Assembly: GCF_012295525.1 (NCBI RefSeq) | Contig: NZ_CP051167.1 | Span: forward strand, 1,612,001-1,676,000 | Direction: 5' to 3' | Length of the DNA stretch: 64,000 nucleotides | Source of the DNA: Oxynema aestuarii AP17 | GTDB lineage: Bacteria; Cyanobacteriota; Cyanobacteriia; Cyanobacteriales; Laspinemataceae | Shown here: positions 1-64,000 of the stretch, piece by piece | Numbering within the stretch: position 1 is the stretch's first letter | How the letters are laid out: every line of letters begins with the position of its first letter | The notes under the pieces: generated by a model | Databases searched by the model: none | Told to the model about the DNA's origin: nothing | The model's input: the letters and a program-made list of their open reading frames with translations, nothing else | Position numbers and translations under genes: made by a program

Positions 1-1005
1 ATTCGCTACAATGAATTCCGCGTTGCCGGGGCTGCGCGCATTCTCAGCGACATGATTTTAGGCCCGGCGGCCCCTTTACTCGAAGACCGTCGCTTACTCG
101 TGGTTGGCGATGGCGCCTTGCAATATATCCCGTTTGCGGCCCTACCAATTCCCGAAGACACGCCGGACGACGATCCCCGAGGAACGCCACTGGTGGTCAA
201 ACACGAAATTGTCAACTTGCCCTCGGCTTCGACGTTAGCTATCTTACGTGAGGAAAATCGCGATCGCCCGGGCGGTAAAACCCGGGTCGCCGTCCTCGCC
301 GATCCGGTGTTCGCCGCCGATGACGGGCGTTTGACGGGACAACCTGCCGCATCAATTTCCGAAAAGGCGTCCGATCTGCGCGATGCGGTATCGAGATCGG
401 CGGGGGAAGTCGGCGTCGCCATTCCACCCAGTCGATTGCCATTTACCCGCCAAGAAGCCGAGCAAATTTTAGCCTTAGTTCCGGAAGAAAATCGCTACAT
501 TGCTTTGGATTTTGAAGCCAATCGTCAAACAATTTTAGGCGATCGCCTCAAAGATTACGAGATCGTTCATTTGGCGACTCACGGCTTTCTCAACAGTGTC
601 AACCCAGAATTATCTGGCTTAGTACTTTCCCTAGTCGATGAAAACGGAAAAACACAGGATGGATTCTTGCGGTTGCACGAAATTTACAACCTCAATTTAC
701 CCGCAGAATTAATCGTTCTCAGTGCTTGTCAAACGGGTTTGGGCGCCGAAATTCGCGGGGAAGGTCTCGTCGGATTGACCCGAGGATTTATGTATAGTGG
801 CGCGCGTCGGGTTCTCGTTTCTTTGTGGAATGTTAACGATAAAGGAACGTCAATTTTAATGACGAAGTTTTACAAAAAGATGCTACAAGATAATTTAACG
901 CCCACCGCCGCTTTGCGTGCCGCACAATTGGAAATGTGGGAAAGCCAAGAATGGAAATCTCCTTACTATTGGGGGGCATTTGTATTGCAAGGGGAATGGC
1001 AGTAA
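1..1005 (+). CDS. CHAT-domain protease, C-terminal part (5' end outside window)
   Basis: The reading frame is open from base 1, so only the C-terminal CHAT (caspase-like peptidase) domain is present. The first ATG at 52 is internal: residues before it (IRYNEFRVAGAARIL) match the same region of the complete paralogue that ends at 5627. The catalytic His lies in HLATHGF (codon 580-582) and the Cys in LSACQTG (codon 727-729). It ends in the family tail LQGEW. By analogy with the paralogue, the missing N-terminus probably holds TPR repeats and perhaps a signal peptide. Family knowledge: CHAT domains are cysteine peptidases regulated by partner or TPR domains. The substrate is unknown. Confidence 0.9.
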   Translation: MRYNEFRVAGAARILSDMILGPAAPLLEDRRLLVVGDGALQYIPFAALPIPEDTPDDDPRGTPLVVKHEIVNLPSASTLAILREENRDRPGGKTRVAVLADPVFAADDGRLTGQPAASISEKASDLRDAVSRSAGEVGVAIPPSRLPFTRQEAEQILALVPEENRYIALDFEANRQTILGDRLKDYEIVHLATHGFLNSVNPELSGLVLSLVDENGKTQDGFLRLHEIYNLNLPAELIVLSACQTGLGAEIRGEGLVGLTRGFMYSGARRVLVSLWNVNDKGTSILMTKFYKKMLQDNLTPTAALRAAQLEMWESQEWKSPYYWGAFVLQGEWQ

Positions 1006-1013
1006 GGGCATGA

Positions 1014-1040
1014 GAGTTTAGAGTTTAGAGTTTAGAGTTT
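1014..1040 (+). repeat. Heptanucleotide tandem repeat (GAGTTTA x3.9)
   Basis: Three full copies and one partial copy of GAGTTTA lie just after the CHAT stop codon. This is the reverse complement of the TAAACTC phase of the CTAAACT heptad found in several other intergenic tracts of this window. Confidence 0.85.
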
Positions 1041-1097
1041 TTAAAGGGTGGTCTAGAATCAGTGGCGATCGCACGTTCTGGTTACTTAAAACTGATA

Positions 1098-1194
1098 ATA
1101 CCATTTGTCAAAAATAAGGAGACCGATCGAGGGTAGGGATACGGCACTGCCGTGTCCTTACCCTCGATCCTAAAATGGGTTCGGGAAATGCTAT
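1098..1194 (+). mobile_element. MITE-like element, copy 1 (long form)
   Basis: An element of about 97 bp begins with ATACCATTTGTCAAAAA and ends with an imperfect inverted copy (GGGAAATGCTAT). The centre is a long imperfect palindrome with arms of about 22 bases, GATCGAGGGTA...ACGGCA against TGCCGTGTCC...CGATC. The same ends and centre recur at 22697-22799, and the ends alone at 5650-5701. There is no ORF, so it would be non-autonomous. The exact boundaries are approximate. Confidence 0.6.
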
Positions 1195-1241
1195 AACAAA
1201 AGCGATCGCATCTTTTCTACTCAGGGAAATTCAGTACGGTT

Positions 1242-1796
1242 ATGGAAAAGAAAACACCATCAATTCACTGGCTTTTATTGATTTATCTGTGTTTGCCGTT
1301 TAAAAGTCCCATTTTTACTCAAATTATTTTATGTCAAATTCAGGGAAGTTTTTTCGTACATCGGGCGACGAAAAAGCTCCAATCGGAGAACGGTGAGTTT
1401 GAAGAATCATTTCACGACTTGTGGCGATCGCTATGGTTCGATCCTAATAATAACGCCGCTAATGCTTATTGGGGACTGATGAAACTCGCTCCAATTTTTA
1501 TCAGTCACCAAACAGGCGATCGCCTTTCCACTCCTGGATTTACTTTAATTGGTAAAACAATTCCCGAGGTAGCCGTTCGTTTGACTATTAAAGGGAAACT
1601 CTCTCGCTATCATTTCTTTTTACCTACGATCGTTTTATTTCAAGGAATCCTTATGACCGACGAATCGGGAGAATTCAGACTGGAATTTAGACCAGAACCG
1701 AACCAATTACCGATCGCCACTTATGAAATAAACGGTTTTATCGAAACAGAAACCTATACGAGCGAAATTGGTAAAATCAAGCTCATTCAAGGGTAA
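1242..1796 (+). CDS. Hypothetical protein, possible Ig-like C-terminal part
   Basis: A protein of 184 residues, not recognised as a named family. Residues about 8-29 are hydrophobic (signal anchor or signal peptide). The C-terminal half (FTLIGKTIPEVAVRLTIKG, then SGEFRLEFRP and ATYEINGFIE) has the rhythm of a bacterial Ig-like repeat: a graft-type motif, a DESGEF turn, then a closing strand. It lies 9 bases upstream of the complete TPR-CHAT gene on the same strand, so the two are probably co-transcribed. An accessory or adaptor role to the CHAT protein is inference from position only. Confidence 0.6.
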   Translation: MEKKTPSIHWLLLIYLCLPFKSPIFTQIILCQIQGSFFVHRATKKLQSENGEFEESFHDLWRSLWFDPNNNAANAYWGLMKLAPIFISHQTGDRLSTPGFTLIGKTIPEVAVRLTIKGKLSRYHFFLPTIVLFQGILMTDESGEFRLEFRPEPNQLPIATYEINGFIETETYTSEIGKIKLIQG

Positions 1797-1805
1797 AATT
1801 AAAGC

Positions 1806-4800
1806 ATGAACGAAAATTTTAAGAAACTTCTACTTAAATCCGCTCAAGGATTACTCGCGATCGCCACATCTACCTCGATCGCCCTTCCTGCGGTAGCCCG
1901 TTGTCCTGAAAATACTAACAATAATCCTAATCCTCGCGATTTAGTCATCCCCGAAACTCAAATTCTTAAGCTGGGTGAAGCGATCGCCGATTGTCTTGCA
2001 GGGAATGAAATTCACGCCTATCAAATCCGTCTCGATTCGGGGATGTATTTTAAAGTTGTCGTCGAACAACAAGGCGCCGATGTTGTTCTTTACTTATCCG
2101 ATCTGAAACATCAAATTATTGCCGTATCGGACAGTCCCAACCATCTTGAAGGGAAAGAACCGATCTCCGGAATTGTAGACGAAGAAGGGGTTTATATCAT
2201 CGAAATTCATCCCTTCGATGTCGTCGAATCCGACGCCGAATTTAACTACACGATCGCCCTCGAAAGTTACCGACAAGCGACCGATCGCGATCGCGCGCTT
2301 GTCGAAGCAGAACGGGCGTTTATGAAAGGGAATCAACTGCATCTTGAAGCGGACGAAACCTCTCAGCGAGAAGCGATCGCGCAATGGGAGAAAGCGTTAA
2401 CTGTTTATCGAGAGATTGAGGACTACGAAACCGTCGCTTTTTTATTGCAATTAATCGGCGATCGCCACGATAATTTAGGGGAAGTCAACGAAGCGATCGA
2501 GCGCTATCAAGCCTCTCTATCAATTTACCAACAACTCAATCGGATCGAAGAGCAAGCCGATTTACTCTCCCGTCTGGCTTGGATGTACGAACAGCAAGAA
2601 AACTATTCCGAAGTTATTTCAAGCTATCAAAATGCTCTAGATTTATGGCAACAAGTGGGCGATCGCTCGTCGGAAGCCTTGAGCTTACGCTATCTCGCCG
2701 ATACGTTCAGGCAATTAAAAGATTATGAAAGAGCCATCGATCGTTACGAGACAGCGATCGCGATCTTTCAAGAACTGGGTGACTCCCAACAACAAGCGAT
2801 CGCCCTAAATAATGCTGCTTTAGCTTATGCTGCATCGAAAGACTATCGCCAAGCAATTGCCTATTACCAACAAGCATTAGAGATCGAGCGTCTATCAGCA
2901 AATCTCCAGGGACAATCGATTATTTTGGGAAATTTAGGTGACGCTTACCGTGATAGTTTAGAACCAGAAGCGGCGCTCGTCGCGTATAATGACGGCTTAG
3001 AAATCGCTAAAAATTTGGACAATCGCGATTGGGAAGCTTTGTTACTCAATCGGATTGGTGATATTTATCACCATGTAGAATCAGGGGATTTAGCAGTAGG
3101 GAATTTAGAAGCAAAAGACCGCGCGATCGCCTTTTACACCCAAGCCTTAGACCTTTACCGAGAATTAGGCAATCGACGTTCGCAAGCGCTGGTTTTAAAC
3201 AATCTCGGTTCCGCTTACTCGTCTTCTACTCAATACGAACGGGCACTCGAAGAGTTTAATCAAGCTTTAGCGATTTACCGCGAATTAGAAGACGGGAAAG
3301 CCGAAGCGCTCAGTTTATACTATATTGGAAATGCCTACTCTCATTTAGACGACTCACAAACCGCTCTGGACTATTTCACTGAAGCGCTTCCTCTCTCCGA
3401 AGCTGCAGGAGATTTTTTCACCCAAGCCCTGACTCTACACGGAATCGGCGCCGTTTATTCGGATTTGGGATCCCACGAACAGGCTCTAGAATACTACGAG
3501 CGATCGCTGCCGATCGCCCGTACCCACAACTATTCCGACATCGAATCGTTAGCCCTGCACGGGATCGGTAAAGTGTATTCGGATTTGGGAGAATCGGAAC
3601 AAGCCCTCGAATATTACCATCAATCTTTGGCGATCGGTGGATCCCGTCAGCATCAAGCCGCAACGTTGAGTAATATCGCGGCGGTCTACGATGCGTTAGG
3701 CGATTGGGAGAAAGCGTTGGCGGTTTACGAAGAATCGCTATCGTTAGCCCGGGAGACGGGAGATCTCTCCAGCGAAGCCACGATCTTGAATAACCTTGGG
3801 TATATTCATAATGTTTACCTCAAAGACTTCGATCGCGCCATTCAGTACCACCAAGAAGCTTTAGCTCTTTACCGTCAAACTGGCGTCGATTCCGGTCAAG
3901 CGGTAGCACTGTATAATTTAGCTTCTTTAGAACTGCAACGGGGTCAATTCCAACGAGGGTTAACCTCGATTGAAGAGGCGATCGCCCTCATCGAAAATCG
4001 TCGCGCCACGATCGCCTCGGAGGATTTACGAACCACGTTCTTTTCCTCGCAGCAAATATATTATGAATTATATATCGACGTTTTGATGCAACTGCATCAA
4101 CAGCAACCGGAGGCGGGATACGACGCCCAAGCCCTCGCCATCAGCGAAGCGGCCCGGGCGCGATCGTTGATCGAGTTGCTGGCGGAAGCGAACACGGACA
4201 TCCGCCAGGGAGTAGACCCGCAATTGCTCGATCGCGAGCGAGAGTTGCAATCCCAGATCGATCGCACCGCGCAAACTCAAGTCGAATTACTTTCCGGGGA
4301 ACATACCCGCGAACAAGCTGCGGCGATCGCCGCCGAACTCGATCGGCTGGTTCAAGAATACAAAGACCTACAAGCGCAAATCCGCGCGACCAGTCCGCGT
4401 TACGCCGACCTTACGCAACCGGAAACCCTGACCCTCGAACAAATCCAGCGCGACATCCTCGATGAGGAGACCTTGTTATTAGAATATGCCCTCGGTACCG
4501 AACGCAGCTATCTATGGGTTGTGAGCAAAACGGAATTAAAAACTTATATATTACCCTCTCGGAACGAGATTGAAGAGGCAGCACGGGAGTTCCGCAAAGC
4601 GGCGATCGATCCTAAAATTCGGCATAACGAGGCGCGGGTCGCGGGAGCTGCTTTAAAACTTAGTGAGATAATTCTCGACCCGATCGCCGCCGAACTGGAG
4701 GGACAACGCTTGCTCGTCGTCGCCGACGGAGCCTTGCAATACGTACCCTTTGCAGCATTGCCGATTCCGGGACGGGCGATCGATCCGCCGAACTGGACGC

Positions 4801-5627
4801 CGTTACTCGTGGAACACGAAATCGTCAATTTGCCCTCGGCATCTACCCTCTCGATTTTGCGCCGGGATGCGGACGATCGCCCCCGTCCGAGTAAGACGAT
4901 CGCCGCGATCGCCGATCCGGTGTTTGCATCCGACGACGCGCGCTTAAACCCGGAAGCGCCGATCGCCGGACAGGAGAGCGAGACCCTAGCCAGCGCCGAT
5001 CTCGCCGTGCTGACGCGATCGGCGAATGGGGTTGGCATCAGTCTCCCCCCGTCCCGTTTGATTTATACAAGAGACGAAGTTAAAAAGATACTTTCACTCG
5101 TACCGGAATCGGAAAGTTATCAGGCGTTGGATTTTGAAGCGAACCGGGAGACCGTCGCCAGCGATCGCCTCGCCGACTATCGCATCATTCATCTAGCCAC
5201 TCACGGCTTCCTCAATAGCGTCAATCCCGAATTATCCGGGCTGATCCTGTCTCTGGTCAATCCCGAGGGAGAACCGGAGAATGGTTTTTTACGCTTGCAC
5301 GATGTCTACAATCTACAATGGCCTGTAGAAATGGTGGTGTTGAGCGCTTGTGAGACGGGATTGGGCCAAGATATTCGCGGGGAAGGAATCGTCGGTTTGA
5401 CCCGAGGGTTTATGTATGCCGGGGCGCAGCGCGTTGTCGTCTCGTTGTGGAGTGTCAACGACGAAGGCACCTCCGTTTTAATGGGGAAATTCTATCAAAA
5501 AATGCTCGCGGACAAGCTCGCTCCGGCAGCAGCATTACGGGCCGCTCAATTGGAAATGTGGAATGACGAACAATGGCGATCGCCCTTTTACTGGGCCGCG
5601 TTTGTCTTGCAAGGAGAATGGCAGTGA
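1806..5627 (+). CDS. PPC-TPR-CHAT protein (secreted caspase-like protease)
   Basis: A protein of 1273 residues. It has an N-terminal signal peptide (residues 1-31, ending ALPAVARC) and a pre-peptidase C-terminal-like beta domain at about 55-155 (GNEIHAYQIRLDSGMYF...). About a dozen TPR repeats follow from 190 to 730, each near 40 residues with the usual W/Y-A-L-Y pattern. A helical linker leads to the CHAT domain at about 940-1273. The predicted catalytic dyad is His1133 (LATHGF) and Cys1182 (LSACETG). The CHAT part is closely related to the truncated gene ending at 1005, suggesting tandem duplication. The signal peptide suggests action in the periplasm or outside the cell. The target is unknown, and a scaffold or signalling role is the usual inference for this family in cyanobacteria. 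Confidence 0.92.
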   Translation: MNENFKKLLLKSAQGLLAIATSTSIALPAVARCPENTNNNPNPRDLVIPETQILKLGEAIADCLAGNEIHAYQIRLDSGMYFKVVVEQQGADVVLYLSDLKHQIIAVSDSPNHLEGKEPISGIVDEEGVYIIEIHPFDVVESDAEFNYTIALESYRQATDRDRALVEAERAFMKGNQLHLEADETSQREAIAQWEKALTVYREIEDYETVAFLLQLIGDRHDNLGEVNEAIERYQASLSIYQQLNRIEEQADLLSRLAWMYEQQENYSEVISSYQNALDLWQQVGDRSSEALSLRYLADTFRQLKDYERAIDRYETAIAIFQELGDSQQQAIALNNAALAYAASKDYRQAIAYYQQALEIERLSANLQGQSIILGNLGDAYRDSLEPEAALVAYNDGLEIAKNLDNRDWEALLLNRIGDIYHHVESGDLAVGNLEAKDRAIAFYTQALDLYRELGNRRSQALVLNNLGSAYSSSTQYERALEEFNQALAIYRELEDGKAEALSLYYIGNAYSHLDDSQTALDYFTEALPLSEAAGDFFTQALTLHGIGAVYSDLGSHEQALEYYERSLPIARTHNYSDIESLALHGIGKVYSDLGESEQALEYYHQSLAIGGSRQHQAATLSNIAAVYDALGDWEKALAVYEESLSLARETGDLSSEATILNNLGYIHNVYLKDFDRAIQYHQEALALYRQTGVDSGQAVALYNLASLELQRGQFQRGLTSIEEAIALIENRRATIASEDLRTTFFSSQQIYYELYIDVLMQLHQQQPEAGYDAQALAISEAARARSLIELLAEANTDIRQGVDPQLLDRERELQSQIDRTAQTQVELLSGEHTREQAAAIAAELDRLVQEYKDLQAQIRATSPRYADLTQPETLTLEQIQRDILDEETLLLEYALGTERSYLWVVSKTELKTYILPSRNEIEEAAREFRKAAIDPKIRHNEARVAGAALKLSEIILDPIAAELEGQRLLVVADGALQYVPFAALPIPGRAIDPPNWTPLLVEHEIVNLPSASTLSILRRDADDRPRPSKTIAAIADPVFASDDARLNPEAPIAGQESETLASADLAVLTRSANGVGISLPPSRLIYTRDEVKKILSLVPESESYQALDFEANRETVASDRLADYRIIHLATHGFLNSVNPELSGLILSLVNPEGEPENGFLRLHDVYNLQWPVEMVVLSACETGLGQDIRGEGIVGLTRGFMYAGAQRVVVSLWSVNDEGTSVLMGKFYQKMLADKLAPAAALRAAQLEMWNDEQWRSPFYWAAFVLQGEWQ

Positions 5628-5649
5628 GAGATGTGGGATTTTAGAGTTT

Positions 5650-5701
5650 ATACCGATTTTCAAAAATAATGAGAGAGATCGAGGTTTTAGAAAAATGGTA
5701 T
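5650..5701 (+). mobile_element. MITE-like element, copy 2 (short form without hairpin)
   Basis: ATACCGATTTTCAAAAATAA opens the element and TTTTAGAAAAATGGTAT closes it. The ends are imperfect inverted repeats of one another. Compared with the copy at 22697-22799 the central GGACACGGC hairpin block is missing, as if precisely deleted. It directly abuts the IS607-type element. Confidence 0.6.
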
Positions 5702-5757
5702 TTTAAAGTTTAACTAAATACATAGTCAAGTATAGTCATTCCTGTTAAGATATAACC

Positions 5758-6320
5758 ATGAAACTCTCAGACTATGCCAAAAAAGCCGGGGTGAGTTATC
5801 AAACGGCGTGGAGATGGTGGCAAAAAGGTCATCTAACGGGCTATCAACTTCGGGAACAATTATCATTACCGAAGAAGGGAAGAAGAAAACCGAGAGAATG
5901 GCCTGTATTTATGCCAGAGTCTCTAGTGCAGAAAATAAAGATCACCTTGAGCGACAAGCGGAACGCTTAAAAGATTATGCTATTGCCAGAGGCTATCAAA
6001 TTTATAAAGTCGTCAAAGAAATTGGCAGTGGTTTAAATGATAATCGTCCAAAATTGGCTAAGGTTTTAACCGATTCCCATTACGATATATTGATAGTGGA
6101 GCATAAAGACCGTTTGGCGAGGTTGGGGACAAATTACCTTGAGATTCGGTTAAAAGAGAGGGGAAAAACCGTTGAGATTGTCAATCATAGCGAGGATCGA
6201 CAAGATGAATTGGTGGAAGATTTAATTGCTATCATTACTTCATTCTGTTCTCGTCTTTATGGATGAAGACGCTCGAAACGGAAAACCGAAAAAATTATGG
6301 CCGAATTAAAGGAACGCTAG
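5758..6320 (+). pseudogene. tnpA: IS607-type serine resolvase/transposase TnpA, frameshifted and nonsense-mutated
   Basis: The N-terminal MerR-like helix-turn-helix (MKLSDYAKKAGVSYQTAWRW) is read in one frame from 5758. The catalytic domain (ACIYARVSSAENKDHLERQ, with the nucleophilic serine in ARVSS, to FCSRLYG) is in another. A single-base loss near 5852 (after GYQL) explains the switch. A second lesion is the TGA at 6264-6266: the frame continues after it as RRSKRKTEKIMAELKER to TAG at 6318-6320, which is the normal basic C-terminus of this family, so a CGA-to-TGA change is likely. With both changes reversed the protein would be about 187 residues. The element should be unable to transpose by itself. 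Confidence 0.85.
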
Positions 6321-7549
6321 TGAAATTAGTCGAAAGACATATAATCAAAAAAGGTCATAGGTTTTGGGATGAGATCGATGAGTTATCATGGCATTCCAAA
6401 AATCTCTACAATGCGGCTAATTATCTAATCCGTCAAAACTTTATTTATGGTCATGGTTACTTGAACTATAACCGGATGGATAAATTAATGCAGAAGACGG
6501 AGCAATATCGCGCTTTACCAGCTAAAGTCTCTCAACAGGTGTTACGAGGATTAGACAAAAACTGGCAATCCTTTTTTGCCGCCAATCAAGCCTACAAAGT
6601 CAACAAGGAGAAGTTTTTAGTCAACCCGAAAATTCCCAAATATAAAAACACTCAGAAAGGTCGTCAATTATTGGTGTACGTGAAACAGGCTCTAAGTAAA
6701 GTGGCTTTAAAAAAAGGTAAAATCAAATGCTCAAAAACCCAAATAGAGTTGGAGACTTCTGTAGCCGAAAAAGTAGTGGAGGTGAGAATCGTTCCTCGAT
6801 GCGATTGTTATATCATTGAGGTCATTTATGAAGAAGTAGAACCAACATTAAAATCCAATGAATGGGTCGCTAGTGTGGATTTAGGTGTAGATGTTTTAAT
6901 GGCTGTAACTTCTAATCAACCGGACTTTGTTCCTCTGTTGATAAATGGCAGACCCTTAAAAAGCCTGAATCAATTCTACAATAAACGAAAAGCCTTTCTC
7001 CAATCCCAATTAAAAGGAAATCGACCCACCTCTAAAAGAATCCAGCGTCTGACTCGATGCCGAAATCAAAAAGTGGAGAACTATCTCCATCGAGCCAGCC
7101 GTTATCTGGTCAATCTACTCGTTAACCGAAATATCACCACCTTAGTGATTGGCAAAAATGAAGGTTGGAAACAAAATGCCAAGATGGGGAAAGTGAACAA
7201 CCAAAAATTTGTGGGGATTCCTTTCAACCGTCTGATTGAAATGTTGACTTATAAATGTCAATTACTAGGGATTAAAGTGGCGATCGCTGAAGAGAGTTAT
7301 ACGAGTCAGTCGAACTTTTTCAACTTAGATCCGCTTCCGGTTTATGGAGAAACGGTAAAAGTTCCTAAGTTTACGGGAAAAAGAATTAAAAGAGGTCTTT
7401 ACCGGACTGATACAGGATTATTGTGTCAAGCGGATATCTTAGGCTCCTATAATATCTTAAGAAAAGCATTCCCAAATGCCTTTATGGGCTATGGGATAGA
7501 GAGGTGCGTAGTTCACCCAAGGAGAATTAATCTCTGGAAGCCAAAATGA
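6320..7549 (+). CDS. tnpB: TnpB, RNA-guided nuclease of the IS607 element
   Basis: I place the start at GTG 6320, which overlaps the original tnpA stop TAG by one base and gives the family N-terminus MKLVERHIIKKGHRFW (409 residues). The upstream ATG at 6263 is in frame only because of the tnpA nonsense mutation. RuvC-type acidic residues are visible: Asp187 in SVDLGVD, Glu324/325 in AIAEESYTSQ and Asp372 in QADILGSYN. The CxxC zinc ribbon of many TnpBs is absent here (TSQSNFF), as in some relatives. Family knowledge: TnpB cleaves DNA next to a TAM, guided by an RNA from the element's right end. The ORF is intact although tnpA is dead. Confidence 0.85.
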   Translation: MKLVERHIIKKGHRFWDEIDELSWHSKNLYNAANYLIRQNFIYGHGYLNYNRMDKLMQKTEQYRALPAKVSQQVLRGLDKNWQSFFAANQAYKVNKEKFLVNPKIPKYKNTQKGRQLLVYVKQALSKVALKKGKIKCSKTQIELETSVAEKVVEVRIVPRCDCYIIEVIYEEVEPTLKSNEWVASVDLGVDVLMAVTSNQPDFVPLLINGRPLKSLNQFYNKRKAFLQSQLKGNRPTSKRIQRLTRCRNQKVENYLHRASRYLVNLLVNRNITTLVIGKNEGWKQNAKMGKVNNQKFVGIPFNRLIEMLTYKCQLLGIKVAIAEESYTSQSNFFNLDPLPVYGETVKVPKFTGKRIKRGLYRTDTGLLCQADILGSYNILRKAFPNAFMGYGIERCVVHPRRINLWKPK

Positions 7550-7674
7550 AGGGGATTTTTGAAATAGAATCCATGTCTTGTTTATATCTGACTATATTTT
7601 GGTTAACTATTAGCTACTCCGTGAAAACCCCGCACTCTATGCGGAAGGCGCTCGACTTGACGGATGGCAACAGC

Positions 7675-7716
7675 AAAGGGCGAGTTCGGCAACCGATCGC
7701 CCAACTCGCCCTTTTT
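7675..7716. terminator. Rho-independent terminator hairpin
   Basis: A stem of AAAGGGCGAGTT (7675-7686) and AACTCGCCCTTT with a loop of 16 bases is followed by a T run on the plus strand (7712-7716). It sits just downstream of argZ (minus strand, stop at 7736). The longer T run is on the plus strand, but the A-rich left side allows some bidirectional use. Confidence 0.75.
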
Positions 7717-7735
7717 CACTCGTCCGCGTACTCGA

Positions 7736-9847
7736 TTAAGCCGTTTTCACCGCGCGATAAGGAGCGGTAAACGCCTCCAACTGCTTGACTAACAAACTCA
7801 AGAACAAGCCGACATCGGTCACCACGCCGACGGATTCCACCGAACCGCGATCGCTGAGTTTGGTAACCACGGCGGGGTTGATATCGACGCAGACCATTTT
7901 CACCCCGGCGGGGGTCATATTCCCCACCCCGATCGCGTGCAACATCGTCGAAAGCATCAGGATCGTATCGGCCCCTTCCAACAACTCGGCGTATTGTTCC
8001 TGAGCTTTGATGATATCGGTTTCCGTATCCGGGAGCGGACCGTCATCGCGAATGGACGCCGCCAGAGCAAATGGCACCTTGTTCTTAACGCATTCGTAAA
8101 ATACGCCCCGGGTGAGAACCCCTTGTTCCACGGCTTTGGTGATATTGCCACAGCGACGGATCGTGTTGATCGTTTTGAGGTGGTGGCGGTGTCCGCCGCG
8201 AACGGCGACCCCTCGTTTCATATCGACGCCGAGGGAAGTTCCCATCAAGGCTTGTTCGATATCGTGAACGGCGATCGCGTTCCCGCCGAGGAGCGCTTGA
8301 ACGTAACCTTCGCGGATTAATTGGGCCAAGTGGTCGCCGCCTCCGGTATGGATGACGACCGGCCCGGCGGTGACGACGACTTTACCGCCGCGATCGCGAA
8401 TTTGCCGCAACTCCCAGGCGACTTGTTCGACGACGAGTTCGACCCGCCGTTCGCTGGAAACATTGCCGGACATAAAACTAAATTCGTGTTTGTCGCGATC
8501 GCGCTGGGCCGTTTTGCGGATCGTGCGGATCCCGACGACATCGACGACGACTTCTTCCCCGACTTCGAGATCGCGCAACAGTTTGCAGCGCGCCACCGGA
8601 CCGGAGGGCGATCGGGTCACGGCGATCGCGCCGTCCATACGCTGATTTTGCACCTTCACCCAGCGACCGTCAATCCGCACCTCGGTGGGGTAAATCGTAC
8701 TCACGTAGAAGTCATCCGGTGCCACTCCCGCCTGTTCCACCGGGAGCAATTCAGCATTGCGTTCCGCTTCGGGTAAGTCTACCGCTCCCAAGGGAATTAA
8801 CTGAGACAAAATCTCTTCTAAAATGCCGTGAGAAGGGGCCGACACTTTAATTTCCGCCGTAGACGTACTTTGTCGCTGTTCCCCGAGTTGGAAGTTGAGA
8901 ACTTGGAAACTGCCCCCCCCTTCGACAATTAAATCTAACGCCCGATTGATCGCTCCGGAGTCGAGTAAGTGCCCTTCCAGGCGCACGGTTCGGCTTTCCA
9001 CGGGGCTGTTGGCGTGGATCGCCACGTCCATCGGTTCCGTAGTGCGGAGGGTTAAACATTTCGCGGCCCCTCCGGCTTTAATAAATTCGCTCAGTTGGGT
9101 TTGGATGACTTCAAAACCGACTTGTGCGAGACGATCTTTGAGGTCGTTACTGACTTTATTCATAACGATCGTCCGCTCGACGTTGACCGCATTGCAGGCA
9201 AAATTAATCGCGTCTGCCTCGCCGACGACAATGCGCTTGTGTTCGGGAACCCGCATTTCGATAATCCGATTCGAGTAAAAATCGAAAGCGGGAGGATAAT
9301 ACAGTAAGTAGCCGTTGCTTAACGGACAAAAACAGGTATCGAGGTGATAGAAGCGCTCGTCTACCAGTTGCAAGGAAACGACTTCGATATCGAGCCATTT
9401 GGCTAAATAGGAATGGGAATCGAGTTCGGAACGGAACCCGTAACCCGCCCACAACCAGCGTCCTTCGCGATCGAGCAAGGCGTCGCCCGCCCCTTCAAAG
9501 GGCAAGTCTTTGGGAAGTTCGTAAACGTTATATCCTTGTCGTTCGAACCATTCTTTGAAGTGGGGTTCTTCTCCTTGCCGTTCGGGGTGGAAAAAGCGGC
9601 TGAGGACGACGGAACTGCCCAAGACTAAGCCCGCATTGGCGGTAAAGACCATATCGGGCCAGCCCGGTTGAGGATCGACTAAATCGACGATCGCTTGCTC
9701 TTTGAGGATCGAATACAGGTTCTGCCACTGTTCGACGGCGCGATCGCGCGAGGATTTGTGAATGTTCCCCTCCATCCAGGGATTAATCACATAATCCACG
9801 TCGTAGTGTTTTGGAGAACACATTAAAATACGGATATCGGAGTTCAT
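7736..9847 (-). CDS. argZ: Arginine dihydrolase / ornithine cyclodeaminase-type bifunctional enzyme
   Basis: A protein of 703 residues, the size of ArgZ (Synechocystis) and AgrE (Anabaena). The N-terminal guanidine-group-modifying fold (about 1-275) converts arginine to ornithine, CO2 and ammonia. The expected residues are visible: Asn71 (FTANAG), His168 (FYHLD) and nucleophile Cys264 (GGAAKCLTLR). The C-terminal part (about 275-700) is the LOR/SDH-type domain that in AgrE makes proline from ornithine, with a nucleotide-binding segment near VVVTAGPVVIHTGGG. The enzyme drains arginine/cyanophycin nitrogen in an ornithine-ammonia cycle in the cytoplasm. A GTA-N8-TAC sequence lies 16 bases before the start. 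Several long antisense ORFs over it are shadows. Confidence 0.95.
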   Translation of the reverse strand: MNSDIRILMCSPKHYDVDYVINPWMEGNIHKSSRDRAVEQWQNLYSILKEQAIVDLVDPQPGWPDMVFTANAGLVLGSSVVLSRFFHPERQGEEPHFKEWFERQGYNVYELPKDLPFEGAGDALLDREGRWLWAGYGFRSELDSHSYLAKWLDIEVVSLQLVDERFYHLDTCFCPLSNGYLLYYPPAFDFYSNRIIEMRVPEHKRIVVGEADAINFACNAVNVERTIVMNKVSNDLKDRLAQVGFEVIQTQLSEFIKAGGAAKCLTLRTTEPMDVAIHANSPVESRTVRLEGHLLDSGAINRALDLIVEGGGSFQVLNFQLGEQRQSTSTAEIKVSAPSHGILEEILSQLIPLGAVDLPEAERNAELLPVEQAGVAPDDFYVSTIYPTEVRIDGRWVKVQNQRMDGAIAVTRSPSGPVARCKLLRDLEVGEEVVVDVVGIRTIRKTAQRDRDKHEFSFMSGNVSSERRVELVVEQVAWELRQIRDRGGKVVVTAGPVVIHTGGGDHLAQLIREGYVQALLGGNAIAVHDIEQALMGTSLGVDMKRGVAVRGGHRHHLKTINTIRRCGNITKAVEQGVLTRGVFYECVKNKVPFALAASIRDDGPLPDTETDIIKAQEQYAELLEGADTILMLSTMLHAIGVGNMTPAGVKMVCVDINPAVVTKLSDRGSVESVGVVTDVGLFLSLLVKQLEAFTAPYRAVKTA

Positions 9848-9862
9848 ATTCGCGCTATTTCA

Positions 9863-9876
9863 GTAGTTAATGTTAC
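9863..9876. promoter_or_regulatory. Candidate NtcA box upstream of argZ
   Basis: GTAGTTAATGTTAC fits the NtcA consensus GTA-N8-TAC exactly and is palindromic in its arms. It starts 16 bases upstream of the argZ ATG, closer than a classical activator site (about -41 from the transcript start), so repression or an incidental match is possible. About 16 such matches are expected by chance in 64 kb. Confidence 0.4.
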
Positions 9877-10295
9877 AATTTCTAGACATTTTCTAGTAGA
9901 TTTCGATGGCAAGACGAGAACTCTTCTCGGCCAAATCTTTTAGATTCAGCCTTCAGAATTGAACCGAACGACTATCAAAAATCCAACGTTTCATTCTATC
10001 ACGCCCTTTTCCCCTCGTCGCCCCTATTTTTCGGTGGGTTAACGGAACCCGGCGGCAGTTCCCCGGGGGCGTTCGCCTAGGGTCCGAGCCGGAGAATCGC
10101 GGGCGGGTATTTCGTGCATAAAAATCGGAAATATGGCTAAATTGTTAACCCTTTCTTCTCAGGTTTGAAGAGCAATAGAGCCATATTAATTTTAAATTTT
10201 TATCGGATAAACTTGCCTGAAATCGTCGCGGCGATCGCCTTGTCATCTTGCGGGGCCGCGAGGGAGAATGCCGCAAGGGGGAAAAGGACGAACGC

Positions 10296-10326
10296 AAAAA
10301 ACCCCCTAGCGTATTGCGGCTAGGGG
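10296..10326 (-). terminator. Rho-independent terminator on the minus strand
   Basis: Read on the minus strand: CCCCTAG, a 10-base loop, CTAGGGG, G, then TTTTTT. It has no annotated large gene upstream, only the small candidate ORF at 10348-10488, so it marks the end of an otherwise unannotated minus-strand transcript. Confidence 0.75.
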
Positions 10327-10347
10327 CGACTAGGAGTGCATCTATAT

Positions 10348-10488
10348 TTACTTCTTCAGACGATCTCGCGGCGGTCGGGGAACTTTTGCAGAACCTGGGG
10401 CGATCGCTCTCCGGATCGGGTCGCGACAAAGCTGCCATTTTGCCGTCCCTCCTGCCAGGATTCTCGGTTTGGCGTAGACTGTTTTCAA
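10348..10488 (-). CDS. Candidate 46-residue basic protein
   Basis: A TTG-started frame encodes LKTVYAKPRILAGGTAKW and continues through QLCRDPIRRAIAPG to PPRDRLKK before TAA. It is short, strongly basic and ends 22 bases before a clear terminator. No Shine-Dalgarno sequence is evident and I recognise no family. A non-coding RNA ending at the same terminator is an equally good reading. Confidence 0.35.
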   Translation of the reverse strand: MKTVYAKPRILAGGTAKWQLCRDPIRRAIAPGSAKVPRPPRDRLKK

Positions 10489-10580
10489 TAGCCGTCATTT
10501 GAGAACCCCACGCGATCGGGCGCCTCGTTCCGTGCCAGTTCTAGGATTGCCGTGTCGCCTTTCAGATTGGAAATTGCACC

Positions 10581-12761
10581 ATGCTAGTCTGTCCCCACTG
10601 TCAGTTTGAAAACCCCAACACCAATAACTTTTGTCAAAATTGCGGGAACTCTCTGACCCACAAAAATTGTCCGCAGTGCGGGGCGCGAGTGCCGCTTGGC
10701 GAGCTGCACTGTCACGAGTGTAAGGCGCTGACGGGTCAAATCTGGCGGGCGATCGTCTTGCGCGAGTCCGGCGTTGAAGTCGAAGATCTGGCCTCTCCAG
10801 GGACGAACTTGGAGGAAGACGCCGCCACCGTTAGCGAACCCATGCCCCAGCTTGACGAGTCCCCCATCGAACTCCCGGATGTCTTGGAAACGCAACCGCC
10901 CGCAATCGAGGCGGAAACTGTAGAGGAGGAAACGCCCCTAGAGGGAGCGACGGAGTCCCTGGATGCCGAGATTCCCGAGGAGGGCGCGGCGGTCGAGCTC
11001 GCGCCAGAAGAGGAAACGGAACGGGTCGAGGGGGAAGAAGCAGAGGAGGAAGCAGAGGAGGCGATCGCCCCGAACCGCTCCGAGGAGGAACCGCAAGCCT
11101 CCCGAACTCCCGAAATCGTAACGAGCGAGACGGAAATCGGAGCTTATCTCGATGCCCAACGACGCTATCGGTTACTCGAACCGATGCCGTTGTCAGAACA
11201 GGTCAAAAGCGAGATCGAGGTCAAAGTGTTAGATTGTCAGCCCTTGCAACAATCCCCGTTAATCGCCTTAAATGCCCAACCCCTCGAACAATTTGGCCGG
11301 GAGAGCTTCGAGCGATCGCTCAATCTCGGCAATCCGGGCTGGACGTTGGCGATTCCGGAATTAGCCAAAGCCCATTTAGCCTTGCACTCGGAATTTTACC
11401 CGCTTCTAAGCGGCATTCACGATGCGTGGCAGCAGGACGATCGCGCGGTGTTGCTCCTCGAAGACCGCTCCCACCTGCCCCAGGCGATCGATCGCCCGCA
11501 AAAGGACACAGAAGATCCGTTGCAAATCCTGCACTGGCTCCAGGAAATGAGCCAATTGTGGGCGGCGTTAGAACCATGGAACTGCTGTCAAACCCTGCTC
11601 GAACGATCGAATTTGCGCGTCGATGCAGAAGACGAACTGTTGTGTCTGCAACGGCTTTACGCGGACGATCCCCTCGATCCTCCCACTTTGCCCGAGTTAG
11701 GGCGAGTGTGGCAAACGGTCTTTATCGGCGATCGCCAACCGCCCCAAGAGGAAAGTGGCGCCCGGATTTGGGAAGCGCTGACGGAGGCGATCGATCGCCT
11801 GGAAGCGGGAGAAATCGAAACGATCGCCGAATTGCAAATCACCCTCGACGCGATCGGCGATCGTCGTCCCGCGTTCTCCTATCCTTTCAGCGAGTCAGAG
11901 GTTGACTTCGACAATGACGACGATGCGGACGTGACCATGGTCATGCCGATGCGCTTGGTTTCGCTGGAAGCTGCCGGAGCCACGGATATCGGACGGCAGC
12001 GCACCCACAACGAGGACGATTTCGGTCTCGAAACCCAACACAGCCGCAAGCAGAGTTCGCGATCGCGATCGGTCGGCTATCGCGGTACTTACATTCTCTG
12101 CGACGGGATGGGCGGTCATGCCGGGGGCGAAATTGCCAGCGCCCTCGCCGTAGAAACCTTGCAAGACTATTTCAAACGTCACTGGCGTCTGTCCCTCCCC
12201 AATGCGACCACGATCCGCGATGGCGTACTGACGGCCAATCAGGCGATCTACCAGCGCAACCAACTCGAAGACCGCGACGGCAGCGCCCGCATGGGAACCA
12301 CTTTGGTGATGGTATTGGTGCAAGAAGCCCAAGCGGCGATCGCCCACGTCGGCGACAGTCGCCTCTATCGCTTTACCCACGACGAAGGACTCGAACAGCT
12401 TACGTTAGATCACGAAGTCGGCCAGCGCGAAATTCAACGGGGGATCGATCCCGAAACCGCCTACTCTCGTCCCGATGCTTACCAGCTCACCCAAGCCCTC
12501 GGCCCGCGCAATGAAGATTTTGTCAGACCGGACGTGGCTTTTCTCGACTTGAGCGAAGATACTTTATTTATTCTCGCCTCCGACGGACTCACCGATAACG
12601 ATCTGTTGGAAACTCACACGGAAACTCACGTGGCCCCCCTCCTCGATCGCGACGCCAATCTCGATCGCGGCGTCCGCAGCCTGATCGATTTGGCCAATAC
12701 TTACAACGGTCACGACAATATCACCGCGATCGTCGTTCGGGCTTTAGTCGAATCGGACTGA
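10581..12761 (+). CDS. PP2C-family Ser/Thr phosphatase with N-terminal zinc ribbons
   Basis: A protein of 726 residues. It opens with a double zinc ribbon (CPHCQFENP, FCQNCG, CPQCGA, CHECKA; residues 3-50). An acidic low-complexity stretch of Glu/Ala (about 85-190) follows, then a region of unknown fold, and the PP2C domain from about 464 to 724. Metal-binding and structural motifs are present: TDIGRQRTHNEDD, CDGMGGHAGGE (Asp508), VGDSRLYR, ASDGLTDND and GHDNITAIV. It removes phosphate from Ser/Thr in an Mn/Mg-dependent reaction. The FHA-kinase gene starts 13 bases downstream on the same strand, so the two probably form an operon and an antagonistic pair. No membrane segment is seen. Confidence 0.93.
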   Translation: MLVCPHCQFENPNTNNFCQNCGNSLTHKNCPQCGARVPLGELHCHECKALTGQIWRAIVLRESGVEVEDLASPGTNLEEDAATVSEPMPQLDESPIELPDVLETQPPAIEAETVEEETPLEGATESLDAEIPEEGAAVELAPEEETERVEGEEAEEEAEEAIAPNRSEEEPQASRTPEIVTSETEIGAYLDAQRRYRLLEPMPLSEQVKSEIEVKVLDCQPLQQSPLIALNAQPLEQFGRESFERSLNLGNPGWTLAIPELAKAHLALHSEFYPLLSGIHDAWQQDDRAVLLLEDRSHLPQAIDRPQKDTEDPLQILHWLQEMSQLWAALEPWNCCQTLLERSNLRVDAEDELLCLQRLYADDPLDPPTLPELGRVWQTVFIGDRQPPQEESGARIWEALTEAIDRLEAGEIETIAELQITLDAIGDRRPAFSYPFSESEVDFDNDDDADVTMVMPMRLVSLEAAGATDIGRQRTHNEDDFGLETQHSRKQSSRSRSVGYRGTYILCDGMGGHAGGEIASALAVETLQDYFKRHWRLSLPNATTIRDGVLTANQAIYQRNQLEDRDGSARMGTTLVMVLVQEAQAAIAHVGDSRLYRFTHDEGLEQLTLDHEVGQREIQRGIDPETAYSRPDAYQLTQALGPRNEDFVRPDVAFLDLSEDTLFILASDGLTDNDLLETHTETHVAPLLDRDANLDRGVRSLIDLANTYNGHDNITAIVVRALVESD

Positions 12762-12774
12762 GGGAGGCATCGCC

Positions 12775-13989
12775 GTGATTGTCCTGAGCTTATTGGACGC
12801 GCGCCATCGAGCGCCCCAACAACAATGGCATTTCGATCTCGAGTCCCTAATTCGGGTCGGTCGCGCCCCGGATAACGAAATTGTGCTAGACGATCCGGTG
12901 GTTTCCCGACACCATCTCGAATTGCGTCGCCTCCAACGCACGGCGGGGGTCGCGGGTTGGCAGTTAATCAGTCACGGGACGAACGGCACTTTTGTGAACG
13001 GTCAGTTAGTTTCTCAAATTTGGCTCGCAGACCGTTGTTTGATTCAACTCGCCCGAGGCGGTCCAATTTTACAGGTTGGCTTGAGTGCGACCGTCCCCGG
13101 CGTGTCGGCTTCGGCGCCGTCGCAAGGGGCTTGTATCCACGAGAACAACCCGCCCAATACCCTGTTTTGCATTCACTGCGGCGAACCGATTCACGTCGAT
13201 CGCACGATCCGCCAGTATCGGGTGTTGAAAACCCTCGGACAAGGCGGGATGGGAACCACTTACCTCGCCTGTACTCCTTCCTTACCGGATGGCGGACGCC
13301 CGCAAGTGCTGGTGTTGAAGGAAATGAATGCCGACATGACCCGCATTCCCAAGGCGATCGAGTTATTCGAGCGAGAAGCCCGGATTTTAGAAGGGTTAAA
13401 TCATCCCGGAATTCCCAAGTTTTTCGATTTTTTTGTGGAACAGGGCAAGAAATATTTGGCGATGGAGATGATCCACGGCGAAGATTTGGAACGCCGGGTG
13501 TTTCGACAAGGCCCGATTATCTTGCCCCAGGCGATCGATTGGATGTTACAAACTTGTGAGGTCTTGGATTATATCCACTCGCAAGCGCCGCCGATTATAC
13601 ACAGAGATATCAAGCCCGCCAATTTGTTAGTTCGCAACCTCGACAATCGGATCGTGGTTTTGGATTTTGGCGCCGTTAAAGAAATTGGCACCGCACCGGG
13701 AACTTGCATCGGCGCGCCGGACTATACCGCCCCGGAACAAAATCGCGGCGAACCCCTGATTCAGTCGGATTTATACGCGATCGGGGCGACTTTAATCTTT
13801 TTGCTGACTGGGGAGAGTCCTCAGAAGTTTTATCGCCTGCTGCCAGACGGTTACGGCTTTAATATCGCCTCAGATCCGAGGATTCCTCCCGAGGTCGCCG
13901 CTACGATTACCCAGGTGACCCAACCGCGACCGAGCGATCGCTATCCGTCGGCGATCGAATTGGCCGAGGCGTTGAGATCTTGTGTATAA
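12775..13989 (+). CDS. FHA domain-Ser/Thr protein kinase
   Basis: A protein of 404 residues, GTG start with AGGGAGG upstream. The FHA phosphothreonine-binding domain occupies about 22-100 (IRVGR, SRHHLEL, HGTNGTFVNG). A zinc ribbon follows (CIHENNPPNTLFCIHCGE, 120-137). The kinase domain runs from about 148 to 402: glycine loop LGQGGMG, Lys182 (VLKEMN), Glu201, catalytic HRDIKPAN (Asp278) and DFGAVK (Asp297). It ends directly after the kinase fold without a transmembrane tail, so it should be cytoplasmic. The FHA domain may recruit its own or another phosphorylated protein. The PP2C gene upstream shares the zinc-ribbon feature and probably opposes it. Confidence 0.93.
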   Translation: MIVLSLLDARHRAPQQQWHFDLESLIRVGRAPDNEIVLDDPVVSRHHLELRRLQRTAGVAGWQLISHGTNGTFVNGQLVSQIWLADRCLIQLARGGPILQVGLSATVPGVSASAPSQGACIHENNPPNTLFCIHCGEPIHVDRTIRQYRVLKTLGQGGMGTTYLACTPSLPDGGRPQVLVLKEMNADMTRIPKAIELFEREARILEGLNHPGIPKFFDFFVEQGKKYLAMEMIHGEDLERRVFRQGPIILPQAIDWMLQTCEVLDYIHSQAPPIIHRDIKPANLLVRNLDNRIVVLDFGAVKEIGTAPGTCIGAPDYTAPEQNRGEPLIQSDLYAIGATLIFLLTGESPQKFYRLLPDGYGFNIASDPRIPPEVAATITQVTQPRPSDRYPSAIELAEALRSCV

Positions 13990-14037
13990 AGTAGGCGGCG
14001 ATCGCCCCTGTCAGCTTTTCTCACTTAAACCCGCCCG

Positions 14038-15216
14038 TCACATCGCAAAAACATGATAGGCCACCCCTTCATAATTATAATTCGGTAAGCTCTCCATCAC
14101 GACATCGCGCTCTTCTGCCGATGGCGTATAGAAATGCGTCCCCGTCACCGCATTGAAAAACCGATAAAGCGGTGTCGTTCCCAATCCCGACTCAGGATAT
14201 GCCTGATACGCCACCCCTTCGTAATTGTATTGGGGTAGGGTAGAGCGAACTTGGTTCATCTCCTGTTCGGAAATCGTAAAAAAGTGCGTTCCCGTTTGGG
14301 TATTGAAAAAACGGTGAATCGGTGCAGTCTCCGACGTCGGAACCGCAGGAGTAGAAAAACTGCTGCCCTCATAATTATATTGCGGCAAACTATTTCTGAT
14401 ATTATCCCGTTCCTTTGGCGATGCCGTATAAAAATGAGTTCCCGTCAGGGTATCGAAAAAACGATAAATCCCTTGCAAAGGAATGGTAGTTATCTCCGAT
14501 CTCGGTGGGGTTACCTCTGGTATCGCCGGAACAGGTTGTTCGGTCGGTGGGGTCACCCCTGGTATCGGCGGTGGCGGTGGCGGTGGCGGTGGAACGGGTT
14601 GTTCAATTGGTGGTGTTACATTGACTGGTTCACTCGGTGGCAGTGGCAGTGGTGGTGGAACGGGTTGTTCCGGTTTTAAAGACGTGACGGGAGGAGCGAT
14701 CGGATCTCGCGTAGGTTCTCCGGTCGGATCGCCTTCTTCACCAAACCATAAAACAGCATATCCTTCGTAAATACCAACCCCTAATGCATTCCAGTTGCGT
14801 TGACTCCAGTCTCCATTTGGACCGGGTTGATTGAGAATAACTTGCCGATGACCCTCAGTGCTATTTTTCCAGCCATCGAGAGCAACTTCGGCAGTCATGT
14901 CAGGGCCATTAAAACCGGGATAACCCATGACATTTTCGTAACCTAGACCGGGATAATCCGTGTTGAACCTTTGTGGAGCATTCCACATCACATTAGGGTT
15001 ATTTGAAAATGAAGCATCACTCCAATCGTGAGTGACCCGTCCGATATTTTCCGCTAAATCGAGAACGTGACGGTTTGCGACCAGGGTGAGTGCTTTTGAG
15101 AGGCGAATGGCAGGTAAACCGTTTTCTGCCCGATATTCGTTGACGAGATCGAAAAGTTTGACCTCTTCGGGTTCTAAGTTATCAAACTCGGAGGGAGCAT
15201 AAATATCGATCGCCAT
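14038..15216 (-). CDS. CAP (SCP-like) domain protein with three DUF5648 repeats
   Basis: A protein of 392 residues. Residues about 18-165 resemble a CAP/SCP domain (LFDLVNEYRAENGLPAI, HVLDLAENIGRVTHDW, GWKNSTEGHRQVIL). A proline-rich linker (about 175-245) follows. Three repeats of about 47 residues close the protein, each with the pattern YRFFxxxTGTHFYT...LPxYNYEG, typical of DUF5648. No signal peptide is evident at the N-terminus (MAIDIYAPSEFDNLEPEE), which is unusual for a CAP protein and suggests another secretion route or a missed upstream start. A wall-binding role for the repeats is inference. Confidence 0.85.
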   Translation of the reverse strand: MAIDIYAPSEFDNLEPEEVKLFDLVNEYRAENGLPAIRLSKALTLVANRHVLDLAENIGRVTHDWSDASFSNNPNVMWNAPQRFNTDYPGLGYENVMGYPGFNGPDMTAEVALDGWKNSTEGHRQVILNQPGPNGDWSQRNWNALGVGIYEGYAVLWFGEEGDPTGEPTRDPIAPPVTSLKPEQPVPPPLPLPPSEPVNVTPPIEQPVPPPPPPPPPIPGVTPPTEQPVPAIPEVTPPRSEITTIPLQGIYRFFDTLTGTHFYTASPKERDNIRNSLPQYNYEGSSFSTPAVPTSETAPIHRFFNTQTGTHFFTISEQEMNQVRSTLPQYNYEGVAYQAYPESGLGTTPLYRFFNAVTGTHFYTPSAEERDVVMESLPNYNYEGVAYHVFAM

Positions 15217-17903
<2,687 letters not shown>

Positions 17904-17913
17904 TAATCGATTC

Positions 17914-17983
17914 TTCTGATTGGCGGGCATCTTGACCGCCCTAAGCTCTTCTAATTCGCGGGAATCTTACCGGACTTACAGAC
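17914..17983 (+). repeat. Imperfect 35-bp tandem repeat
   Basis: Two diverged copies of a unit starting CTTCT(G/A)ATT(G/C)GCGGG lie between ligA and the GT4 gene, ending 10 bases before the latter's start codon. No hairpin with a T run is visible. Confidence 0.55.
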
Positions 17984-17993
17984 TTCCACAACT

Positions 17994-19136
17994 ATGAAAT
18001 ATGTCTTCGTTTTCCTCGAAATTTTCTCTTGGGAAGGTGGAATTCAATCTTACGTTAAAGATATTCTTCAAGCCTATGCCAAAATCGTTACCCAAACCCG
18101 AAACAACCCTCAAAACTATTTAGACCCGGCGCGCGTCCTACTATTGCGAGATTCGCCCGGATGTGACAATCCTTTTGAAGGTAACCCTGCACTTAAATTT
18201 TATTACTTAAAAACGTTACCGCCGTGGGTCGGACGGCTGAAATTGGCGATCGCCCTCTTGTTGCAACTGCTGTTCCGCCGACCCCAGCGCGTATTCTGCG
18301 GTCATATTAATTTGGCGCCACTCGTGCGTAACTTTTGCAAAATACTCCGAATTTCGTACACCGTTTTAACTTACGGAAAGGAAGTGTGGGAACCGTTACC
18401 GCCGCGCTATCGCCAAGCATTACAAGACGCGGACAGCATCTGGACGATCAGCCGTTACAGCCGCGATCTCGCCTGCGCGGCGAACGATCTCGACCCACAA
18501 AAGTTCGAGTTACTACCTTGCGCGATCGACGGGAAACGCTTTATTCCCGGGGAAAAACCGCCGGAATTGCTCGATCGCTACGGCTTGAGGGGGGCGCGGG
18601 TATTGATGACCGTCGCCCGTTTGTGGTCCGGGGATATATACAAAGGTGTTGACGTGACGATTCGGGCGTTACCCGCGATCGCGCAGCAGTTTCCCGACGT
18701 TAAATATTTGGCGATCGGACGGGGGGACGACCAGCGCCGTTTGGCGAAAATGGCGCAAGATTTAGGGGTGAGCGATCGCGTCGTCTTCGCCGGATTCGTG
18801 CCCACGGAAGAGTTGCCCGACCATTACCGAGTGGCGGACGCCTACATCATGCCGTCTCGCGAAGGTTTCGGCATCGTCTACATGGAAGCGATGGCAAGCG
18901 GAATTCCTGTGCTCTCCGGCAACGATGACGGGTCGGCGGAACCCTTACAGGACGGCAAACTCGGCTGGCGCGTCCCCTATCGCGACCCCGACGCCGTAGC
19001 CCGCGCTTGTATCGAAATATTACAAGGAGGCGATCGCCGTTGTGACGGAACCTGGCTGCGACAAGAAACCCTCACCGCCTTCGGTACGGATGCCTTCACC
19101 CGCAGAATGCAACAACTGCTGGGAGTTTCTCGGTAG
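17994..19136 (+). CDS. Glycosyltransferase family 4 (GT-B fold)
   Basis: A protein of 380 residues. The N-terminal Rossmann half has the glycine-containing acceptor loop (SWEGGIQSYVKDI). The C-terminal donor half has TVARLWSGDIYKGVD, FAGFVPTEELPDHY and the EX7E-type motif in PSREGFGIVYMEAMASG. It would transfer a sugar from a nucleotide donor to a polysaccharide or lipid acceptor at the inner face of the membrane. Donor and acceptor cannot be read from the sequence, and there is no polysaccharide cluster around it. Confidence 0.88.
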   Translation: MKYVFVFLEIFSWEGGIQSYVKDILQAYAKIVTQTRNNPQNYLDPARVLLLRDSPGCDNPFEGNPALKFYYLKTLPPWVGRLKLAIALLLQLLFRRPQRVFCGHINLAPLVRNFCKILRISYTVLTYGKEVWEPLPPRYRQALQDADSIWTISRYSRDLACAANDLDPQKFELLPCAIDGKRFIPGEKPPELLDRYGLRGARVLMTVARLWSGDIYKGVDVTIRALPAIAQQFPDVKYLAIGRGDDQRRLAKMAQDLGVSDRVVFAGFVPTEELPDHYRVADAYIMPSREGFGIVYMEAMASGIPVLSGNDDGSAEPLQDGKLGWRVPYRDPDAVARACIEILQGGDRRCDGTWLRQETLTAFGTDAFTRRMQQLLGVSR

Positions 19137-19174
19137 TATGGAAGTGTTCGCAACTATTGAGGCACAGATCGGCC

Positions 19175-19570
19175 ATGAACCAAGGCAGCCCTAAAATTTT
19201 CTCCCTAGACTTTTTGACCGATGTCAGCCGTTGGGTCGTCCCCTTCCTGGTCATTTGGTTTTTAGGATCGATTGGCTTAGGTTGGCTGGTCAATTCGATT
19301 TTAATTTTCTTGGGATTGTTAATGTTGACCCCAGTAATTGCTTTTCTCGGATTGCGCTGGTGGTTGGGTCGCAATCTCGTTATCGGGTCTTGTCCCGTTT
19401 GCTCTTATCAATTAACGGGTTTAAAACGTACTGAATTACAATGTCCTAGTTGTGGCGAACCCTTGCGCGTTGAAGGCGAAGGATTTGAACGCTTGACTCC
19501 GCCGGGAACGGTAGATGTAGAAGCGGTAGAAGTGTCGGCAACGCCCATTGATGAATCTCGTTCGTCGTGA
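19175..19570 (+). CDS. Small membrane protein with C-terminal zinc ribbon
   Basis: A protein of 131 residues from the ATG at 19175; a TTG 18 bases upstream is a weaker choice. Two hydrophobic helices (about 19-40 and 43-62) are followed by a short cytoplasmic domain with two CxxC pairs (CPVCSY, CPSCGE) that should bind one zinc, then an acidic tail. I do not recognise a named family. It starts 38 bases after the glycosyltransferase on the same strand and may be co-transcribed. Confidence 0.7.
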   Translation: MNQGSPKIFSLDFLTDVSRWVVPFLVIWFLGSIGLGWLVNSILIFLGLLMLTPVIAFLGLRWWLGRNLVIGSCPVCSYQLTGLKRTELQCPSCGEPLRVEGEGFERLTPPGTVDVEAVEVSATPIDESRSS

Positions 19571-19641
19571 CTGTCTCGAAGGTCAGTTTTAAATCTTTAT
19601 TTTCAGTGGAATCTACCCGTCAGAATTCGGAATTTAACCAT

Positions 19642-20223
19642 TCAGAATTCTGACTCTCCTAACTCGCGGATGCCTCCTAAAAGGAGTAACCAAACGACGA
19701 CGATCGCCCAATGGAGAAACACTGAAGACCAGATCGAACCTGTTTTTAGATAGGCGATCGTACAGCAAAGTCCTAATAAACTGGCTAGGGATAAAAAGAC
19801 GGGATCGGTAAAGGTATGACAGCGATCGCGTGCCAGAGTCCAGCCATTTAGGGGATGATAAATCACAAAAGCAATTAAGCTGGCGATCGCCGAAATTGAA
19901 ACAGTCGTAAATGAAGCATTTTCGCTCGGGTGAGGTAATAGTAAAAGTCGAAAACAGACTTCCTCAGAAATTCCCGGAGTGAGCAAACAACTCGCCATCA
20001 CTAGGGCGATCGCCTTTCTGGATCTGCGGATATCGACTTGAATAAAATCGAAATAAAATCCAATCGGTAAAGCAATGACAGCATACAGTCCTAAAAGAGC
20101 AAAACAAAATAACCAATCTTGTAAATTGGGTAAAGTTGTCAATCCGTAAACTAGGCGATCTTTCAATACATTGAATAACAACATTGCCAAAATTTCAACC
20201 CCATTAATATCTAACTCTTGCAA
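19642..20223 (-). CDS. CPBP-family intramembrane metalloprotease
   Basis: A protein of 193 residues with about five hydrophobic segments. The family motifs are visible: the diglutamate box SEEVCFRLLL, the second motif with a histidine in VIYHPLNGWT, and a third His in SVFLHWAIV. CPBP (Abi/Rce1-like) proteins cut substrates within the membrane. Functions in cyanobacteria are mostly unassigned. It lies 24 bases downstream of the deacetylase-like gene on the same strand, and a heptad repeat fills the gap. Confidence 0.82.
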   Translation of the reverse strand: MQELDINGVEILAMLLFNVLKDRLVYGLTTLPNLQDWLFCFALLGLYAVIALPIGFYFDFIQVDIRRSRKAIALVMASCLLTPGISEEVCFRLLLLPHPSENASFTTVSISAIASLIAFVIYHPLNGWTLARDRCHTFTDPVFLSLASLLGLCCTIAYLKTGSIWSSVFLHWAIVVVWLLLLGGIRELGESEF

Positions 20224-20224
20224 T

Positions 20225-20245
20225 CTAAACTCTAAAATCTAAAAT
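20225..20245 (+). repeat. Heptanucleotide tract (3 copies)
   Basis: CTAAACT, CTAAAAT and CTAAAAT fill nearly the whole gap between the deacetylase-like gene and the CPBP gene. Relative to these minus-strand genes it is in the opposite orientation to the tracts that abut start codons elsewhere. Confidence 0.8.
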
Positions 20246-20247
20246 CC

Positions 20248-21165
20248 CTAAAGTCGATACTGCTGAAACACTTGCGCCGCCGCCCGATGCAACAGAGAAT
20301 GACGGTAGACTAAATCGGTCATGTCGTCCGCATAACCGCCCCCGATGACACAAGCAACTGGATATCCTTGGGCGATACAAGTCGATAGCACTTGCATATC
20401 CCGCCGGAAAATTCCCGTATCGCTGAGGGCGAGTTTGCCGAGGCGATCGCCCGCGTGGGGATCCACCCCCGCATCGTACAAGACTAAATCCGGTTTGACC
20501 CGGGACAAAATATCGGGCAAGTATTTCGCTAAAGTCTGCAAGTATTCGTCATCTTCCATCCCCACCGGGAGGGCAACGTCTAAATCGCTGGGTTGCTTGC
20601 GACTGGGGAAATTAGCCTCGCAGTGCATGGAAAATGTAAACACACTCGGATCGTCTCGGAAAATAAATGCCGTTCCGTCCCCTTGATGAACGTCGAGATC
20701 GACGATTAACACCTTTGAAACCATGCCTGATTTTTGCAAAACGCGAGCGGCGATCGCCAGGTCGTTAAAAATGCAAAATCCCGAACCGAAATCGGGAAAC
20801 GCATGATGGGTTCCTCCTGCATTATTGCACGCCAAACCACGTGATAGCGCTAACTTCGCCGTCAAAATCGTGCCGCCAACCGCCCGACACGTTCGGTTCG
20901 CCAGTGCCGCACTCCAGGGCAGTCCGATCCGCCGTCGTGCCTTGGGATCTAAGGTACCTTTGCAGTAAGCTTGCACGTATGATGGCGTATGGACGAACTC
21001 GATCCAGTCCGTCGGCGGTAACTCCGGTTCGTGAAATTGCCAGCGATGAGCTAAATTATCTTTTAATAGCAACTCGTAAAGTAAGCCAAATTTCGCCATC
21101 GGGAAGCGATGACCTTCCGGAAGGGGAGCAACATAATCGGGGTGATAAATAATCGGTAAATCCAT
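20248..21165 (-). CDS. Histone deacetylase superfamily protein (class II/AcuC-like)
   Basis: A protein of 305 residues. The fold's signatures are in order: the catalytic His pair in NNAGGTHHAF (His120/121), zinc ligands in VDLDVHQGDGT (Asp158, His160) and in YDAGVDPHAGD, and the glycine-rich segment VIGGGYADD. Bacterial members deacylate small acetylamides, polyamines or protein lysines; the substrate here is open. It is upstream of, and probably co-transcribed with, the CPBP protease. Confidence 0.93.
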   Translation of the reverse strand: MDLPIIYHPDYVAPLPEGHRFPMAKFGLLYELLLKDNLAHRWQFHEPELPPTDWIEFVHTPSYVQAYCKGTLDPKARRRIGLPWSAALANRTCRAVGGTILTAKLALSRGLACNNAGGTHHAFPDFGSGFCIFNDLAIAARVLQKSGMVSKVLIVDLDVHQGDGTAFIFRDDPSVFTFSMHCEANFPSRKQPSDLDVALPVGMEDDEYLQTLAKYLPDILSRVKPDLVLYDAGVDPHAGDRLGKLALSDTGIFRRDMQVLSTCIAQGYPVACVIGGGYADDMTDLVYRHSLLHRAAAQVFQQYRL

Positions 21166-21246
21166 AGAGATCGCCCGCTAAAACCTCGGTCAATTTACAA
21201 TCTAAACTTTAAAATAGTATTGAATGTCCCTTCAAAAATAATTGAT

Positions 21247-21750
21247 ATGAAGACAATTTGGATTTCAAGCGGAAAACGCCCGGAAAATGCAGAAAATTTT
21301 GCTCGCATCAGCCAATGGTGGGCGAGTTTAAGCAGTCAAACCGTCACCTGGCGTCAGCGATTGCTCGATCCGGAGAAAGAAGTAGAACAACTGGATTGGG
21401 AACCGCAGCGATTTGACGATAAATTTGCGATCGCCAACCCGCAAGTACGCGGAATTACTCTGTATTGGAATAAACCCGGTTCTCCCGTCGAACACAATAC
21501 GACCGTTCGTCAACTCGAATTAGATACCTTACGCCAACAACTTTATGTTTATCCGCAATCCCAACAAAATCTCGTCATTCGTGTCGGTCTTCCGGAAATC
21601 GAATATCGTAAATTAAAACTGAATATTTCTGAAATTGAAATTGAGGGCGATCGTCTCATCATTGCCCGCGATGGCACCCAACTGATAGAAGTTCAATTAA
21701 CCCTCTCTCCCGAGCAAGTTGCTCAACTTAAACGAGATTTACCTGCTTAA
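21247..21750 (+). CDS. Hypothetical protein
   Basis: A protein of 167 residues from ATG 21247 (MKTIWISSGKRPENAENFAR); a TTG at 21220 would add nine residues. It is soluble, with an N-terminal helical part rich in Trp (WWASLSSQTVTWRQRLLD) and a beta-rich C-terminal half. I recognise no catalytic motif or named family. Regular codon use and the divergent position opposite the deacetylase-like gene support it as real. Confidence 0.65.
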   Translation: MKTIWISSGKRPENAENFARISQWWASLSSQTVTWRQRLLDPEKEVEQLDWEPQRFDDKFAIANPQVRGITLYWNKPGSPVEHNTTVRQLELDTLRQQLYVYPQSQQNLVIRVGLPEIEYRKLKLNISEIEIEGDRLIIARDGTQLIEVQLTLSPEQVAQLKRDLPA

Positions 21751-21796
21751 TTTAGGAACAAATAGAGCATTTTTAATCATCCTCAGTTCTACCGAT

Positions 21797-21845
21797 GTAG
21801 GGGTAAAAAAAGAGCCGAAACTTATTTGCCCCTACGGTTCTAGCC
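21797..21845. repeat. Inverted repeat between convergent genes
   Basis: GTAGGGG (21797-21803) and CCCCTAC (21839-21845) flank a 35-base AT-rich spacer. The arms resemble the CCGTAGGGGCG hairpin at 38087-38125, so this is probably a diverged member of the same small palindrome family between convergent genes. Confidence 0.5.
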
Positions 21846-21928
21846 CTCCTCAACGATTGGTAACCCCTTTAGGGAGCAAGGTGCTTCTACTCCCAAAGAG
21901 TTCGGGGGGCAATCCTGACTCAAGTGAT

Positions 21929-22513
21929 TTAGGAAGCGGATTCAGTCTCGAATTCCACCTCATCGTAAAGATCGGCAAAATCTACCTTTAAATCGATACT
22001 TTTCAGGGTGAAGCTCGTATCGCTAGCATGGTAGATCTGAAATAGCCAGCCCCCTTCAGAATGACGACGAAAAATTTCAACTCTTTGTTGTTTGCTATTG
22101 ACTAAAACATATTCTTCTAAACTGTCTGCAGTTTGATAATCGTTAAATTTGTCGCCGCGATCGAAAGCTTCCGTACTCTCAGATAACACTTCTACGATCA
22201 GTTTGAAACAGCGTTTGTAGGTTGTAGTTTCTCGATCTTGTGGATCGCAAGTGACCAGCAAATCGGGATAGTAGAAACAGTTGGGGCGATCGAGCCGAGC
22301 TTTAATATCGGCAAAGTACACCCGGCAGTTTGTTCCTCGCAAGTGATTGCGAATAAGAATTGCTAAATTTAAAGCGATCGCATTGTGAGTATCGGTTGTA
22401 CCTGCTATGGCATAAATTTTTCCATCAATATATTCATGCTTGGTGGAGCTTTCTACTTCTAATTCTAAATATTCTTCAGGAGCTAAATGTTGACTGTCCG
22501 TAAGAGCAACCAT
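21929..22513 (-). CDS. Uma2-family (DUF820) putative endonuclease
   Basis: A protein of 194 residues with the PD-(D/E)XK-like Uma2 fold: EYLELEVESSTKHEYIDGKIY at the N-terminus, the catalytic Asp in YYPDLLVTCD, and LIVEVLSES as the second motif. These proteins are greatly expanded in cyanobacteria and their biology is largely unknown. A second, unlike Uma2 gene follows upstream at 22869-23576, separated by a MITE-like copy. Confidence 0.88.
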   Translation of the reverse strand: MVALTDSQHLAPEEYLELEVESSTKHEYIDGKIYAIAGTTDTHNAIALNLAILIRNHLRGTNCRVYFADIKARLDRPNCFYYPDLLVTCDPQDRETTTYKRCFKLIVEVLSESTEAFDRGDKFNDYQTADSLEEYVLVNSKQQRVEIFRRHSEGGWLFQIYHASDTSFTLKSIDLKVDFADLYDEVEFETESAS

Positions 22514-22868
22514 CTTGTTTTCTCCTTCTCTGACTTGTATTTTACAAACACATAATGCTTTTAGTTATTAAGTTTTTCGATCGCGATCGGTAGCTTTTCT
22601 GATTATATCGCAATTCTCGATCGCCTGGAATAACAAGACAATAAGTTCAGTCTTAATTCTGAGAGTACATTCCCATTTTCAGCGAACTGACAGGTTATAC
22701 CATTTTTCTAAAATCTCGATGGAGATGGATTGCTTATAAGGACACGGCATTGCCGTGTCCTTACCCTCGATCTCTCTCATTATTTTTGAAAATCGGTATT
22801 AGATTGCTGAATTGAAGCTAGAAGATTTACAGAGGATATTTGTTGTCAATCGATGCTCACAATTAAAT
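22514..22868. other. Intergenic region between the two Uma2 genes
   Basis: 355 bases. It holds the MITE-like element at 22697-22799. The part next to 22513 is AT-rich and probably contains that gene's promoter. I see no coding frame. Confidence 0.5.
22697..22799 (-). mobile_element. MITE-like element, copy 3 (long form)
   Basis: On the minus strand it opens with ATACCGATTTTCAAAAATAA and ends with AGAAAAATGGTAT, matching the copy at 5650-5701 almost exactly at both ends. In addition it carries a central near-perfect hairpin around GGACACGGCA/TGCCGTGTCC. Length is about 103 bp. No ORF. Confidence 0.65.
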
Positions 22869-23576
22869 CTATTTTTTATTCTCTAATTGTTCTAAAAAAT
22901 TGGCATGTCCTGGTGATGAAAGCCCCTGTTGTAAAACTTTTAAAACACGAGACATTCTGCGAGTGAATAGGGCATCCACATCCAACCATAAGCCGGGAAA
23001 AGTTTGAGAACGGATTACCCGATCGCCCTCATCGGGACTGAGCAGTTGGTACTCTCCGTCTACCAGTACAAACCAATCGAATTTTTCCTCAAAAAATTGC
23101 CAGACAACATATTCTAAAACTCCATTACGACGGTAGACTTGCTGTTTATTTTCTAAGTCGATCGCCGCACTACTAGCCGCAATTTCTACCACCAATTCCG
23201 GCACGCCTTCTAAATAACCGTCTGGCGTTAATTTTGCGCGTCCTCCCACAGTTTTATCGAGGATTAAAACGATATCTGGTTGAAATTCATTGTCTAAATC
23301 TAGACGAACCGTGGGTTCGATTCCCGATCGCACGCCGGGGGTAAAAGCGATATAAGTACCCAACCAAGTCACCAGGAAACTGTGGGGTTCTGCGTGTTGT
23401 TGAAAGCGTAAGGGAGAAGCCACGTAAACAATTCCTTCAATGAGTTCGGCTTTGTGGATATTGGGGTTGGCTTGATACCGTCGTTCAAACTCGGGACGGG
23501 TGAGGCGATCGCCGCTTTCCAAAGGAGGAATAGGGGAAAAATCGAATCGGTTACCATCGGGGAGTTGAGTCGTCAT
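22869..23576 (-). CDS. Uma2-family (DUF820) putative endonuclease
   Basis: A protein of 235 residues. Motifs: AELIEGIVYVASPL near the N-terminus, EFQPDIVLILD with the metal-binding Asp, and PELVVEIAASS as the E-x-S box. The C-terminal extension (SRVLKVLQQGLSSPGHANFLEQL) resembles that of the longer Uma2 subgroup. It differs clearly from the neighbouring Uma2 gene, so the pair is not a recent duplication. Confidence 0.88.
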   Translation of the reverse strand: MTTQLPDGNRFDFSPIPPLESGDRLTRPEFERRYQANPNIHKAELIEGIVYVASPLRFQQHAEPHSFLVTWLGTYIAFTPGVRSGIEPTVRLDLDNEFQPDIVLILDKTVGGRAKLTPDGYLEGVPELVVEIAASSAAIDLENKQQVYRRNGVLEYVVWQFFEEKFDWFVLVDGEYQLLSPDEGDRVIRSQTFPGLWLDVDALFTRRMSRVLKVLQQGLSSPGHANFLEQLENKK

Positions 23577-23868
23577 GGCAGTTTCCTAGAGTGAATTCGA
23601 CTAAAGTAGAGGATGAGTTTGTCGCGATCGCTACTTCTCCAAAAAACCCTCGCCTAAAAAGACTATCTACATCATAAACATCGCGCCTTTGACTGGCGAC
23701 TTCGTCGCCACAAAATTGACAAACAAGCGATCGCAATCCTATGATAAAGGATGGTATATTTTCAGGAAAGTCTTGTCAGCAGTACAAACCGTCAACCCGG
23801 TTAATATTCCCGTACTGAATTGCCGTAAATCTTCTAAAACTACAATTTTTCTGAATTGGCAAATAACA

Positions 23869-25104
23869 ATGTCACGCTCTAAAAAAGAAGCCAGTGGATG
23901 TGGATGTGCTAGTATTCCTTTTTCAGTCATTTTCCTGATTGCAGGGGGAGGATATTGGTTATTTACTCAGCGAGAAAACTTAGAACTGAGTCGCTTCATT
24001 CCCTCAGATTTACAAAACCAAATTCCCTTTTTGAATACCTCCGCTCCAGAAAATTCAATTCCGACAGTTACACCTACAGCGCCAGCAGAAAATCCGACAT
24101 CTCAACTACCGCAAACTTTACCGAACAATCCGCCTGCCAATCCCCGAGCCAATTCAGGGAACAATCCTGGAAAAAATACGGGTTCAAATCCATCCTCATC
24201 GCCTCAAACGCCGTGGGAAACGAAAGAAATTAGAGGGATCTATTTAAGTCGTTACCAAGCCACCAATAACGCCAGCGAGGAAACGATTCGCCAACGAGTT
24301 CGCTACTATCGCGATCGTGGTATAAATACCATCATTCACGGAGTTTGGGGGAATGCCTGTACGATGTACAAAAGTCAAGTCATGCAGGAAAAATTCGGCT
24401 ACCAAAGTTGTCCGAATGAGTTTCAAGATCGATGGCTTGATTGGCTCATTGATGAAGCGCACAAACAGGGAATGGAAGTTCATGCCTACTTTGAAAAAGG
24501 AATTAAAATAGACGAAAACAGTCCGGCATTTAATCTAGCCGTCGAACGAGGTTGGATCGTGGCTGGCGTAGACCGAACTCATCCCGGAGTCGATCATTAC
24601 GTGCTAGATGTCGGTATTTCCGAAGTTTCTAATTTATTTAAGGAGATTCTGGTCGAATTCGTGACTCGATATCCCACAATTGATGCGGTTCAGTGGGATG
24701 ATTATTTAGGCTATCATGCCGAGTTGCCGGGACAAGTCGATCGCACCTTAGAATTGACGAATTTTGTCAAACAGGCGATCGCGGCGATGAAAGCCGCCAA
24801 TCCTAATGTTAGTTTCGATCTTTGCCATCACAATCCTTATTGGGCCAAACGATATTTTGCTGCCGATTGGGAAACTTGGGGCGTCGATCGCGTCTTCATT
24901 CAAGTTTATGCCGACAAAAACTTCAATGACGAACTGAAATATGTAGCGGCGAATGATGGAATTTCAATCACCGAACGACAATTTAATCGGTTCGATGAAG
25001 TCGTAAACAACCCACAAATTGAAAATATTTTATTTTTTCCCCTTTCAGGAGAACCAGAAAAAATGGCAGATAAAGTTAATACTTTGAGGAAAAATATCAA
25101 CTAA
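23869..25104 (+). CDS. GH10-like (GHL10/DUF187) glycoside hydrolase, membrane-anchored
   Basis: The start is placed at ATG 23869 (MSRSKKEASGCGCASIPFSV), giving 411 residues. The frame is open further upstream but that part looks non-coding. A single hydrophobic helix (about 17-35) should anchor the protein. A Pro/Asn-rich linker (about 60-125) leads to the catalytic TIM barrel (EIRGIYLSRYQA, AHKQGMEVHAYFEKGI, IDAVQWDDYLGYH, FDLCHHNPYWAKRYFAADW). The family is thought to act on glycans outside the membrane. The substrate is not known. Confidence 0.85.
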   Translation: MSRSKKEASGCGCASIPFSVIFLIAGGGYWLFTQRENLELSRFIPSDLQNQIPFLNTSAPENSIPTVTPTAPAENPTSQLPQTLPNNPPANPRANSGNNPGKNTGSNPSSSPQTPWETKEIRGIYLSRYQATNNASEETIRQRVRYYRDRGINTIIHGVWGNACTMYKSQVMQEKFGYQSCPNEFQDRWLDWLIDEAHKQGMEVHAYFEKGIKIDENSPAFNLAVERGWIVAGVDRTHPGVDHYVLDVGISEVSNLFKEILVEFVTRYPTIDAVQWDDYLGYHAELPGQVDRTLELTNFVKQAIAAMKAANPNVSFDLCHHNPYWAKRYFAADWETWGVDRVFIQVYADKNFNDELKYVAANDGISITERQFNRFDEVVNNPQIENILFFPLSGEPEKMADKVNTLRKNIN

Positions 25105-25154
25105 TTTTCCCTCAAAGATTACAATCGAGGTTTGGCAACGCCAATAACCACGAA

Positions 25155-25631
25155 TCACCGTAAAAGAGCGCCAAAAATAACAGTAATTAGCCACGCACTA
25201 AAGGCGATCGCCGCCACGACGAAAACGAGCAATCCGATCAGTAACAATGCAATAAATGTCTTATCTGCTTTTTTCGCAGGTTGGGGCGTGTCGAGATGAC
25301 TTTCAAGTAATTCCATATTCTTGATATTTGCTTTCCAAGCAACGTCAAACAAATCGCCGACAATTGGAATAGTTCCGACCACGGTTTCCAATAAAATGTT
25401 AGAAACCATTCGCACTAAACTTTCGCGAGGTAAGCCTAATTGAGCCGCAGAAAAGACAATATAGGCGGAAAGCAAGGCCCCGGCGAGGTCTCCTCCGGCG
25501 GGTAGCAATCCGAGTAAGGGATCGAGTCCGATGCGGTAAGGCGTTCCGGGAATGGGGATGGCATTGTCGAGAAGACGACTAATATTTCGCAGGCGTTGGA
25601 CAGTTTTTGCTTGGCGTTCGATCGTGGCCAT
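25155..25631 (-). CDS. DUF4112 protein
   Basis: A protein of 158 residues with the DUF4112 core: LDNAIPIPGTPYRIGLDPL, LLPAGGDLAGALLSAYIVFS and TIPIVGDLFDVAWKANIKN. A strongly hydrophobic helix at the C-terminus (about 126-155) and amphipathic segments in the core point to the membrane. No function is established for the family. A heptad tract ends four bases before its start codon and no Shine-Dalgarno sequence fits there. Confidence 0.88.
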   Translation of the reverse strand: MATIERQAKTVQRLRNISRLLDNAIPIPGTPYRIGLDPLLGLLPAGGDLAGALLSAYIVFSAAQLGLPRESLVRMVSNILLETVVGTIPIVGDLFDVAWKANIKNMELLESHLDTPQPAKKADKTFIALLLIGLLVFVVAAIAFSAWLITVIFGALLR

Positions 25632-25635
25632 TTTT

Positions 25636-25663
25636 TTAGAGGTTAGAGGTTAGATGTTAGAGC
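25636..25663 (-). repeat. Heptanucleotide tract (4 copies) abutting a start codon
   Basis: On the minus strand the units are GCTCTAA, CATCTAA, CCTCTAA and CCTCTAA, immediately before the DUF4112 ATG with a gap of four bases. Same orientation relative to the gene as the tracts at 37149, 39147, 60323 and 61732. Confidence 0.8.
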
Positions 25664-25888
25664 TAGAATTTCAGATTAGCTCACTCGTAGCCTTGAAAGC
25701 CGCCACTCCAGAAATTCGATCGCACTCTACCTTTGGAGAGAGGGAGTTGGGGGGGCGATCGTGGCATACTTTAGAACAATACGAGTCCGATCGCTCAAAA
25801 TTCATTTGATTTTAGCTCTCTTTTGCCCGTTTCTTCCTGGAATCAACGGGATATCGGGCTGTTGCTTATCGATTGAGGAGAATCAACC

Positions 25889-26095
25889 GTGCGTAAATCC
25901 CCCCAACCTGGAACGGGAAAGACCATTTCTTTATATATTTTTGGAATTTTTTTCCTACTCAGCGCGATCGTGGTCATTCTGAAAGGAACGGGGATTCTCG
26001 GATGGATTCCCAATTATTTAATTTGGGCTTTAGTTTTAGTTTCGATTGGGGCAGGAATTTTAGCAGGAATTAAAAACGTGAGCGATCGCCGTTAA
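25889..26095 (+). CDS. Small two-helix membrane protein upstream of rubredoxin
   Basis: A protein of 68 residues, GTG start with GAGGAG eight bases upstream. Two hydrophobic helices (about 15-32 and 40-60) are joined by a short GILGWIPN turn, with a basic C-terminus. I recognise no family. The rubredoxin gene begins 28 bases downstream on the same strand, which suggests joint expression. Confidence 0.7.
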
Positions 26096-26123
26096 GCCAG
26101 ATGACAATCTCGAAGAGGTCACC

Positions 26124-26285
26124 ATGAAAAAATACGTTTGTACAATTTGCGGTTACGTTTACGACCCGGAAAAAGGCGATCCGGATAGTGGGATCGAACC
26201 GGGAACCGCATTTGAAGATATCCCCGAAGATTGGGTTTGTCCCGTATGTGGGGCGGCGAAAGAAGACTTTGAACTGCAAGAGTAA
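26124..26285 (+). CDS. Rubredoxin
   Basis: A 53-residue protein, [20 protein letters not shown] at the N-terminus. The four iron-binding cysteines are in CTICG (6, 9) and CPVCG (39, 42), with the conserved aromatic residues Y11, Y13 and W37. It carries one electron on a single Fe in the cytoplasm or stroma side. Cyanobacterial RubA, needed for photosystem assembly, has a C-terminal membrane helix; this one has none, but a separate two-helix membrane protein is encoded just upstream. A Shine-Dalgarno (GAGG) precedes the ATG. Confidence 0.95.
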
Positions 26286-26401
26286 AGCCGCGATCGCATA
26301 AATTCGCATAAATTCGCAAAAATTGGTCTAATTTCGCATCTATTTTGTCAACTTTACGTCAACTTCAAATAAGATAGGCGTAAAGCTTGAGGTATCGAGA
26401 A

Positions 26402-27277
26402 ATGAAAAGATTGTTACTCACGGGGGCGAGTGGTTTTCTAGGCTGGAATCTGGCGCAAGTGACCACTAAAACTTGGGAAGTGTTCGGAACCTATTTCTGT
26501 CATTCTCCCTCCGTTAAAGGGATCGAATCATTTCAAATCGATTTGCGAGATTTTCAAGCCGTTAAAGACTTATTTAATACCGTTCGACCGGAGGCGGTCA
26601 TTCATACGGCAGCTTCTTCTCAACCCAATTTTTGCGAACTTCATCCGAAGGAATCCCACGAAATTAACGTGAGCGCAACTTGCAATTTAGCGGGGTTGTG
26701 CGCGGATAGGGGGATTCCTTTTGTATTTACTTCGACAGATTTAGTCTTTAACGGGTTAAATCCCCCTTATCGAGAACTGGATCCGGTCTGTCCGGTGAGT
26801 ATGTATGGGGAACAAAAAGTGATGGCCGAATTGGGAGTTTTAGAGCGCTATCCCGAGGCAGTGGTTTGTCGGATGCCGTTGATGTTTGGCGAAGCGGGAC
26901 CGACGGCGACGAGTTTTTTACAACCGATGCTCGCCAAGTTAAGAAGCGGAGAACGGTTGAGGTTATTTGTGGATGAATTCCGCACCCCTGTTAGCGGTAA
27001 AACGGCGGCATTGGGTTTATTGTTAGCGTTGGAAAAAGGGCGCGGTTTACTGCATCTTGGGGGTCGAGAGTCTTTGTCACGCTACGAGTTTTTCGAGTTG
27101 GCGATCGACGTTTTCGAGTTGAATGATGCCGCGATCGCGCCGTGTTTCCAAAAAGACGTGAAAATGGCCGCACCCCGTCCGCCTGATGTTTCTTTAGATA
27201 GTTCTAAAGCGGTGGCGTTAGGCTATCAAAGACCGACGATCCGGGAAGAGTTAGAACAATTACGGTTTAAAGTTTAA
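26402..27277 (+). CDS. NAD(P)-dependent sugar-nucleotide reductase (RmlD-like SDR)
   Basis: The start is ATG 26402 (MKRLLLTGASGFLGWNLA), 291 residues. The Rossmann motif GASGFLGWN, the VRPEAVIHTAA segment, FTSTDLVFNG and the catalytic YxxxK in MYGEQKVMAE mark an extended SDR of the RmlD (dTDP-4-dehydrorhamnose reductase) type. True RmlD activity is not proven; there are no rmlA, rmlB or rmlC genes nearby. Its stop lies five bases from the stop of the convergent histidine kinase gene. Confidence 0.85.
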   Translation: MKRLLLTGASGFLGWNLAQVTTKTWEVFGTYFCHSPSVKGIESFQIDLRDFQAVKDLFNTVRPEAVIHTAASSQPNFCELHPKESHEINVSATCNLAGLCADRGIPFVFTSTDLVFNGLNPPYRELDPVCPVSMYGEQKVMAELGVLERYPEAVVCRMPLMFGEAGPTATSFLQPMLAKLRSGERLRLFVDEFRTPVSGKTAALGLLLALEKGRGLLHLGGRESLSRYEFFELAIDVFELNDAAIAPCFQKDVKMAAPRPPDVSLDSSKAVALGYQRPTIREELEQLRFKV

Positions 27278-27282
27278 TTAAA

Positions 27283-28677
27283 TTAAGCGATCGCCTTACG
27301 AACTTGAGAATTTTTGGGCGTCGAAGCAACACGATAGGAAGCTAAATCGCTCAGTTTGGACTGTTGGATAGGAATAGTAATCGTAAATTCTGTACCGCTT
27401 TCGGGACTCGATTCGCATTCGATCGCCCCTTGATGCTTGTCCGTGACAATCTGATAGCCGATGGAGAGTCCCAATCCGGTGCCTTCTCCGACAGGTTTGG
27501 TGGTAAAAAATGGATCGAAAATCCGATTTTTTACTTCTTCGGGAATTCCCACGCCATTATCGCTAATCCGGATGCTCACTCTATCGTCGGTTTCGTTGAG
27601 TGACGTTTCGATCTCAATTTGCGGCGATCGCCCTTCTTCTTCGATGGAGTTGACCGCATCGATCGCGTTTGCCAGCAAATTCATAAACACTTGATTGAGT
27701 TGTCCGGCATAACATTCGACTAAGGGTAAATCGCCGTAGTTCTTAACGATTTCGATGCTGGAATCTTTAAGCCGATGCTGCAAAATCAGCAGGGTACTTT
27801 CGATCCCTTCGTGAATATCGACAAATTTCATATCCGATTCGTCGAGTCGGGAGAAAGTGCGCAAATTCAAGACAATTTCTCGAATGCGATCGGTTCCCAT
27901 TTTCATCGAATCGACGATTTTTTCCAGATCTTCGCGCACGAAGCTTAAATCGATTTCTTGTTGAAAATCCCGAATTTCTTGAGACGGTTCGGGATAGTGG
28001 CGTTCGTAGAGTTCGATCAGTTCTAATAAGTTTTGAACGTATTCGCTCGTATGCTCGATATTTCCGGCGATGAAACTGATAGGATTGTTGACTTCGTGGG
28101 CAATTCCGGCGACGAGTTGACCCAAGCTCGACATTTTTTCGCTTTGAATTAATTGACTTTGGGTTTCTTGTAAGTGAGCGAGGGTTTCTGTGAGTTCTCG
28201 CGTGCGTTCTTCTACTCGTCTTTCTAACTCTTGATTATACGCGCGCGTGAGTTCGACTTCGTAGCGTTTGAGTAAGTTGAGATAGGCGTCGGAATGATAG
28301 CGAATGCGAGCGACCAATTCGACGCGATCGGGAAGTTTGATTAAATAATCATTGGCGCCATTGCTGAAGGCTTCGGCTTTCTTTTGGGGGTCGTCATTGG
28401 TCGAAAGCATGACGACGGGAACTTCTCGGGTTGACTCGTGGGCTCGCAAAAAGCGCAGTAGCACTAATCCGTCAACGTCCGGCATCAGCAGGTCGAGTAA
28501 AATGACCGTGGGTTGAATTTTTTCGGCCAGAGGAATGACTTGTGCGCCATCTTGGCAGTAGTGAAATTCGATATCGGTTTCGTATTTGAGCAACCGTTTG
28601 ACGGCTTCGGCGACGATCGGGCGATCGTCTACTAATAAAACGACGATTCCTCGTCGGTCATTGGTAGATTTTGTCAT
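27283..28677 (-). CDS. Hybrid response-regulator/histidine kinase
   Basis: The start is placed at 28677 (MTKSTNDRRGIVVLLVDD), after GAGAGG, giving 464 residues; the frame continues upstream for 26 more codons. The order is an N-terminal receiver (phospho-acceptor Asp62 in ILLDLLMPDVDG), a coiled coil (about 135-180, RRVEERTRELTETLAHLQ), a HisKA box (His194 in GIAHEVNNP) and an ATPase domain (NAIDAV, DNGVGIP, GEGTGLGLS). No sensor or membrane segment is present, so the input is probably another kinase that phosphorylates the receiver. The output partner is not encoded nearby. Confidence 0.92.
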   Translation of the reverse strand: MTKSTNDRRGIVVLLVDDRPIVAEAVKRLLKYETDIEFHYCQDGAQVIPLAEKIQPTVILLDLLMPDVDGLVLLRFLRAHESTREVPVVMLSTNDDPQKKAEAFSNGANDYLIKLPDRVELVARIRYHSDAYLNLLKRYEVELTRAYNQELERRVEERTRELTETLAHLQETQSQLIQSEKMSSLGQLVAGIAHEVNNPISFIAGNIEHTSEYVQNLLELIELYERHYPEPSQEIRDFQQEIDLSFVREDLEKIVDSMKMGTDRIREIVLNLRTFSRLDESDMKFVDIHEGIESTLLILQHRLKDSSIEIVKNYGDLPLVECYAGQLNQVFMNLLANAIDAVNSIEEEGRSPQIEIETSLNETDDRVSIRISDNGVGIPEEVKNRIFDPFFTTKPVGEGTGLGLSIGYQIVTDKHQGAIECESSPESGTEFTITIPIQQSKLSDLASYRVASTPKNSQVRKAIA

Positions 28678-29308
28678 GGTCGATCGCCTCTCGATTCCCC
28701 TCGTGTTGGTTGTGTGCATGACGCTGTTGTTCATCAAGTTGTTGAGTTGTTTCACGGTGAAATTTGTCAGCCCGTATACTGACGCTGCTGTTTTGATGTG
28801 TTGAGATACTGACCGAACTGCCCCGGACTCAACCTCAATTTTTTAACTTGATTGAATATTTTTGAGATTTCAGCTAAAAAGATTACTTTTTGGCTGAAAA
28901 GTTCCAATAACTTAATCAGGGAAATCGCGATCGCCACTCGCTTACATTTTTAAAATCTATTGGCTTATGGTAAGCCTTCGGCTAAACTTTTGTAAAGATG
29001 TTGGGGAAAAAATCTGTCTAAAGACAGATCGAATCCAATATTTAGCCCAAAATTCAGTTTTTTCAGGAAATTACTCTCTAAATTTCCAACAAATTCGTCA
29101 AAATTTATCCGTAATCTCAGTAGTTTTGACGAGAGAAAATCAGTGAATTCTCGTCAGTGAAATTACAGGCGGATGGAGTTATCGATCGCCCGTCACCTTT
29201 TGGATGTGATGGGGACAAAAAAGTGACCGTGTAGCGATCGCCCTCGGCCAAATGGGGGCGCCGATGCTCCGGGTGCCGTGGCGATCGCCGCGAACGGCTC
29301 AGTCGGGT
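28678..29308. other. Long intergenic region with two inverted repeats
   Basis: About 630 AT-rich bases with no convincing gene. It includes a perfect hairpin ATCTGTC-TAAA-GACAGAT (29012-29029) and the inverted pair TGACGAGA / TCTCGTCA (29127-29134 and 29149-29156, 14-base spacer). The side next to 28677 should contain the kinase promoter. Confidence 0.5.
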
Positions 29309-30184
29309 TTAGGGATCCGGCTGGGTTTTGAGGTATTCGTAAAAATCGAGCAGTTCTTCCGGAGACAGTTCGGAGCGCGATCGCTTGCCGTTATAATGCA
29401 TCTCCAGATGTTTGCGTCCTTGGTCCGTGGTCCAGCCGAGACGGCGGATTTCAATAGTGGTTTTCGCAATCAAATTGGACAGATCCGCAGGTTCCTCGTC
29501 CGGATCGGTCTCGGGCGCCGCCGAGGCGATCGGCGTCGGTTTGGCGGGGGTGGGACGCTCTGGGGCAGGTGTACTTGAAGAAGACTCAAACTCGTCGAAG
29601 TCGCGACTCGGCATCGAAGGTGCCTCGCGATCGCCCCGGGAGGGTAAAGGCACGGTCTGGGAAGCGGAATCTGACGCGACGGTTTCTTCCCAAGGCTCCT
29701 CCGACGTGCTGGCCGACTCCCATCGACTGGGGGGAGGGGAAGCGGGACGGGCCGGATGGGGCGATCGCTCCCAACTAGGGTGACTGACTGGAGAGACCGG
29801 AGTTCGTCCCGGGTCGCCGACCGAGGCAGGTGCGCCGAGACGCTGGCCGCCACTCAACGGCTCCGAACCGCCAAAACTGCCGGGAGTTTCGACAGATAAA
29901 GACCGACGGGAAGGGATTTCGCGGGAAACTCCCGATAAAGACACGTCCAATCCCAAGGCCGATAAAGCCCTCAAACGGGCGCGGTCTTCCGCTTGTTCGA
30001 GGCTGTCATCCGTGGCCATGCCCGTAGCGACGGGATGACCGTCTACTTCCACGAGGACGCGAACGACATATTGACCTTCGTGGATTTTGAGCAAATCCGA
30101 AATGAGACTGCCCGTGGGATAACGAGCGCGAAATTCACTTAACATCATCGAGTTCTGAGAGTGGATATACAACATGCGAACCAT
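29309..30184 (-). CDS. Hypothetical protein with low-complexity centre and conserved ends
   Basis: The start is taken at 30184 (MVRMLYIHSQNSMMLSEFRA), 291 residues; the frame is open further but that part is Arg-rich and unlike protein. The N-terminal 80 residues (GQYVVRVLVEVDGHPVATGM, EQAEDRARLRALSALGL) look like a small alpha/beta fold of the dsRBD kind. The middle (about 90-230) is Ser/Pro/Glu-rich and disordered. The end (EIRRLGWTTDQGRKHLEMHY, SPEELLDFYEYLKTQ) is a compact helical module that I have the impression recurs in cyanobacterial Rad52-like proteins, which I cannot verify. Function unknown. Confidence 0.7.
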   Translation of the reverse strand: MVRMLYIHSQNSMMLSEFRARYPTGSLISDLLKIHEGQYVVRVLVEVDGHPVATGMATDDSLEQAEDRARLRALSALGLDVSLSGVSREIPSRRSLSVETPGSFGGSEPLSGGQRLGAPASVGDPGRTPVSPVSHPSWERSPHPARPASPPPSRWESASTSEEPWEETVASDSASQTVPLPSRGDREAPSMPSRDFDEFESSSSTPAPERPTPAKPTPIASAAPETDPDEEPADLSNLIAKTTIEIRRLGWTTDQGRKHLEMHYNGKRSRSELSPEELLDFYEYLKTQPDP

Positions 30185-31044
30185 AGACCCCTCCAACGCC
30201 CCAGGGGAGACGATGGGGGAGACCAGACCTGGCCGAGACGATCGCGGACAACGGCAAACCGGAGCGGCAAATAAGTTAAAAGGGCGACAGACCTGGGACA
30301 ATGTTATTTTACCGAGAGACGGGGAGGACGCGGGGGAACGACGACGGCTTCGCCCGCCGGGGCGATCGCGATCGAGACGGGTCTTTTGCCGACCCATCCC
30401 AAGAGTCGTGAAGAATGGGGCTGCTTATTGGGTAGAATAGTTTGCAGATGATTGGTTTTCGACGGCATGGCGTCGAGCGAGGAACACCACCCCACGTCCA
30501 GCAGCTCCAGCTCAACCCCGCGATTCGGATTCTAGGGTTCCCACTCCGTTAACGGATCGAAGCCACTGGCGAACCGAAATCCGATCGAGTTCCAGCCTGC
30601 CACCCGCTCCGTGTAGTTCCTGTCGGACGTCAACTACACCCTGAGTGACATCGGGACGAAACAGAGCGATTCTCGCGATCGCCACTGTCAGTCACTCGTG
30701 CTGTGCCATCGTCGTGATGCGTACTACGCCCGTCTCAATCCGCGAAAGTGCGGCACGAGGGACTGAAAAACCGAACAGCCAGAGAATGCGGGCTGGACAA
30801 TCGCCAAGGTCAGGTTTCTGGGGATAGGGATATCCAGGGGTTGCACGACCGATCGAGGTGGAACTCACCGCATGTTCCCCATCGGGTCAACCGGGATGGT
30901 GTAGGACGTTGGCTCTCGGCACAATTGAGCGGCCTCGTCGCTTTGTCCACATCCAATCAAACCGGGAAAAAATGTAGGGTTGTCCCGTCATTTCTTTCTC
31001 AGTTGAAGATCGCGAAAAGTCAAAGAAGAAGGATCGATCGCCGA
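30185..31044. other. Long divergent intergenic region / leader of the RNB gene
   Basis: About 860 bases. GC-rich and without a convincing gene. The RNB frame is open back to 30748 but codon use there is poor. A possible -10 (TAGAAT) is near 30434. The stretch 30440-31044 could be a long structured 5' leader; I found no match to rnpB, tmRNA or 6S RNA by eye. Confidence 0.4.
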
Positions 31045-33447
31045 ATGGAATTTTCAATCGCTACACTGCTGGCCAATTTTACCGATGATAAGTTGGTCGC
31101 ACCCAAGGTCTTAGAAAAAAAATTGGGGTGCCAAGATCGCACGACTCTGCGAAAACTCCAGATCGCTTTAGATGCCCTGGAGAAAATTGGCATCTTAGTC
31201 AAAGACAAAGGTCGCTATCGGCGAGCGTGGGACGATAATCTGGTCGAAGCCAAACTCCGTTGCTCCAGCAAGGGATTTTGTTTTGCAATTCAAGATAAAG
31301 AAGGGACGGAAGATATTTATATCCGCGAATGCCATCTGAGCAATGCTTGGAACGGCGATCGCGTCTTGGTCAATATCATTAAAGAAGGGAGTCGGCGGCG
31401 ATCGCCCGAAGGCGAAGTCCGCTTGATTCTCGAACGGTCCAACCCTTCCGTACTCGCCCGCGTCAAACAAGAAGGTTCCCAATATAAAGCCGTTCCTTTA
31501 GACGACCGTCTTTTATTTGAACTCGATATCAAAGCCAATGGCGTCGAACTCGAAAAAGCGATCGAACATCTCGTTCACGTAGAAGTCGTTCGCTATGCCC
31601 TCGGGCCGTATCCTCCCCTCGGTCGCGTCGCACAAATCCTCGGCAGTGACGCCGAAGAAGCTAACGACTTGGATATCGTCTGCTGCAAGCACGACTTACC
31701 GCGCCTGTTTGCCGACGTGGCCCACGCCGAGATCGACGGCTTGCCCAAACAACTGCGTAAAGCCGATCTCAAAAACCGTCTCGACTTACGCAAAGTCGAA
31801 ACGATCGCGATTTTACCTGAAGCCGTCAACGGCAGCGATCGCCCCCTGGTCGAACGGGCCTTTACCATCGAAAGCCTCAAAGACAATAAATTCCGCTTGG
31901 GAATTCACGTCTGCGATGCCGCCTTTTACATCAAACCCGATACTGCCCTCGATCGCGAAGCGCGCAAACGCGGCACCACCGTTCACCTCGGCGAGACCAT
32001 TTTACCTTTAGTTCCCGACAGCCTCGCCCGCGATCGCTGTTCCTTCTTCCCCGGCGAAGACCGCCTCGCCATCTCGATCCTGATTGTCGTTGACGAAGAT
32101 GCCAATGCGATCGAATACGAAATCCAACCCAGCGTCATCCATCTCGATCGCTACGTCACCAACGCCGAAGCCGATCCGATCCTTCAGGAAATGGCCGGAC
32201 ATACCGAACTGCAAGGGATCCCCGAATGGTGGCGGGACGTTCAACAGCAACAATACTCCAGCGAAAAACCCGAAGCGATCTCCGAAGAAATCGCCCAAAT
32301 GCTCGAACAACTGTTTGCTTTGAGCTATTCCTTGCAACAACGACGCCGGGAAAATGGGGCATTTGAGTTGAACTTACCCCCGAATCAATACGGAATTTGT
32401 CCCTCACCGTACCAAGATGAAGGCATCCAAGGCGTCGTCAGCGCCTGCTCGCACCTCAACACTGAGGGCATGTTGAGCGAATTTGTGATCTTGGCCAATC
32501 ACCTCGTCGCCCTTCACGTGCAAGAACTCGGCGTTCCCGCCGTTTATCGCGTGCAACCGCCACCGGATCTCGATGAAGTCGAAGATCTGATTAAATTGGC
32601 GAGTAATATGGGGGTCGAAATTCTCCTCGACGACGAAGAAGATGTGACCTCTGTAGACTATCAGGATTTTACCGAAGTCTTCGCCGCCTCTACCTGCGAG
32701 CGCGTGCTGACCTACCTGCTCGAATCGACCTTAAAACCGACTGCCTACAGCACGATTCCCTCATCTCATTTCGGTTTGGCGATGGAGTGCTACAGCCACT
32801 GCACCTCGCCGTTGCAACGCTATCCCGATTTGTTGATCCAACGCTTGCTACACGCCGTGTTCGACATCGGGCGCGATCGCAAATCTACTCGTTCCAAAGA
32901 CCGGGTCAACCTCCATCACAGCAGTTGTCACGGTCAAATTACCTGGAACGTCCTGCCTCCCGACGTTCACCACGAATTCGAGTCCGATTTCAGTTCCGTG
33001 GTCGGTCACCTCACCGAACGGGAAAAGTTAGTCCAAGAAGCGGAAGCGGACCTCGAAGGGTTGAAAAAAGCTGGACTGATGAAAGAACGCACGGGGGAAA
33101 CCTTCCAAGGCTTGATTACCGGGGTTCAGTCTTACGGATTTTTCGTCGAAATCGAGGTCGATTCGGACCGACGCGGACCGTTACGCCTCGAAGGTTTGGT
33201 TCACGTCTCCTCCCTCAAGGATGATTGGTACGAGTATCGCCGCCAGCAAACTTTGGTCGGACGCAAGAACCGCAAGCAATACAGCCTCGGGGATTGGGTC
33301 GAAGTGCAAGTGAAAAGCGTCGATTACTACCGCCAGCAAATCGATCTGGTCGCCGTTGGCGGGGGTAGCGAAGCCCCCAGTACCGACGACGATATCGATT
33401 ATCGCCCGCGCGATCGCAATTACGATTACGAAGACGACGAAGATTAA
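31045..33447 (+). CDS. RNB/S1-domain protein (RNase R/Zam-like) with degenerate catalytic motif
   Basis: The start is taken at ATG 31045 (MEFSIATLLANFTDDKLVAP), 800 residues. A winged-helix-like N-terminus, OB-type cold-shock region, RNB domain (about 250-610) and C-terminal S1 domain (about 684-770, FQGLITGVQSYGFFVEIE) are in the RNase II/R order. Most RNB motifs are present (ALDREARKRGTT, GEDRLAISI, and the Arg592 region SPLQRYPDL). However, where RNase R has a cluster of metal-binding aspartates (DARDFDDA), this protein reads TIAILPEAVNGSDRPLVERA (253-272). It may therefore bind RNA without degrading it. It resembles the cyanobacterial Zam group more than classic RNase II. Confidence 0.88.
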   Translation: MEFSIATLLANFTDDKLVAPKVLEKKLGCQDRTTLRKLQIALDALEKIGILVKDKGRYRRAWDDNLVEAKLRCSSKGFCFAIQDKEGTEDIYIRECHLSNAWNGDRVLVNIIKEGSRRRSPEGEVRLILERSNPSVLARVKQEGSQYKAVPLDDRLLFELDIKANGVELEKAIEHLVHVEVVRYALGPYPPLGRVAQILGSDAEEANDLDIVCCKHDLPRLFADVAHAEIDGLPKQLRKADLKNRLDLRKVETIAILPEAVNGSDRPLVERAFTIESLKDNKFRLGIHVCDAAFYIKPDTALDREARKRGTTVHLGETILPLVPDSLARDRCSFFPGEDRLAISILIVVDEDANAIEYEIQPSVIHLDRYVTNAEADPILQEMAGHTELQGIPEWWRDVQQQQYSSEKPEAISEEIAQMLEQLFALSYSLQQRRRENGAFELNLPPNQYGICPSPYQDEGIQGVVSACSHLNTEGMLSEFVILANHLVALHVQELGVPAVYRVQPPPDLDEVEDLIKLASNMGVEILLDDEEDVTSVDYQDFTEVFAASTCERVLTYLLESTLKPTAYSTIPSSHFGLAMECYSHCTSPLQRYPDLLIQRLLHAVFDIGRDRKSTRSKDRVNLHHSSCHGQITWNVLPPDVHHEFESDFSSVVGHLTEREKLVQEAEADLEGLKKAGLMKERTGETFQGLITGVQSYGFFVEIEVDSDRRGPLRLEGLVHVSSLKDDWYEYRRQQTLVGRKNRKQYSLGDWVEVQVKSVDYYRQQIDLVAVGGGSEAPSTDDDIDYRPRDRNYDYEDDED

Positions 33448-33549
33448 TTATTTACGCCGTCGGGGAATGGCGGTACTTCGATCGAAGTCTTTCATTCCTC
33501 GTTCGGGCGATCGCGATCGACCCAAGCTCCTCTGTCAGCTTGGGTTAGT

Positions 33550-33577
33550 TTTTGGATTTTAGTTTTTGGATTTTAGA
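33550..33577 (+). repeat. Heptanucleotide tract (TTTTGGA/TTTTAGT, 4 copies)
   Basis: TTTTGGA, TTTTAGT, TTTTGGA, TTTTAGA in register, followed by TTGAGGT. It is a T-rich variant of the seven-base repeats, downstream of the RNB gene. Confidence 0.65.
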
Positions 33578-33768
33578 TTGAGGTTGCCGTCATTCTCGAC
33601 CGTTTAGCTCGAAAAACTGAGAAATACTCTCGTAATCTTTCTTAAAGTGAGTTAGGCGTTCGCACCCTCTTGTATGCCCCGTTTCACGGGAACCGAAGCG
33701 CGACGATCGCCCGTCCCTTAAACCTCGCTTGGATCTCAGGGATTGAGACCATTTCGGAACTGCCTTCA

Positions 33769-33804
33769 TTTTCTCACGCCAAAACTGAGAAAATGCATTA
33801 TAAT
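33769..33804 (+). promoter_or_regulatory. Promoter with overlapping operator-like palindrome
   Basis: TTTTCTCA (33769-33776), nine bases, TGAGAAAA (33786-33793), then a perfect -10 box TATAAT at 33799-33804, 33 bases before the ATG at 33838. The palindrome covers the -35 position, as a repressor or activator site would. Confidence 0.6.
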
Positions 33805-33837
33805 AACATCAATTTATACAGCTATTGAGAGGATCTC

Positions 33838-34083
33838 ATGCTCAATCCGAAACTCGTTCTCAGCTTACTCCTGGGCGCCCAAGCGAGCGTGTTACTGCCC
33901 GGTATGTCTCAGGCGGCGATCGCCGACTTGTCCTCAGAAGGGTCGGCTTCCTCGTCTCAGACGGCGATCGAAATCGAAGTCAACGACTTAGACCGTCGGG
34001 CGTCCGAACCGATGTTAATGGCGGACAACGACAACGACGAAGACTACGACACCAACAACGATTACGACGCCAATCGAGCTTAG
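33838..34083 (+). CDS. Small exported Asp/Asn-rich protein
   Basis: An 81-residue protein. It has a clear signal peptide (MLNPKLVLSLLLGAQASVLL, cleavage after about residue 28 at SQAAIA). The mature part is acidic and ends in a run of Asp/Asn with Tyr (ADNDNDEDYDTNNDYDANRA). GAGAGGA lies before the ATG and a TATAAT box 33 bases upstream. No family recognised. The next gene, 141 bases downstream on the same strand, encodes a JmjC/cupin_4 oxygenase, an enzyme class that can hydroxylate amino-acid side chains in proteins. Confidence 0.7.
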   Translation: MLNPKLVLSLLLGAQASVLLPGMSQAAIADLSSEGSASSSQTAIEIEVNDLDRRASEPMLMADNDNDEDYDTNNDYDANRA

Positions 34084-34224
34084 TCAACGGCGATCGAGAT
34101 TAGCGATCGCATAGCGTTGATGGGGAAATAAAGCGGAGACATCACCTGGGGGGATGCCGATCGCCCGAACATCCAATCTATCCATCGGGTCGATTCGCAT
34201 TTTCGATGCAAAACCCACCCAACA

Positions 34225-35385
34225 ATGAGTTACTTACAAACCTTATTTACACCCCATTCTCTCGAAGATTTTTTTACTCGCCATTGGACGCAAAAAGCCC
34301 TTCACGTTAGCGCCCGAGACCCGGAAAAATTCAAGTCCTTATTTTCCTGGAAAAAACTCAATTATTTACTCAACTATCACGGTCTGCACGCACCGGATTT
34401 GAAGTTTGCTCCCACCAGTAAAGGCTTCGGAGAAAGTCGAGATTTACGCGACTGGCGCGATCGCCTCAACCAAGGAGCGACCTTAATTATTAATAGCTTA
34501 GACCGCCATTGTCCGGAAGTGGCCGAGGCGATCGCCCTCGTGCGCGACGAAATAGGTTATCGAACCCAAGTCAATTTATATTGTTCCCCCCCGCGACAAC
34601 AAGGGTTTAATTGCCATTACGACACTCACGAAGTTTTAGTCTTACAAATTGAAGGGGAAAAACAGTGGTTTGTCTATTCCGAAACCATTCCCTATCCCGT
34701 TTCCGAAAGTCGCAGCCGCGATCGACTGCCCCCGGAGAGTCCACCTTATTTAGAATGCACGTTAAAAGCGGGAGATTTGCTTTATATCCCTCGCGGACAT
34801 TGGCATTATGCCTTAGCAGGCGATCGCGCCTCCTTGCATCTAACCGTCGGGATTGACTGCCAAACCGGACTGGATTGGTGGGAATGGATCGCCCGAGAAT
34901 TGCAAGACGATCCGCAATGGCGGCAAAATTTGCCCCTCACTTGGGAGGGGAATCGCGATCGCCTCGAACGGCAATTGCAACAGTTATCCGAACGGGCGAT
35001 CGCCTTGTTTCAAGACCCGGCAATACGACAAAAATATATTGAAGATCTCGCCTACCGCGATCGCCCCCCCTTACCGATCGACCTGCCGAGTCAACTCGGG
35101 ATCGGCATTTTCGATAACCCCTGGGAAAGCGAATTTATCTGGGTTTTTCCCGAAACAATGGAGGTTAAAAAGCTCGATTCGGATTACTATCAATTACGAA
35201 TTGCTTCTAAAAAAATCACCCTCAAAGGTCTGCGCGATCGCCTCGCCGACGGTTTGTTTAAACAAGAGCGCTTTAACTTATCCGATTTAGCCGAAGCGGT
35301 GCCAGAAGCGGACTTTTATAGTGAAATCGTCCCGGCGATCGAACGCTTGGTGACCGAAGGAGTTTTGCAAGTACGCGCGGATTAA
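34225..35385 (+). CDS. JmjC/cupin_4-domain 2-oxoglutarate/Fe(II) oxygenase
   Basis: A protein of 386 residues, close in length to the bacterial ribosomal oxygenase YcfD/RoxA. The cupin core has the iron facial triad: His and Asp in NCHYDTHEVLVLQIEGEKQW and the distal His in SLHLTVGID, with IPRGHWHYAL between. The C-terminal winged-helix-like region (LKGLRDRLADGLFKQERFN) also fits that family. It should hydroxylate a protein residue, in YcfD an arginine of ribosomal protein uL16. Its tail overlaps the convergent nucleotidyltransferase gene by four bases. Confidence 0.88.
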   Translation: MSYLQTLFTPHSLEDFFTRHWTQKALHVSARDPEKFKSLFSWKKLNYLLNYHGLHAPDLKFAPTSKGFGESRDLRDWRDRLNQGATLIINSLDRHCPEVAEAIALVRDEIGYRTQVNLYCSPPRQQGFNCHYDTHEVLVLQIEGEKQWFVYSETIPYPVSESRSRDRLPPESPPYLECTLKAGDLLYIPRGHWHYALAGDRASLHLTVGIDCQTGLDWWEWIARELQDDPQWRQNLPLTWEGNRDRLERQLQQLSERAIALFQDPAIRQKYIEDLAYRDRPPLPIDLPSQLGIGIFDNPWESEFIWVFPETMEVKKLDSDYYQLRIASKKITLKGLRDRLADGLFKQERFNLSDLAEAVPEADFYSEIVPAIERLVTEGVLQVRAD

Positions 35386-36221
35386 CGATCGCCGTCTAAA
35401 ATCCCTTCGGTGCGATCGGCCAGTTCGGCGCCAAATCCTGCTAAAAATAATAACAATCCCGCGCGATCGCCCGTCGGAAAAATGGCCAACTGCACCGCTT
35501 TATACATTTGCCGTTCCCACTGGGGAAATGCGCGGGCAAAATACTCGTAACTCAAGTACAGATCGCGCGTATAAATGCCTTCGCGAACCATCACCAACTC
35601 AAATCCGGCACGCACTAAGCGACGACAAATCCAACGACAGCGACGGCGAACTTGTCTGTCGAAATTGAGTTGACCGGGGGACAAATTGCGCAAAAAATCG
35701 AGGGTTTGCACCAGATCGTCCTTTAAAGAAACAGCGTAAGTCACCAAAGCGCGATCGGGTTTGACGGGAGGCAAGATCGGATTGAAATCGCGACCCCAAA
35801 CGCACAATCCCTGAGTTTTCAGTAAGGACGACCACCAACCAGGCGCAGGGGATGACGGCGAGATCTGTAGCGCCGTTTCCGAAAGGGCCGACGTTTCAAC
35901 GCGGTGACAAAATTGATAGCGCTGTTGGAGATGGCGACCGATCGCCTGGAGCTGCGATCGGGCCGCTTCTAGGGGATAATTCTCTTGGAGAATCACCACG
36001 CCGTCGAGATCGGATATCCGGGCGATCGCCTCTCCGCGAGGTACCGACCCGCGCAAGTACAAACTGACGGCGCGATCGTCCAACGCCTTCAAACATAAAG
36101 CTTTCCAGACCTCCACCAACTCCGTCCAGGGAGATGCGATCCGGTCCGTCCCACATTCATTGATCAGATAACCCCGGGCATCCGTCGGCCACAACCGACC
36201 CATTTTAACCAATCGAGACAT
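35382..36221 (-). CDS. Nucleotidyltransferase-fold protein
   Basis: A protein of 279 residues. The nucleotidyltransferase superfamily motif is LRGSVPRGEAIARISDLDGV (Gly-Ser helix turn, then Asp-x-Asp metal ligands). The rest is helical with many Arg/Trp (RRRCRWICRRLVRAGFELV), as in substrate-binding helical domains. Members adenylylate or nucleotidylate small molecules, RNA or proteins. No HEPN antitoxin partner gene is adjacent, so a MNT-type toxin-antitoxin role is unlikely. Confidence 0.8.
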   Translation of the reverse strand: MSRLVKMGRLWPTDARGYLINECGTDRIASPWTELVEVWKALCLKALDDRAVSLYLRGSVPRGEAIARISDLDGVVILQENYPLEAARSQLQAIGRHLQQRYQFCHRVETSALSETALQISPSSPAPGWWSSLLKTQGLCVWGRDFNPILPPVKPDRALVTYAVSLKDDLVQTLDFLRNLSPGQLNFDRQVRRRCRWICRRLVRAGFELVMVREGIYTRDLYLSYEYFARAFPQWERQMYKAVQLAIFPTGDRAGLLLFLAGFGAELADRTEGILDGDR

Positions 36222-36469
36222 GGTGAAAACTCTTGTTGTACAAGCATTGTATCGGAGTGGCGATCGCGATTCGCCATCCCCGAGTCAAGGCGCAAAAAAT
36301 TTCCCCCCCACTCTCAATCTCGGACAACCCACCCATCGACCAACCGACGATCTGGCCGAGGAAATGGAGACCTGCTCGATCCTCACCTAGCCCGTGGAAG
36401 CCTACAATACAATTTACGCACTTCCTCCGAGGTTGCATTTTTTTGCCCTTGATTTGAACTGTAACCCTT

Positions 36470-37090
36470 TTGACTTCAGCTCCATCCAAACCCCTAATCC
36501 TCGGAATTTCCGGCGCCTCTGGCTTGATTTACGCCGCCAGAGCCGTTAAATTCCTTCTCGAAGCGGACTATGCGATCGAACTGGTCGCTTCCAAAGCGTC
36601 GTACATTGTTTGGCAAGCCGAACAAAATATCCGAATGCCCGCCGAACCCGACCGACAGGCGGAGTTTTGGCGCCAACAAGCGGGAGGCGTCACCACCGGA
36701 AGCCTACGCTGTCACCCCTGGCAAGATGTCGGCGCTAACATTGCCAGTGGTTCGTTTCGCACCCGGGGGATGTTGGTGATTCCTTGTAGCATGAGTACAG
36801 TGGCCAAACTCGCGTGCGGTTTGAGTTCCGATCTGCTCGAACGGGCCGCCGACGTACAATTAAAAGAGGGTCGCCAACTCGTTCTCGTCCCCAGAGAAAC
36901 TCCCTTGAGTCTGATTCACTTACGCAATTTAACGACGTTAGCCGAAGCAGGGACCCGCATCGTCCCGGCGATTCCCGCCTGGTATCACCAACCCCAAACG
37001 ATTGAAGATTTAGTTGATTTTGTCGTGGCCCGCGCTTTAGATCAATTCGAGATTGATTGTATTCCAATTCGGCGTTGGGAGGGGCATTGA
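36470..37090 (+). CDS. ubiX: Flavin prenyltransferase UbiX
   Basis: A protein of 206 residues with a TTG start (MTSAPSKPLILGISGASG). UbiX joins dimethylallyl phosphate to FMN to make prenyl-FMN, the cofactor of UbiD decarboxylases. Typical segments: GISGASGLIYAARAVKFLL, the FMN site LVIPCSMSTVAKLACGLSSD, and LVPRETPLSLIHLRNL. In cyanobacteria it serves plastoquinone synthesis. A -10-like TACAAT is present near 36407. No ubiD is in the window. Confidence 0.95.
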   Translation: MTSAPSKPLILGISGASGLIYAARAVKFLLEADYAIELVASKASYIVWQAEQNIRMPAEPDRQAEFWRQQAGGVTTGSLRCHPWQDVGANIASGSFRTRGMLVIPCSMSTVAKLACGLSSDLLERAADVQLKEGRQLVLVPRETPLSLIHLRNLTTLAEAGTRIVPAIPAWYHQPQTIEDLVDFVVARALDQFEIDCIPIRRWEGH

Positions 37091-37148
37091 GGTAAGACGG
37101 GGAAGATGGCAAGGGTTCTCGCATCGATTGACTCGCAACTTCCTGAAT

Positions 37149-37190
37149 CTAAAATCTAAACTCTAAAATCTAAACTCTCAACTCTCAACT
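37149..37190 (+). repeat. Heptanucleotide tract (6 copies) abutting a start codon
   Basis: CTAAAAT, CTAAACT, CTAAAAT, CTAAACT, CTCAACT, CTCAACT in exact register. Six bases separate it from the ATG at 37197, leaving no room for a Shine-Dalgarno sequence. Confidence 0.9.
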
Positions 37191-37196
37191 TCTCTC

Positions 37197-38075
37197 ATGC
37201 GTGATTTTCGCAATATAGTATTTTTGGTTATTCTTGGAGGGCTAATTATTTTTACTCTCCAAAATCTCCAACCGAGTTTATCTTTAACTTTTTTAGGTTT
37301 AAAAACTGTTCCTCTCCCCCTGTCACTTTATGTGGTGGGGGCGATCGCCCTGGGATTTACTACGGCTTGGATGATGTGGGCGCTGTTTTCACTGTCGAAT
37401 CCGTCGGTGCAACGGCGGGGGACACGGCGATCTAGACCGCCGGAATGGTCCGAGGAACCGGATTTACCCCGATCGCCCGCCAGCAGCCGCGATCGCCGCG
37501 ATCGGGTTGAAGCGCGCGTCAATCCCTCCGGGGCGCAAACCTACATCCAAACCGATGCGGACAACCGTCTGGGACGCGGGAGAGAAGACGAGGCAACCCA
37601 TTTACAAGATTTAGAAGGAGAACCAGAGGAAAACTGGATCGACGAAGACGATCGCGCGATCGCCTCTCCTTCCAAGGAGTATGAAGTCGAACGACCGCCC
37701 ACCCGTCAATCCTGGTCCGGTTCGATCTATTCCTACACTTATCGAGAGGGAGACCGACCCCCTGCATCCCCTACTTCCCGCGCCACTTCTGGCGAAACGG
37801 AGGAAGAATCCGAGGAACCTTGGGAAAATTGGGAAGGTGAAGAGGGTGTACAAAATCGCGAAAGCGACGAGTCGGAATCCGTCAACCCGACAACGGCGAC
37901 CGATTCGGGCGATCGCGTCTACGACGCCCCCTATCGCGTCACGACCCCGCCGAGTCAAACTGAAAGCAATAACGAAGATAACGCCGACGAAGATAACGCC
38001 GACGCCGAAGAGATCGAAACCCCTCAAGATTGGGAGAACGATTGGAAAACTCCCAAGAAAAAAACGGAGTGGTAA
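37197..38075 (+). CDS. LapA-like (DUF1049) membrane protein with long acidic tail
   Basis: A protein of 292 residues. Two hydrophobic helices (about 6-22 and 43-66) with FTLQNLQPSLSLTFLG between them match the LapA/DUF1049 family. The remaining 220 residues are charged and disordered, rich in Glu/Asp/Arg/Ser, ending in a Lys-rich KTPKKKTEW. In other bacteria LapA works with LapB in envelope assembly; the role in cyanobacteria is unclear. The heptad tract directly before the ATG replaces a ribosome-binding site. Confidence 0.82.
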   Translation: MRDFRNIVFLVILGGLIIFTLQNLQPSLSLTFLGLKTVPLPLSLYVVGAIALGFTTAWMMWALFSLSNPSVQRRGTRRSRPPEWSEEPDLPRSPASSRDRRDRVEARVNPSGAQTYIQTDADNRLGRGREDEATHLQDLEGEPEENWIDEDDRAIASPSKEYEVERPPTRQSWSGSIYSYTYREGDRPPASPTSRATSGETEEESEEPWENWEGEEGVQNRESDESESVNPTTATDSGDRVYDAPYRVTTPPSQTESNNEDNADEDNADAEEIETPQDWENDWKTPKKKTEW

Positions 38076-38086
38076 AGGGGATAGCG

Positions 38087-38125
38087 CCGTAGGGGCGGCA
38101 GATTTTTGAAGGTTCGCCCCTACGG
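38087..38125. terminator. Hairpin between convergent genes (CCGTAGGGGCG palindrome)
   Basis: CCGTAGGGGCG (38087-38097) pairs with CGCCCCTACGG (38115-38125) over a 17-base loop. It separates the convergent LapA-like and hydrolase genes. There is no strong T run, so it may be a REP-like palindrome that serves as a bidirectional transcript end. Confidence 0.55.
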
Positions 38126-38130
38126 TGCAC

Positions 38131-39018
38131 TTAGGAAAGGTCCGCCAACCAGTTCAAAATTGCTTCATTGACGATTTCCGGGCGTTCGTCGTGAGGACAA
38201 TGTCCGGTTTTCGGGATCGAGATAAACTCCAACGGTAGCGATTCACGGCGATCTTGAAATACCTGACTTCCGGCGATCGGAGTCCACGGGTCGTCCTCAC
38301 CCCACAGAACCAATAAGGGACGGTCCACTTTGTCTAAAAACGTGGCGGGGGGTTCTCCCGGGGGCGCCGTCAAAATCGACGCGAACACCGATTGCGCCCC
38401 CGGATCGCACGACGGACGATAGAGGAGTTCGACGAGTTCTTCCGTCACGGCTTCGCGATTCCCGTACACTTGGCGCAAGGTGTTGCGAATCCGGTGTTTT
38501 TGGCGAATCCGATTAAAAATAAACGGGCCGAAGGTCGGCGAACTGACTAATTTTGTAAAGGTTCCCATGACGACGCGCAAGGGAAAATAGAGTTCTTCCG
38601 GTCGGTGGTTGAGTCCTCCGGCGCAGTTAATCAAGACGCCACCGAGAGATTTTTCTGGAGAATTGGCGACGGTCATCAAACTGAGTAAAGCGCCAATCGA
38701 GTTCCCGACAAACACCGCAGGTTCTCGGACTTGTTCGCGCCAAAAGTCGCCGATCAGCTCTTCCCACAGTTCCAAACTGTAGGCGATCGCCGCCTTGTCC
38801 GACCCCCCAAATCCGAGCAAGTCTAAAGCAAAAACCCGATAACCGCCGCCAGCGAGGACGCCGATGTTTTTGCGCCAGTGACCGATGGACGCACCGAATC
38901 CGTGAATGAGAACTAACGGGCGCCCGCTTCCTTTGACGGTGTACTGGATTTGATGCCCCTTCCAGGTCCAAGTGAGTTTTTCTAAAGGTTCAGCCGAGGT
39001 CAGCTCTTGAGTTAGCAC
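38131..39018 (-). CDS. Alpha/beta-fold hydrolase
   Basis: A protein of 295 residues. The oxyanion segment is LVLIHGFGASIGHWR, the nucleophile elbow GNSIGA (Ser107), the acid in LVLWGEDDPWTPI and the His in PKTGHCPHDE. It belongs to the epoxide-hydrolase/C-C hydrolase-like group common in cyanobacteria and plastids (some plant relatives act on chlorophyll derivatives). No signal peptide. The substrate cannot be read. Confidence 0.9.
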   Translation of the reverse strand: MLTQELTSAEPLEKLTWTWKGHQIQYTVKGSGRPLVLIHGFGASIGHWRKNIGVLAGGGYRVFALDLLGFGGSDKAAIAYSLELWEELIGDFWREQVREPAVFVGNSIGALLSLMTVANSPEKSLGGVLINCAGGLNHRPEELYFPLRVVMGTFTKLVSSPTFGPFIFNRIRQKHRIRNTLRQVYGNREAVTEELVELLYRPSCDPGAQSVFASILTAPPGEPPATFLDKVDRPLLVLWGEDDPWTPIAGSQVFQDRRESLPLEFISIPKTGHCPHDERPEIVNEAILNWLADLS

Positions 39019-39146
39019 AGCCTATTTTGTTAAGTTTCGTAAATACCTTATTAATTGTAACGCAGGGGATCCGTCGTGCGCGCGTCCCGTGGGCTTGCGA
39101 TCGCAAAATCATCGCAAAATCATGAAGATGACCGTTCTGTTGCCCT

Positions 39147-39174
39147 CTAAAATCTAAAATCTCCAATCTCCAAT
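39147..39174 (+). repeat. Heptanucleotide tract (4 copies) abutting a start codon
   Basis: CTAAAAT, CTAAAAT, CTCCAAT, CTCCAAT, then CTC and the ATG at 39178. Confidence 0.9.
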
Positions 39175-39177
39175 CTC

Positions 39178-40140
39178 ATGACACCAACGACTACACCAAC
39201 TCGACTACAACGCCGTTACGCCGTGATTGGAACCGGGGCGATCGGTGGTTTTTATGGTGCTAAATTACAACAAGCTGGGTTTGACGTTCATTTTCTGCTC
39301 AATCGCGATTATCAATGGGTGCGCGATCGCGGCTTAGTGGTTGAATCGGTCAATGGCGATTTCACCTTACCCGAAGTAAACGCCTATCAACAGCCCCAAA
39401 AAATGCCAAAATGCGATGTTGTTATTGTTGCTTTAAAAACGACGGCCAATCATTTATTACCGGAATTATTACCGCCTGTTGTTAAAGAAAATGGGGTCGT
39501 TGTACTGCTTCAAAATGGGTTGGGGGCAGAAGAAGAAGTCGCGCAAATTGTCGGCAGCGATCGCGTGATGGGGGGTTTATGTTTTATTTGTTCTAATAAG
39601 ATCGGCCCGGGACATATTCGCCATTCGGATTATGGCGCGATCGAATTGGGAGATTATGACGAAAGTTACCGTGCGCGCGGGATTACGGATAGAATGCAGG
39701 CGATCGCCGGAGATTTCGATCGGGCGGGAATTACGATCCTAGATTCCGAAGATTTGCTCGCATCTCGTTGGAAAAAATTAGTTTGGAATATTCCTTTTAA
39801 TGGGTTGTCGGTGATTCTCGATGCTAAAACTGATGCACTGATCGCCGATCGCGCGACCCGATCTTTAGCCGAAGATTTAATGCAAGAAGTCGTCAACGGG
39901 GCGGCAGCTCACGATCGCGCGATCGCCCCCGAATTCGTACAAGAAATGCTCGATAAAACAGTAAAAATGAAGCCCTATTTAACGAGCATGAAATTAGATT
40001 ACGATCGCCGACAACCGTTAGAAATTGAGGCGATTTTTGGGAATCCCCTCAAAAAAGCGGCTAAAGTTGGGGTAAGATTACCCAAAATTGAAACTCTTTA
40101 CCAACAACTTGTATTTCTCGACCGTCGCAATCGTCGTTAA
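39178..40140 (+). CDS. 2-dehydropantoate 2-reductase-like protein
   Basis: A protein of 320 residues of the PanE/ApbA family, which reduces ketopantoate with NADPH. The N-terminal dinucleotide site is VIGTGAIGGFYGAKLQQAG; DVVIVALKTTAN and LLQNGLGAEEEV follow. The helical C-terminal domain has the conserved Lys/Asn in SRWKKLVWNIPFNGLS and the closing Glu segment QPLEIEAIFGNP. Cyanobacteria often carry several paralogues, so the true ketopantoate reductase assignment is moderate. A heptad tract ends three bases before the ATG. Confidence 0.85.
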   Translation: MTPTTTPTRLQRRYAVIGTGAIGGFYGAKLQQAGFDVHFLLNRDYQWVRDRGLVVESVNGDFTLPEVNAYQQPQKMPKCDVVIVALKTTANHLLPELLPPVVKENGVVVLLQNGLGAEEEVAQIVGSDRVMGGLCFICSNKIGPGHIRHSDYGAIELGDYDESYRARGITDRMQAIAGDFDRAGITILDSEDLLASRWKKLVWNIPFNGLSVILDAKTDALIADRATRSLAEDLMQEVVNGAAAHDRAIAPEFVQEMLDKTVKMKPYLTSMKLDYDRRQPLEIEAIFGNPLKKAAKVGVRLPKIETLYQQLVFLDRRNRR

Positions 40141-40239
40141 AGTCTATTTTTGACGGAGAAATCATTAATATTTGTACTCCCTCGCGATCGCGATGTTACC
40201 CTAACAACAAAGGGAGACGGGCGATCGGTGGGGGACGTC

Positions 40240-41262
40240 ATGTTTAAGCGAATCCAATGGATTGATATTTGGAAAGGAATCGGGATTGCGACGGTAGTGG
40301 TCGGTCATGTGGTCGATCCCGATAGTTTAACTCACGATTATATTTTTTGGTTCCACATGCCCCTATTCTTCTTTATAAGCGGGCATTTATACCGACAGCA
40401 ATACTATTTTAAAAATTACTTCAGGCGCAAATTTCGTCATTTAATTATTCCTTATATTTCCTTTTTATTTCTCTTCAGCATTCCAGAATATTTTGTCTAT
40501 TTTTTGCAATTTGTTCGCGATCCGAGTCTTTCACTGATTTGGGATACATTAATTGTGACCCTTCGTAAAATTTACGGCGGGCGATCGCTCAGTCTCTGGT
40601 TTGATGTCTTTTGGTTTATTACTTGTTTGTTTTTTACTCAGCAAATTTATAACTTACTTTATCTAAAATACAAGCGAAGAAAGCAATTTTTATTTTTAAT
40701 CATATTGGGCTGTTACGGATTGGCTTTATTCGACTCTTATTTTTTAGAAAATTGGCGATTTCCCTGGAATCTTAATGTAGTGGCGATCGCCTTATCGTTT
40801 TATGCTTTAGGTCATTTCACCTCTCGATTGACAGCCAATAAATACTTTTTTTTGGTCGCGGCGGCGATCGTGGCGATCGTGGCAATTTTCGCCGATCGCT
40901 CTTTAGGATGGAATTTGGATTTTGATATGAAATACAAAGATTATGGTATTCCTCTATTGAGTTGGACGATCGCGATCGCGGGAATTACGATGACCTATAA
41001 CCTGGTGAAGGCGATCGATTCGACGACCTATTTGGGGGTTGTCTTTGCCGAATTAGGTAAAGCCTCGATGGCGATTATGTATTTACACCAACCGATCCAG
41101 TTTACACTATTAAAATACTCTATTTTTCAAAATCCGCTATGGCGATCTCTGGTGACTTTAATCTTTTCTTATTTGATCTATCGCTTACTGGCGCGATCGT
41201 TGTTATTGCGAAAACTATTTTTAGGCAACCACCACAAAACTTACCGCTTGAATGCGTTGTGA
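40240..41262 (+). CDS. Acyltransferase family 3 (OafA/YrhL-like) membrane protein
   Basis: The start is set at ATG 40240 (MFKRIQWIDIWKGIGIATVV) with GGGGGA upstream, 340 residues. The catalytic-site His is in VVVGHVVDPD, and HMPLFFFISGHLY is the second family motif. About ten hydrophobic helices follow. Such proteins move acyl groups onto sugars or lipids across the membrane (fucose O-acetylase-like). It begins about 100 bases after the PanE-like gene. Confidence 0.85.
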   Translation: MFKRIQWIDIWKGIGIATVVVGHVVDPDSLTHDYIFWFHMPLFFFISGHLYRQQYYFKNYFRRKFRHLIIPYISFLFLFSIPEYFVYFLQFVRDPSLSLIWDTLIVTLRKIYGGRSLSLWFDVFWFITCLFFTQQIYNLLYLKYKRRKQFLFLIILGCYGLALFDSYFLENWRFPWNLNVVAIALSFYALGHFTSRLTANKYFFLVAAAIVAIVAIFADRSLGWNLDFDMKYKDYGIPLLSWTIAIAGITMTYNLVKAIDSTTYLGVVFAELGKASMAIMYLHQPIQFTLLKYSIFQNPLWRSLVTLIFSYLIYRLLARSLLLRKLFLGNHHKTYRLNAL

Positions 41263-41292
41263 TTAAATCTCTCTAATAGATGGATCGCCTGT

Positions 41293-41382
41293 AGGGACAC
41301 GGCACTGCCGTGTCCTTACCCTTTATTGACTCCAAACTTTATAAAATCTATAAAATCGGGACACGGGTCAGCCGTGTCCCGA
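41293..41382. repeat. Two GGGACACGG-type hairpins in tandem
   Basis: AGGGACACGGCA / TGCCGTGTCCTT (41293-41317) is followed 40 bases later by CGGGACACGG-GTCAG-CCGTGTCCCG (41358-41382). The first matches the core hairpin of the MITE-like long copies without their ATACC ends. They separate the convergent acyltransferase and prohibitin genes. Confidence 0.65.
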
Positions 41383-41453
41383 TCTATTCAATAAAATCCA
41401 TTTAAAAGCCTTAAAAGCCAAGCATTCTCAACTTAACTCAACTTTCAATTAGC

Positions 41454-42299
41454 TTATTTAGCCTCTTGAAAACGCTGTAAGTTGAACAAGAAAGGAACGC
41501 TACTAGATTCGCCCCCCATGACCAAAACATTGGGCATTTGAGCGCCACCTTCGCGCCAAGCTTCGATCGCCTCTTTTTGTAAAACTAGTTGACCCCCTTG
41601 CGCTTTGAGGGTTTCTGCTAACAAGCGTTGTGCTTCCGCCTTCCCTTGAGCGCGATTAATTTCTGCTTGGGCTTCTTGTTCCGCTTCCCGAGCAATGTAA
41701 ACCGCTCGTTGAGCGCGCTGTTCGGCAATTTGTTTGTCTTCAACTGCCTTAGCAAACTCTGTGGAAAAATTCAGATCGATGACGCTAGTATCGAGAATAA
41801 TTACCCCATATTTTTCTAGACGAGAACTCAAAGCTATATCAAAATCGCTCTTTAATTCACTGCGTTTAGTAATCGATTCTTCCGCAGTGCGGATGGCTGC
41901 GGCAATTTTGAATGCTTCTTGAGTTTGAGGGGAAATAATTTTAGAAACCAAATTTTCTAAGGTTCCTTGAGTTCGGCGAATTTCCACCACTCGTGTCGGG
42001 TCGAGACGAAAGTTAATGGCAAATCGTGCCTTCAAATCTTGCAAATCTCGGGTCGCACTTTGAGCGGGAACCTCATATTTCTGAACGGTTACGTCATAAA
42101 TATCGACTTTTGACACTAGCGGGGGTTTAATGTGAATGCCTTCGAGTAATGCGCCATCACGAGCTTTTCCGAGAATACTGATGACTCCCGCTTCCCCGGG
42201 ATTGATAATCACAAAAGAACTCGAAAGAACTAAAATTAACAGTGCGAGTAAGACGCCCCCGAGGATCGCTTGCCAACTTTGCCCGTACTGATTTTTCAA
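41454..42299 (-). CDS. Prohibitin-family (SPFH) protein
   Basis: A protein of 281 residues. One N-terminal membrane helix (about 12-32) is followed by the SPFH/band-7 domain (INPGEAGVISILGKARDG, YEVPAQSATRDLQDLKARFA, VVEIRRTQGTLENLVSKIIS). A coiled coil comes next (about 175-235, AVEDKQIAEQRAQRAVYIAR), then VLVMGGESSSVPFLFNL. Prohibitins form large ring assemblies in the membrane, and in cyanobacteria they associate with FtsH proteases and thylakoid maintenance. Confidence 0.92.
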   Translation of the reverse strand: MKNQYGQSWQAILGGVLLALLILVLSSSFVIINPGEAGVISILGKARDGALLEGIHIKPPLVSKVDIYDVTVQKYEVPAQSATRDLQDLKARFAINFRLDPTRVVEIRRTQGTLENLVSKIISPQTQEAFKIAAAIRTAEESITKRSELKSDFDIALSSRLEKYGVIILDTSVIDLNFSTEFAKAVEDKQIAEQRAQRAVYIAREAEQEAQAEINRAQGKAEAQRLLAETLKAQGGQLVLQKEAIEAWREGGAQMPNVLVMGGESSSVPFLFNLQRFQEAK

Positions 42300-42477
42300 G
42301 GCTCAATCTCCTTTTTGTGTTCGTTAACTGACATTGATAATTCTAGGGTAGCAATTTCACCCGCCATGAGTCACGGATCGGCGATCGTTACCAAAAATTT
42401 TTATTATTTTATGGGTATTTTGTCAATAGAGGTTAATTTCATCTAAAATTTAGAGATTCAATGTAAAAAGCTCTAAT

Positions 42478-44790
42478 ATGTTAATCGTCTTCTCTTTCAC
42501 TTTATTTTTAAGTGCTTTACTGCTATTTTGCATTCAGTTTGCGATCGCCAAAAGCATTTTACCCCTATTAGGGGGATCTCCTAGTGTTTGGAATACCACA
42601 CAGTTCTTTTTTCAGACTTTGCTCTTATTCGGTTATGGGTATAGTTATTTAATCAGTCGATGGCTGAGCGTTCGCCGTCAGGCGATCGCCCATACTATTA
42701 TCCTTATTATACCTCTTTTTTTGCTGCCAATTGCAATCGATCGTCAGTGGATTCCTCCATCAGAAACCAACCCAATTCCCAGTTTGTTAGGGTTACTATT
42801 TACCTCGGTAGGATTGCCCTTTTTTGTCGTTTCAACCACTGCACCTTTACTGCAAAAATGGTTTTCATGTTGCGATCGCCCGGATAGCGAAGACCCTTAT
42901 TTTCTCTATGCTGCTAGTAACTGCGGCAGCGTCTTGGGCTTACTCGGTTATCCCACGATCCTCGAACCCAATTTAACTTTAAATTCTCAATATTATTGGT
43001 GGGCGATCGGTTATGGTGTTTTAATAGCTTTAATTATTATTTGTGGTTTTTATTTAATTTACAAAGAAAGAAATAGTAGCGATCGAAACGATTCCCAAAT
43101 ACAACTTGACAATTCAGAAACGCCGCCGAGTGCAATCCAACAGGCTCGATGGGTCATTTTAGCCTTTATTCCTTCCAGTCTACTGTTAGGAGTCACGACT
43201 TACTTAACAACTGACTTGGCTGCTATTCCTCTATTGTGGGCTATTCCTTTAACTCTTTACTTGACTTCTTTTATTCTAACATTTTCGCGACGTTTAAAAC
43301 TTCCCCACTTTACTTTAATAGCTGTACTTCCCCTATTTTTAAGCATTCAAATCATTTTAGATCTAGCCCAGTTTATGCGACCGCTTTGGCTAACCGTTCC
43401 CTTACATTTAACGGGATTTTTTGTTGCAGCTTGCGTCTTTCATGGTGAGTTAGTTCGCGATCGCCCATCCCCCCAATATTTAACTACATTTTATCTCTGG
43501 ATTTCCGTTGGTGGCGTACTTGGTGGCTGGTTTAACGCGATCGCCGCCCCCTTAATTTTTCCAACGGTTCTAGAATATCCGTTAATCTTGTTATTAGCTA
43601 TCTTAATCCTGCGATCGCCCGATGGTAAAAAGACATCGAACGAAGAAGATATTCAGAATACAATAACTAATTATCATGACTTAGAACAGTTATTGACTCA
43701 ACGACGCGATCGCCGCCAACAACAAGCTAAGCTTCGTTATCAAAACTGGTGCTTTAACTTAAACAATACTCGAAGAATTAGTTTGAGTTTGTTGTTTGGA
43801 GCCTCGATCGTTTGTTTTAGTTTTGCTGAATTTCAGGAAAACTTAACGGGTTATATTCTATTTTCGTCTGTGCTTTTAATTGGCTTCAAAGTATTTAAAT
43901 TGTCGAAAAATACTTTAATATTAGGATTAATTTTTACGTTCCTTATCGGTCAATTTTATATTGCCAGTTTGGGGGGGATCGTTGCCAGCGATCGCAGCTT
44001 CTTCGGGATTAATCGAGTCGTTTACGATCGCGAAGAAAATTATCGCAGTTTGTTACATGGAACGACATTACACGGCAAACAAAGTTTAGATCCCAAACGG
44101 GAAAGAGAACCCTTAACTTATTTTTATCCCACGGGCGCGATCGGACAAATGTTCGAGATGCTCAACCGAGGCGATCGCCTGTCTGACGTCGCCGTTCTCG
44201 GATTAGGGATTGGAACTCTCGCCGCTTACGCTGAAGCAGGAGAAACATGGACATTTTACGAAATCGATCCAATCGTCGTTGAATTTGCTACTAATTCCGA
44301 TTACTTTACTTTTTTAAAACAATCCGATGCTCCTTTTACTATTGTTTTAGGTGACGGTCGTTTGAATGTAGCTAAAGCCCCCGATCGTGCTTACGATTTA
44401 TTAGTCATGGACGCCTTTAGTTCCGATTCAATCCCCGTACATCTCGTCACTCAAGAAGCGATCGATCTGTATTTTAGAAAATTGCGCGATCGCGGCATTT
44501 TAGCGATTAATATTTCTAATCGATTCATCAATTTAGCTCCCGTTCTCGGCGCGATCGCGCGGGAGTTAAATTTAGTCACGTTACAGCGTGTAGAAGGAGA
44601 GGTTTCAGAACTTGAAAAAGCCCGGGGAAAATCTCCCTCAAATTGGGTATTGTTAGCGCGCGATCGCCACGACTTCGGTGAATTAGTTGGCGATGCGAAC
44701 TGGGAGGCGATCTCGCTCAAAAAAGATGCCCCAGTCTGGACGGATAACTTTTCTAATTTATTGAATGTGTTGCGAATCTTTCACGAATAA
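42478..44790 (+). CDS. Fused membrane / spermidine-synthase-like protein
   Basis: A protein of 770 residues. The N-terminal two thirds carry about a dozen hydrophobic helices (MLIVFSFTLFLSALLLFCIQ and others), matching the 'fused MFS/spermidine synthase' type. The last 280 residues form a SpeE-like Rossmann domain: VAVLGLGIGTLAAYAEAG, FYEIDPIVVEFA, VLGDGRLNVAKAP and LVMDAFSSDSIPVHLVTQEA. Whether it makes polyamine is open; these fusions lack proof of aminopropyl transfer. The gene is AT-rich relative to its neighbours. Confidence 0.88.
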   Translation: MLIVFSFTLFLSALLLFCIQFAIAKSILPLLGGSPSVWNTTQFFFQTLLLFGYGYSYLISRWLSVRRQAIAHTIILIIPLFLLPIAIDRQWIPPSETNPIPSLLGLLFTSVGLPFFVVSTTAPLLQKWFSCCDRPDSEDPYFLYAASNCGSVLGLLGYPTILEPNLTLNSQYYWWAIGYGVLIALIIICGFYLIYKERNSSDRNDSQIQLDNSETPPSAIQQARWVILAFIPSSLLLGVTTYLTTDLAAIPLLWAIPLTLYLTSFILTFSRRLKLPHFTLIAVLPLFLSIQIILDLAQFMRPLWLTVPLHLTGFFVAACVFHGELVRDRPSPQYLTTFYLWISVGGVLGGWFNAIAAPLIFPTVLEYPLILLLAILILRSPDGKKTSNEEDIQNTITNYHDLEQLLTQRRDRRQQQAKLRYQNWCFNLNNTRRISLSLLFGASIVCFSFAEFQENLTGYILFSSVLLIGFKVFKLSKNTLILGLIFTFLIGQFYIASLGGIVASDRSFFGINRVVYDREENYRSLLHGTTLHGKQSLDPKREREPLTYFYPTGAIGQMFEMLNRGDRLSDVAVLGLGIGTLAAYAEAGETWTFYEIDPIVVEFATNSDYFTFLKQSDAPFTIVLGDGRLNVAKAPDRAYDLLVMDAFSSDSIPVHLVTQEAIDLYFRKLRDRGILAINISNRFINLAPVLGAIARELNLVTLQRVEGEVSELEKARGKSPSNWVLLARDRHDFGELVGDANWEAISLKKDAPVWTDNFSNLLNVLRIFHE

Positions 44791-44915
44791 ATCTGTATAT
44801 TGACTCTACTTAAGCCATCAAAACCCCATCGAGGCGATCGCGCCACCCCCTGCATGTTTTAGCGAGATTCGTAATAATAAGAAGGAGAAGCTAACACAGA
44901 CAGGAGGATGTAACC

Positions 44916-46409
44916 GTGGCAGATCGACAGCGTCAAAAGTGGGATGCAGGACGATTTTTTAAAACCCTCGCCTATTTTCGGGTCATTCCCTTTTCCGGTT
45001 TTTTTGAATGTATCGCCAACCTCTTCGGTCGCTCGTCTAAATCGAGTGCGATCGCGCCCACTCAACCCGGTATCGTTCTCGTCGTAGGAGCGACCGGAGG
45101 CGTCGGTAAGCGTGTCGTGAGAAAATTACAAGAACGTGGCTATCCAGTGCGAGCGCTCGTGCGAAACTTAGACCGGGGACGGCAAATTTTAGGCGATCGC
45201 GTCGAAATGGTCGAAGGCGACCTCTTATTACCCGAAACCTTGAGCGATCGTCTGATGCACGATGTCAGCACCGTCATTTGTTGTAGCGGAACCAAAGTGC
45301 AACCCAAAGAAGGCGATACTCCCAACCGTGAAAAATACTATCAAGGCATCAAATTTTATATGCCTGAAGTCATTGATGTTCCCGAACTTGTCGAATATAA
45401 AGGCATTCGTCATCTCGTCGATGCAACGCGCCGCCAACTGAATCAGTGGGGAAATTCGAGTAATAAAATGCTATTTGATTTTCGCAAAGTTACTCAAGAT
45501 CTCAAAGAAACTTGGGGGGTTTTAGACGATATTGTGATGGGTGGCGTCAGTGAAAGTAACGTCCGAATCGTCGAAAATACAGCCTTATTTACCGGAAATG
45601 TTTCGACCTCTAATTCCGGCGGGTTTGTCTCCATTCGTACCCGAAATTTCGATCCACCTTTAGATTTATCGGCTTATCAAGGGATCGATCTACGAGTGAA
45701 AGGAGATGGAAAACGCTATAAATTTATCCTGCGAAATGAAAGCCAATGGGATAGCCGTTCTTACTGCTACTCTTTCGATACAGTCAGCAATATTTGGTTT
45801 ACGGTTCGTATTCCTTTTTCCGATTTAATTCCCGTGTTTCGGGCTAAAACAGTTAATAATGCACCACCGTTCGATCCAAAAACAATTTACTCGATCCAAT
45901 TAATGCTGAGTAAATTTGAATATGACGGCGAACTCAATCCCAAATTTGAACCGGGATTTTTTCAGCTACAAGTCGAATCGATTTCCGCCTATGGCGCTCA
46001 AGAAAAACCGCAGTTCGTTCACGTTAGTTCTGCAGGGGTGACCCGTCCCGGTCGTCCCGATTTGAATTTAGAAGAAGAACCGCCTGCAGTGCGGATGAAC
46101 GACCAACTCGGCGGTATTTTAACGTGGAAGTTACGTGGTGAAGATGTCATTCGCGCCAGTGGAATTCCTTACACGATCGTGCGTCCTTGTGCGCTAACTG
46201 AAGAACCGGGCGGGAAAGATTTAATCTTCGATCGCGGCGACAATATAAAAGGAAAAGTCTCGCGAGAAGATATTGCCGAACTCTGCGTGCAAGCATTAGA
46301 AAATCCGCAAGCTGTCGATCTAACCTTTGAAGTCAAGGAAGGAATGGAGAAACGACCGGAAAAATACGATCTTTCTCAATTAGAGCGCGATCGGATTGCA
46401 ATAATTTAA
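44916..46409 (+). CDS. SDR protein with inserted CIA30 domain (HCF173-like)
   Basis: A protein of 497 residues, GTG start with AGGAGG eight bases upstream. A NAD(P)-binding NmrA-like half (LVVGATGGVGKRVVRKLQER, about 48-150) is interrupted by a CIA30 beta domain (about 185-375: DDIVMGGVSESNVRIVENTA, LRVKGDGKRYKFILRNES). The SDR fold then resumes (FVHVSSAGVTRPG, IPYTIVRPCALTEEPGGKD). This architecture is that of plant HCF173, which promotes psbA translation for photosystem II, and of its cyanobacterial relatives. Transfer of that role to this gene is inference. A clear terminator follows. Confidence 0.9.
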   Translation: MADRQRQKWDAGRFFKTLAYFRVIPFSGFFECIANLFGRSSKSSAIAPTQPGIVLVVGATGGVGKRVVRKLQERGYPVRALVRNLDRGRQILGDRVEMVEGDLLLPETLSDRLMHDVSTVICCSGTKVQPKEGDTPNREKYYQGIKFYMPEVIDVPELVEYKGIRHLVDATRRQLNQWGNSSNKMLFDFRKVTQDLKETWGVLDDIVMGGVSESNVRIVENTALFTGNVSTSNSGGFVSIRTRNFDPPLDLSAYQGIDLRVKGDGKRYKFILRNESQWDSRSYCYSFDTVSNIWFTVRIPFSDLIPVFRAKTVNNAPPFDPKTIYSIQLMLSKFEYDGELNPKFEPGFFQLQVESISAYGAQEKPQFVHVSSAGVTRPGRPDLNLEEEPPAVRMNDQLGGILTWKLRGEDVIRASGIPYTIVRPCALTEEPGGKDLIFDRGDNIKGKVSREDIAELCVQALENPQAVDLTFEVKEGMEKRPEKYDLSQLERDRIAII

Positions 46410-46446
46410 TTCTCTTTTTGAGAGTTTTTAAACTCCTTACGGTCTG

Positions 46447-46474
46447 AAAGGCGGGCAACAGGCTCGCCTTTTTT
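46447..46474 (+). terminator. Rho-independent terminator
   Basis: AAAGGCGGGC, short loop, GCTCGCCTTT (one G-U pair) followed by T6, 38 bases after the HCF173-like stop codon. Confidence 0.85.
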
Positions 46475-46488
46475 CACGATTTTAACAC

Positions 46489-47451
46489 TTATTCAAAAGG
46501 TCTATCTAACCATTCAATCTTTTGTGCTTTTTCTAATAATTGACTTTCTCGTTGTCCGGATACTCTAGCGGACAAACAAAATAAACCAATAGGAGTTTTT
46601 AAAAAATCGATCGCCGAACTCCGACGGGCGATCGCCTTTCCCGTAGCTATGGGTATCTCTTTAAGCAACCAGCGAGTGAGGCGATAAAGGTATTCGCGGC
46701 GATCGCTTTCTCGCATTAATTCAACGCCGTAGAGTTCGTGTAAGTAGCGGTTAGATTCGCCATAACGTCGCCACTGATTGCGTAAACCTTTTAAGGTCGA
46801 GCGATGACGATGTTTGACGATCGCTTCCGCAGAAAACTCAATTTCCCAATCCGTTTTTCGTAAAATTCGCCAGCAAATATCCGCATCTCCTCCCGTTGTT
46901 AAATAGGGACGAAATAAGCCTATTTCTTCAAAAATCGATCGCCGAATTGCCAGATTTGCAGTTTGTCCGTAAGCACAAAACGGGTGAGAAAGAGTGTGTT
47001 TTTGTGAAAGAGTTTCTTCGCGATCGGCATATTTTTCGAGTAAGCTTTTCCCCGGTAATGCTTTAATTTCTCCCGCCACAATACCGATATTTTTTTTCCA
47101 AAAAGGTTGAATTAAAGTAGACAACCAATGGGATTCTGGGCGACAGTCTGCATCGGTAAAGGCGATAATCTCTCCCCTGGCGGCGCGAATTCCAGCATTA
47201 CGGGCGGCGTAAGAACTTTGAATGCGATTTTCGCTTAAATAATGAAGGGTAATCTTATTGCTTGGATCGGCGATCGCCGCTTTAATAATTTCTGCGCTGC
47301 GATCGCTACTATTGTTATCCACTATCCAATATTCAACGCGATCGCTCGGGTACGTTTGCGATCGCAAGCAGTCGATCGATTCTTCTAAATCTTCCTCGCC
47401 ATTATAAACGGGAATTATGACGGAAACTTGAGGATTAGATGAAAAGTTCAT
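46489..47451 (-). CDS. Glycosyltransferase family 2
   Basis: Taken from the internal ATG at 47451 (MNFSSNPQVSVIIPVYNGEE), 320 residues; an ATG at 47481 would add ten hydrophobic residues. The GT-A fold shows VSVIIPVYNGEEDLEESI, the metal-binding DAD in IIAFTDADCRPESHW, and GGDADICWRILR in the acceptor region. It would transfer a sugar from a nucleotide donor. It starts about 60 bases after the DndD-like gene and may be the last gene of that transcript. Confidence 0.87.
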   Translation of the reverse strand: MNFSSNPQVSVIIPVYNGEEDLEESIDCLRSQTYPSDRVEYWIVDNNSSDRSAEIIKAAIADPSNKITLHYLSENRIQSSYAARNAGIRAARGEIIAFTDADCRPESHWLSTLIQPFWKKNIGIVAGEIKALPGKSLLEKYADREETLSQKHTLSHPFCAYGQTANLAIRRSIFEEIGLFRPYLTTGGDADICWRILRKTDWEIEFSAEAIVKHRHRSTLKGLRNQWRRYGESNRYLHELYGVELMRESDRREYLYRLTRWLLKEIPIATGKAIARRSSAIDFLKTPIGLFCLSARVSGQRESQLLEKAQKIEWLDRPFE

Positions 47452-47513
47452 TTTTAAAAACTTTAAAAAATAGAAAAGCATTAGAGCGATCGATCTAATT
47501 CTCAGACAATCCT

Positions 47514-49583
47514 CTAATTCTCAGACAATACTTCAATGATTTCCGTATACTCAAAATCATTAGGACTTTTACGAACTAAAGGATAACTTGCAGATTTTAG
47601 ATGAATTTCATCTTCTTCACAATCCGCTTTTGGAGAATAATAAACCAGTATATATTCCTTACCGATACAATCCGACATTTCTCGCTCTACTTCTCCTCTC
47701 CACTGCGTTTTTGTGACTAAAACCACCAGTTGATTCGCTAATTTAGGAATACAGTTAGCGACCTGACGCCGATAAATTTCGTCCAAACTACCGAACGGCG
47801 AATCCATGACAATCGGAAACATACTGCTGTCGGGCCCCATCAGCATTCTATTTTTACTCCATTCCCGAACGCGATCGATGATTCCACCGATAAAAGATAA
47901 ACTTAAAATTTGATTTTCCCCCGTAGATGCAGCAACGGGCAATTCAATTCCGGCGGTATTTTCAACTAAAGTTAATTCGTATTTTTCGCTCAATTTCGGT
48001 AAATAAGGAGTAAAAGAAATTTGACTGAAAAGTTCTTGCACTCGCCGTTCTAATTGTAAGCGAAATTGGCGATCGATGCGCGATCGCACTTCGCTCAAAC
48101 GCCGCATTGCGTCGAGGGTAGCGGCGATACGACGTTGGGCGAGGGTTTGCTTTGTTTCGAGCATTTGATGTTTGGCAATGCGATCGCCTAAATGCTCGAT
48201 TTCAGTTTTTAAGTTTTCTCGTTTTTGTTGGTTAATTCCTTGTTGTAAGGTCAATTCTCGAATCGAGGCTTCTGTTTCGTCGAGTCGTTGCTGTAATTTT
48301 TGAATATCTTCATTTGGAAAAGCACGCAGCTTTTTTTTCAAGTCGTCGAGTTGAGTTTCAATTCGCGAAATTTCCGTGCGATGTTGATTAATTTTTACTT
48401 GTTCGCGATCGACTTCTTCCCAAAATTGGGGAATTTGTTTTTCAATTTCTTCAACTTGAGCGCTCATGCGAATGGCACTTTCTTCTACTTCTGCAATTCC
48501 CGCTTTATCCATCCAAGCGCAAACCCGTTCGTGAGAGTCCGTTCCCGCTAAAAGTTCGGAACCGCAAATACAGCGTTCTCTGGCGAGTAATTGTTCGACA
48601 AACTGCCGCTTAATTCCGGTTGGTAATTCTCCCTTTTGACGCAAGTCCTCAACGAGGGTTTGAAATTTGGCGATCGCCTCATTCAGAAATACCATGTATC
48701 CCCGAGTTGCCACGGCATTTTTAAAATTATTTCTTGCCTGAATGAGTGCGTGTCTAGTTTCCCGTTCTCGCTTTTCTAGTTCCTGCCGTTTTTCTTGCCA
48801 CTGTTTGCCATCATCGAGTTGACGCAGGCGATCGCCTAACGTCTTTTTTACCGTTTCTTGACTGTCTAACTCCTGACAAATGAGATCGTAGTCTTGCTTT
48901 AATCGTTCTCGTTCTTCACTGAGTTTTTCTTTATCTTTGAGTAACTTTTGAGTTTCGGGATCTCCAATATCTTTCAATTCTTGTTCTAAAGCATTGATAC
49001 AAGCTTTTAAATGATCGATCGCTCGATTTAAAATTTTAATCCCGAGTAATTCCTTGGTGGCTTCGGCAATTTCTGACTTTTTATCCAAACGGACAATTTG
49101 CTCGATTCGCTCTCCATCAAAAAAGAAGTATTGATGCAAACTTCCCGGCAAAATTGCACCGATAATTTCTTCCGGTTGGCGATCGGGATAATGCCAGCGT
49201 CCGTCATCTCCAGCAATTTGTAAAAATACTTCCTTATCTGTTTGCTCGATCGCCCCAAACTCATCTTTATAGGCGCGAAAAGCACGACGGACGCGATACC
49301 TCTTGTTTTCGTGGTCGAAGTCTAAAGAAACCCAGCAATCAATTGCCTGACGCGGTTTGACTTCGGCGATCGCGCGCTTGTTTACCAATTGCTCGGGAGC
49401 TGCGAATGCGGCTGAAAACTTTTCGTAAAGTACCCAAGTAAAGGCATTTAGTAAGGTCGTTTTTCCCGATCCATTATTACCGTAAATAACCGTAGTATTT
49501 TTAGAACCATTTGCCAATTTTATTTCTGGCGTTTTACCGTAGAATTGACGGAAATTATTGAGTTCGATCGACCGCAATCTCAT
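47514..49583 (-). CDS. DndD-like SMC/Rad50-type ATPase
   Basis: A protein of 689 residues. Walker A is YGNNGSGKTTLL (35-42), and the DndD-type segment FFFDGERIEQIV comes soon after. A long coiled coil (about 175-530) is broken by a Cys pair RCICGSEL (Cys338, Cys340) that could form a hook. The ABC signature is STGENQILSLSF and Walker B is FPIVMDSPFGSLDE. It resembles DndD and other DNA-repair or defence SMC ATPases. No dndB, dndC or dndE gene is nearby. It overlaps by four bases (ATGA) a 57-residue gene upstream, which suggests translational coupling. Confidence 0.87.
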   Translation of the reverse strand: MRLRSIELNNFRQFYGKTPEIKLANGSKNTTVIYGNNGSGKTTLLNAFTWVLYEKFSAAFAAPEQLVNKRAIAEVKPRQAIDCWVSLDFDHENKRYRVRRAFRAYKDEFGAIEQTDKEVFLQIAGDDGRWHYPDRQPEEIIGAILPGSLHQYFFFDGERIEQIVRLDKKSEIAEATKELLGIKILNRAIDHLKACINALEQELKDIGDPETQKLLKDKEKLSEERERLKQDYDLICQELDSQETVKKTLGDRLRQLDDGKQWQEKRQELEKRERETRHALIQARNNFKNAVATRGYMVFLNEAIAKFQTLVEDLRQKGELPTGIKRQFVEQLLARERCICGSELLAGTDSHERVCAWMDKAGIAEVEESAIRMSAQVEEIEKQIPQFWEEVDREQVKINQHRTEISRIETQLDDLKKKLRAFPNEDIQKLQQRLDETEASIRELTLQQGINQQKRENLKTEIEHLGDRIAKHQMLETKQTLAQRRIAATLDAMRRLSEVRSRIDRQFRLQLERRVQELFSQISFTPYLPKLSEKYELTLVENTAGIELPVAASTGENQILSLSFIGGIIDRVREWSKNRMLMGPDSSMFPIVMDSPFGSLDEIYRRQVANCIPKLANQLVVLVTKTQWRGEVEREMSDCIGKEYILVYYSPKADCEEDEIHLKSASYPLVRKSPNDFEYTEIIEVLSEN

Positions 49584-49753
49584 TGTACTTCTTCCTTAAT
49601 AATATTTAAAATATCTTCATTAATGTAACGGGGGCTTTTTTGATATAGCTTTGCTCTTTCGGCTTCCAAAACTCGCTCGATAATTTGGCGAATTTCTGGC
49701 GGTGCGCTCGTAATCGGTTCTTGAATGTCTTCTGAATTTTCATCACGATCCAT
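49580..49753 (-). CDS. 57-residue protein coupled to the DndD-like ATPase
   Basis: It begins MDRDENSEDIQEPITSAP and ends DILNIIKEEVQ; the stop TGA shares ATGA with the start of the ATPase gene. The protein is acidic and helical (PEIRQIIERVLEAERAKLY). It could be an adaptor or an assembly partner of the ATPase, but I do not recognise it. The overlap and helix-rich composition argue that it is real. Confidence 0.7.
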   Translation of the reverse strand: MDRDENSEDIQEPITSAPPEIRQIIERVLEAERAKLYQKSPRYINEDILNIIKEEVQ

Positions 49754-49850
49754 CAATTTTTACCCCAATTTCTCCATTACAGCCGCGCGATCGCGGGTTC
49801 ACTTCTTTTCTTACTATAGCGCTTTTCTGTGTGAACGACCGACTCAGTTG

Positions 49851-52800
49851 TTAACGCCAATCCCCCTGCAATGTAAAAGCAGCCCAATAATAAGGCAACT
49901 TCCACTCGGTTTCCCGTTGCATTTCTAATTGAGCCGCTCTTAATGCTGCTGTTGGCGATAATTTTTCGAGAAACATCAAACGGTAAAATCGAGACATCAT
50001 TTCTGCAGTAGCCACATCATCCACATTCCACAAACTGACGATAACCCGAGGCGCACCCGCATACATAAATCCGCGCGTTAAACCGACTAATCCCTCGCCG
50101 CGCACGGGTTTTCCCAACCCGGTCTGACAGGCGCTTAAAACGACTAAATCTGCCTGTAAATCTAAATTAAAAACATCATTTAACCGTAAGAAACCATTGC
50201 GAAAATCTCCTCGTTCGTCGAACATTGATAGCAAAATTCCCGAAAGATTGGGATTGACGTTATTCAGTAATCCGTGAGTGGCAAAATGGAGAATTTGATA
50301 GTCGCGTAATTGTGGGTCCATTGCTGCGGTACGATTGGCACCAAAATCAACTGCATAACTGCGTTGTGATGGCTCAACTAAGGTGAGAATTGCTTCAGCT
50401 TCCGTGCGCGTTCCCGGGAGTCTAGTCCAGCGTCCGATGTCCGCTTGTCGCGTCGCGCGATCTAGGGTGTATTGTTCCCAATTATTTCGATCGTTTTGCG
50501 CGATTAAACTGGGAGTTTCTAAACGGTTGTCATCAGAATTAAAGACCGGATCGGCAAAAATGGCGATCGTTTTGGGGGCAGGTTTTCGATCTTGAGTTTC
50601 TCGCCGCAAAATGGCTAAAGTTGATGCCGAAGGTAGATTAACTATTTCACGCTCGATCGCCAAAGGCAAATACTTGTTATTTCCCGAAGGATCGGGTAAA
50701 GAAATGGCTGAAAATGGAAGGTAATTTAAAATGCCATCGGCCACAATTGATAAGCGGCGATCGCCGAAGCGATCGGCGACTGGACTTAATAACATTTCAT
50801 AAACGATTCCAGAAGCTTTAGCCAAAATTTTAGGATCGCTAAAGCTTTGAATTAAATATTTACGAAACGTTTCGACCGCTTCTTCGATTTCGGCTTTTGG
50901 TGGTAGTTGATAGCTCGTTATTCCTTCTCGACCGACAGCCCATAAAAAACTACGTTTTTCGCCGAGGAAATAGTACAGTAATAGAGTATCATCGTCGATC
51001 GCTTTTTCCTGAACTTCTGTTGTAGTTAGAGGTTGGGGTTGAGTTAAATCTGCATAACTTGGGCTAACCTTGCGAATTTCGGTTTGCAGTTCTTGATATT
51101 TTTGCAGCAAATATTGACGTTCCATTTCAATTGCTGCCGCTTGCTCCGAGGTATAGTCACTATTGTAAAGCGTAACCCGACGACGTTCGATCGCATCCAA
51201 CTCTTCCTGTAACTGACGTTCGGCGATCGCCAATTCTGGATCGATGCCTTTATGAATGTCGATCTCGGCTTCTGCAAGTAAGTCTAAAAGACTGCGAGCT
51301 TTCGAGCGTTCGGCAATTTCAAAAGCTCGCATATTGTAACCTGTTGAGGGATTCCTTTCGTGTAGTTCCATTAACAGATCAATATAAAATTCATAATATT
51401 CCTGTTTGGATGCAAAAAAGTTTTGACGCTCTTCTGGAGAAACCCGAGTCATTCGTTGCTCTTCTATCAATTTTAAAGCCGTTTCAATCGAAGTTAAAGC
51501 CTCCTCAAAATTTCCGTTATTTCTCTCGATTTTGGCTATGCCAAACCAATTTTCTGCCTGATTTTCGGAGCTATGATTATTGTAAACCTGGAGAGACTTT
51601 TGGAACAACGCTAAAGCTCGACTTAAATCTCCCAATTGAGAATAAATTTGACCTAAATCAGTATATAAATAAAAACGAGAATGTTCGTTTAAATTTAATG
51701 CTCCATCGAAAACCTCTAAAGCTTTTTCTAATTCGCCCAATTCGGCATACAGCTTACCGATTTTTCTGAGATTAGAATGTAATTGTAAATTAGAATTACT
51801 TTGACGGGCAAGGCTGACCGATATTTGATAAAACTCTAAAGCGTTCTGTAAATCACCTAATTGTTGATAGACTGTAGCAATTTGAGTATAAAGATCGATT
51901 TTTATGCTATATTCTCCTTCAATCTCTTGATAAATTTCTAAAGAGCGATTGTAGACATCTAAGGCTTTTTCCCAATCTCCTAACTGCATGTAAACCGAGC
52001 CGAGATCGAATAAGGTCGTTCCCATGCGCTGACGATCGCCAATTTCACGAGAGAGGACGAGAATGCGCTCGAAAAACTCCAATGATTGCTGATAGTTTTT
52101 GAGATATAAATAAGTTTTACCAATCGTTCGTAAGGTATTGAGTTCGCCCTCAATAAACCCCGCTTTTTGGTAAACCTCTCGTGCTTCATTAAAAAATTCA
52201 AATGCTTTTTTAGCATCGCCGAGATCTGCATAATCTTCCCCAATGCGAATCAGACCGATCGCCGCGCGGTCAGTTCCCAGTTGCTCGTAAAATTGGCGAT
52301 AGAAATTAAATGATTCTAGGGCTTTTTCAGGATTCCCAATACGGTAACATAATTGGCCGATTTCTCTAAAAACTTCTCGATCTTTTAACCGTTCTTCAGC
52401 TTCAAACTCTTGAGCGTAGTTTAAACTACGATCGCAAAAATCGACAGCTTTTTCAGGTTGTTTCAAATAAGCATAAATTTCCGCGATCGCCATTGAAATA
52501 TCGAGAATTCGGCCTTCTTGGAAAGGGGCATCTAATTCTTCGATATAAATCGGTAACGCTCGATTGTAGGCGTCTAAAGCTTTTTCGAGATCCCCTAATG
52601 TCGTGTAAATTTTAGCAAGTTGATAAAAACTCCACGCCTCTCCCGGACGATCGCCATTTTCTTGAGAAACTTTATGGGATTGTGTAAATGCTTCAATGGC
52701 TCGCTCGGGTCGATTTAATTTATAGTAAAGTTCGCCAATCGTCCTCCATGTATTTGATTCGCTTTCAATGTCGTTTAATTGTTGATAAAGCGGAATTAGT

Positions 52801-54803
52801 TTTCGAGAAAATTCTAAAGCATTGGCGCGATCTTCCAATTCAAGATATTGTTCGATGATTTTTCTTAATGTGTTGGTTTGGGCTTCAAAATCTCCTGATT
52901 CTTCACCGATACTTGCAGCTTCTTTAAAAGTTAATAATGCTGTTTCGCGATCGCCTAACAGATAGTACGTTTTAGCGAGATCCATCAATGTCGAAATTTC
53001 TAATTCCGGATCGTCGAGATCTTCGTGAATTGCCGCAGCTTTTTGATAAAAAGATAAAGCTTTTTCTAGATCTCCCAAACTATCAATATAAAAATAGGCA
53101 ATGGTTTCAAGAATTTCTAATTCTCGTTGACGATCGCCCAGTTTTTGATAAATGACGAGCGCACGATCGAGGGCTTCTAATCCTTTTTCTGGTTCCCTCA
53201 AACCATAAGTATAAAGAAAGGCGATCGACTCACTCCATAACTGAGCTTCTCCTTCGAGATCCCTCGTTTCTTGATAAAGGGCGATCGCTTCTTTTAATAC
53301 AGCTTCAATTCTTTCCGGTCGATCTTGTTTTTTGTAGCGTTCGGCAATAGCGAGTAAAAAACTGGTTTCTGCTTCAAGATCGCCAACTCTTCGATAAATC
53401 GATCGCCCTTGGCTGTACGCCTCCGATTCGCGATCGCGCTGTCCGAGGCGATCGTAAATTCCAGCCGTTGCAAATAAAATTGTCGCCTGACGGTAATCAA
53501 ATTCTAAAGCTTTTTCCGGGTCTGAAAGTTGCTTGTAAAGTTCGCTCGCTGCTGCCAAAGTAATTAATTGTTGACGATAAAACTCTAATGCCTGCGGCCA
53601 GTTTTGAAGTCGAGCATAAATCAAAGCGACGCGATCGCAAATTTCCGATTCGGACACGGAATCGCCGAGTTCTCGATAGATAGTTAAAGCGCGATCGTAC
53701 AATTTTAATGCGGTTGATGCATCTCCTGAAAATTCATACCTTTCTGCTAGAGTTTGCAAAGTGAGAGCCACCCCTTGACGATCGCCGATTTCTGTAGCAA
53801 GGGTTAAGACGCGATCGTGGAAATTCAATGCTTTTTCTCGATCTTCCGACCACCATTGTTGAACGGCAAAGTTCAACAGTTTTATCTGATTTTTGACTGG
53901 GATAAATTGCTGAGAATATTGAGGATTACTGGGTTGATTTAGCGCTTCATAAATAGCGATCGCGCGGTCGAAATATTCCGAGCCACTTTGTGGCTTTTGA
54001 TATTCAATCGAGAGATATAATTCAGCTAATTTTCCCAAAACTAATGCTTGTCCGGGGCGATCGCCAATTTCTTGATAAATTGCTAGAGTTCGATCGAGGA
54101 GTCTATCGGGGCGATCGTCATTCAAGTAAGACACTCCAGCCATACTCATTAAAACAGTGGCTTCCCCTTGACGTGCGGCTATGTTCTGATTTGGAGAACC
54201 TTCGTTAATTTCCTGGAAAATAGCGAGAGAACGGCGATAAAATTCTTGCGCTCGTTCTCGATCTTTTTCACTACTTTGTAATAAATTATTCCCGCGTTGC
54301 GAGTTGATGGCTAATTCGTGAGTAAAATCGAAGTACGATTCTCGATTCCATCGCGCTGCATTTTCTACGTGAATTCCGGCAATTTGAGCGAGAATTGAGG
54401 CTTCTGCGAGGCGATTTTCCAGTTCTCGATTGAGAGTTAATGCTTCGTTATAATATTGGCGAGCGGTGTTGATAGCGCCTAGCTCTCGATACATAAAAGC
54501 TAATTTTGTTAAAGTTAACGCTGCTTGGACGCGATCGCCGGAAGTTCGCGACTGTTTGAGTTGATTTTTCCACTCTTCAATCGCCGCTATTTTAGAGGGA
54601 ATACTGGGGTATTGGGAAAGATCTATATCGAGATTTAAACTCGGGTTGATTGGATATAAAGCTAAAGTTTTCGATCCTGTATTTTGTAACTTATCCGTGT
54701 CAGAAATTGGCTGAGAAGACTGAGCTAAACTCGAACCGGATAAGAAGGTCAAACAAAACAATACAGTCAAACTTTTTTGCAAGAGTGGCGCGATCGAATT
54801 CAT
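49851..54803 (-). CDS. Giant TPR-CHAT protein (secreted caspase-like protease)
   Basis: A protein of 1650 residues. It has a signal peptide (LTVLFCLTFLSGSSLAQSSQ) and no PPC domain. From about 90 to 1130 it is almost entirely TPR repeats, some 25 units of about 40 residues. A coiled linker (about 1140-1290) leads to the CHAT domain. The predicted dyad is His1510 (FATHGL) and Cys1559 (LSACQTG), and the tail is LQGDWR. It is a distant relative of the two CHAT genes at the left end of the window. The large TPR solenoid would recognise one or more partner proteins and release or present the protease. Target unknown. Confidence 0.93.
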   Translation of the reverse strand: MNSIAPLLQKSLTVLFCLTFLSGSSLAQSSQPISDTDKLQNTGSKTLALYPINPSLNLDIDLSQYPSIPSKIAAIEEWKNQLKQSRTSGDRVQAALTLTKLAFMYRELGAINTARQYYNEALTLNRELENRLAEASILAQIAGIHVENAARWNRESYFDFTHELAINSQRGNNLLQSSEKDRERAQEFYRRSLAIFQEINEGSPNQNIAARQGEATVLMSMAGVSYLNDDRPDRLLDRTLAIYQEIGDRPGQALVLGKLAELYLSIEYQKPQSGSEYFDRAIAIYEALNQPSNPQYSQQFIPVKNQIKLLNFAVQQWWSEDREKALNFHDRVLTLATEIGDRQGVALTLQTLAERYEFSGDASTALKLYDRALTIYRELGDSVSESEICDRVALIYARLQNWPQALEFYRQQLITLAAASELYKQLSDPEKALEFDYRQATILFATAGIYDRLGQRDRESEAYSQGRSIYRRVGDLEAETSFLLAIAERYKKQDRPERIEAVLKEAIALYQETRDLEGEAQLWSESIAFLYTYGLREPEKGLEALDRALVIYQKLGDRQRELEILETIAYFYIDSLGDLEKALSFYQKAAAIHEDLDDPELEISTLMDLAKTYYLLGDRETALLTFKEAASIGEESGDFEAQTNTLRKIIEQYLELEDRANALEFSRKLIPLYQQLNDIESESNTWRTIGELYYKLNRPERAIEAFTQSHKVSQENGDRPGEAWSFYQLAKIYTTLGDLEKALDAYNRALPIYIEELDAPFQEGRILDISMAIAEIYAYLKQPEKAVDFCDRSLNYAQEFEAEERLKDREVFREIGQLCYRIGNPEKALESFNFYRQFYEQLGTDRAAIGLIRIGEDYADLGDAKKAFEFFNEAREVYQKAGFIEGELNTLRTIGKTYLYLKNYQQSLEFFERILVLSREIGDRQRMGTTLFDLGSVYMQLGDWEKALDVYNRSLEIYQEIEGEYSIKIDLYTQIATVYQQLGDLQNALEFYQISVSLARQSNSNLQLHSNLRKIGKLYAELGELEKALEVFDGALNLNEHSRFYLYTDLGQIYSQLGDLSRALALFQKSLQVYNNHSSENQAENWFGIAKIERNNGNFEEALTSIETALKLIEEQRMTRVSPEERQNFFASKQEYYEFYIDLLMELHERNPSTGYNMRAFEIAERSKARSLLDLLAEAEIDIHKGIDPELAIAERQLQEELDAIERRRVTLYNSDYTSEQAAAIEMERQYLLQKYQELQTEIRKVSPSYADLTQPQPLTTTEVQEKAIDDDTLLLYYFLGEKRSFLWAVGREGITSYQLPPKAEIEEAVETFRKYLIQSFSDPKILAKASGIVYEMLLSPVADRFGDRRLSIVADGILNYLPFSAISLPDPSGNNKYLPLAIEREIVNLPSASTLAILRRETQDRKPAPKTIAIFADPVFNSDDNRLETPSLIAQNDRNNWEQYTLDRATRQADIGRWTRLPGTRTEAEAILTLVEPSQRSYAVDFGANRTAAMDPQLRDYQILHFATHGLLNNVNPNLSGILLSMFDERGDFRNGFLRLNDVFNLDLQADLVVLSACQTGLGKPVRGEGLVGLTRGFMYAGAPRVIVSLWNVDDVATAEMMSRFYRLMFLEKLSPTAALRAAQLEMQRETEWKLPYYWAAFTLQGDWR

Positions 54804-54999
54804 ATTACCCTGAGTATGTAATTGAGTAAAATTACTCTGGCCGTTTTTGCTTTTATGAGCTAAACGGTGAGTCTAGAGGATTAATAGCGATCGAAAGAAT
54901 AGCCATTTGAACGAAGTTTGTGGCTGTTTTCCCTCTGGTTAAATTATAGGCGCATTTTCATTAAAACAAGTCAAGTCAAAATTTAGAGGAAACGATCGC

Positions 55000-56361
55000 C
55001 TACAAATCCAATAAACCGTATTTTTTTTGCAAATTTAATAACTTCAAACGGGCTTCCCCTGCGTTTTCCGCTAAATCGGCAAACTCGACAAAACGCCGCA
55101 ACTCTTTGCGGAGGAAATTGCGTTCGACTTGCATCGCATCGCGGTCTAATTCCGGCGGCATCACAATAGTATCGAACAATGTGGCCCGTTCTTTTCCCGG
55201 ATGTGGGCGCAAGATGCGGCCCCGACGTTGCACGAACTGGCGCGGATTGCTGCTACTGGCGAGAATGGCGGCGGTTCTGATGGCGGGAATGTCTACCCCT
55301 TCGTCAAGACAGCGAATCGCCACTAACCCTTGTAATTGGCCGTTTTCAAACTGTCGCCGTAGATCTTCGCGTTCGGCTAGGGGCGTTTCGGCGGTGTAGG
55401 TGTTGACCCGATAGCCGAGTTCGGAACCCAACAGGCGCGCTACGGCTTCGATTTGCCTCACGTTGTAGGTGCGCGATCGCCCGACGGTGCCATCGCCACA
55501 ATAAAATAAGGTGTGAGTTGTATCGAGACGATCGCGCATCAACCCCCGCAACGCTTCCAATTTATTAGCCGCAGACCCGATAATCCGGGCGCGCTGCATT
55601 AACAATGCGGTCAAAAACTCATTCTCCTCGATCTTGTCCTCGTCCATCAACGCCCAACCGATGCGGGTGGTCAAGCGCGCGTAGGCTCGACTTTCCGATT
55701 CGGTGAGATGAACCAAAAGGGGATAGTAAAAATATCTAACTAACGCCCCTACTCGAATCGCATCCCCTAACGTGAGTTCGGGGGGGATCACCGCCCCGAA
55801 ATAGCCGAGTAATTCATCGGTTCCGGTATCGTCAAAATAGCGTTCCGGAGTAGCCGACAGCCCCAAACGCAAGCCGACGTGACGGGGTAAACTTTCTTCT
55901 AACCTCGGCGCGCCGAGGTTGTGGGCTTCGTCGCCGACAATGAGGGTTTTGGGCGGTAAGTATTTGATTTGCGACTGAAAGCTTTCTTTTAACAGAGTTG
56001 AATTGGTGGTGATAATCGTGAGAAATGATTGACGATCGCCGCACACATTGTAGAGTTGTGTGGCGAGGGGACTAAACCAATTGCGGACGCTTTCAAAGGC
56101 GAGTAAGGGTTGCAAGCCAAATTTTTCGCACTCGCGGGCCCACTGACTGACGAGGTGGCGGTAAGGACAGACGACGAGTAAAACTTGCAAGCCAATTTTA
56201 AGATAAAGTTCGGTGGCGATCGCCAGTGCGGTAATCGTTTTGCCGCTTCCGGTCGCCATTTTCAGGGTTCCGCGCCCCTGGTGGGCGAACCAACTTTCTA
56301 CGGCCTGTTTTTGATAAGGACGCAAGGTAAGATCCCTGGGGTAGCGAGGAATTCCGGTCAC
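55000..56361 (-). CDS. DEAD/DEAH-box (SF2) helicase family protein
   Basis: A protein of 453 residues. Motif I is KMATGSGKTITALAIA (Lys41), motif II DEAH in LIVGDEAHNLGAP, motif III LSATPER, and motif VI QFVQRRGRILRPHPGKE. It has the compact two-RecA core of the XPB/RecG-like and restriction-type helicases, without a nuclease domain. The likely substrate is duplex or branched DNA. It lies 196 bases upstream of the giant TPR-CHAT gene on the same strand; a functional link is speculative. Confidence 0.9.
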   Translation of the reverse strand: MTGIPRYPRDLTLRPYQKQAVESWFAHQGRGTLKMATGSGKTITALAIATELYLKIGLQVLLVVCPYRHLVSQWARECEKFGLQPLLAFESVRNWFSPLATQLYNVCGDRQSFLTIITTNSTLLKESFQSQIKYLPPKTLIVGDEAHNLGAPRLEESLPRHVGLRLGLSATPERYFDDTGTDELLGYFGAVIPPELTLGDAIRVGALVRYFYYPLLVHLTESESRAYARLTTRIGWALMDEDKIEENEFLTALLMQRARIIGSAANKLEALRGLMRDRLDTTHTLFYCGDGTVGRSRTYNVRQIEAVARLLGSELGYRVNTYTAETPLAEREDLRRQFENGQLQGLVAIRCLDEGVDIPAIRTAAILASSSNPRQFVQRRGRILRPHPGKERATLFDTIVMPPELDRDAMQVERNFLRKELRRFVEFADLAENAGEARLKLLNLQKKYGLLDL

Positions 56362-56464
56362 GACGATCGCGGGTAACTTCTCGAATGTGCTGAGTGTAGT
56401 CTTTGCCGTTAATTTTCAATTTTAACTTGTTTGAGATCGAAAATAGCCAACGGGCAATAGATAT

Positions 56465-56508
56465 CCCCAAGCGGTTCTTTTCTTCGATCTAAAAAGAACC
56501 GCTTGGGG
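56465..56508. repeat. Perfect 17-bp inverted repeat
   Basis: CCCCAAGCGGTTCTTTT (56465-56481), a ten-base loop, then its exact complement (56492-56508). It lies between the pirin stop and the helicase start on the minus strand. There is no T run after the stem in either direction, so it may end pirin transcripts, stabilise their 3' end, or be a palindromic repeat. Confidence 0.8.
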
Positions 56509-56531
56509 GGGTGATTTGCTGTAGAATGCTT

Positions 56532-57233
56532 CTACATTAAATCAAACAAGAGTAATTCAGCCTCTGTTTTTGCTTCAAATTCCATTGTTTCCGATCGCGC
56601 GATCGCCACGCCATCTCCCGTTTTTAGAGATTGTCCATCCAGGATGATTTCACCTTTGACAACGTGCAACCAAGCGCGTCGATCCGGCTTAAAGGGATAG
56701 GTTAATTTCACTCCTGGATCGAGAATCGTGGCATAAATGTTAGCATTTTGATGAATCCAGAGCGAACCTTGTTCTCCATTCTTAGAAACAATCAAACACC
56801 AGCGATTGTGCTTTTCTTCATCCGAAAAAACTCTCTGGTCGTATCTCGGAGTGACGCCATTGCGATCGGCGAGGATCCAGATTTGCAATAAATGAACGCT
56901 TTCGGTAGAAGAGGGGTTATATTCACTGTGCAGCACCCCCGTTCCGGCGCTCATTACTTGAACTTCACCGGGTTTAATCGTCGATTGATTGCCCATGCTG
57001 TCTTTATGTTCTAATGCCCCATCTAAGACATAGGTAATAATTTCCATATCTCGATGGGGGTGCATTCCAAATCCTTTACTCGGGGCGATCCAATCTTCAT
57101 TGATGACTCGCAAATGATGAAATCCCATTTGATTGGGATCGTAATAGTTGGCGAAAGAAAAAGTATGGTAAGATTTGAGCCAATTGAGCTGGTTTTGGCC
57201 GCGTTCTTCAGATTTACGAATCAGAAAAGTCAT
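56532..57233 (-). CDS. Pirin family protein
   Basis: A protein of 233 residues with the double cupin of the YhhW type. Metal ligands are expected in GFGMHPHRDMEIITYVLDG, with ALEHKDS and TGVLHSEYN following (His/Glu cluster). YhhW-type pirins have quercetinase (dioxygenase) activity; others sense redox state. A CDGSH gene is 41 bases upstream, and an hxlR-type regulator is divergent, a pairing often seen for stress-inducible pirins. Confidence 0.92.
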   Translation of the reverse strand: MTFLIRKSEERGQNQLNWLKSYHTFSFANYYDPNQMGFHHLRVINEDWIAPSKGFGMHPHRDMEIITYVLDGALEHKDSMGNQSTIKPGEVQVMSAGTGVLHSEYNPSSTESVHLLQIWILADRNGVTPRYDQRVFSDEEKHNRWCLIVSKNGEQGSLWIHQNANIYATILDPGVKLTYPFKPDRRAWLHVVKGEIILDGQSLKTGDGVAIARSETMEFEAKTEAELLLFDLM

Positions 57234-57274
57234 AATTGTTAGGAGTTGAAGTGAAAAAGTTGACGAGAGTAGAT

Positions 57275-57511
57275 CTAGAGTTTGGTATGAGCGCCATCAC
57301 AAAAGGGCGGATTTTGACTGTATTTACACTGGCATAATGCGACTTTTTGGGAAGTTTCTAGGGTGAATTTAGCGGGAGTCAATCCAGTTCCTTGATGGGC
57401 GCCATCACAAAAGGGTTGATTTTGCGATCGCCCGCAAGTACACCACCAATAGTCTCCGGCTTCTAAATCTAAAACGACGGGTTTTTTGTCGGCAATTATC
57501 GGTTCGTTCAC
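57275..57511 (-). CDS. CDGSH iron-sulfur domain protein (two-domain)
   Basis: A protein of 78 residues with two CDGSH-type cluster motifs: CTCGRSQNQPFCDGAH and CQCKYSQNPPFCDGAH. Each offers three Cys and one His to a [2Fe-2S] cluster. No membrane anchor. The family takes part in redox or iron-sulfur transfer. Upstream of pirin on the same strand, so both should be transcribed from the region facing hxlR. Confidence 0.95.
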   Translation of the reverse strand: MNEPIIADKKPVVLDLEAGDYWWCTCGRSQNQPFCDGAHQGTGLTPAKFTLETSQKVALCQCKYSQNPPFCDGAHTKL

Positions 57512-57645
57512 GATCGCATTTTCCTCTCTACAGACGGGTTTAAAACTAGAGTCAAGTTAAGAATGATGGAGCTTGGTTTTCATCCTGGCTCGTGTTATTT
57601 ACAATTTAGCTCTATTCCCTCTAATCTGGGAAGTATGCACTTTAA

Positions 57646-57660
57646 AGTAAGGTACTTACT
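57646..57660. promoter_or_regulatory. Palindromic operator candidate between CDGSH/pirin and hxlR
   Basis: AGTAAGGTACTTACT is a palindrome with perfect six-base arms and a GTA centre. A further half site, AGTAACT, follows at 57665-57671, and the hxlR start is at 57672. HxlR/YodB regulators bind palindromes of this kind next to their own genes. Confidence 0.55.
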
Positions 57661-57671
57661 AAAAAGTAACT

Positions 57672-58013
57672 ATGGAAAAAACAAAGCAAACGTAAAACCG
57701 CCCCAGTTGTGCGGTAGAAAGCACGATCGAGGCGATCGGAGGGCGTTGGAAAGTATTGATTTTACGAGAACTTTTTGAAGGAGTGAAACGCTTCGGGCAG
57801 TTGCATCGGGCGTTACGGGGAATCACTCAAAAGATGTTGACCCAGCAATTGCGGGAGATGGAAAGTGACGGTTTGATTCATCGAGAAGTTTATTTACAAG
57901 TTCCGCCGAAGGTCGAATATTCTCTAACGCCGTTGGGGGAAAGTCTCAAACCCGTTCTGGACGCGATGCACGCTTGGGGAAAACATTATTTAGTGCAAAA
58001 AGGAGAACAATAA
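57672..58013 (+). pseudogene. HxlR-family regulator interrupted by an in-frame stop
   Basis: The ATG at 57672 gives MEKTKQT, then TAA at 57693. The same frame continues without break as NRPSCAVESTIEAIGGRWKV, then LILRELFEGVKRFGQLHRAL through the winged helix to LVQKGEQ at 58013. This is a complete HxlR protein of about 113 residues apart from the stop; the conserved redox-type Cys is in SCAVE. The first start after the stop is a TTG at 57756, which would give 85 residues lacking helix 1 and the Cys. Either the gene is dead, or the stop is recent or a sequencing error. If functional it should sense oxidants/electrophiles and control pirin/CDGSH. Confidence 0.8.
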
Positions 58014-58049
58014 GCTTTTTCCCGATTCTTGTCTCCCGCTTCGGTCACT

Positions 58050-58070
58050 CTAAACTCTAAACGCTAAACG
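58050..58070 (+). repeat. Heptanucleotide tract (3 copies)
   Basis: CTAAACT, CTAAACG, CTAAACG between the convergent ends of the hxlR pseudogene and the aldo/keto reductase gene. Confidence 0.75.
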
Positions 58071-58078
58071 CTTTTATC

Positions 58079-59074
58079 TCACGTCCAGGCACGGAAGAAA
58101 GTGTTGTCTTCCCAGGAGGAGGTAGTGCGAGCTTCGATCGCGGCGATCGCCTCCTCACTTAAGGGTTGAAAGGCCCGGGCGACTTCAAAATTGGCGCTCA
58201 ACTGGGCGACGTTTTCCGCCGCGATAATGCAGCAGTGGACGCCGGGTTGAGACATGGTATAGCCTAGGGCTTCTTCCATTCCGGTTAACACGCCGGGTTT
58301 GAATAGTCGTCCGTAGGCGGGAACCTTCATGGCAATGACGCCGACATCGAGTTCGCGGGCGACGGGTAGCACTTGGGTGACGAACGATCGCGGGTGGTGT
58401 ATTTCGGCAGCATTGACGGGAATTAAGGTGGTGTCGAACGGATAGCGGCGCAATCCTTTAATAATGATGTCCGGTTCGTGGTGTCCGGTAATTCCAGCAA
58501 AGCGGATCAGCTTTTGGGCTTTGGCTTCTTCGATCGCCTGGATGGCGCCATCTTTAGCAAAAATGTTGTCGAGTTCGCGATCGAACGAGACGTGATGCAA
58601 TTGCCACAAATCGAGAAAATCGGTATTGAGGCGGGTCAGCGATCGCTCTAAGTCGCGCCAAGCGCCATCGCGATCGCGGGCGGCGGTTTTGCTGGCGAGA
58701 AAGATTTGCTGACGATAAGAGGGCAAAACTTTACCGAGATGGTCTTCACTCGGACCGTAGCTGGCGGCGGTGTCGAAATAGCGAATCCCCAATTCGAGGG
58801 CGCGTTCGATCAGGGCGATCGCCTCGGACTCGTGTCCGCCCCAGGATAAGGGGGTTTTTCCCGCACCCCCCAAGCCGAAAATCGGCAGTTTTTCCCCCGT
58901 TTTCCCTAAAATCCGCTCCGGGAGGGTCGTGGTTGGTGGCAGCGATCGCGCGGTAGTTTGGGGAACCGATCGCGCGGTGGAACTCGTCTTGAAATTAGCG
59001 CAACCGACAATCCCGCCAGCGACCATCATACTGAGGGTTAAGAAGTTACGGCGCGTCCTTTTGTTAAACATCAA
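58079..59074 (-). CDS. Aldo/keto reductase with Tat/lipoprotein-type signal
   Basis: A protein of 331 residues. The N-terminus has a twin-arginine motif (TRRNFLTLSMMVAGGIVGC) followed by a lipobox-like Gly-Cys, so export and lipid anchoring are likely. The AKR barrel (about 55-331) contains the tetrad: Asp and Tyr in YFDTAASYGPSEDH, Lys in LASKTAARD and His in LWQLHHVS. It would reduce carbonyl compounds with NAD(P)H; a periplasmic AKR would need the cofactor loaded before Tat export. Confidence 0.88.
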   Translation of the reverse strand: MMFNKRTRRNFLTLSMMVAGGIVGCANFKTSSTARSVPQTTARSLPPTTTLPERILGKTGEKLPIFGLGGAGKTPLSWGGHESEAIALIERALELGIRYFDTAASYGPSEDHLGKVLPSYRQQIFLASKTAARDRDGAWRDLERSLTRLNTDFLDLWQLHHVSFDRELDNIFAKDGAIQAIEEAKAQKLIRFAGITGHHEPDIIIKGLRRYPFDTTLIPVNAAEIHHPRSFVTQVLPVARELDVGVIAMKVPAYGRLFKPGVLTGMEEALGYTMSQPGVHCCIIAAENVAQLSANFEVARAFQPLSEEAIAAIEARTTSSWEDNTFFRAWT

Positions 59075-59268
59075 AGCTTCTCCTGCGGCGAGCTTCCCTT
59101 TCGATTGTGACAGAGATCACTGGGAAGCGGGGGTCGAATCACATGAGATCTTGACAGAAAATCACTCTGGCTGATGATAAAACTCACGATCGCTCAGGGG
59201 TGGCGATCGCACCATCAAGCATTTAAATCGCCGATAGTAGGATTGTAAGCGTTTAGGGGTAAATTCTA

Positions 59269-59475
59269 ATGATGCGTGCTGGTGGTGTCTTCTCCGATTC
59301 CTGGATTGCTGAAGTCTTTGGTAAAGCGTGGAACGAAGGAATCGTGACCCTGAGTGAAAAAGAATCTTTGATCGACGCTCTCGCCAGAAAATCGAACCTC
59401 AATCGGGAAGAGAAAGACGCGATCGAACGGTTGCTGCACGCCATCCGGCGCGGTTGGATTCAAGCGATCGAATAA
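59269..59475 (+). CDS. Small hypothetical protein (68 residues)
   Basis: MMRAGGVFSDSWIAEVFGKA at the start, then helical and charged segments (LSEKESLIDALARK, NREEKDAIERLLHAIRRG). It looks like a compact helical protein, with normal cyanobacterial codon use and a terminator about 170 bases downstream. I recognise no named family; a DNA- or protein-binding role is only a guess from its size and charge. Confidence 0.65.
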   Translation: MMRAGGVFSDSWIAEVFGKAWNEGIVTLSEKESLIDALARKSNLNREEKDAIERLLHAIRRGWIQAIE

Positions 59476-59646
59476 GAGAATCCTCTCCCCACAACGAAGA
59501 TTGACTCGCACCAATGAAATCGGCGAAGGTCAAGCGACTTTATCATTGACCGACCATTTAACAATCCGATATTTCTATTTTGTTTTTCCTCCTTTTCCTT
59601 ACAGGAATTGATAACCTTCGTGCTTCGTGAGACATCAACCACCAAG

Positions 59647-59673
59647 CTGCACTCTAACGGGTGCAGTTTTTTT
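59647..59673 (+). terminator. Rho-independent terminator with repeated arm
   Basis: CTGCAC, eight-base loop, GTGCAG and T7. The GTGCAGTTTTTTT segment is repeated at 59686-59698, suggesting a short duplication that gives two possible right arms. The nearest plus-strand gene ends at 59475. Confidence 0.8.
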
Positions 59674-59722
59674 ATCCAGTTTTTGGTGCAGTTTTTTTGA
59701 GGAAATTGGCGATCGCCCTCCC

Positions 59723-60193
59723 TCAACTCAGGCGCGCCGTACATTCTAAAATTAAACGTTGGTTGACCAGCGCATAAGGCTGAATTTCCAGGGCCCGACG
59801 GAAAGCGCGAATCGCCGCACGATAGTCACCGACGGACGCATGACACAAACCTAAACCGTGCAGTGCTCCAAAATGAATCGGGTTGAGTTCGATCGCCTTT
59901 TCGCAGTCGGCGATCGCCTGTCGGTACTGACCTATCGTGTAATACAGCACGGCCCGACGGTTCCACGCTTCCGCAAAATCGGGGCGATCGCGAATTAAGT
60001 CCGTCAACATCATTTCCGCAGCTTTGAAATCTCCCGAATCGATTAGCCCTTCGCAGCGTTGGAGGATTTCGACCCCAGAAACCCCTTTCTGATAGAACCA
60101 GATGCGCCAGAGTTCTTGAGTCGCCCGGTTGCGAATCGCTTCATCCGGGTTTTTCAGATCTTCGAGTAAGCGTTCGATAGAAGATTGAGCCAT
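59723..60193 (-). CDS. TPR-repeat protein
   Basis: A protein of 156 residues. After a helical start (IERLLEDLKNPDEAIRNRAT) there are about two and a half TPR units: FAEAWNRRAVLYYTIGQYRQ, FGALHGLGLCHASVGDYRAA and a final partial unit. No signal peptide or catalytic domain. Likely a protein-protein adaptor in the cytoplasm. Confidence 0.85.
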   Translation of the reverse strand: MAQSSIERLLEDLKNPDEAIRNRATQELWRIWFYQKGVSGVEILQRCEGLIDSGDFKAAEMMLTDLIRDRPDFAEAWNRRAVLYYTIGQYRQAIADCEKAIELNPIHFGALHGLGLCHASVGDYRAAIRAFRRALEIQPYALVNQRLILECTARLS

Positions 60194-60322
60194 AATCGCA
60201 CTCGGAATAACGGTTTCTATTATTTTAGAAGTTCACATTAGACGTTCTCTTTTTGTTCGCAGCTTTCCGGGCGATCGTTCCTTCAACTCAACCCCCCTTT
60301 GACTCGCGTCCCCTCTTTCTCG

Positions 60323-60364
60323 CTAAAATCTAAAGTCTCAAATCTCAACTCTAAAATCTCAACT
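60323..60364 (+). repeat. Heptanucleotide tract (6 copies) abutting a start codon
   Basis: CTAAAAT, CTAAAGT, CTCAAAT, CTCAACT, CTAAAAT, CTCAACT in exact register, ending four bases before the ATG at 60369. Confidence 0.9.
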
Positions 60365-60368
60365 AACA

Positions 60369-61259
60369 ATGCTTCCCGGTCAAAAACTGCGACAACTTCT
60401 CGAACGTCCCGGCTTATTCGTTCTCCCGGGGGTTTACGACTGTATTAGCGCCCGGATCGCCGAACAAGCTGGATTTGAAATTGTTTTTACCAGTGGCTTC
60501 GGCATTTCCGGGGCCACCCTCGGACGCCCGGACTACGGTTTTCTGACGGCGACGGAGATGCTTTACGCGGTCGGACGCATGGCGGAGGCGATCGATATTC
60601 CGTTAGTGGCAGATTTGGATACGGGTTACGGTAATCCGCTCAATGTCATGCGAACGGTGGGAGAAGCAGTCAAACTCGGGGTCGCCGGAATTATTCTCGA
60701 AGACCAACAATGGCCGAAAAAATGCGGGCATTTTAGCGGAAAACGAGTCATTTCCAGTCGGGAACAGGTGGAAAAAATTAAAGCGGCGGTGCAAGCGCGA
60801 GGAGACAGTGGCTTGGCGATCGTCGGACGCACGGACGCGCGGGCGCCTTTGGGTTTGGACGAGGCGATCGCCCGGGGACGCGCCTATTTTGAAGCGGGGG
60901 CGGATATCATTTTTATCGAAGCGCCGCAATCGGCAGAAGAGTTAAAAATTATTGCTCGGGAGTTGTCAGATATTCCGTTATTTGCTAACGCGATCGAAGG
61001 GGGAAAAACGCCGTTACTCTCGGCGGAGGAGTTGGAAGCATTGGGATATAAAATTGCCGTTTTTCCTCTGTCCGGATTGTTTTGCGCGACCTACGCCATT
61101 CGCGAATGTTTTCGACATTTAAAACAACATCGAACGACGGTAGGATACGATCGCGCCGTGGATTTCGAGGAATTCGAGCAGTTTATCGACATTCCCCACT
61201 ATCGGCAACTCGAACGCCAATTCGCGATCGCCCCCGAATCGGAAAGTGAAAAATCGTAA
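60369..61259 (+). CDS. Isocitrate lyase/PEP mutase superfamily enzyme
   Basis: A protein of 296 residues with the PEP mutase/ICL barrel: LPGVYDCISARIAEQAGFE, ADLDTGYGNPLNVMRT, the catalytic loop KKCGHFSGK, IVGRTDARAP and IFIEAPQSAEEL. The KKCGH loop fits methylisocitrate-lyase-like and oxaloacetate-decarboxylase-like members rather than PEP mutase itself. The substrate is a 2-hydroxy or 2-oxo dicarboxylate, cleaved or decarboxylated. It stands alone; no prp genes are adjacent. Confidence 0.9.
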   Translation: MLPGQKLRQLLERPGLFVLPGVYDCISARIAEQAGFEIVFTSGFGISGATLGRPDYGFLTATEMLYAVGRMAEAIDIPLVADLDTGYGNPLNVMRTVGEAVKLGVAGIILEDQQWPKKCGHFSGKRVISSREQVEKIKAAVQARGDSGLAIVGRTDARAPLGLDEAIARGRAYFEAGADIIFIEAPQSAEELKIIARELSDIPLFANAIEGGKTPLLSAEELEALGYKIAVFPLSGLFCATYAIRECFRHLKQHRTTVGYDRAVDFEEFEQFIDIPHYRQLERQFAIAPESESEKS

Positions 61260-61610
61260 ATGAACCGTCAAGGTCTCCCGAGAGAGGCACCGGAGCGATC
61301 GCCGCAGTCTTTATCAGAACTTTACCTGGGGCGATCGCGTGTGAAGAATTGACAAATCTCGGGCGATCGACTAGACAACCGAACCGTGGGATGAGTACAA
61401 AGAAAACGAGTCAATCAGTCGCTATCTCCACCCATTACTTGATTTAACTCAAATATCACTCGCCGTCGAGGATGCATCTGCTCTTCATTCCTTCGATCCA
61501 AAATCGAGTAAATCGCGTTTAAATCGTTTCAACATTTACGTTCTGATTTGTCGTTCTCTCCTCCGAGCAAATCTGAATTTCACAGCTAAAAACCCATAGG
61601 TTCGGGACAG

Positions 61611-61641
61611 ACCGGAATGTTAGGAGCATTCCGGTTTTTTT
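61611..61641 (+). terminator. Rho-independent terminator
   Basis: ACCGGAATG, seven-base loop, CATTCCGGT and a run of T. Confidence 0.88.
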
Positions 61642-61731
61642 ATCGGCGCGCGATCGCCCCCCTTGGCGAACTCTCCTCAAACGACAAGCGGCGATCGCGT
61701 TGCCATCGCCCCCAAAGCCCCTTAATGTAAA

Positions 61732-61766
61732 CTCAAATCTAAAATCTAAACTCTAAAATCTAAACT
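61732..61766 (+). repeat. Heptanucleotide tract (5 copies) abutting a start codon
   Basis: CTCAAAT, CTAAAAT, CTAAACT, CTAAAAT, CTAAACT, ending six bases before the mgsA ATG at 61773. Confidence 0.9.
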
Positions 61767-61772
61767 TTCCTC

Positions 61773-62153
61773 ATGTCTTCGACCATCGCTTTGATTGCAC
61801 ACGATCGCAAGAAAGACGATATCGCTGAGTTCGCGAACAAACATCGTCAATTCCTCGATCGCTATCGTTTAATCGCCACCGGAACCACCGGAGGACGGAT
61901 TCACGACGCCACCGGATTGAACGTCGAAAAAATGCAATCCGGTCCGCTTGGAGGAGACGCGCAAATCGCCACCCAAGTCGTCGAAGGAAAAGTCAAAGCC
62001 GTTATTTTCCTAATCGATCCCCTGTTCGCGCAACCCCACGAACCGGATATACAAGCCTTGTTGAGAATCTGCAACGTCCACCAAGTCCCCCTCGCCACCA
62101 ACCTCGCCACCGCCGAAGCCATTTTAGCCAGTTTGGCGATCGCCGCAGAGTGA
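61773..62153 (+). CDS. mgsA: Methylglyoxal synthase
   Basis: A protein of 126 residues, close to the E. coli enzyme. It turns dihydroxyacetone phosphate into methylglyoxal and phosphate, a bypass that relieves phosphate limitation. Conserved residues: HDRKKDD at the start, [18 protein letters not shown] with catalytic Asp62, and the histidine in [10 protein letters not shown] (His89). No Shine-Dalgarno sequence precedes it; a heptad tract takes that place. chlM follows 101 bases downstream on the same strand. Confidence 0.95.
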
Positions 62154-62254
62154 ACCCGCCAAAAACAGCGATTCCGGGGCGATCGGCGATCGTCCGACTC
62201 CCCCCGAACGTGGTAAGTTTGAAAGCTGGGAATCATTCAGTATCCGGGATTTAG

Positions 62255-62941
62255 ATGAACGCAGTAGACGATAAAACCGTTGTCAAAGACTATTTCAACG
62301 CCACCGGATTCGATCGCTGGCGGCGAATTTACGGCACCGAACAAGTCAACAAAGTCCAACTCGACATTCGCAAAGGACATCAGCAAACCGTCGATACCGT
62401 CATGGACTGGCTCAAAGCTGACGGTAACTTGCGCGGTTTGTCTGTTTGCGATGCTGGATGTGGGGTCGGCAGTTTGAGCATTCCCCTCGCGCAAGAGGGT
62501 GCGATGGTCTACGGTAGCGATATTTCCGAAAAAATGGTCGCCGAAGCCTACGATCGCGCCAAAGTCTTTTTAGGCCCGAACAATAATATCAGTTTCAGCG
62601 CCCAAGACCTCGAATCGATCGCCGGAAAATATCATACGGTGATTTGTCTCGACGTTCTCATTCACTATCCCCAAGAAGACGCCGCGCGCATGATTTCTCA
62701 CTTATGCTCGATGGCCGAATCCCGCTTAATTCTCAGCTTTGCTCCGAAAACACTGGCATTGAGCGTTCTCAAAAAAATTGGCGAACTGTTCCCCGGACCG
62801 AGCAAAACTACCCGCGCTTACCAACATCGCGAAACCGATGTCGTTCGGATCTTACAAGACAACGGTTTTTCGATCCAACGTCAGGGGATGACCAGTACCC
62901 GTTTTTACTATTCTCGTTTGTTAGAAGCCACGCGCGGTTAA
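62255..62941 (+). CDS. chlM: Magnesium-protoporphyrin IX O-methyltransferase
   Basis: A protein of 228 residues. It methylates the C13 propionate of Mg-protoporphyrin IX with SAM in chlorophyll synthesis, at thylakoid or envelope membranes. The SAM site is VCDAGCGVGSLSIPLA (64-79), then YGSDISEKMV and VICLDVLIHYP. The C-terminal SKTTRAYQHRETDVVRIL segment is characteristic of ChlM/BchM. A strong terminator lies just downstream. This gene identifies the organism as a chlorophyll-a phototroph. Confidence 0.96.
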   Translation: MNAVDDKTVVKDYFNATGFDRWRRIYGTEQVNKVQLDIRKGHQQTVDTVMDWLKADGNLRGLSVCDAGCGVGSLSIPLAQEGAMVYGSDISEKMVAEAYDRAKVFLGPNNNISFSAQDLESIAGKYHTVICLDVLIHYPQEDAARMISHLCSMAESRLILSFAPKTLALSVLKKIGELFPGPSKTTRAYQHRETDVVRILQDNGFSIQRQGMTSTRFYYSRLLEATRG

Positions 62942-62989
62942 AAGACGAGGCGATCGCGCCCAGTTCAATTTACCCCAAACACTCACTCG

Positions 62990-63017
62990 GACGGTCAAAA
63001 TGACCGTCTATTTTTTT
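62990..63017 (+). terminator. Rho-independent terminator after chlM
   Basis: GACGGTCA, three-base loop, TGACCGTC, then TA and T7. Confidence 0.9.
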
Positions 63018-63149
63018 ACCCATTCCAGGCCATTAGCCGATCCCAAAATTGAATTTGTACAATTGAAGAAGAAAAAATCACAGCACTCCGCGATCGCCGA
63101 TCCGGCGATCTTCTTAAATTTAATCTTTTTAAATTTAATCCTTTAACCC

Positions 63150-64000
63150 ATGACATCTTCAGATTATCAAGTCGGTGGCAGTCTTTCGATTGACAATCCA
63201 ACTTACGTCAGCCGCCAAGCCGATACCCAACTTTACGAAGCCTTAAAACGCGGCGAGTTTTGCTACGTTCTCAACAGCCGACAAATGGGGAAATCTTCCC
63301 TATTAGTCAGAACCCGTCACCGCTTGGAAACAGAAGGATTTAAATGTACGACCTTAGACATGACCCGCATCGGCAGCGAAAACATCCAGCCGTTGCAATG
63401 GTACAAAGGCATCGTCACCGAATTATGGCAAAAATTCGGCCTATTAGGAAAATTCAACCTCAAAACCTGGTGGCGAGAGGAAGAAGACATTTCCTTAGTA
63501 CAGCGTTTGAGTAACTTTATCGAAGACGTCTTACTCGAAAAACTGCCCGACGATCGCCTCATCGTTTTCATCGACGAAATCGATACTATTCTCAGTCTTC
63601 CCTTTTCCGTCGATGACTTTTTTGCCTTTATCCGATTTTGCTACAACCAACGAGCGATTCAACCGCAGTATAACCGGATTAGCTTTGCCATTTTTGGCGT
63701 CGCCACCCCGTCGGATTTAATTCGCGATCGCCACCGAACGCCCTTTAACATCGGCACTGCAATTCCCTTGCGCGGCTTTACCTTGAGGGAAGCCGAACCC
63801 CTCGCCCGAGGCTTGGACGTCCTCGCCGAAGGTCACGACTTGTTAGAAAATATTTTCTCCTGGACCGACGGCCAACCTTTTTTAACCCAAAAACTGTGCA
63901 ATTTACTGTTAGACATCAGCCAAAAAATCCCGATGTTTGCGAAAAGCAAGCAAGGGTGGATTCAATCCGGAAAATATAGTTTTTGGGTCGGCTTGATCGT
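63150..64000 (+). CDS. AAA-like domain ATPase, N-terminal part (3' end outside window)
   Basis: The frame starts at ATG 63150 ([20 protein letters not shown]) and is open to the window end, 283 codons. It is the AAA-like (AAA_35) NTPase of cyanobacteria: a Walker A variant in [15 protein letters not shown], Walker B in [12 protein letters not shown], and [14 protein letters not shown] near the end of the domain. In this family the domain is usually followed by WD40 repeats, CHASE2 or other sensor parts that cannot be seen here. A role in signal or stress response is inferred from the family. Confidence 0.9.

What the first reader, a model, noticed from the sequence alone, without database searches (positions are those of the whole stretch)
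47514..49753. Orphan DndD-like ATPase translationally coupled to a 57-residue protein
A gene of 57 codons overlaps the ATPase by ATGA and is too short for usual ORF thresholds. No other dnd genes are present. SMC-like ATPases with a small partner occur in defence systems, so this may be an undescribed two-component module.
Basis: partly seen in the sequence, partly recalled or inferred. Interest (0 to 1): 0.5.

Follow-up and report, generated by a model that had tools for sequence, protein, structure and literature searches.

The report
Cyanobacterial PbeB-PbeC pair, not orphan
The small protein and its neighbouring ATPase look like two of the four parts of a known kind of DNA-guarding system that goes with sulfur-modified DNA, and most sampled genomes of this cyanobacterial order keep all the parts, sometimes scattered around the chromosome, so their DNA sulfur modification may not work alone as had been thought.

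Summary
The pair is real and under selection: ATPase 47514-49583(-) overlaps the 57-codon gene 49580-49753(-) by ATGA; the small gene lies upstream of the ATPase in 109 of 110 loci, 104 with the same overlap; median dN/dS 0.119. It is not an undescribed two-gene module. The ATPase is a CxC (Zn-hook) ABC ATPase, PbeC-like: CxC in 110 of 110, separate from DndD in a tree. The small gene sits where pbeB sits and matches two haloarchaeal proteins in that position. "No other dnd genes" is wrong: the PT-system helicase TIGR04095 (PbeA-like, lacking the HKD nuclease half) is in the window at 55000-56361(-), beyond an inserted CHAT-TPR gene; dnd_assoc_4 (PbeD position) and dndBCDE+HNH with its own DndD lie elsewhere in the genome. 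In 386 cyanobacteria the markers co-occur almost perfectly (ATPase/dnd_assoc_4: 92 both, 0 and 2 alone; ATPase/DndC: 89, 3 and 5), though in 22 of 56 genomes ATPase and dndC are over 20 kb apart. PT modification here, called solo in print, thus has a Pbe-like partner. Its function is inferred.

The parts
47514..49583 (-). CxC-type ABC ATPase, PbeC-like, 689 aa
   Evidence: PADLOC PbeC PDLC02753 1037.8 bits over 1-647, with the caveat that PADLOC PbeC models also catch true DndD; CxC, Walker A, signature and Walker B conserved in 110 aligned loci; tree apart from DndD
49580..49753 (-). 57-codon gene in the pbeB position, ATGA overlap with the ATPase
   Evidence: 109 of 110 loci; dN/dS 0.119; HMM matches Natrinema and Halorhabdus plasmid proteins in the same position
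48561..48572 (-). CICG (CxC) motif, residues 338-341 of the ATPase, predicted Zn-hook at the coiled-coil tip
   Evidence: both Cys in 110 of 110 loci; absent from 6 of 6 DndD compared
49458..49481 (-). Walker A GNNGSGKT, residues 35-42
55000..56361 (-). SF2 helicase, TIGR04095 / PbeA-like without the N-terminal HKD (PLD) nuclease half, 453 aa
   Evidence: 654.2 bits; aligns to PADLOC PbeA 246-681 of 682; Pfam ResIII and Helicase_C, no PLD hit
49851..54803 (-). TPR-CHAT protein, 1650 aa, lying between the helicase and the small gene; probably an insertion, not counted as a core part
   Evidence: Pfam CHAT 223.5 bits and TPR; no similar protein among the 922 ORFs of the 80 named loci at 1e-10

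Best explanation
The pair is pbeB-pbeC of a Pbe-like (CxC ABC-ATPase) module that works with the genome's phosphorothioate (PT) modification genes. Shown by sequence: a CxC ABC ATPase, a co-translated small protein, a PbeA-type SF2 helicase that has lost its HKD nuclease half, a dnd_assoc_4 protein in the PbeD position, and a separate dndBCDE locus, all in this genome and co-inherited across the order. Inferred: the ATPase forms a Zn-hooked, V-shaped dimer; the small protein, made in step with it, docks on the ATPase and holds or couples it; with PbeD it scans DNA, reads whether PT marks set by DndBCDE are present, and on unmarked (invading) DNA recruits the SF2 translocase to block it. With no HKD nuclease, the block is either non-cleaving or done by the HNH protein of the dnd locus. 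My odds: identity as a Pbe-like BC pair 0.85; function tied to PT 0.7; interference with unmarked DNA rather than chromosome upkeep 0.5.
For: Gene order helicase-small-ATPase within 1 kb in 54 of 72 named loci with at least 2.3 kb upstream held; complete HKD-helicase/small/CxC ATPase/dnd_assoc_4/HNH/DndC/DndD run in G193 and HKD-helicase/small/CxC ATPase/dnd_assoc_4/HNH with both gene junctions overlapping in G170, both with a small protein alignable to the window's; the same order in named plasmids of Pseudanabaena, Ruegeria, Halorhabdus, Natrinema and Haloprofundus. Small-protein HMM: Natrinema 33.9 bits, Halorhabdus 23.7, best of 200 shuffles each 9.8 and 9.3. Co-occurrence in 386 genomes. 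Distances of ATPase track helicase (r 0.944, n 58) and the adjacent chromosomal genes I read as ArgF (0.85, n 25) and LexA (0.681, n 25), DndC (0.711, n 28) and the DGQHR protein (0.952, n 30). Published: all four pbe genes contribute to virus resistance with dndCDEA in a haloarchaeon (PMC6459918, passages read).
Against: No function was tested. The window small protein does not match the Pfam family of CxC-system small proteins, PF20304, and profile comparison with those (E 0.18) and with type-2 triad small proteins (E 0.019, probability 2.5%) is not significant; three of five distant plasmid PbeB-position proteins score near shuffles. The HKD nuclease typical of PbeA is missing. dnd_assoc_4 showed no DndE/RHH match. 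A first ATPase-DndC comparison on 12 loci with cut DndC gave only r 0.304, p 0.06. ATPase without DndC in G070, G159, G170, and DndC without ATPase in G058, G080, G097, G211, G385.
Confidence: 0.6

Rival explanations
1. Housekeeping PT-reading rather than defence: the nuclease-less helicase, small protein, CxC ATPase and dnd_assoc_4 maintain or repair the PT-marked chromosome (for instance clearing damaged or over-oxidised PT sites), as a domesticated Pbe module.
For: 90 of 105 genomes of the order, almost all single copy; distances track neighbouring chromosomal genes; fixed place behind the genes I read as argF and lexA in 25 of 80 named loci; HKD nuclease lost: 89 of 89 over-cut-off helicases of the order have frames of 451-550 aa against 733 and 714 in G193 and G170.
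Against: The same module occurs on plasmids elsewhere and beside restriction-type genes; HKD-less helicases of 478 and 470 aa also occur on two haloarchaeal plasmids, so loss of HKD alone does not mean upkeep.
Confidence: 0.25
2. A self-standing two-component defence module of ATPase plus small protein.
For: The pair is the tightest part of the locus (104 of 110 with ATGA overlap); ATPase present without over-cut-off DndC in 3 of 92 genomes.
Against: ATPase never found without dnd_assoc_4 (0 of 92) and in 1 of 92 without the helicase; the pair is part of a longer operon in many relatives.
Confidence: 0.05
3. A second modification core: the CxC ATPase and dnd_assoc_4 act like DndD-DndE and lead DndC to another target sequence.
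For: PMC10853773 sees DndD-DndE and CxC-DndE as sister scanning pairs (sections read); tight co-occurrence with DndC.
Against: In the haloarchaeon PT modification is made by dndCDEA and pbe genes act against virus (PMC6459918, passages); helicase partner points to restriction.
Confidence: 0.08

Closest known systems
PbeABCD (haloarchaea; Xiong et al. 2019, PMC6459918)
   Same: SF2 helicase, small protein (66 aa there, 57 here), ATPase, small fourth protein (152 aa there, 156 here as trimmed), working with dnd genes
   Different: Here the helicase lacks the PLD/HKD half, a CHAT-TPR gene splits helicase from small gene, the fourth gene and the dnd genes lie megabases away, and the set is near-universal in an order instead of sporadic; activity not tested
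CxC ABC-ATPase systems (Rakesh et al. 2024, PMC10853773)
   Same: CxC motif in the ATPase, small protein next to it, helicase, occurrence beside DndD-centred systems
   Different: Small protein outside PF20304 detection; no HKD; components dispersed, so neighbourhood searches would miss the linkage
Natrinema sp. SYSU A 869 and Halorhabdus tiamatea plasmid loci
   Same: Short helicase (470 and 478 aa), small protein matching the window HMM, ATPase at 29-30% identity, then a 159-160 aa protein
   Different: Archaeal plasmids; no annotated dnd gene in the stretch shown
DndD of DndBCDE
   Same: ABC ATPase with coiled coil, DndD-model similarity
   Different: No CxC, partner of DndC; the genome has its own (L126:7491-9524)

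Membership tests
PbeABCD / CxC ABC-ATPase system | CxC-type ABC ATPase | tested here: met
   CxC in 110 of 110 aligned loci; window clade and DndD each 100/100 in a 37-row tree, with a long-branch warning for DndD/type-2 rows
PbeABCD / CxC ABC-ATPase system | small protein gene between helicase and ATPase | tested here: met
   109 of 110 loci; order intact in G193, G170 and named plasmids; in the window a CHAT gene intervenes before the helicase
PbeABCD / CxC ABC-ATPase system | small protein homologous to known ones | tested here: inconclusive
   Clear for Natrinema and Halorhabdus; not for PF20304 or other triads
PbeABCD / CxC ABC-ATPase system | SF2 helicase of PbeA type | tested here: met
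   TIGR04095 over cut-off; PADLOC PbeA 529 bits over its helicase half
PbeABCD / CxC ABC-ATPase system | HKD/PLD nuclease fused to the helicase (typical: 'vast majority' in PMC10853773, so not strictly defining) | tested here: not met
   Absent from the window helicase; a truncated HKD-helicase piece of another PbeA copy lies next to dnd_assoc_4 at L125:8671-9696
PbeABCD / CxC ABC-ATPase system | PbeD, a DndE cognate | tested here: inconclusive
PbeABCD / CxC ABC-ATPase system | pairing with PT modification genes | tested here: met
   89 of 92 ATPase genomes have DndC over cut-off; 5 DndC genomes lack the ATPase; own dnd locus
PbeABCD / CxC ABC-ATPase system | antiviral activity dependent on PT | not testable with these tools
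   needs experiment
DndD (TIGR03185) | score over the curated cut-off | tested here: not met
   179.7 against 245.85 bits
DndD (TIGR03185) | gene next to dndC | tested here: not met
   dndC is 4.5 Mb away in this genome and has its own dndD beside it

The most novel reading that the evidence does not exclude
Cyanobacterial PT modification is not a solo antioxidant mark: across a whole order it is read by a vertically inherited Pbe module without an HKD nuclease, dispersed in part of the genomes, whose smallest part (pbeB) no library searched here recognises; the module may have turned from virus interference to chromosome care.
Probability: 0.35. Interest if true: 0.75.

Novelty: new variant of a known kind. 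Interest (0 to 1): 0.5.

Why it matters
Two publications treat PT in cyanobacteria as lacking a restriction partner: PMC8569181 states that PT restriction systems are absent there and infers an antioxidant origin (passages read; [quoted passage not shown] Here 89 of 94 cyanobacterial genomes with DndC over cut-off also hold the PbeC-like ATPase. Searches by adjacency or within 10-20 kb would miss many: ATPase and dndC are more than 20 kb apart in 22 of 56 genomes where all four markers share a contig. This makes the question of what PT is for in the phylum tied to its proposed origin directly testable with gene deletions.

Tried and rejected
Rejected: orphan DndD (own DndD found; CxC). Rejected: PbeA split into HKD and helicase genes in this genome; the HKD piece next to dnd_assoc_4 is most like the HKD half of full PbeA copies elsewhere, and only 6 of 80 genomes have an HKD at 54% identity or more (G000, G197, G193, G116, G070, G170; 24 others match at 42% or less). 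Rejected: CHAT as a conserved part.

Led nowhere: PF20304 and profile comparisons of small proteins; PDB sequence searches for the ATPase and dnd_assoc_4; promoter/terminator scan, 2 promoter-like sites against 1.3 expected and no terminator; paper search for 'Sp-CxC', two unrelated hits. A first count of dispersal used 29 genomes picked by hand (13 with no two markers within 20 kb); it was biased and is replaced by all 56 genomes with the four markers on one contig: 28 fully within 20 kb, 14 with no two within 20 kb. A whole-word search for 'cyanobacteri' in PMC6459918 was meaningless and repeated (0 occurrences). PADLOC's PbeC label alone was not trusted, as the genome's true DndD scores 928.9 with a PbeC model and 772.3 with a DndD model.

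Rows dropped before the cross-table: of 105 genomes with any ATPase match, 13 were not counted as orthologue holders: G097 (only a 24% paralogue), G060 and G296 (fragments), G081, G094, G349, G365 (24% identity), and G185, G286, G289, G122, G325, G367 (E above 1e-7). The helicase set was taken at E 1e-60 or better and includes split or broken copies (G054, G159, G385); the four f31 genomes with longer helicases were left out. The DndC set includes the partial G058 and broken G385 copies, the dnd_assoc_4 set the broken G011 copy; the G268 relic was left out.

Full report
The observation. The ATPase ORF (47514-49583, minus, 689 aa) and the small ORF (49580-49753, minus, 57 codons from ATG) are as described, with an ATGA overlap. 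Pfam sees only P-loop/SMC-type domains in the ATPase, and nothing reaching a cut-off in the small protein. NCBIfam's DndD model scores 179.7 bits against a cut-off of 245.85. PADLOC calls it PbeC with 1037.8 bits over its full model. That label needs care: PADLOC's PbeC models also score this genome's true DndD at 928.9 bits, above its DndD models.

The small gene is real. A protein search of 386 cyanobacterial genomes gave 105 with a match, and a scan of named genomes gave 80 loci. In the 110 loci an HMM finds the small protein within 3 kb upstream of the ATPase in 109, 104 with the stop at +4. In the remaining one (L006, G338) it lies just after the helicase, about 16 kb from the ATPase. The HMM came from 93 of these loci, and some loci are the same genome twice. 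Median dN/dS is 0.119 over 659 pairs (the planned off-frame control gave no usable pair). The core reads PITSAPPEVRQIIERVL..EKDKLY...P..INDDILKIIKE.V.

The neighbours. In the 80 named loci an SF2 helicase lies on the same strand within 6 kb upstream in 58, within 1 kb in 54; 72 loci hold at least 2.3 kb upstream. A 156-aa protein follows in 42, and DndB-, DndC- and HNH-type genes are common. A representative helicase is TIGR04095, 'DNA phosphorothioation system restriction enzyme' (673.8 bits, cut-off 600), and the 156-aa protein TIGR04062, dnd_assoc_4 (186.9, cut-off 74.25); the others are DndC (704.5), DndB (410.2), a DGQHR protein, and an HNH protein below the cut-off of a PT-DNA restriction model (102.4 of 180).

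The window itself holds the helicase. TIGR04095 scores 654.2 bits at genome position 1667012-1668346, which is window 55012-56346(-), ORF 55000-56361. So on the minus strand the order is helicase, a 1650-aa TPR-CHAT protein, small gene, ATPase. No similar CHAT protein was found among the 922 ORFs of the 80 named loci, and in the same-family genome G229 helicase and ATPase are about 330 bases apart, so the CHAT gene looks inserted. dnd_assoc_4 lies at 6.00 Mb and DndC at 6.18 Mb. At 6.18 Mb there is a dnd locus: a DGQHR-type protein, DndB, HNH, DndC, a 677-aa DndD and DndE (the DGQHR one was placed by eye). The 'orphan' is thus neither alone nor a replacement for DndD.

What the ATPase is. CICG, the CxC signature, is at residues 338-341; both Cys are kept in 110 of 110 aligned loci, with Walker A, Q-loop, signature and Walker B. 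All 21 PbeC-type rows found by script in other loci and plasmids have CxCG; all 6 DndD rows lack it. A 37-row tree puts the cyanobacterial clade at 100/100 and DndD at 100/100; the plasmid PbeC-type proteins are not one clade, and the program warns of long branches joining DndD and the type-2 triads. PMC10853773 (sections 12 and 16 and passages read) states that PbeC is a CxC ABC ATPase, PbeB a rapidly evolving small protein, PbeA an HKD nuclease fused to an SF2 helicase, and PbeD a DndE cognate. PMC6459918 (section 10 and passages read) gives PbeB 66 aa and PbeD 152 aa; deleting pbeB, pbeC or pbeD abolished resistance, deleting pbeA left a little.

The small protein as PbeB. In G193 a 717-aa HKD-helicase, a 59-aa small gene (ATGA overlap), the CxC ATPase, dnd_assoc_4, HNH, DndC and DndD lie in one run, and in G170 HKD-helicase, small gene and ATPase all overlap, followed by dnd_assoc_4 and HNH (Pfam). 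Their small proteins align with the window's at 44-45% identity. The same order is annotated, with 'hypothetical protein' in the middle, on plasmids of Pseudanabaena, Ruegeria, Halorhabdus (an IS lies between), Haloprofundus and Natrinema; on a Rhizobium indigoferae plasmid the helicase comes last. The window-family HMM scores Natrinema 33.9 and Halorhabdus 23.7 bits, against best shuffles of 9.8 and 9.3. Ruegeria (7.0), Rhizobium (4.9) and Haloprofundus (2.8) are not clearly above shuffles: 2, 6 and 5 of 200 reach them. Against: the window protein does not match PF20304, the Pfam family for CxC-system small proteins, which does match, one just over and one under its cut-off, the small genes of second triads in L073 and L096 (no hit over cut-off in 80 genomes), and hhalign to those and to type-2 triad small proteins is not significant. 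PbeB identity therefore rests on position, on coupling and on the archaeal matches.

The missing nuclease. The window helicase matches PADLOC PbeA from position 246 on and lacks the PLD/HKD half. The 89 over-cut-off helicases of the order have frames of 451-550 aa; G193 and G170, outside the order, have 733 and 714. An HKD half at 54% identity or more is present in only 6 of 80 genomes searched: G193 and G170, the second triads of G197, G116 and G070, and this genome's truncated piece beside dnd_assoc_4. HKD loss is not unique to cyanobacteria: the Natrinema and Halorhabdus helicases are 470 and 478 aa.

Co-inheritance. In 386 genomes (table): ATPase with dnd_assoc_4 92 both, 0 ATPase only, 2 dnd_assoc_4 only; with helicase 91, 1, 3; with DndC 89, 3, 5. 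Within the order (105 genomes) the ATPase is in 90. Broken relics occur where the set is gone (helicase and DndC in G385, dnd_assoc_4 in G011 and G268). Genomes are related, so Fisher p-values overstate. Of 56 genomes with all four on one contig, 28 have all within 20 kb, 14 have no two within 20 kb, and ATPase and DndC are over 20 kb apart in 22. Distances of the ATPase follow helicase (r 0.944, n 58), the neighbouring genes I read by eye as ArgF (0.85, n 25) and LexA (0.681, n 25), dnd_assoc_4 (0.661, n 42), the DGQHR protein (0.952, n 30) and DndC (0.711, n 28; a first try on 12 loci with cut DndC gave 0.304, p 0.06). [quoted passage not shown]

Meaning. PMC8569181 (passages read) finds dnd vertically inherited in Cyanobacteriales, states that PT restriction systems are absent from cyanobacteria and infers an antioxidant role; it does not contain 'pbe'. 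PMC12707154 (passages read) calls solo modifiers most frequent there. The main texts of PMC10853773 and PMC6459918 contain 'cyanobacteri' 0 times; their supplements were not read, so the cyanobacterial genes may be listed there. Searches for this link were made; none showed it, in a library limited to open papers. NCBI's own family names already tie helicase and dnd_assoc_4 to PT. New here: the window pair as PbeBC, the order-wide co-inheritance with dnd despite dispersal, and the loss of the HKD half. The mechanism, PT-dependent interference or PT-reading upkeep, is inference.

Noticed in passing
window 49851-54803 (-): A 1650-aa TPR-CHAT protein lies between the PbeA-like helicase and the small gene, all on one strand; no similar protein among ORFs of the 80 named loci.
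   Followed up: partly
L125:8671-9696 (-), genome about 6.003 Mb: A truncated PLD/HKD-SF2 helicase (PbeA models 397 bits) follows dnd_assoc_4 and is followed by what I read by eye as a TnpB-type transposase ORF (7377-8603); it looks like the remains of a second Pbe locus.
   Followed up: partly
L073:8730-12126, L079:10712-12903, L096:10062-14049, L168:4992-8394: Second triads: full HKD-helicase, a small gene (PF20304-type in L073 and L096), ATPase, near the first triad or dnd_assoc_4.
   Followed up: partly
L163-L171: A third kind of triad (most with HKD-helicase of 683-687 aa, 52-56-aa small protein of another sequence type, CxC ATPase).
   Followed up: partly
L049, L058, L059 and 22 other named loci: Genes I read by eye as argF and lexA lie just upstream of the helicase-small-ATPase run in 25 of 80 named loci; a fixed chromosomal site beside a damage-response regulator.
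   Followed up: no
L126:11189-12175 (-): HNH protein inside the dnd locus; candidate nuclease for a module whose helicase lost its HKD half.
   Followed up: no
PADLOC-DB 2.0.0: PbeC models do not separate PbeC from DndD: the genome's DndD scores 928.9 with a PbeC model and 772.3 with a DndD model.
   Followed up: yes
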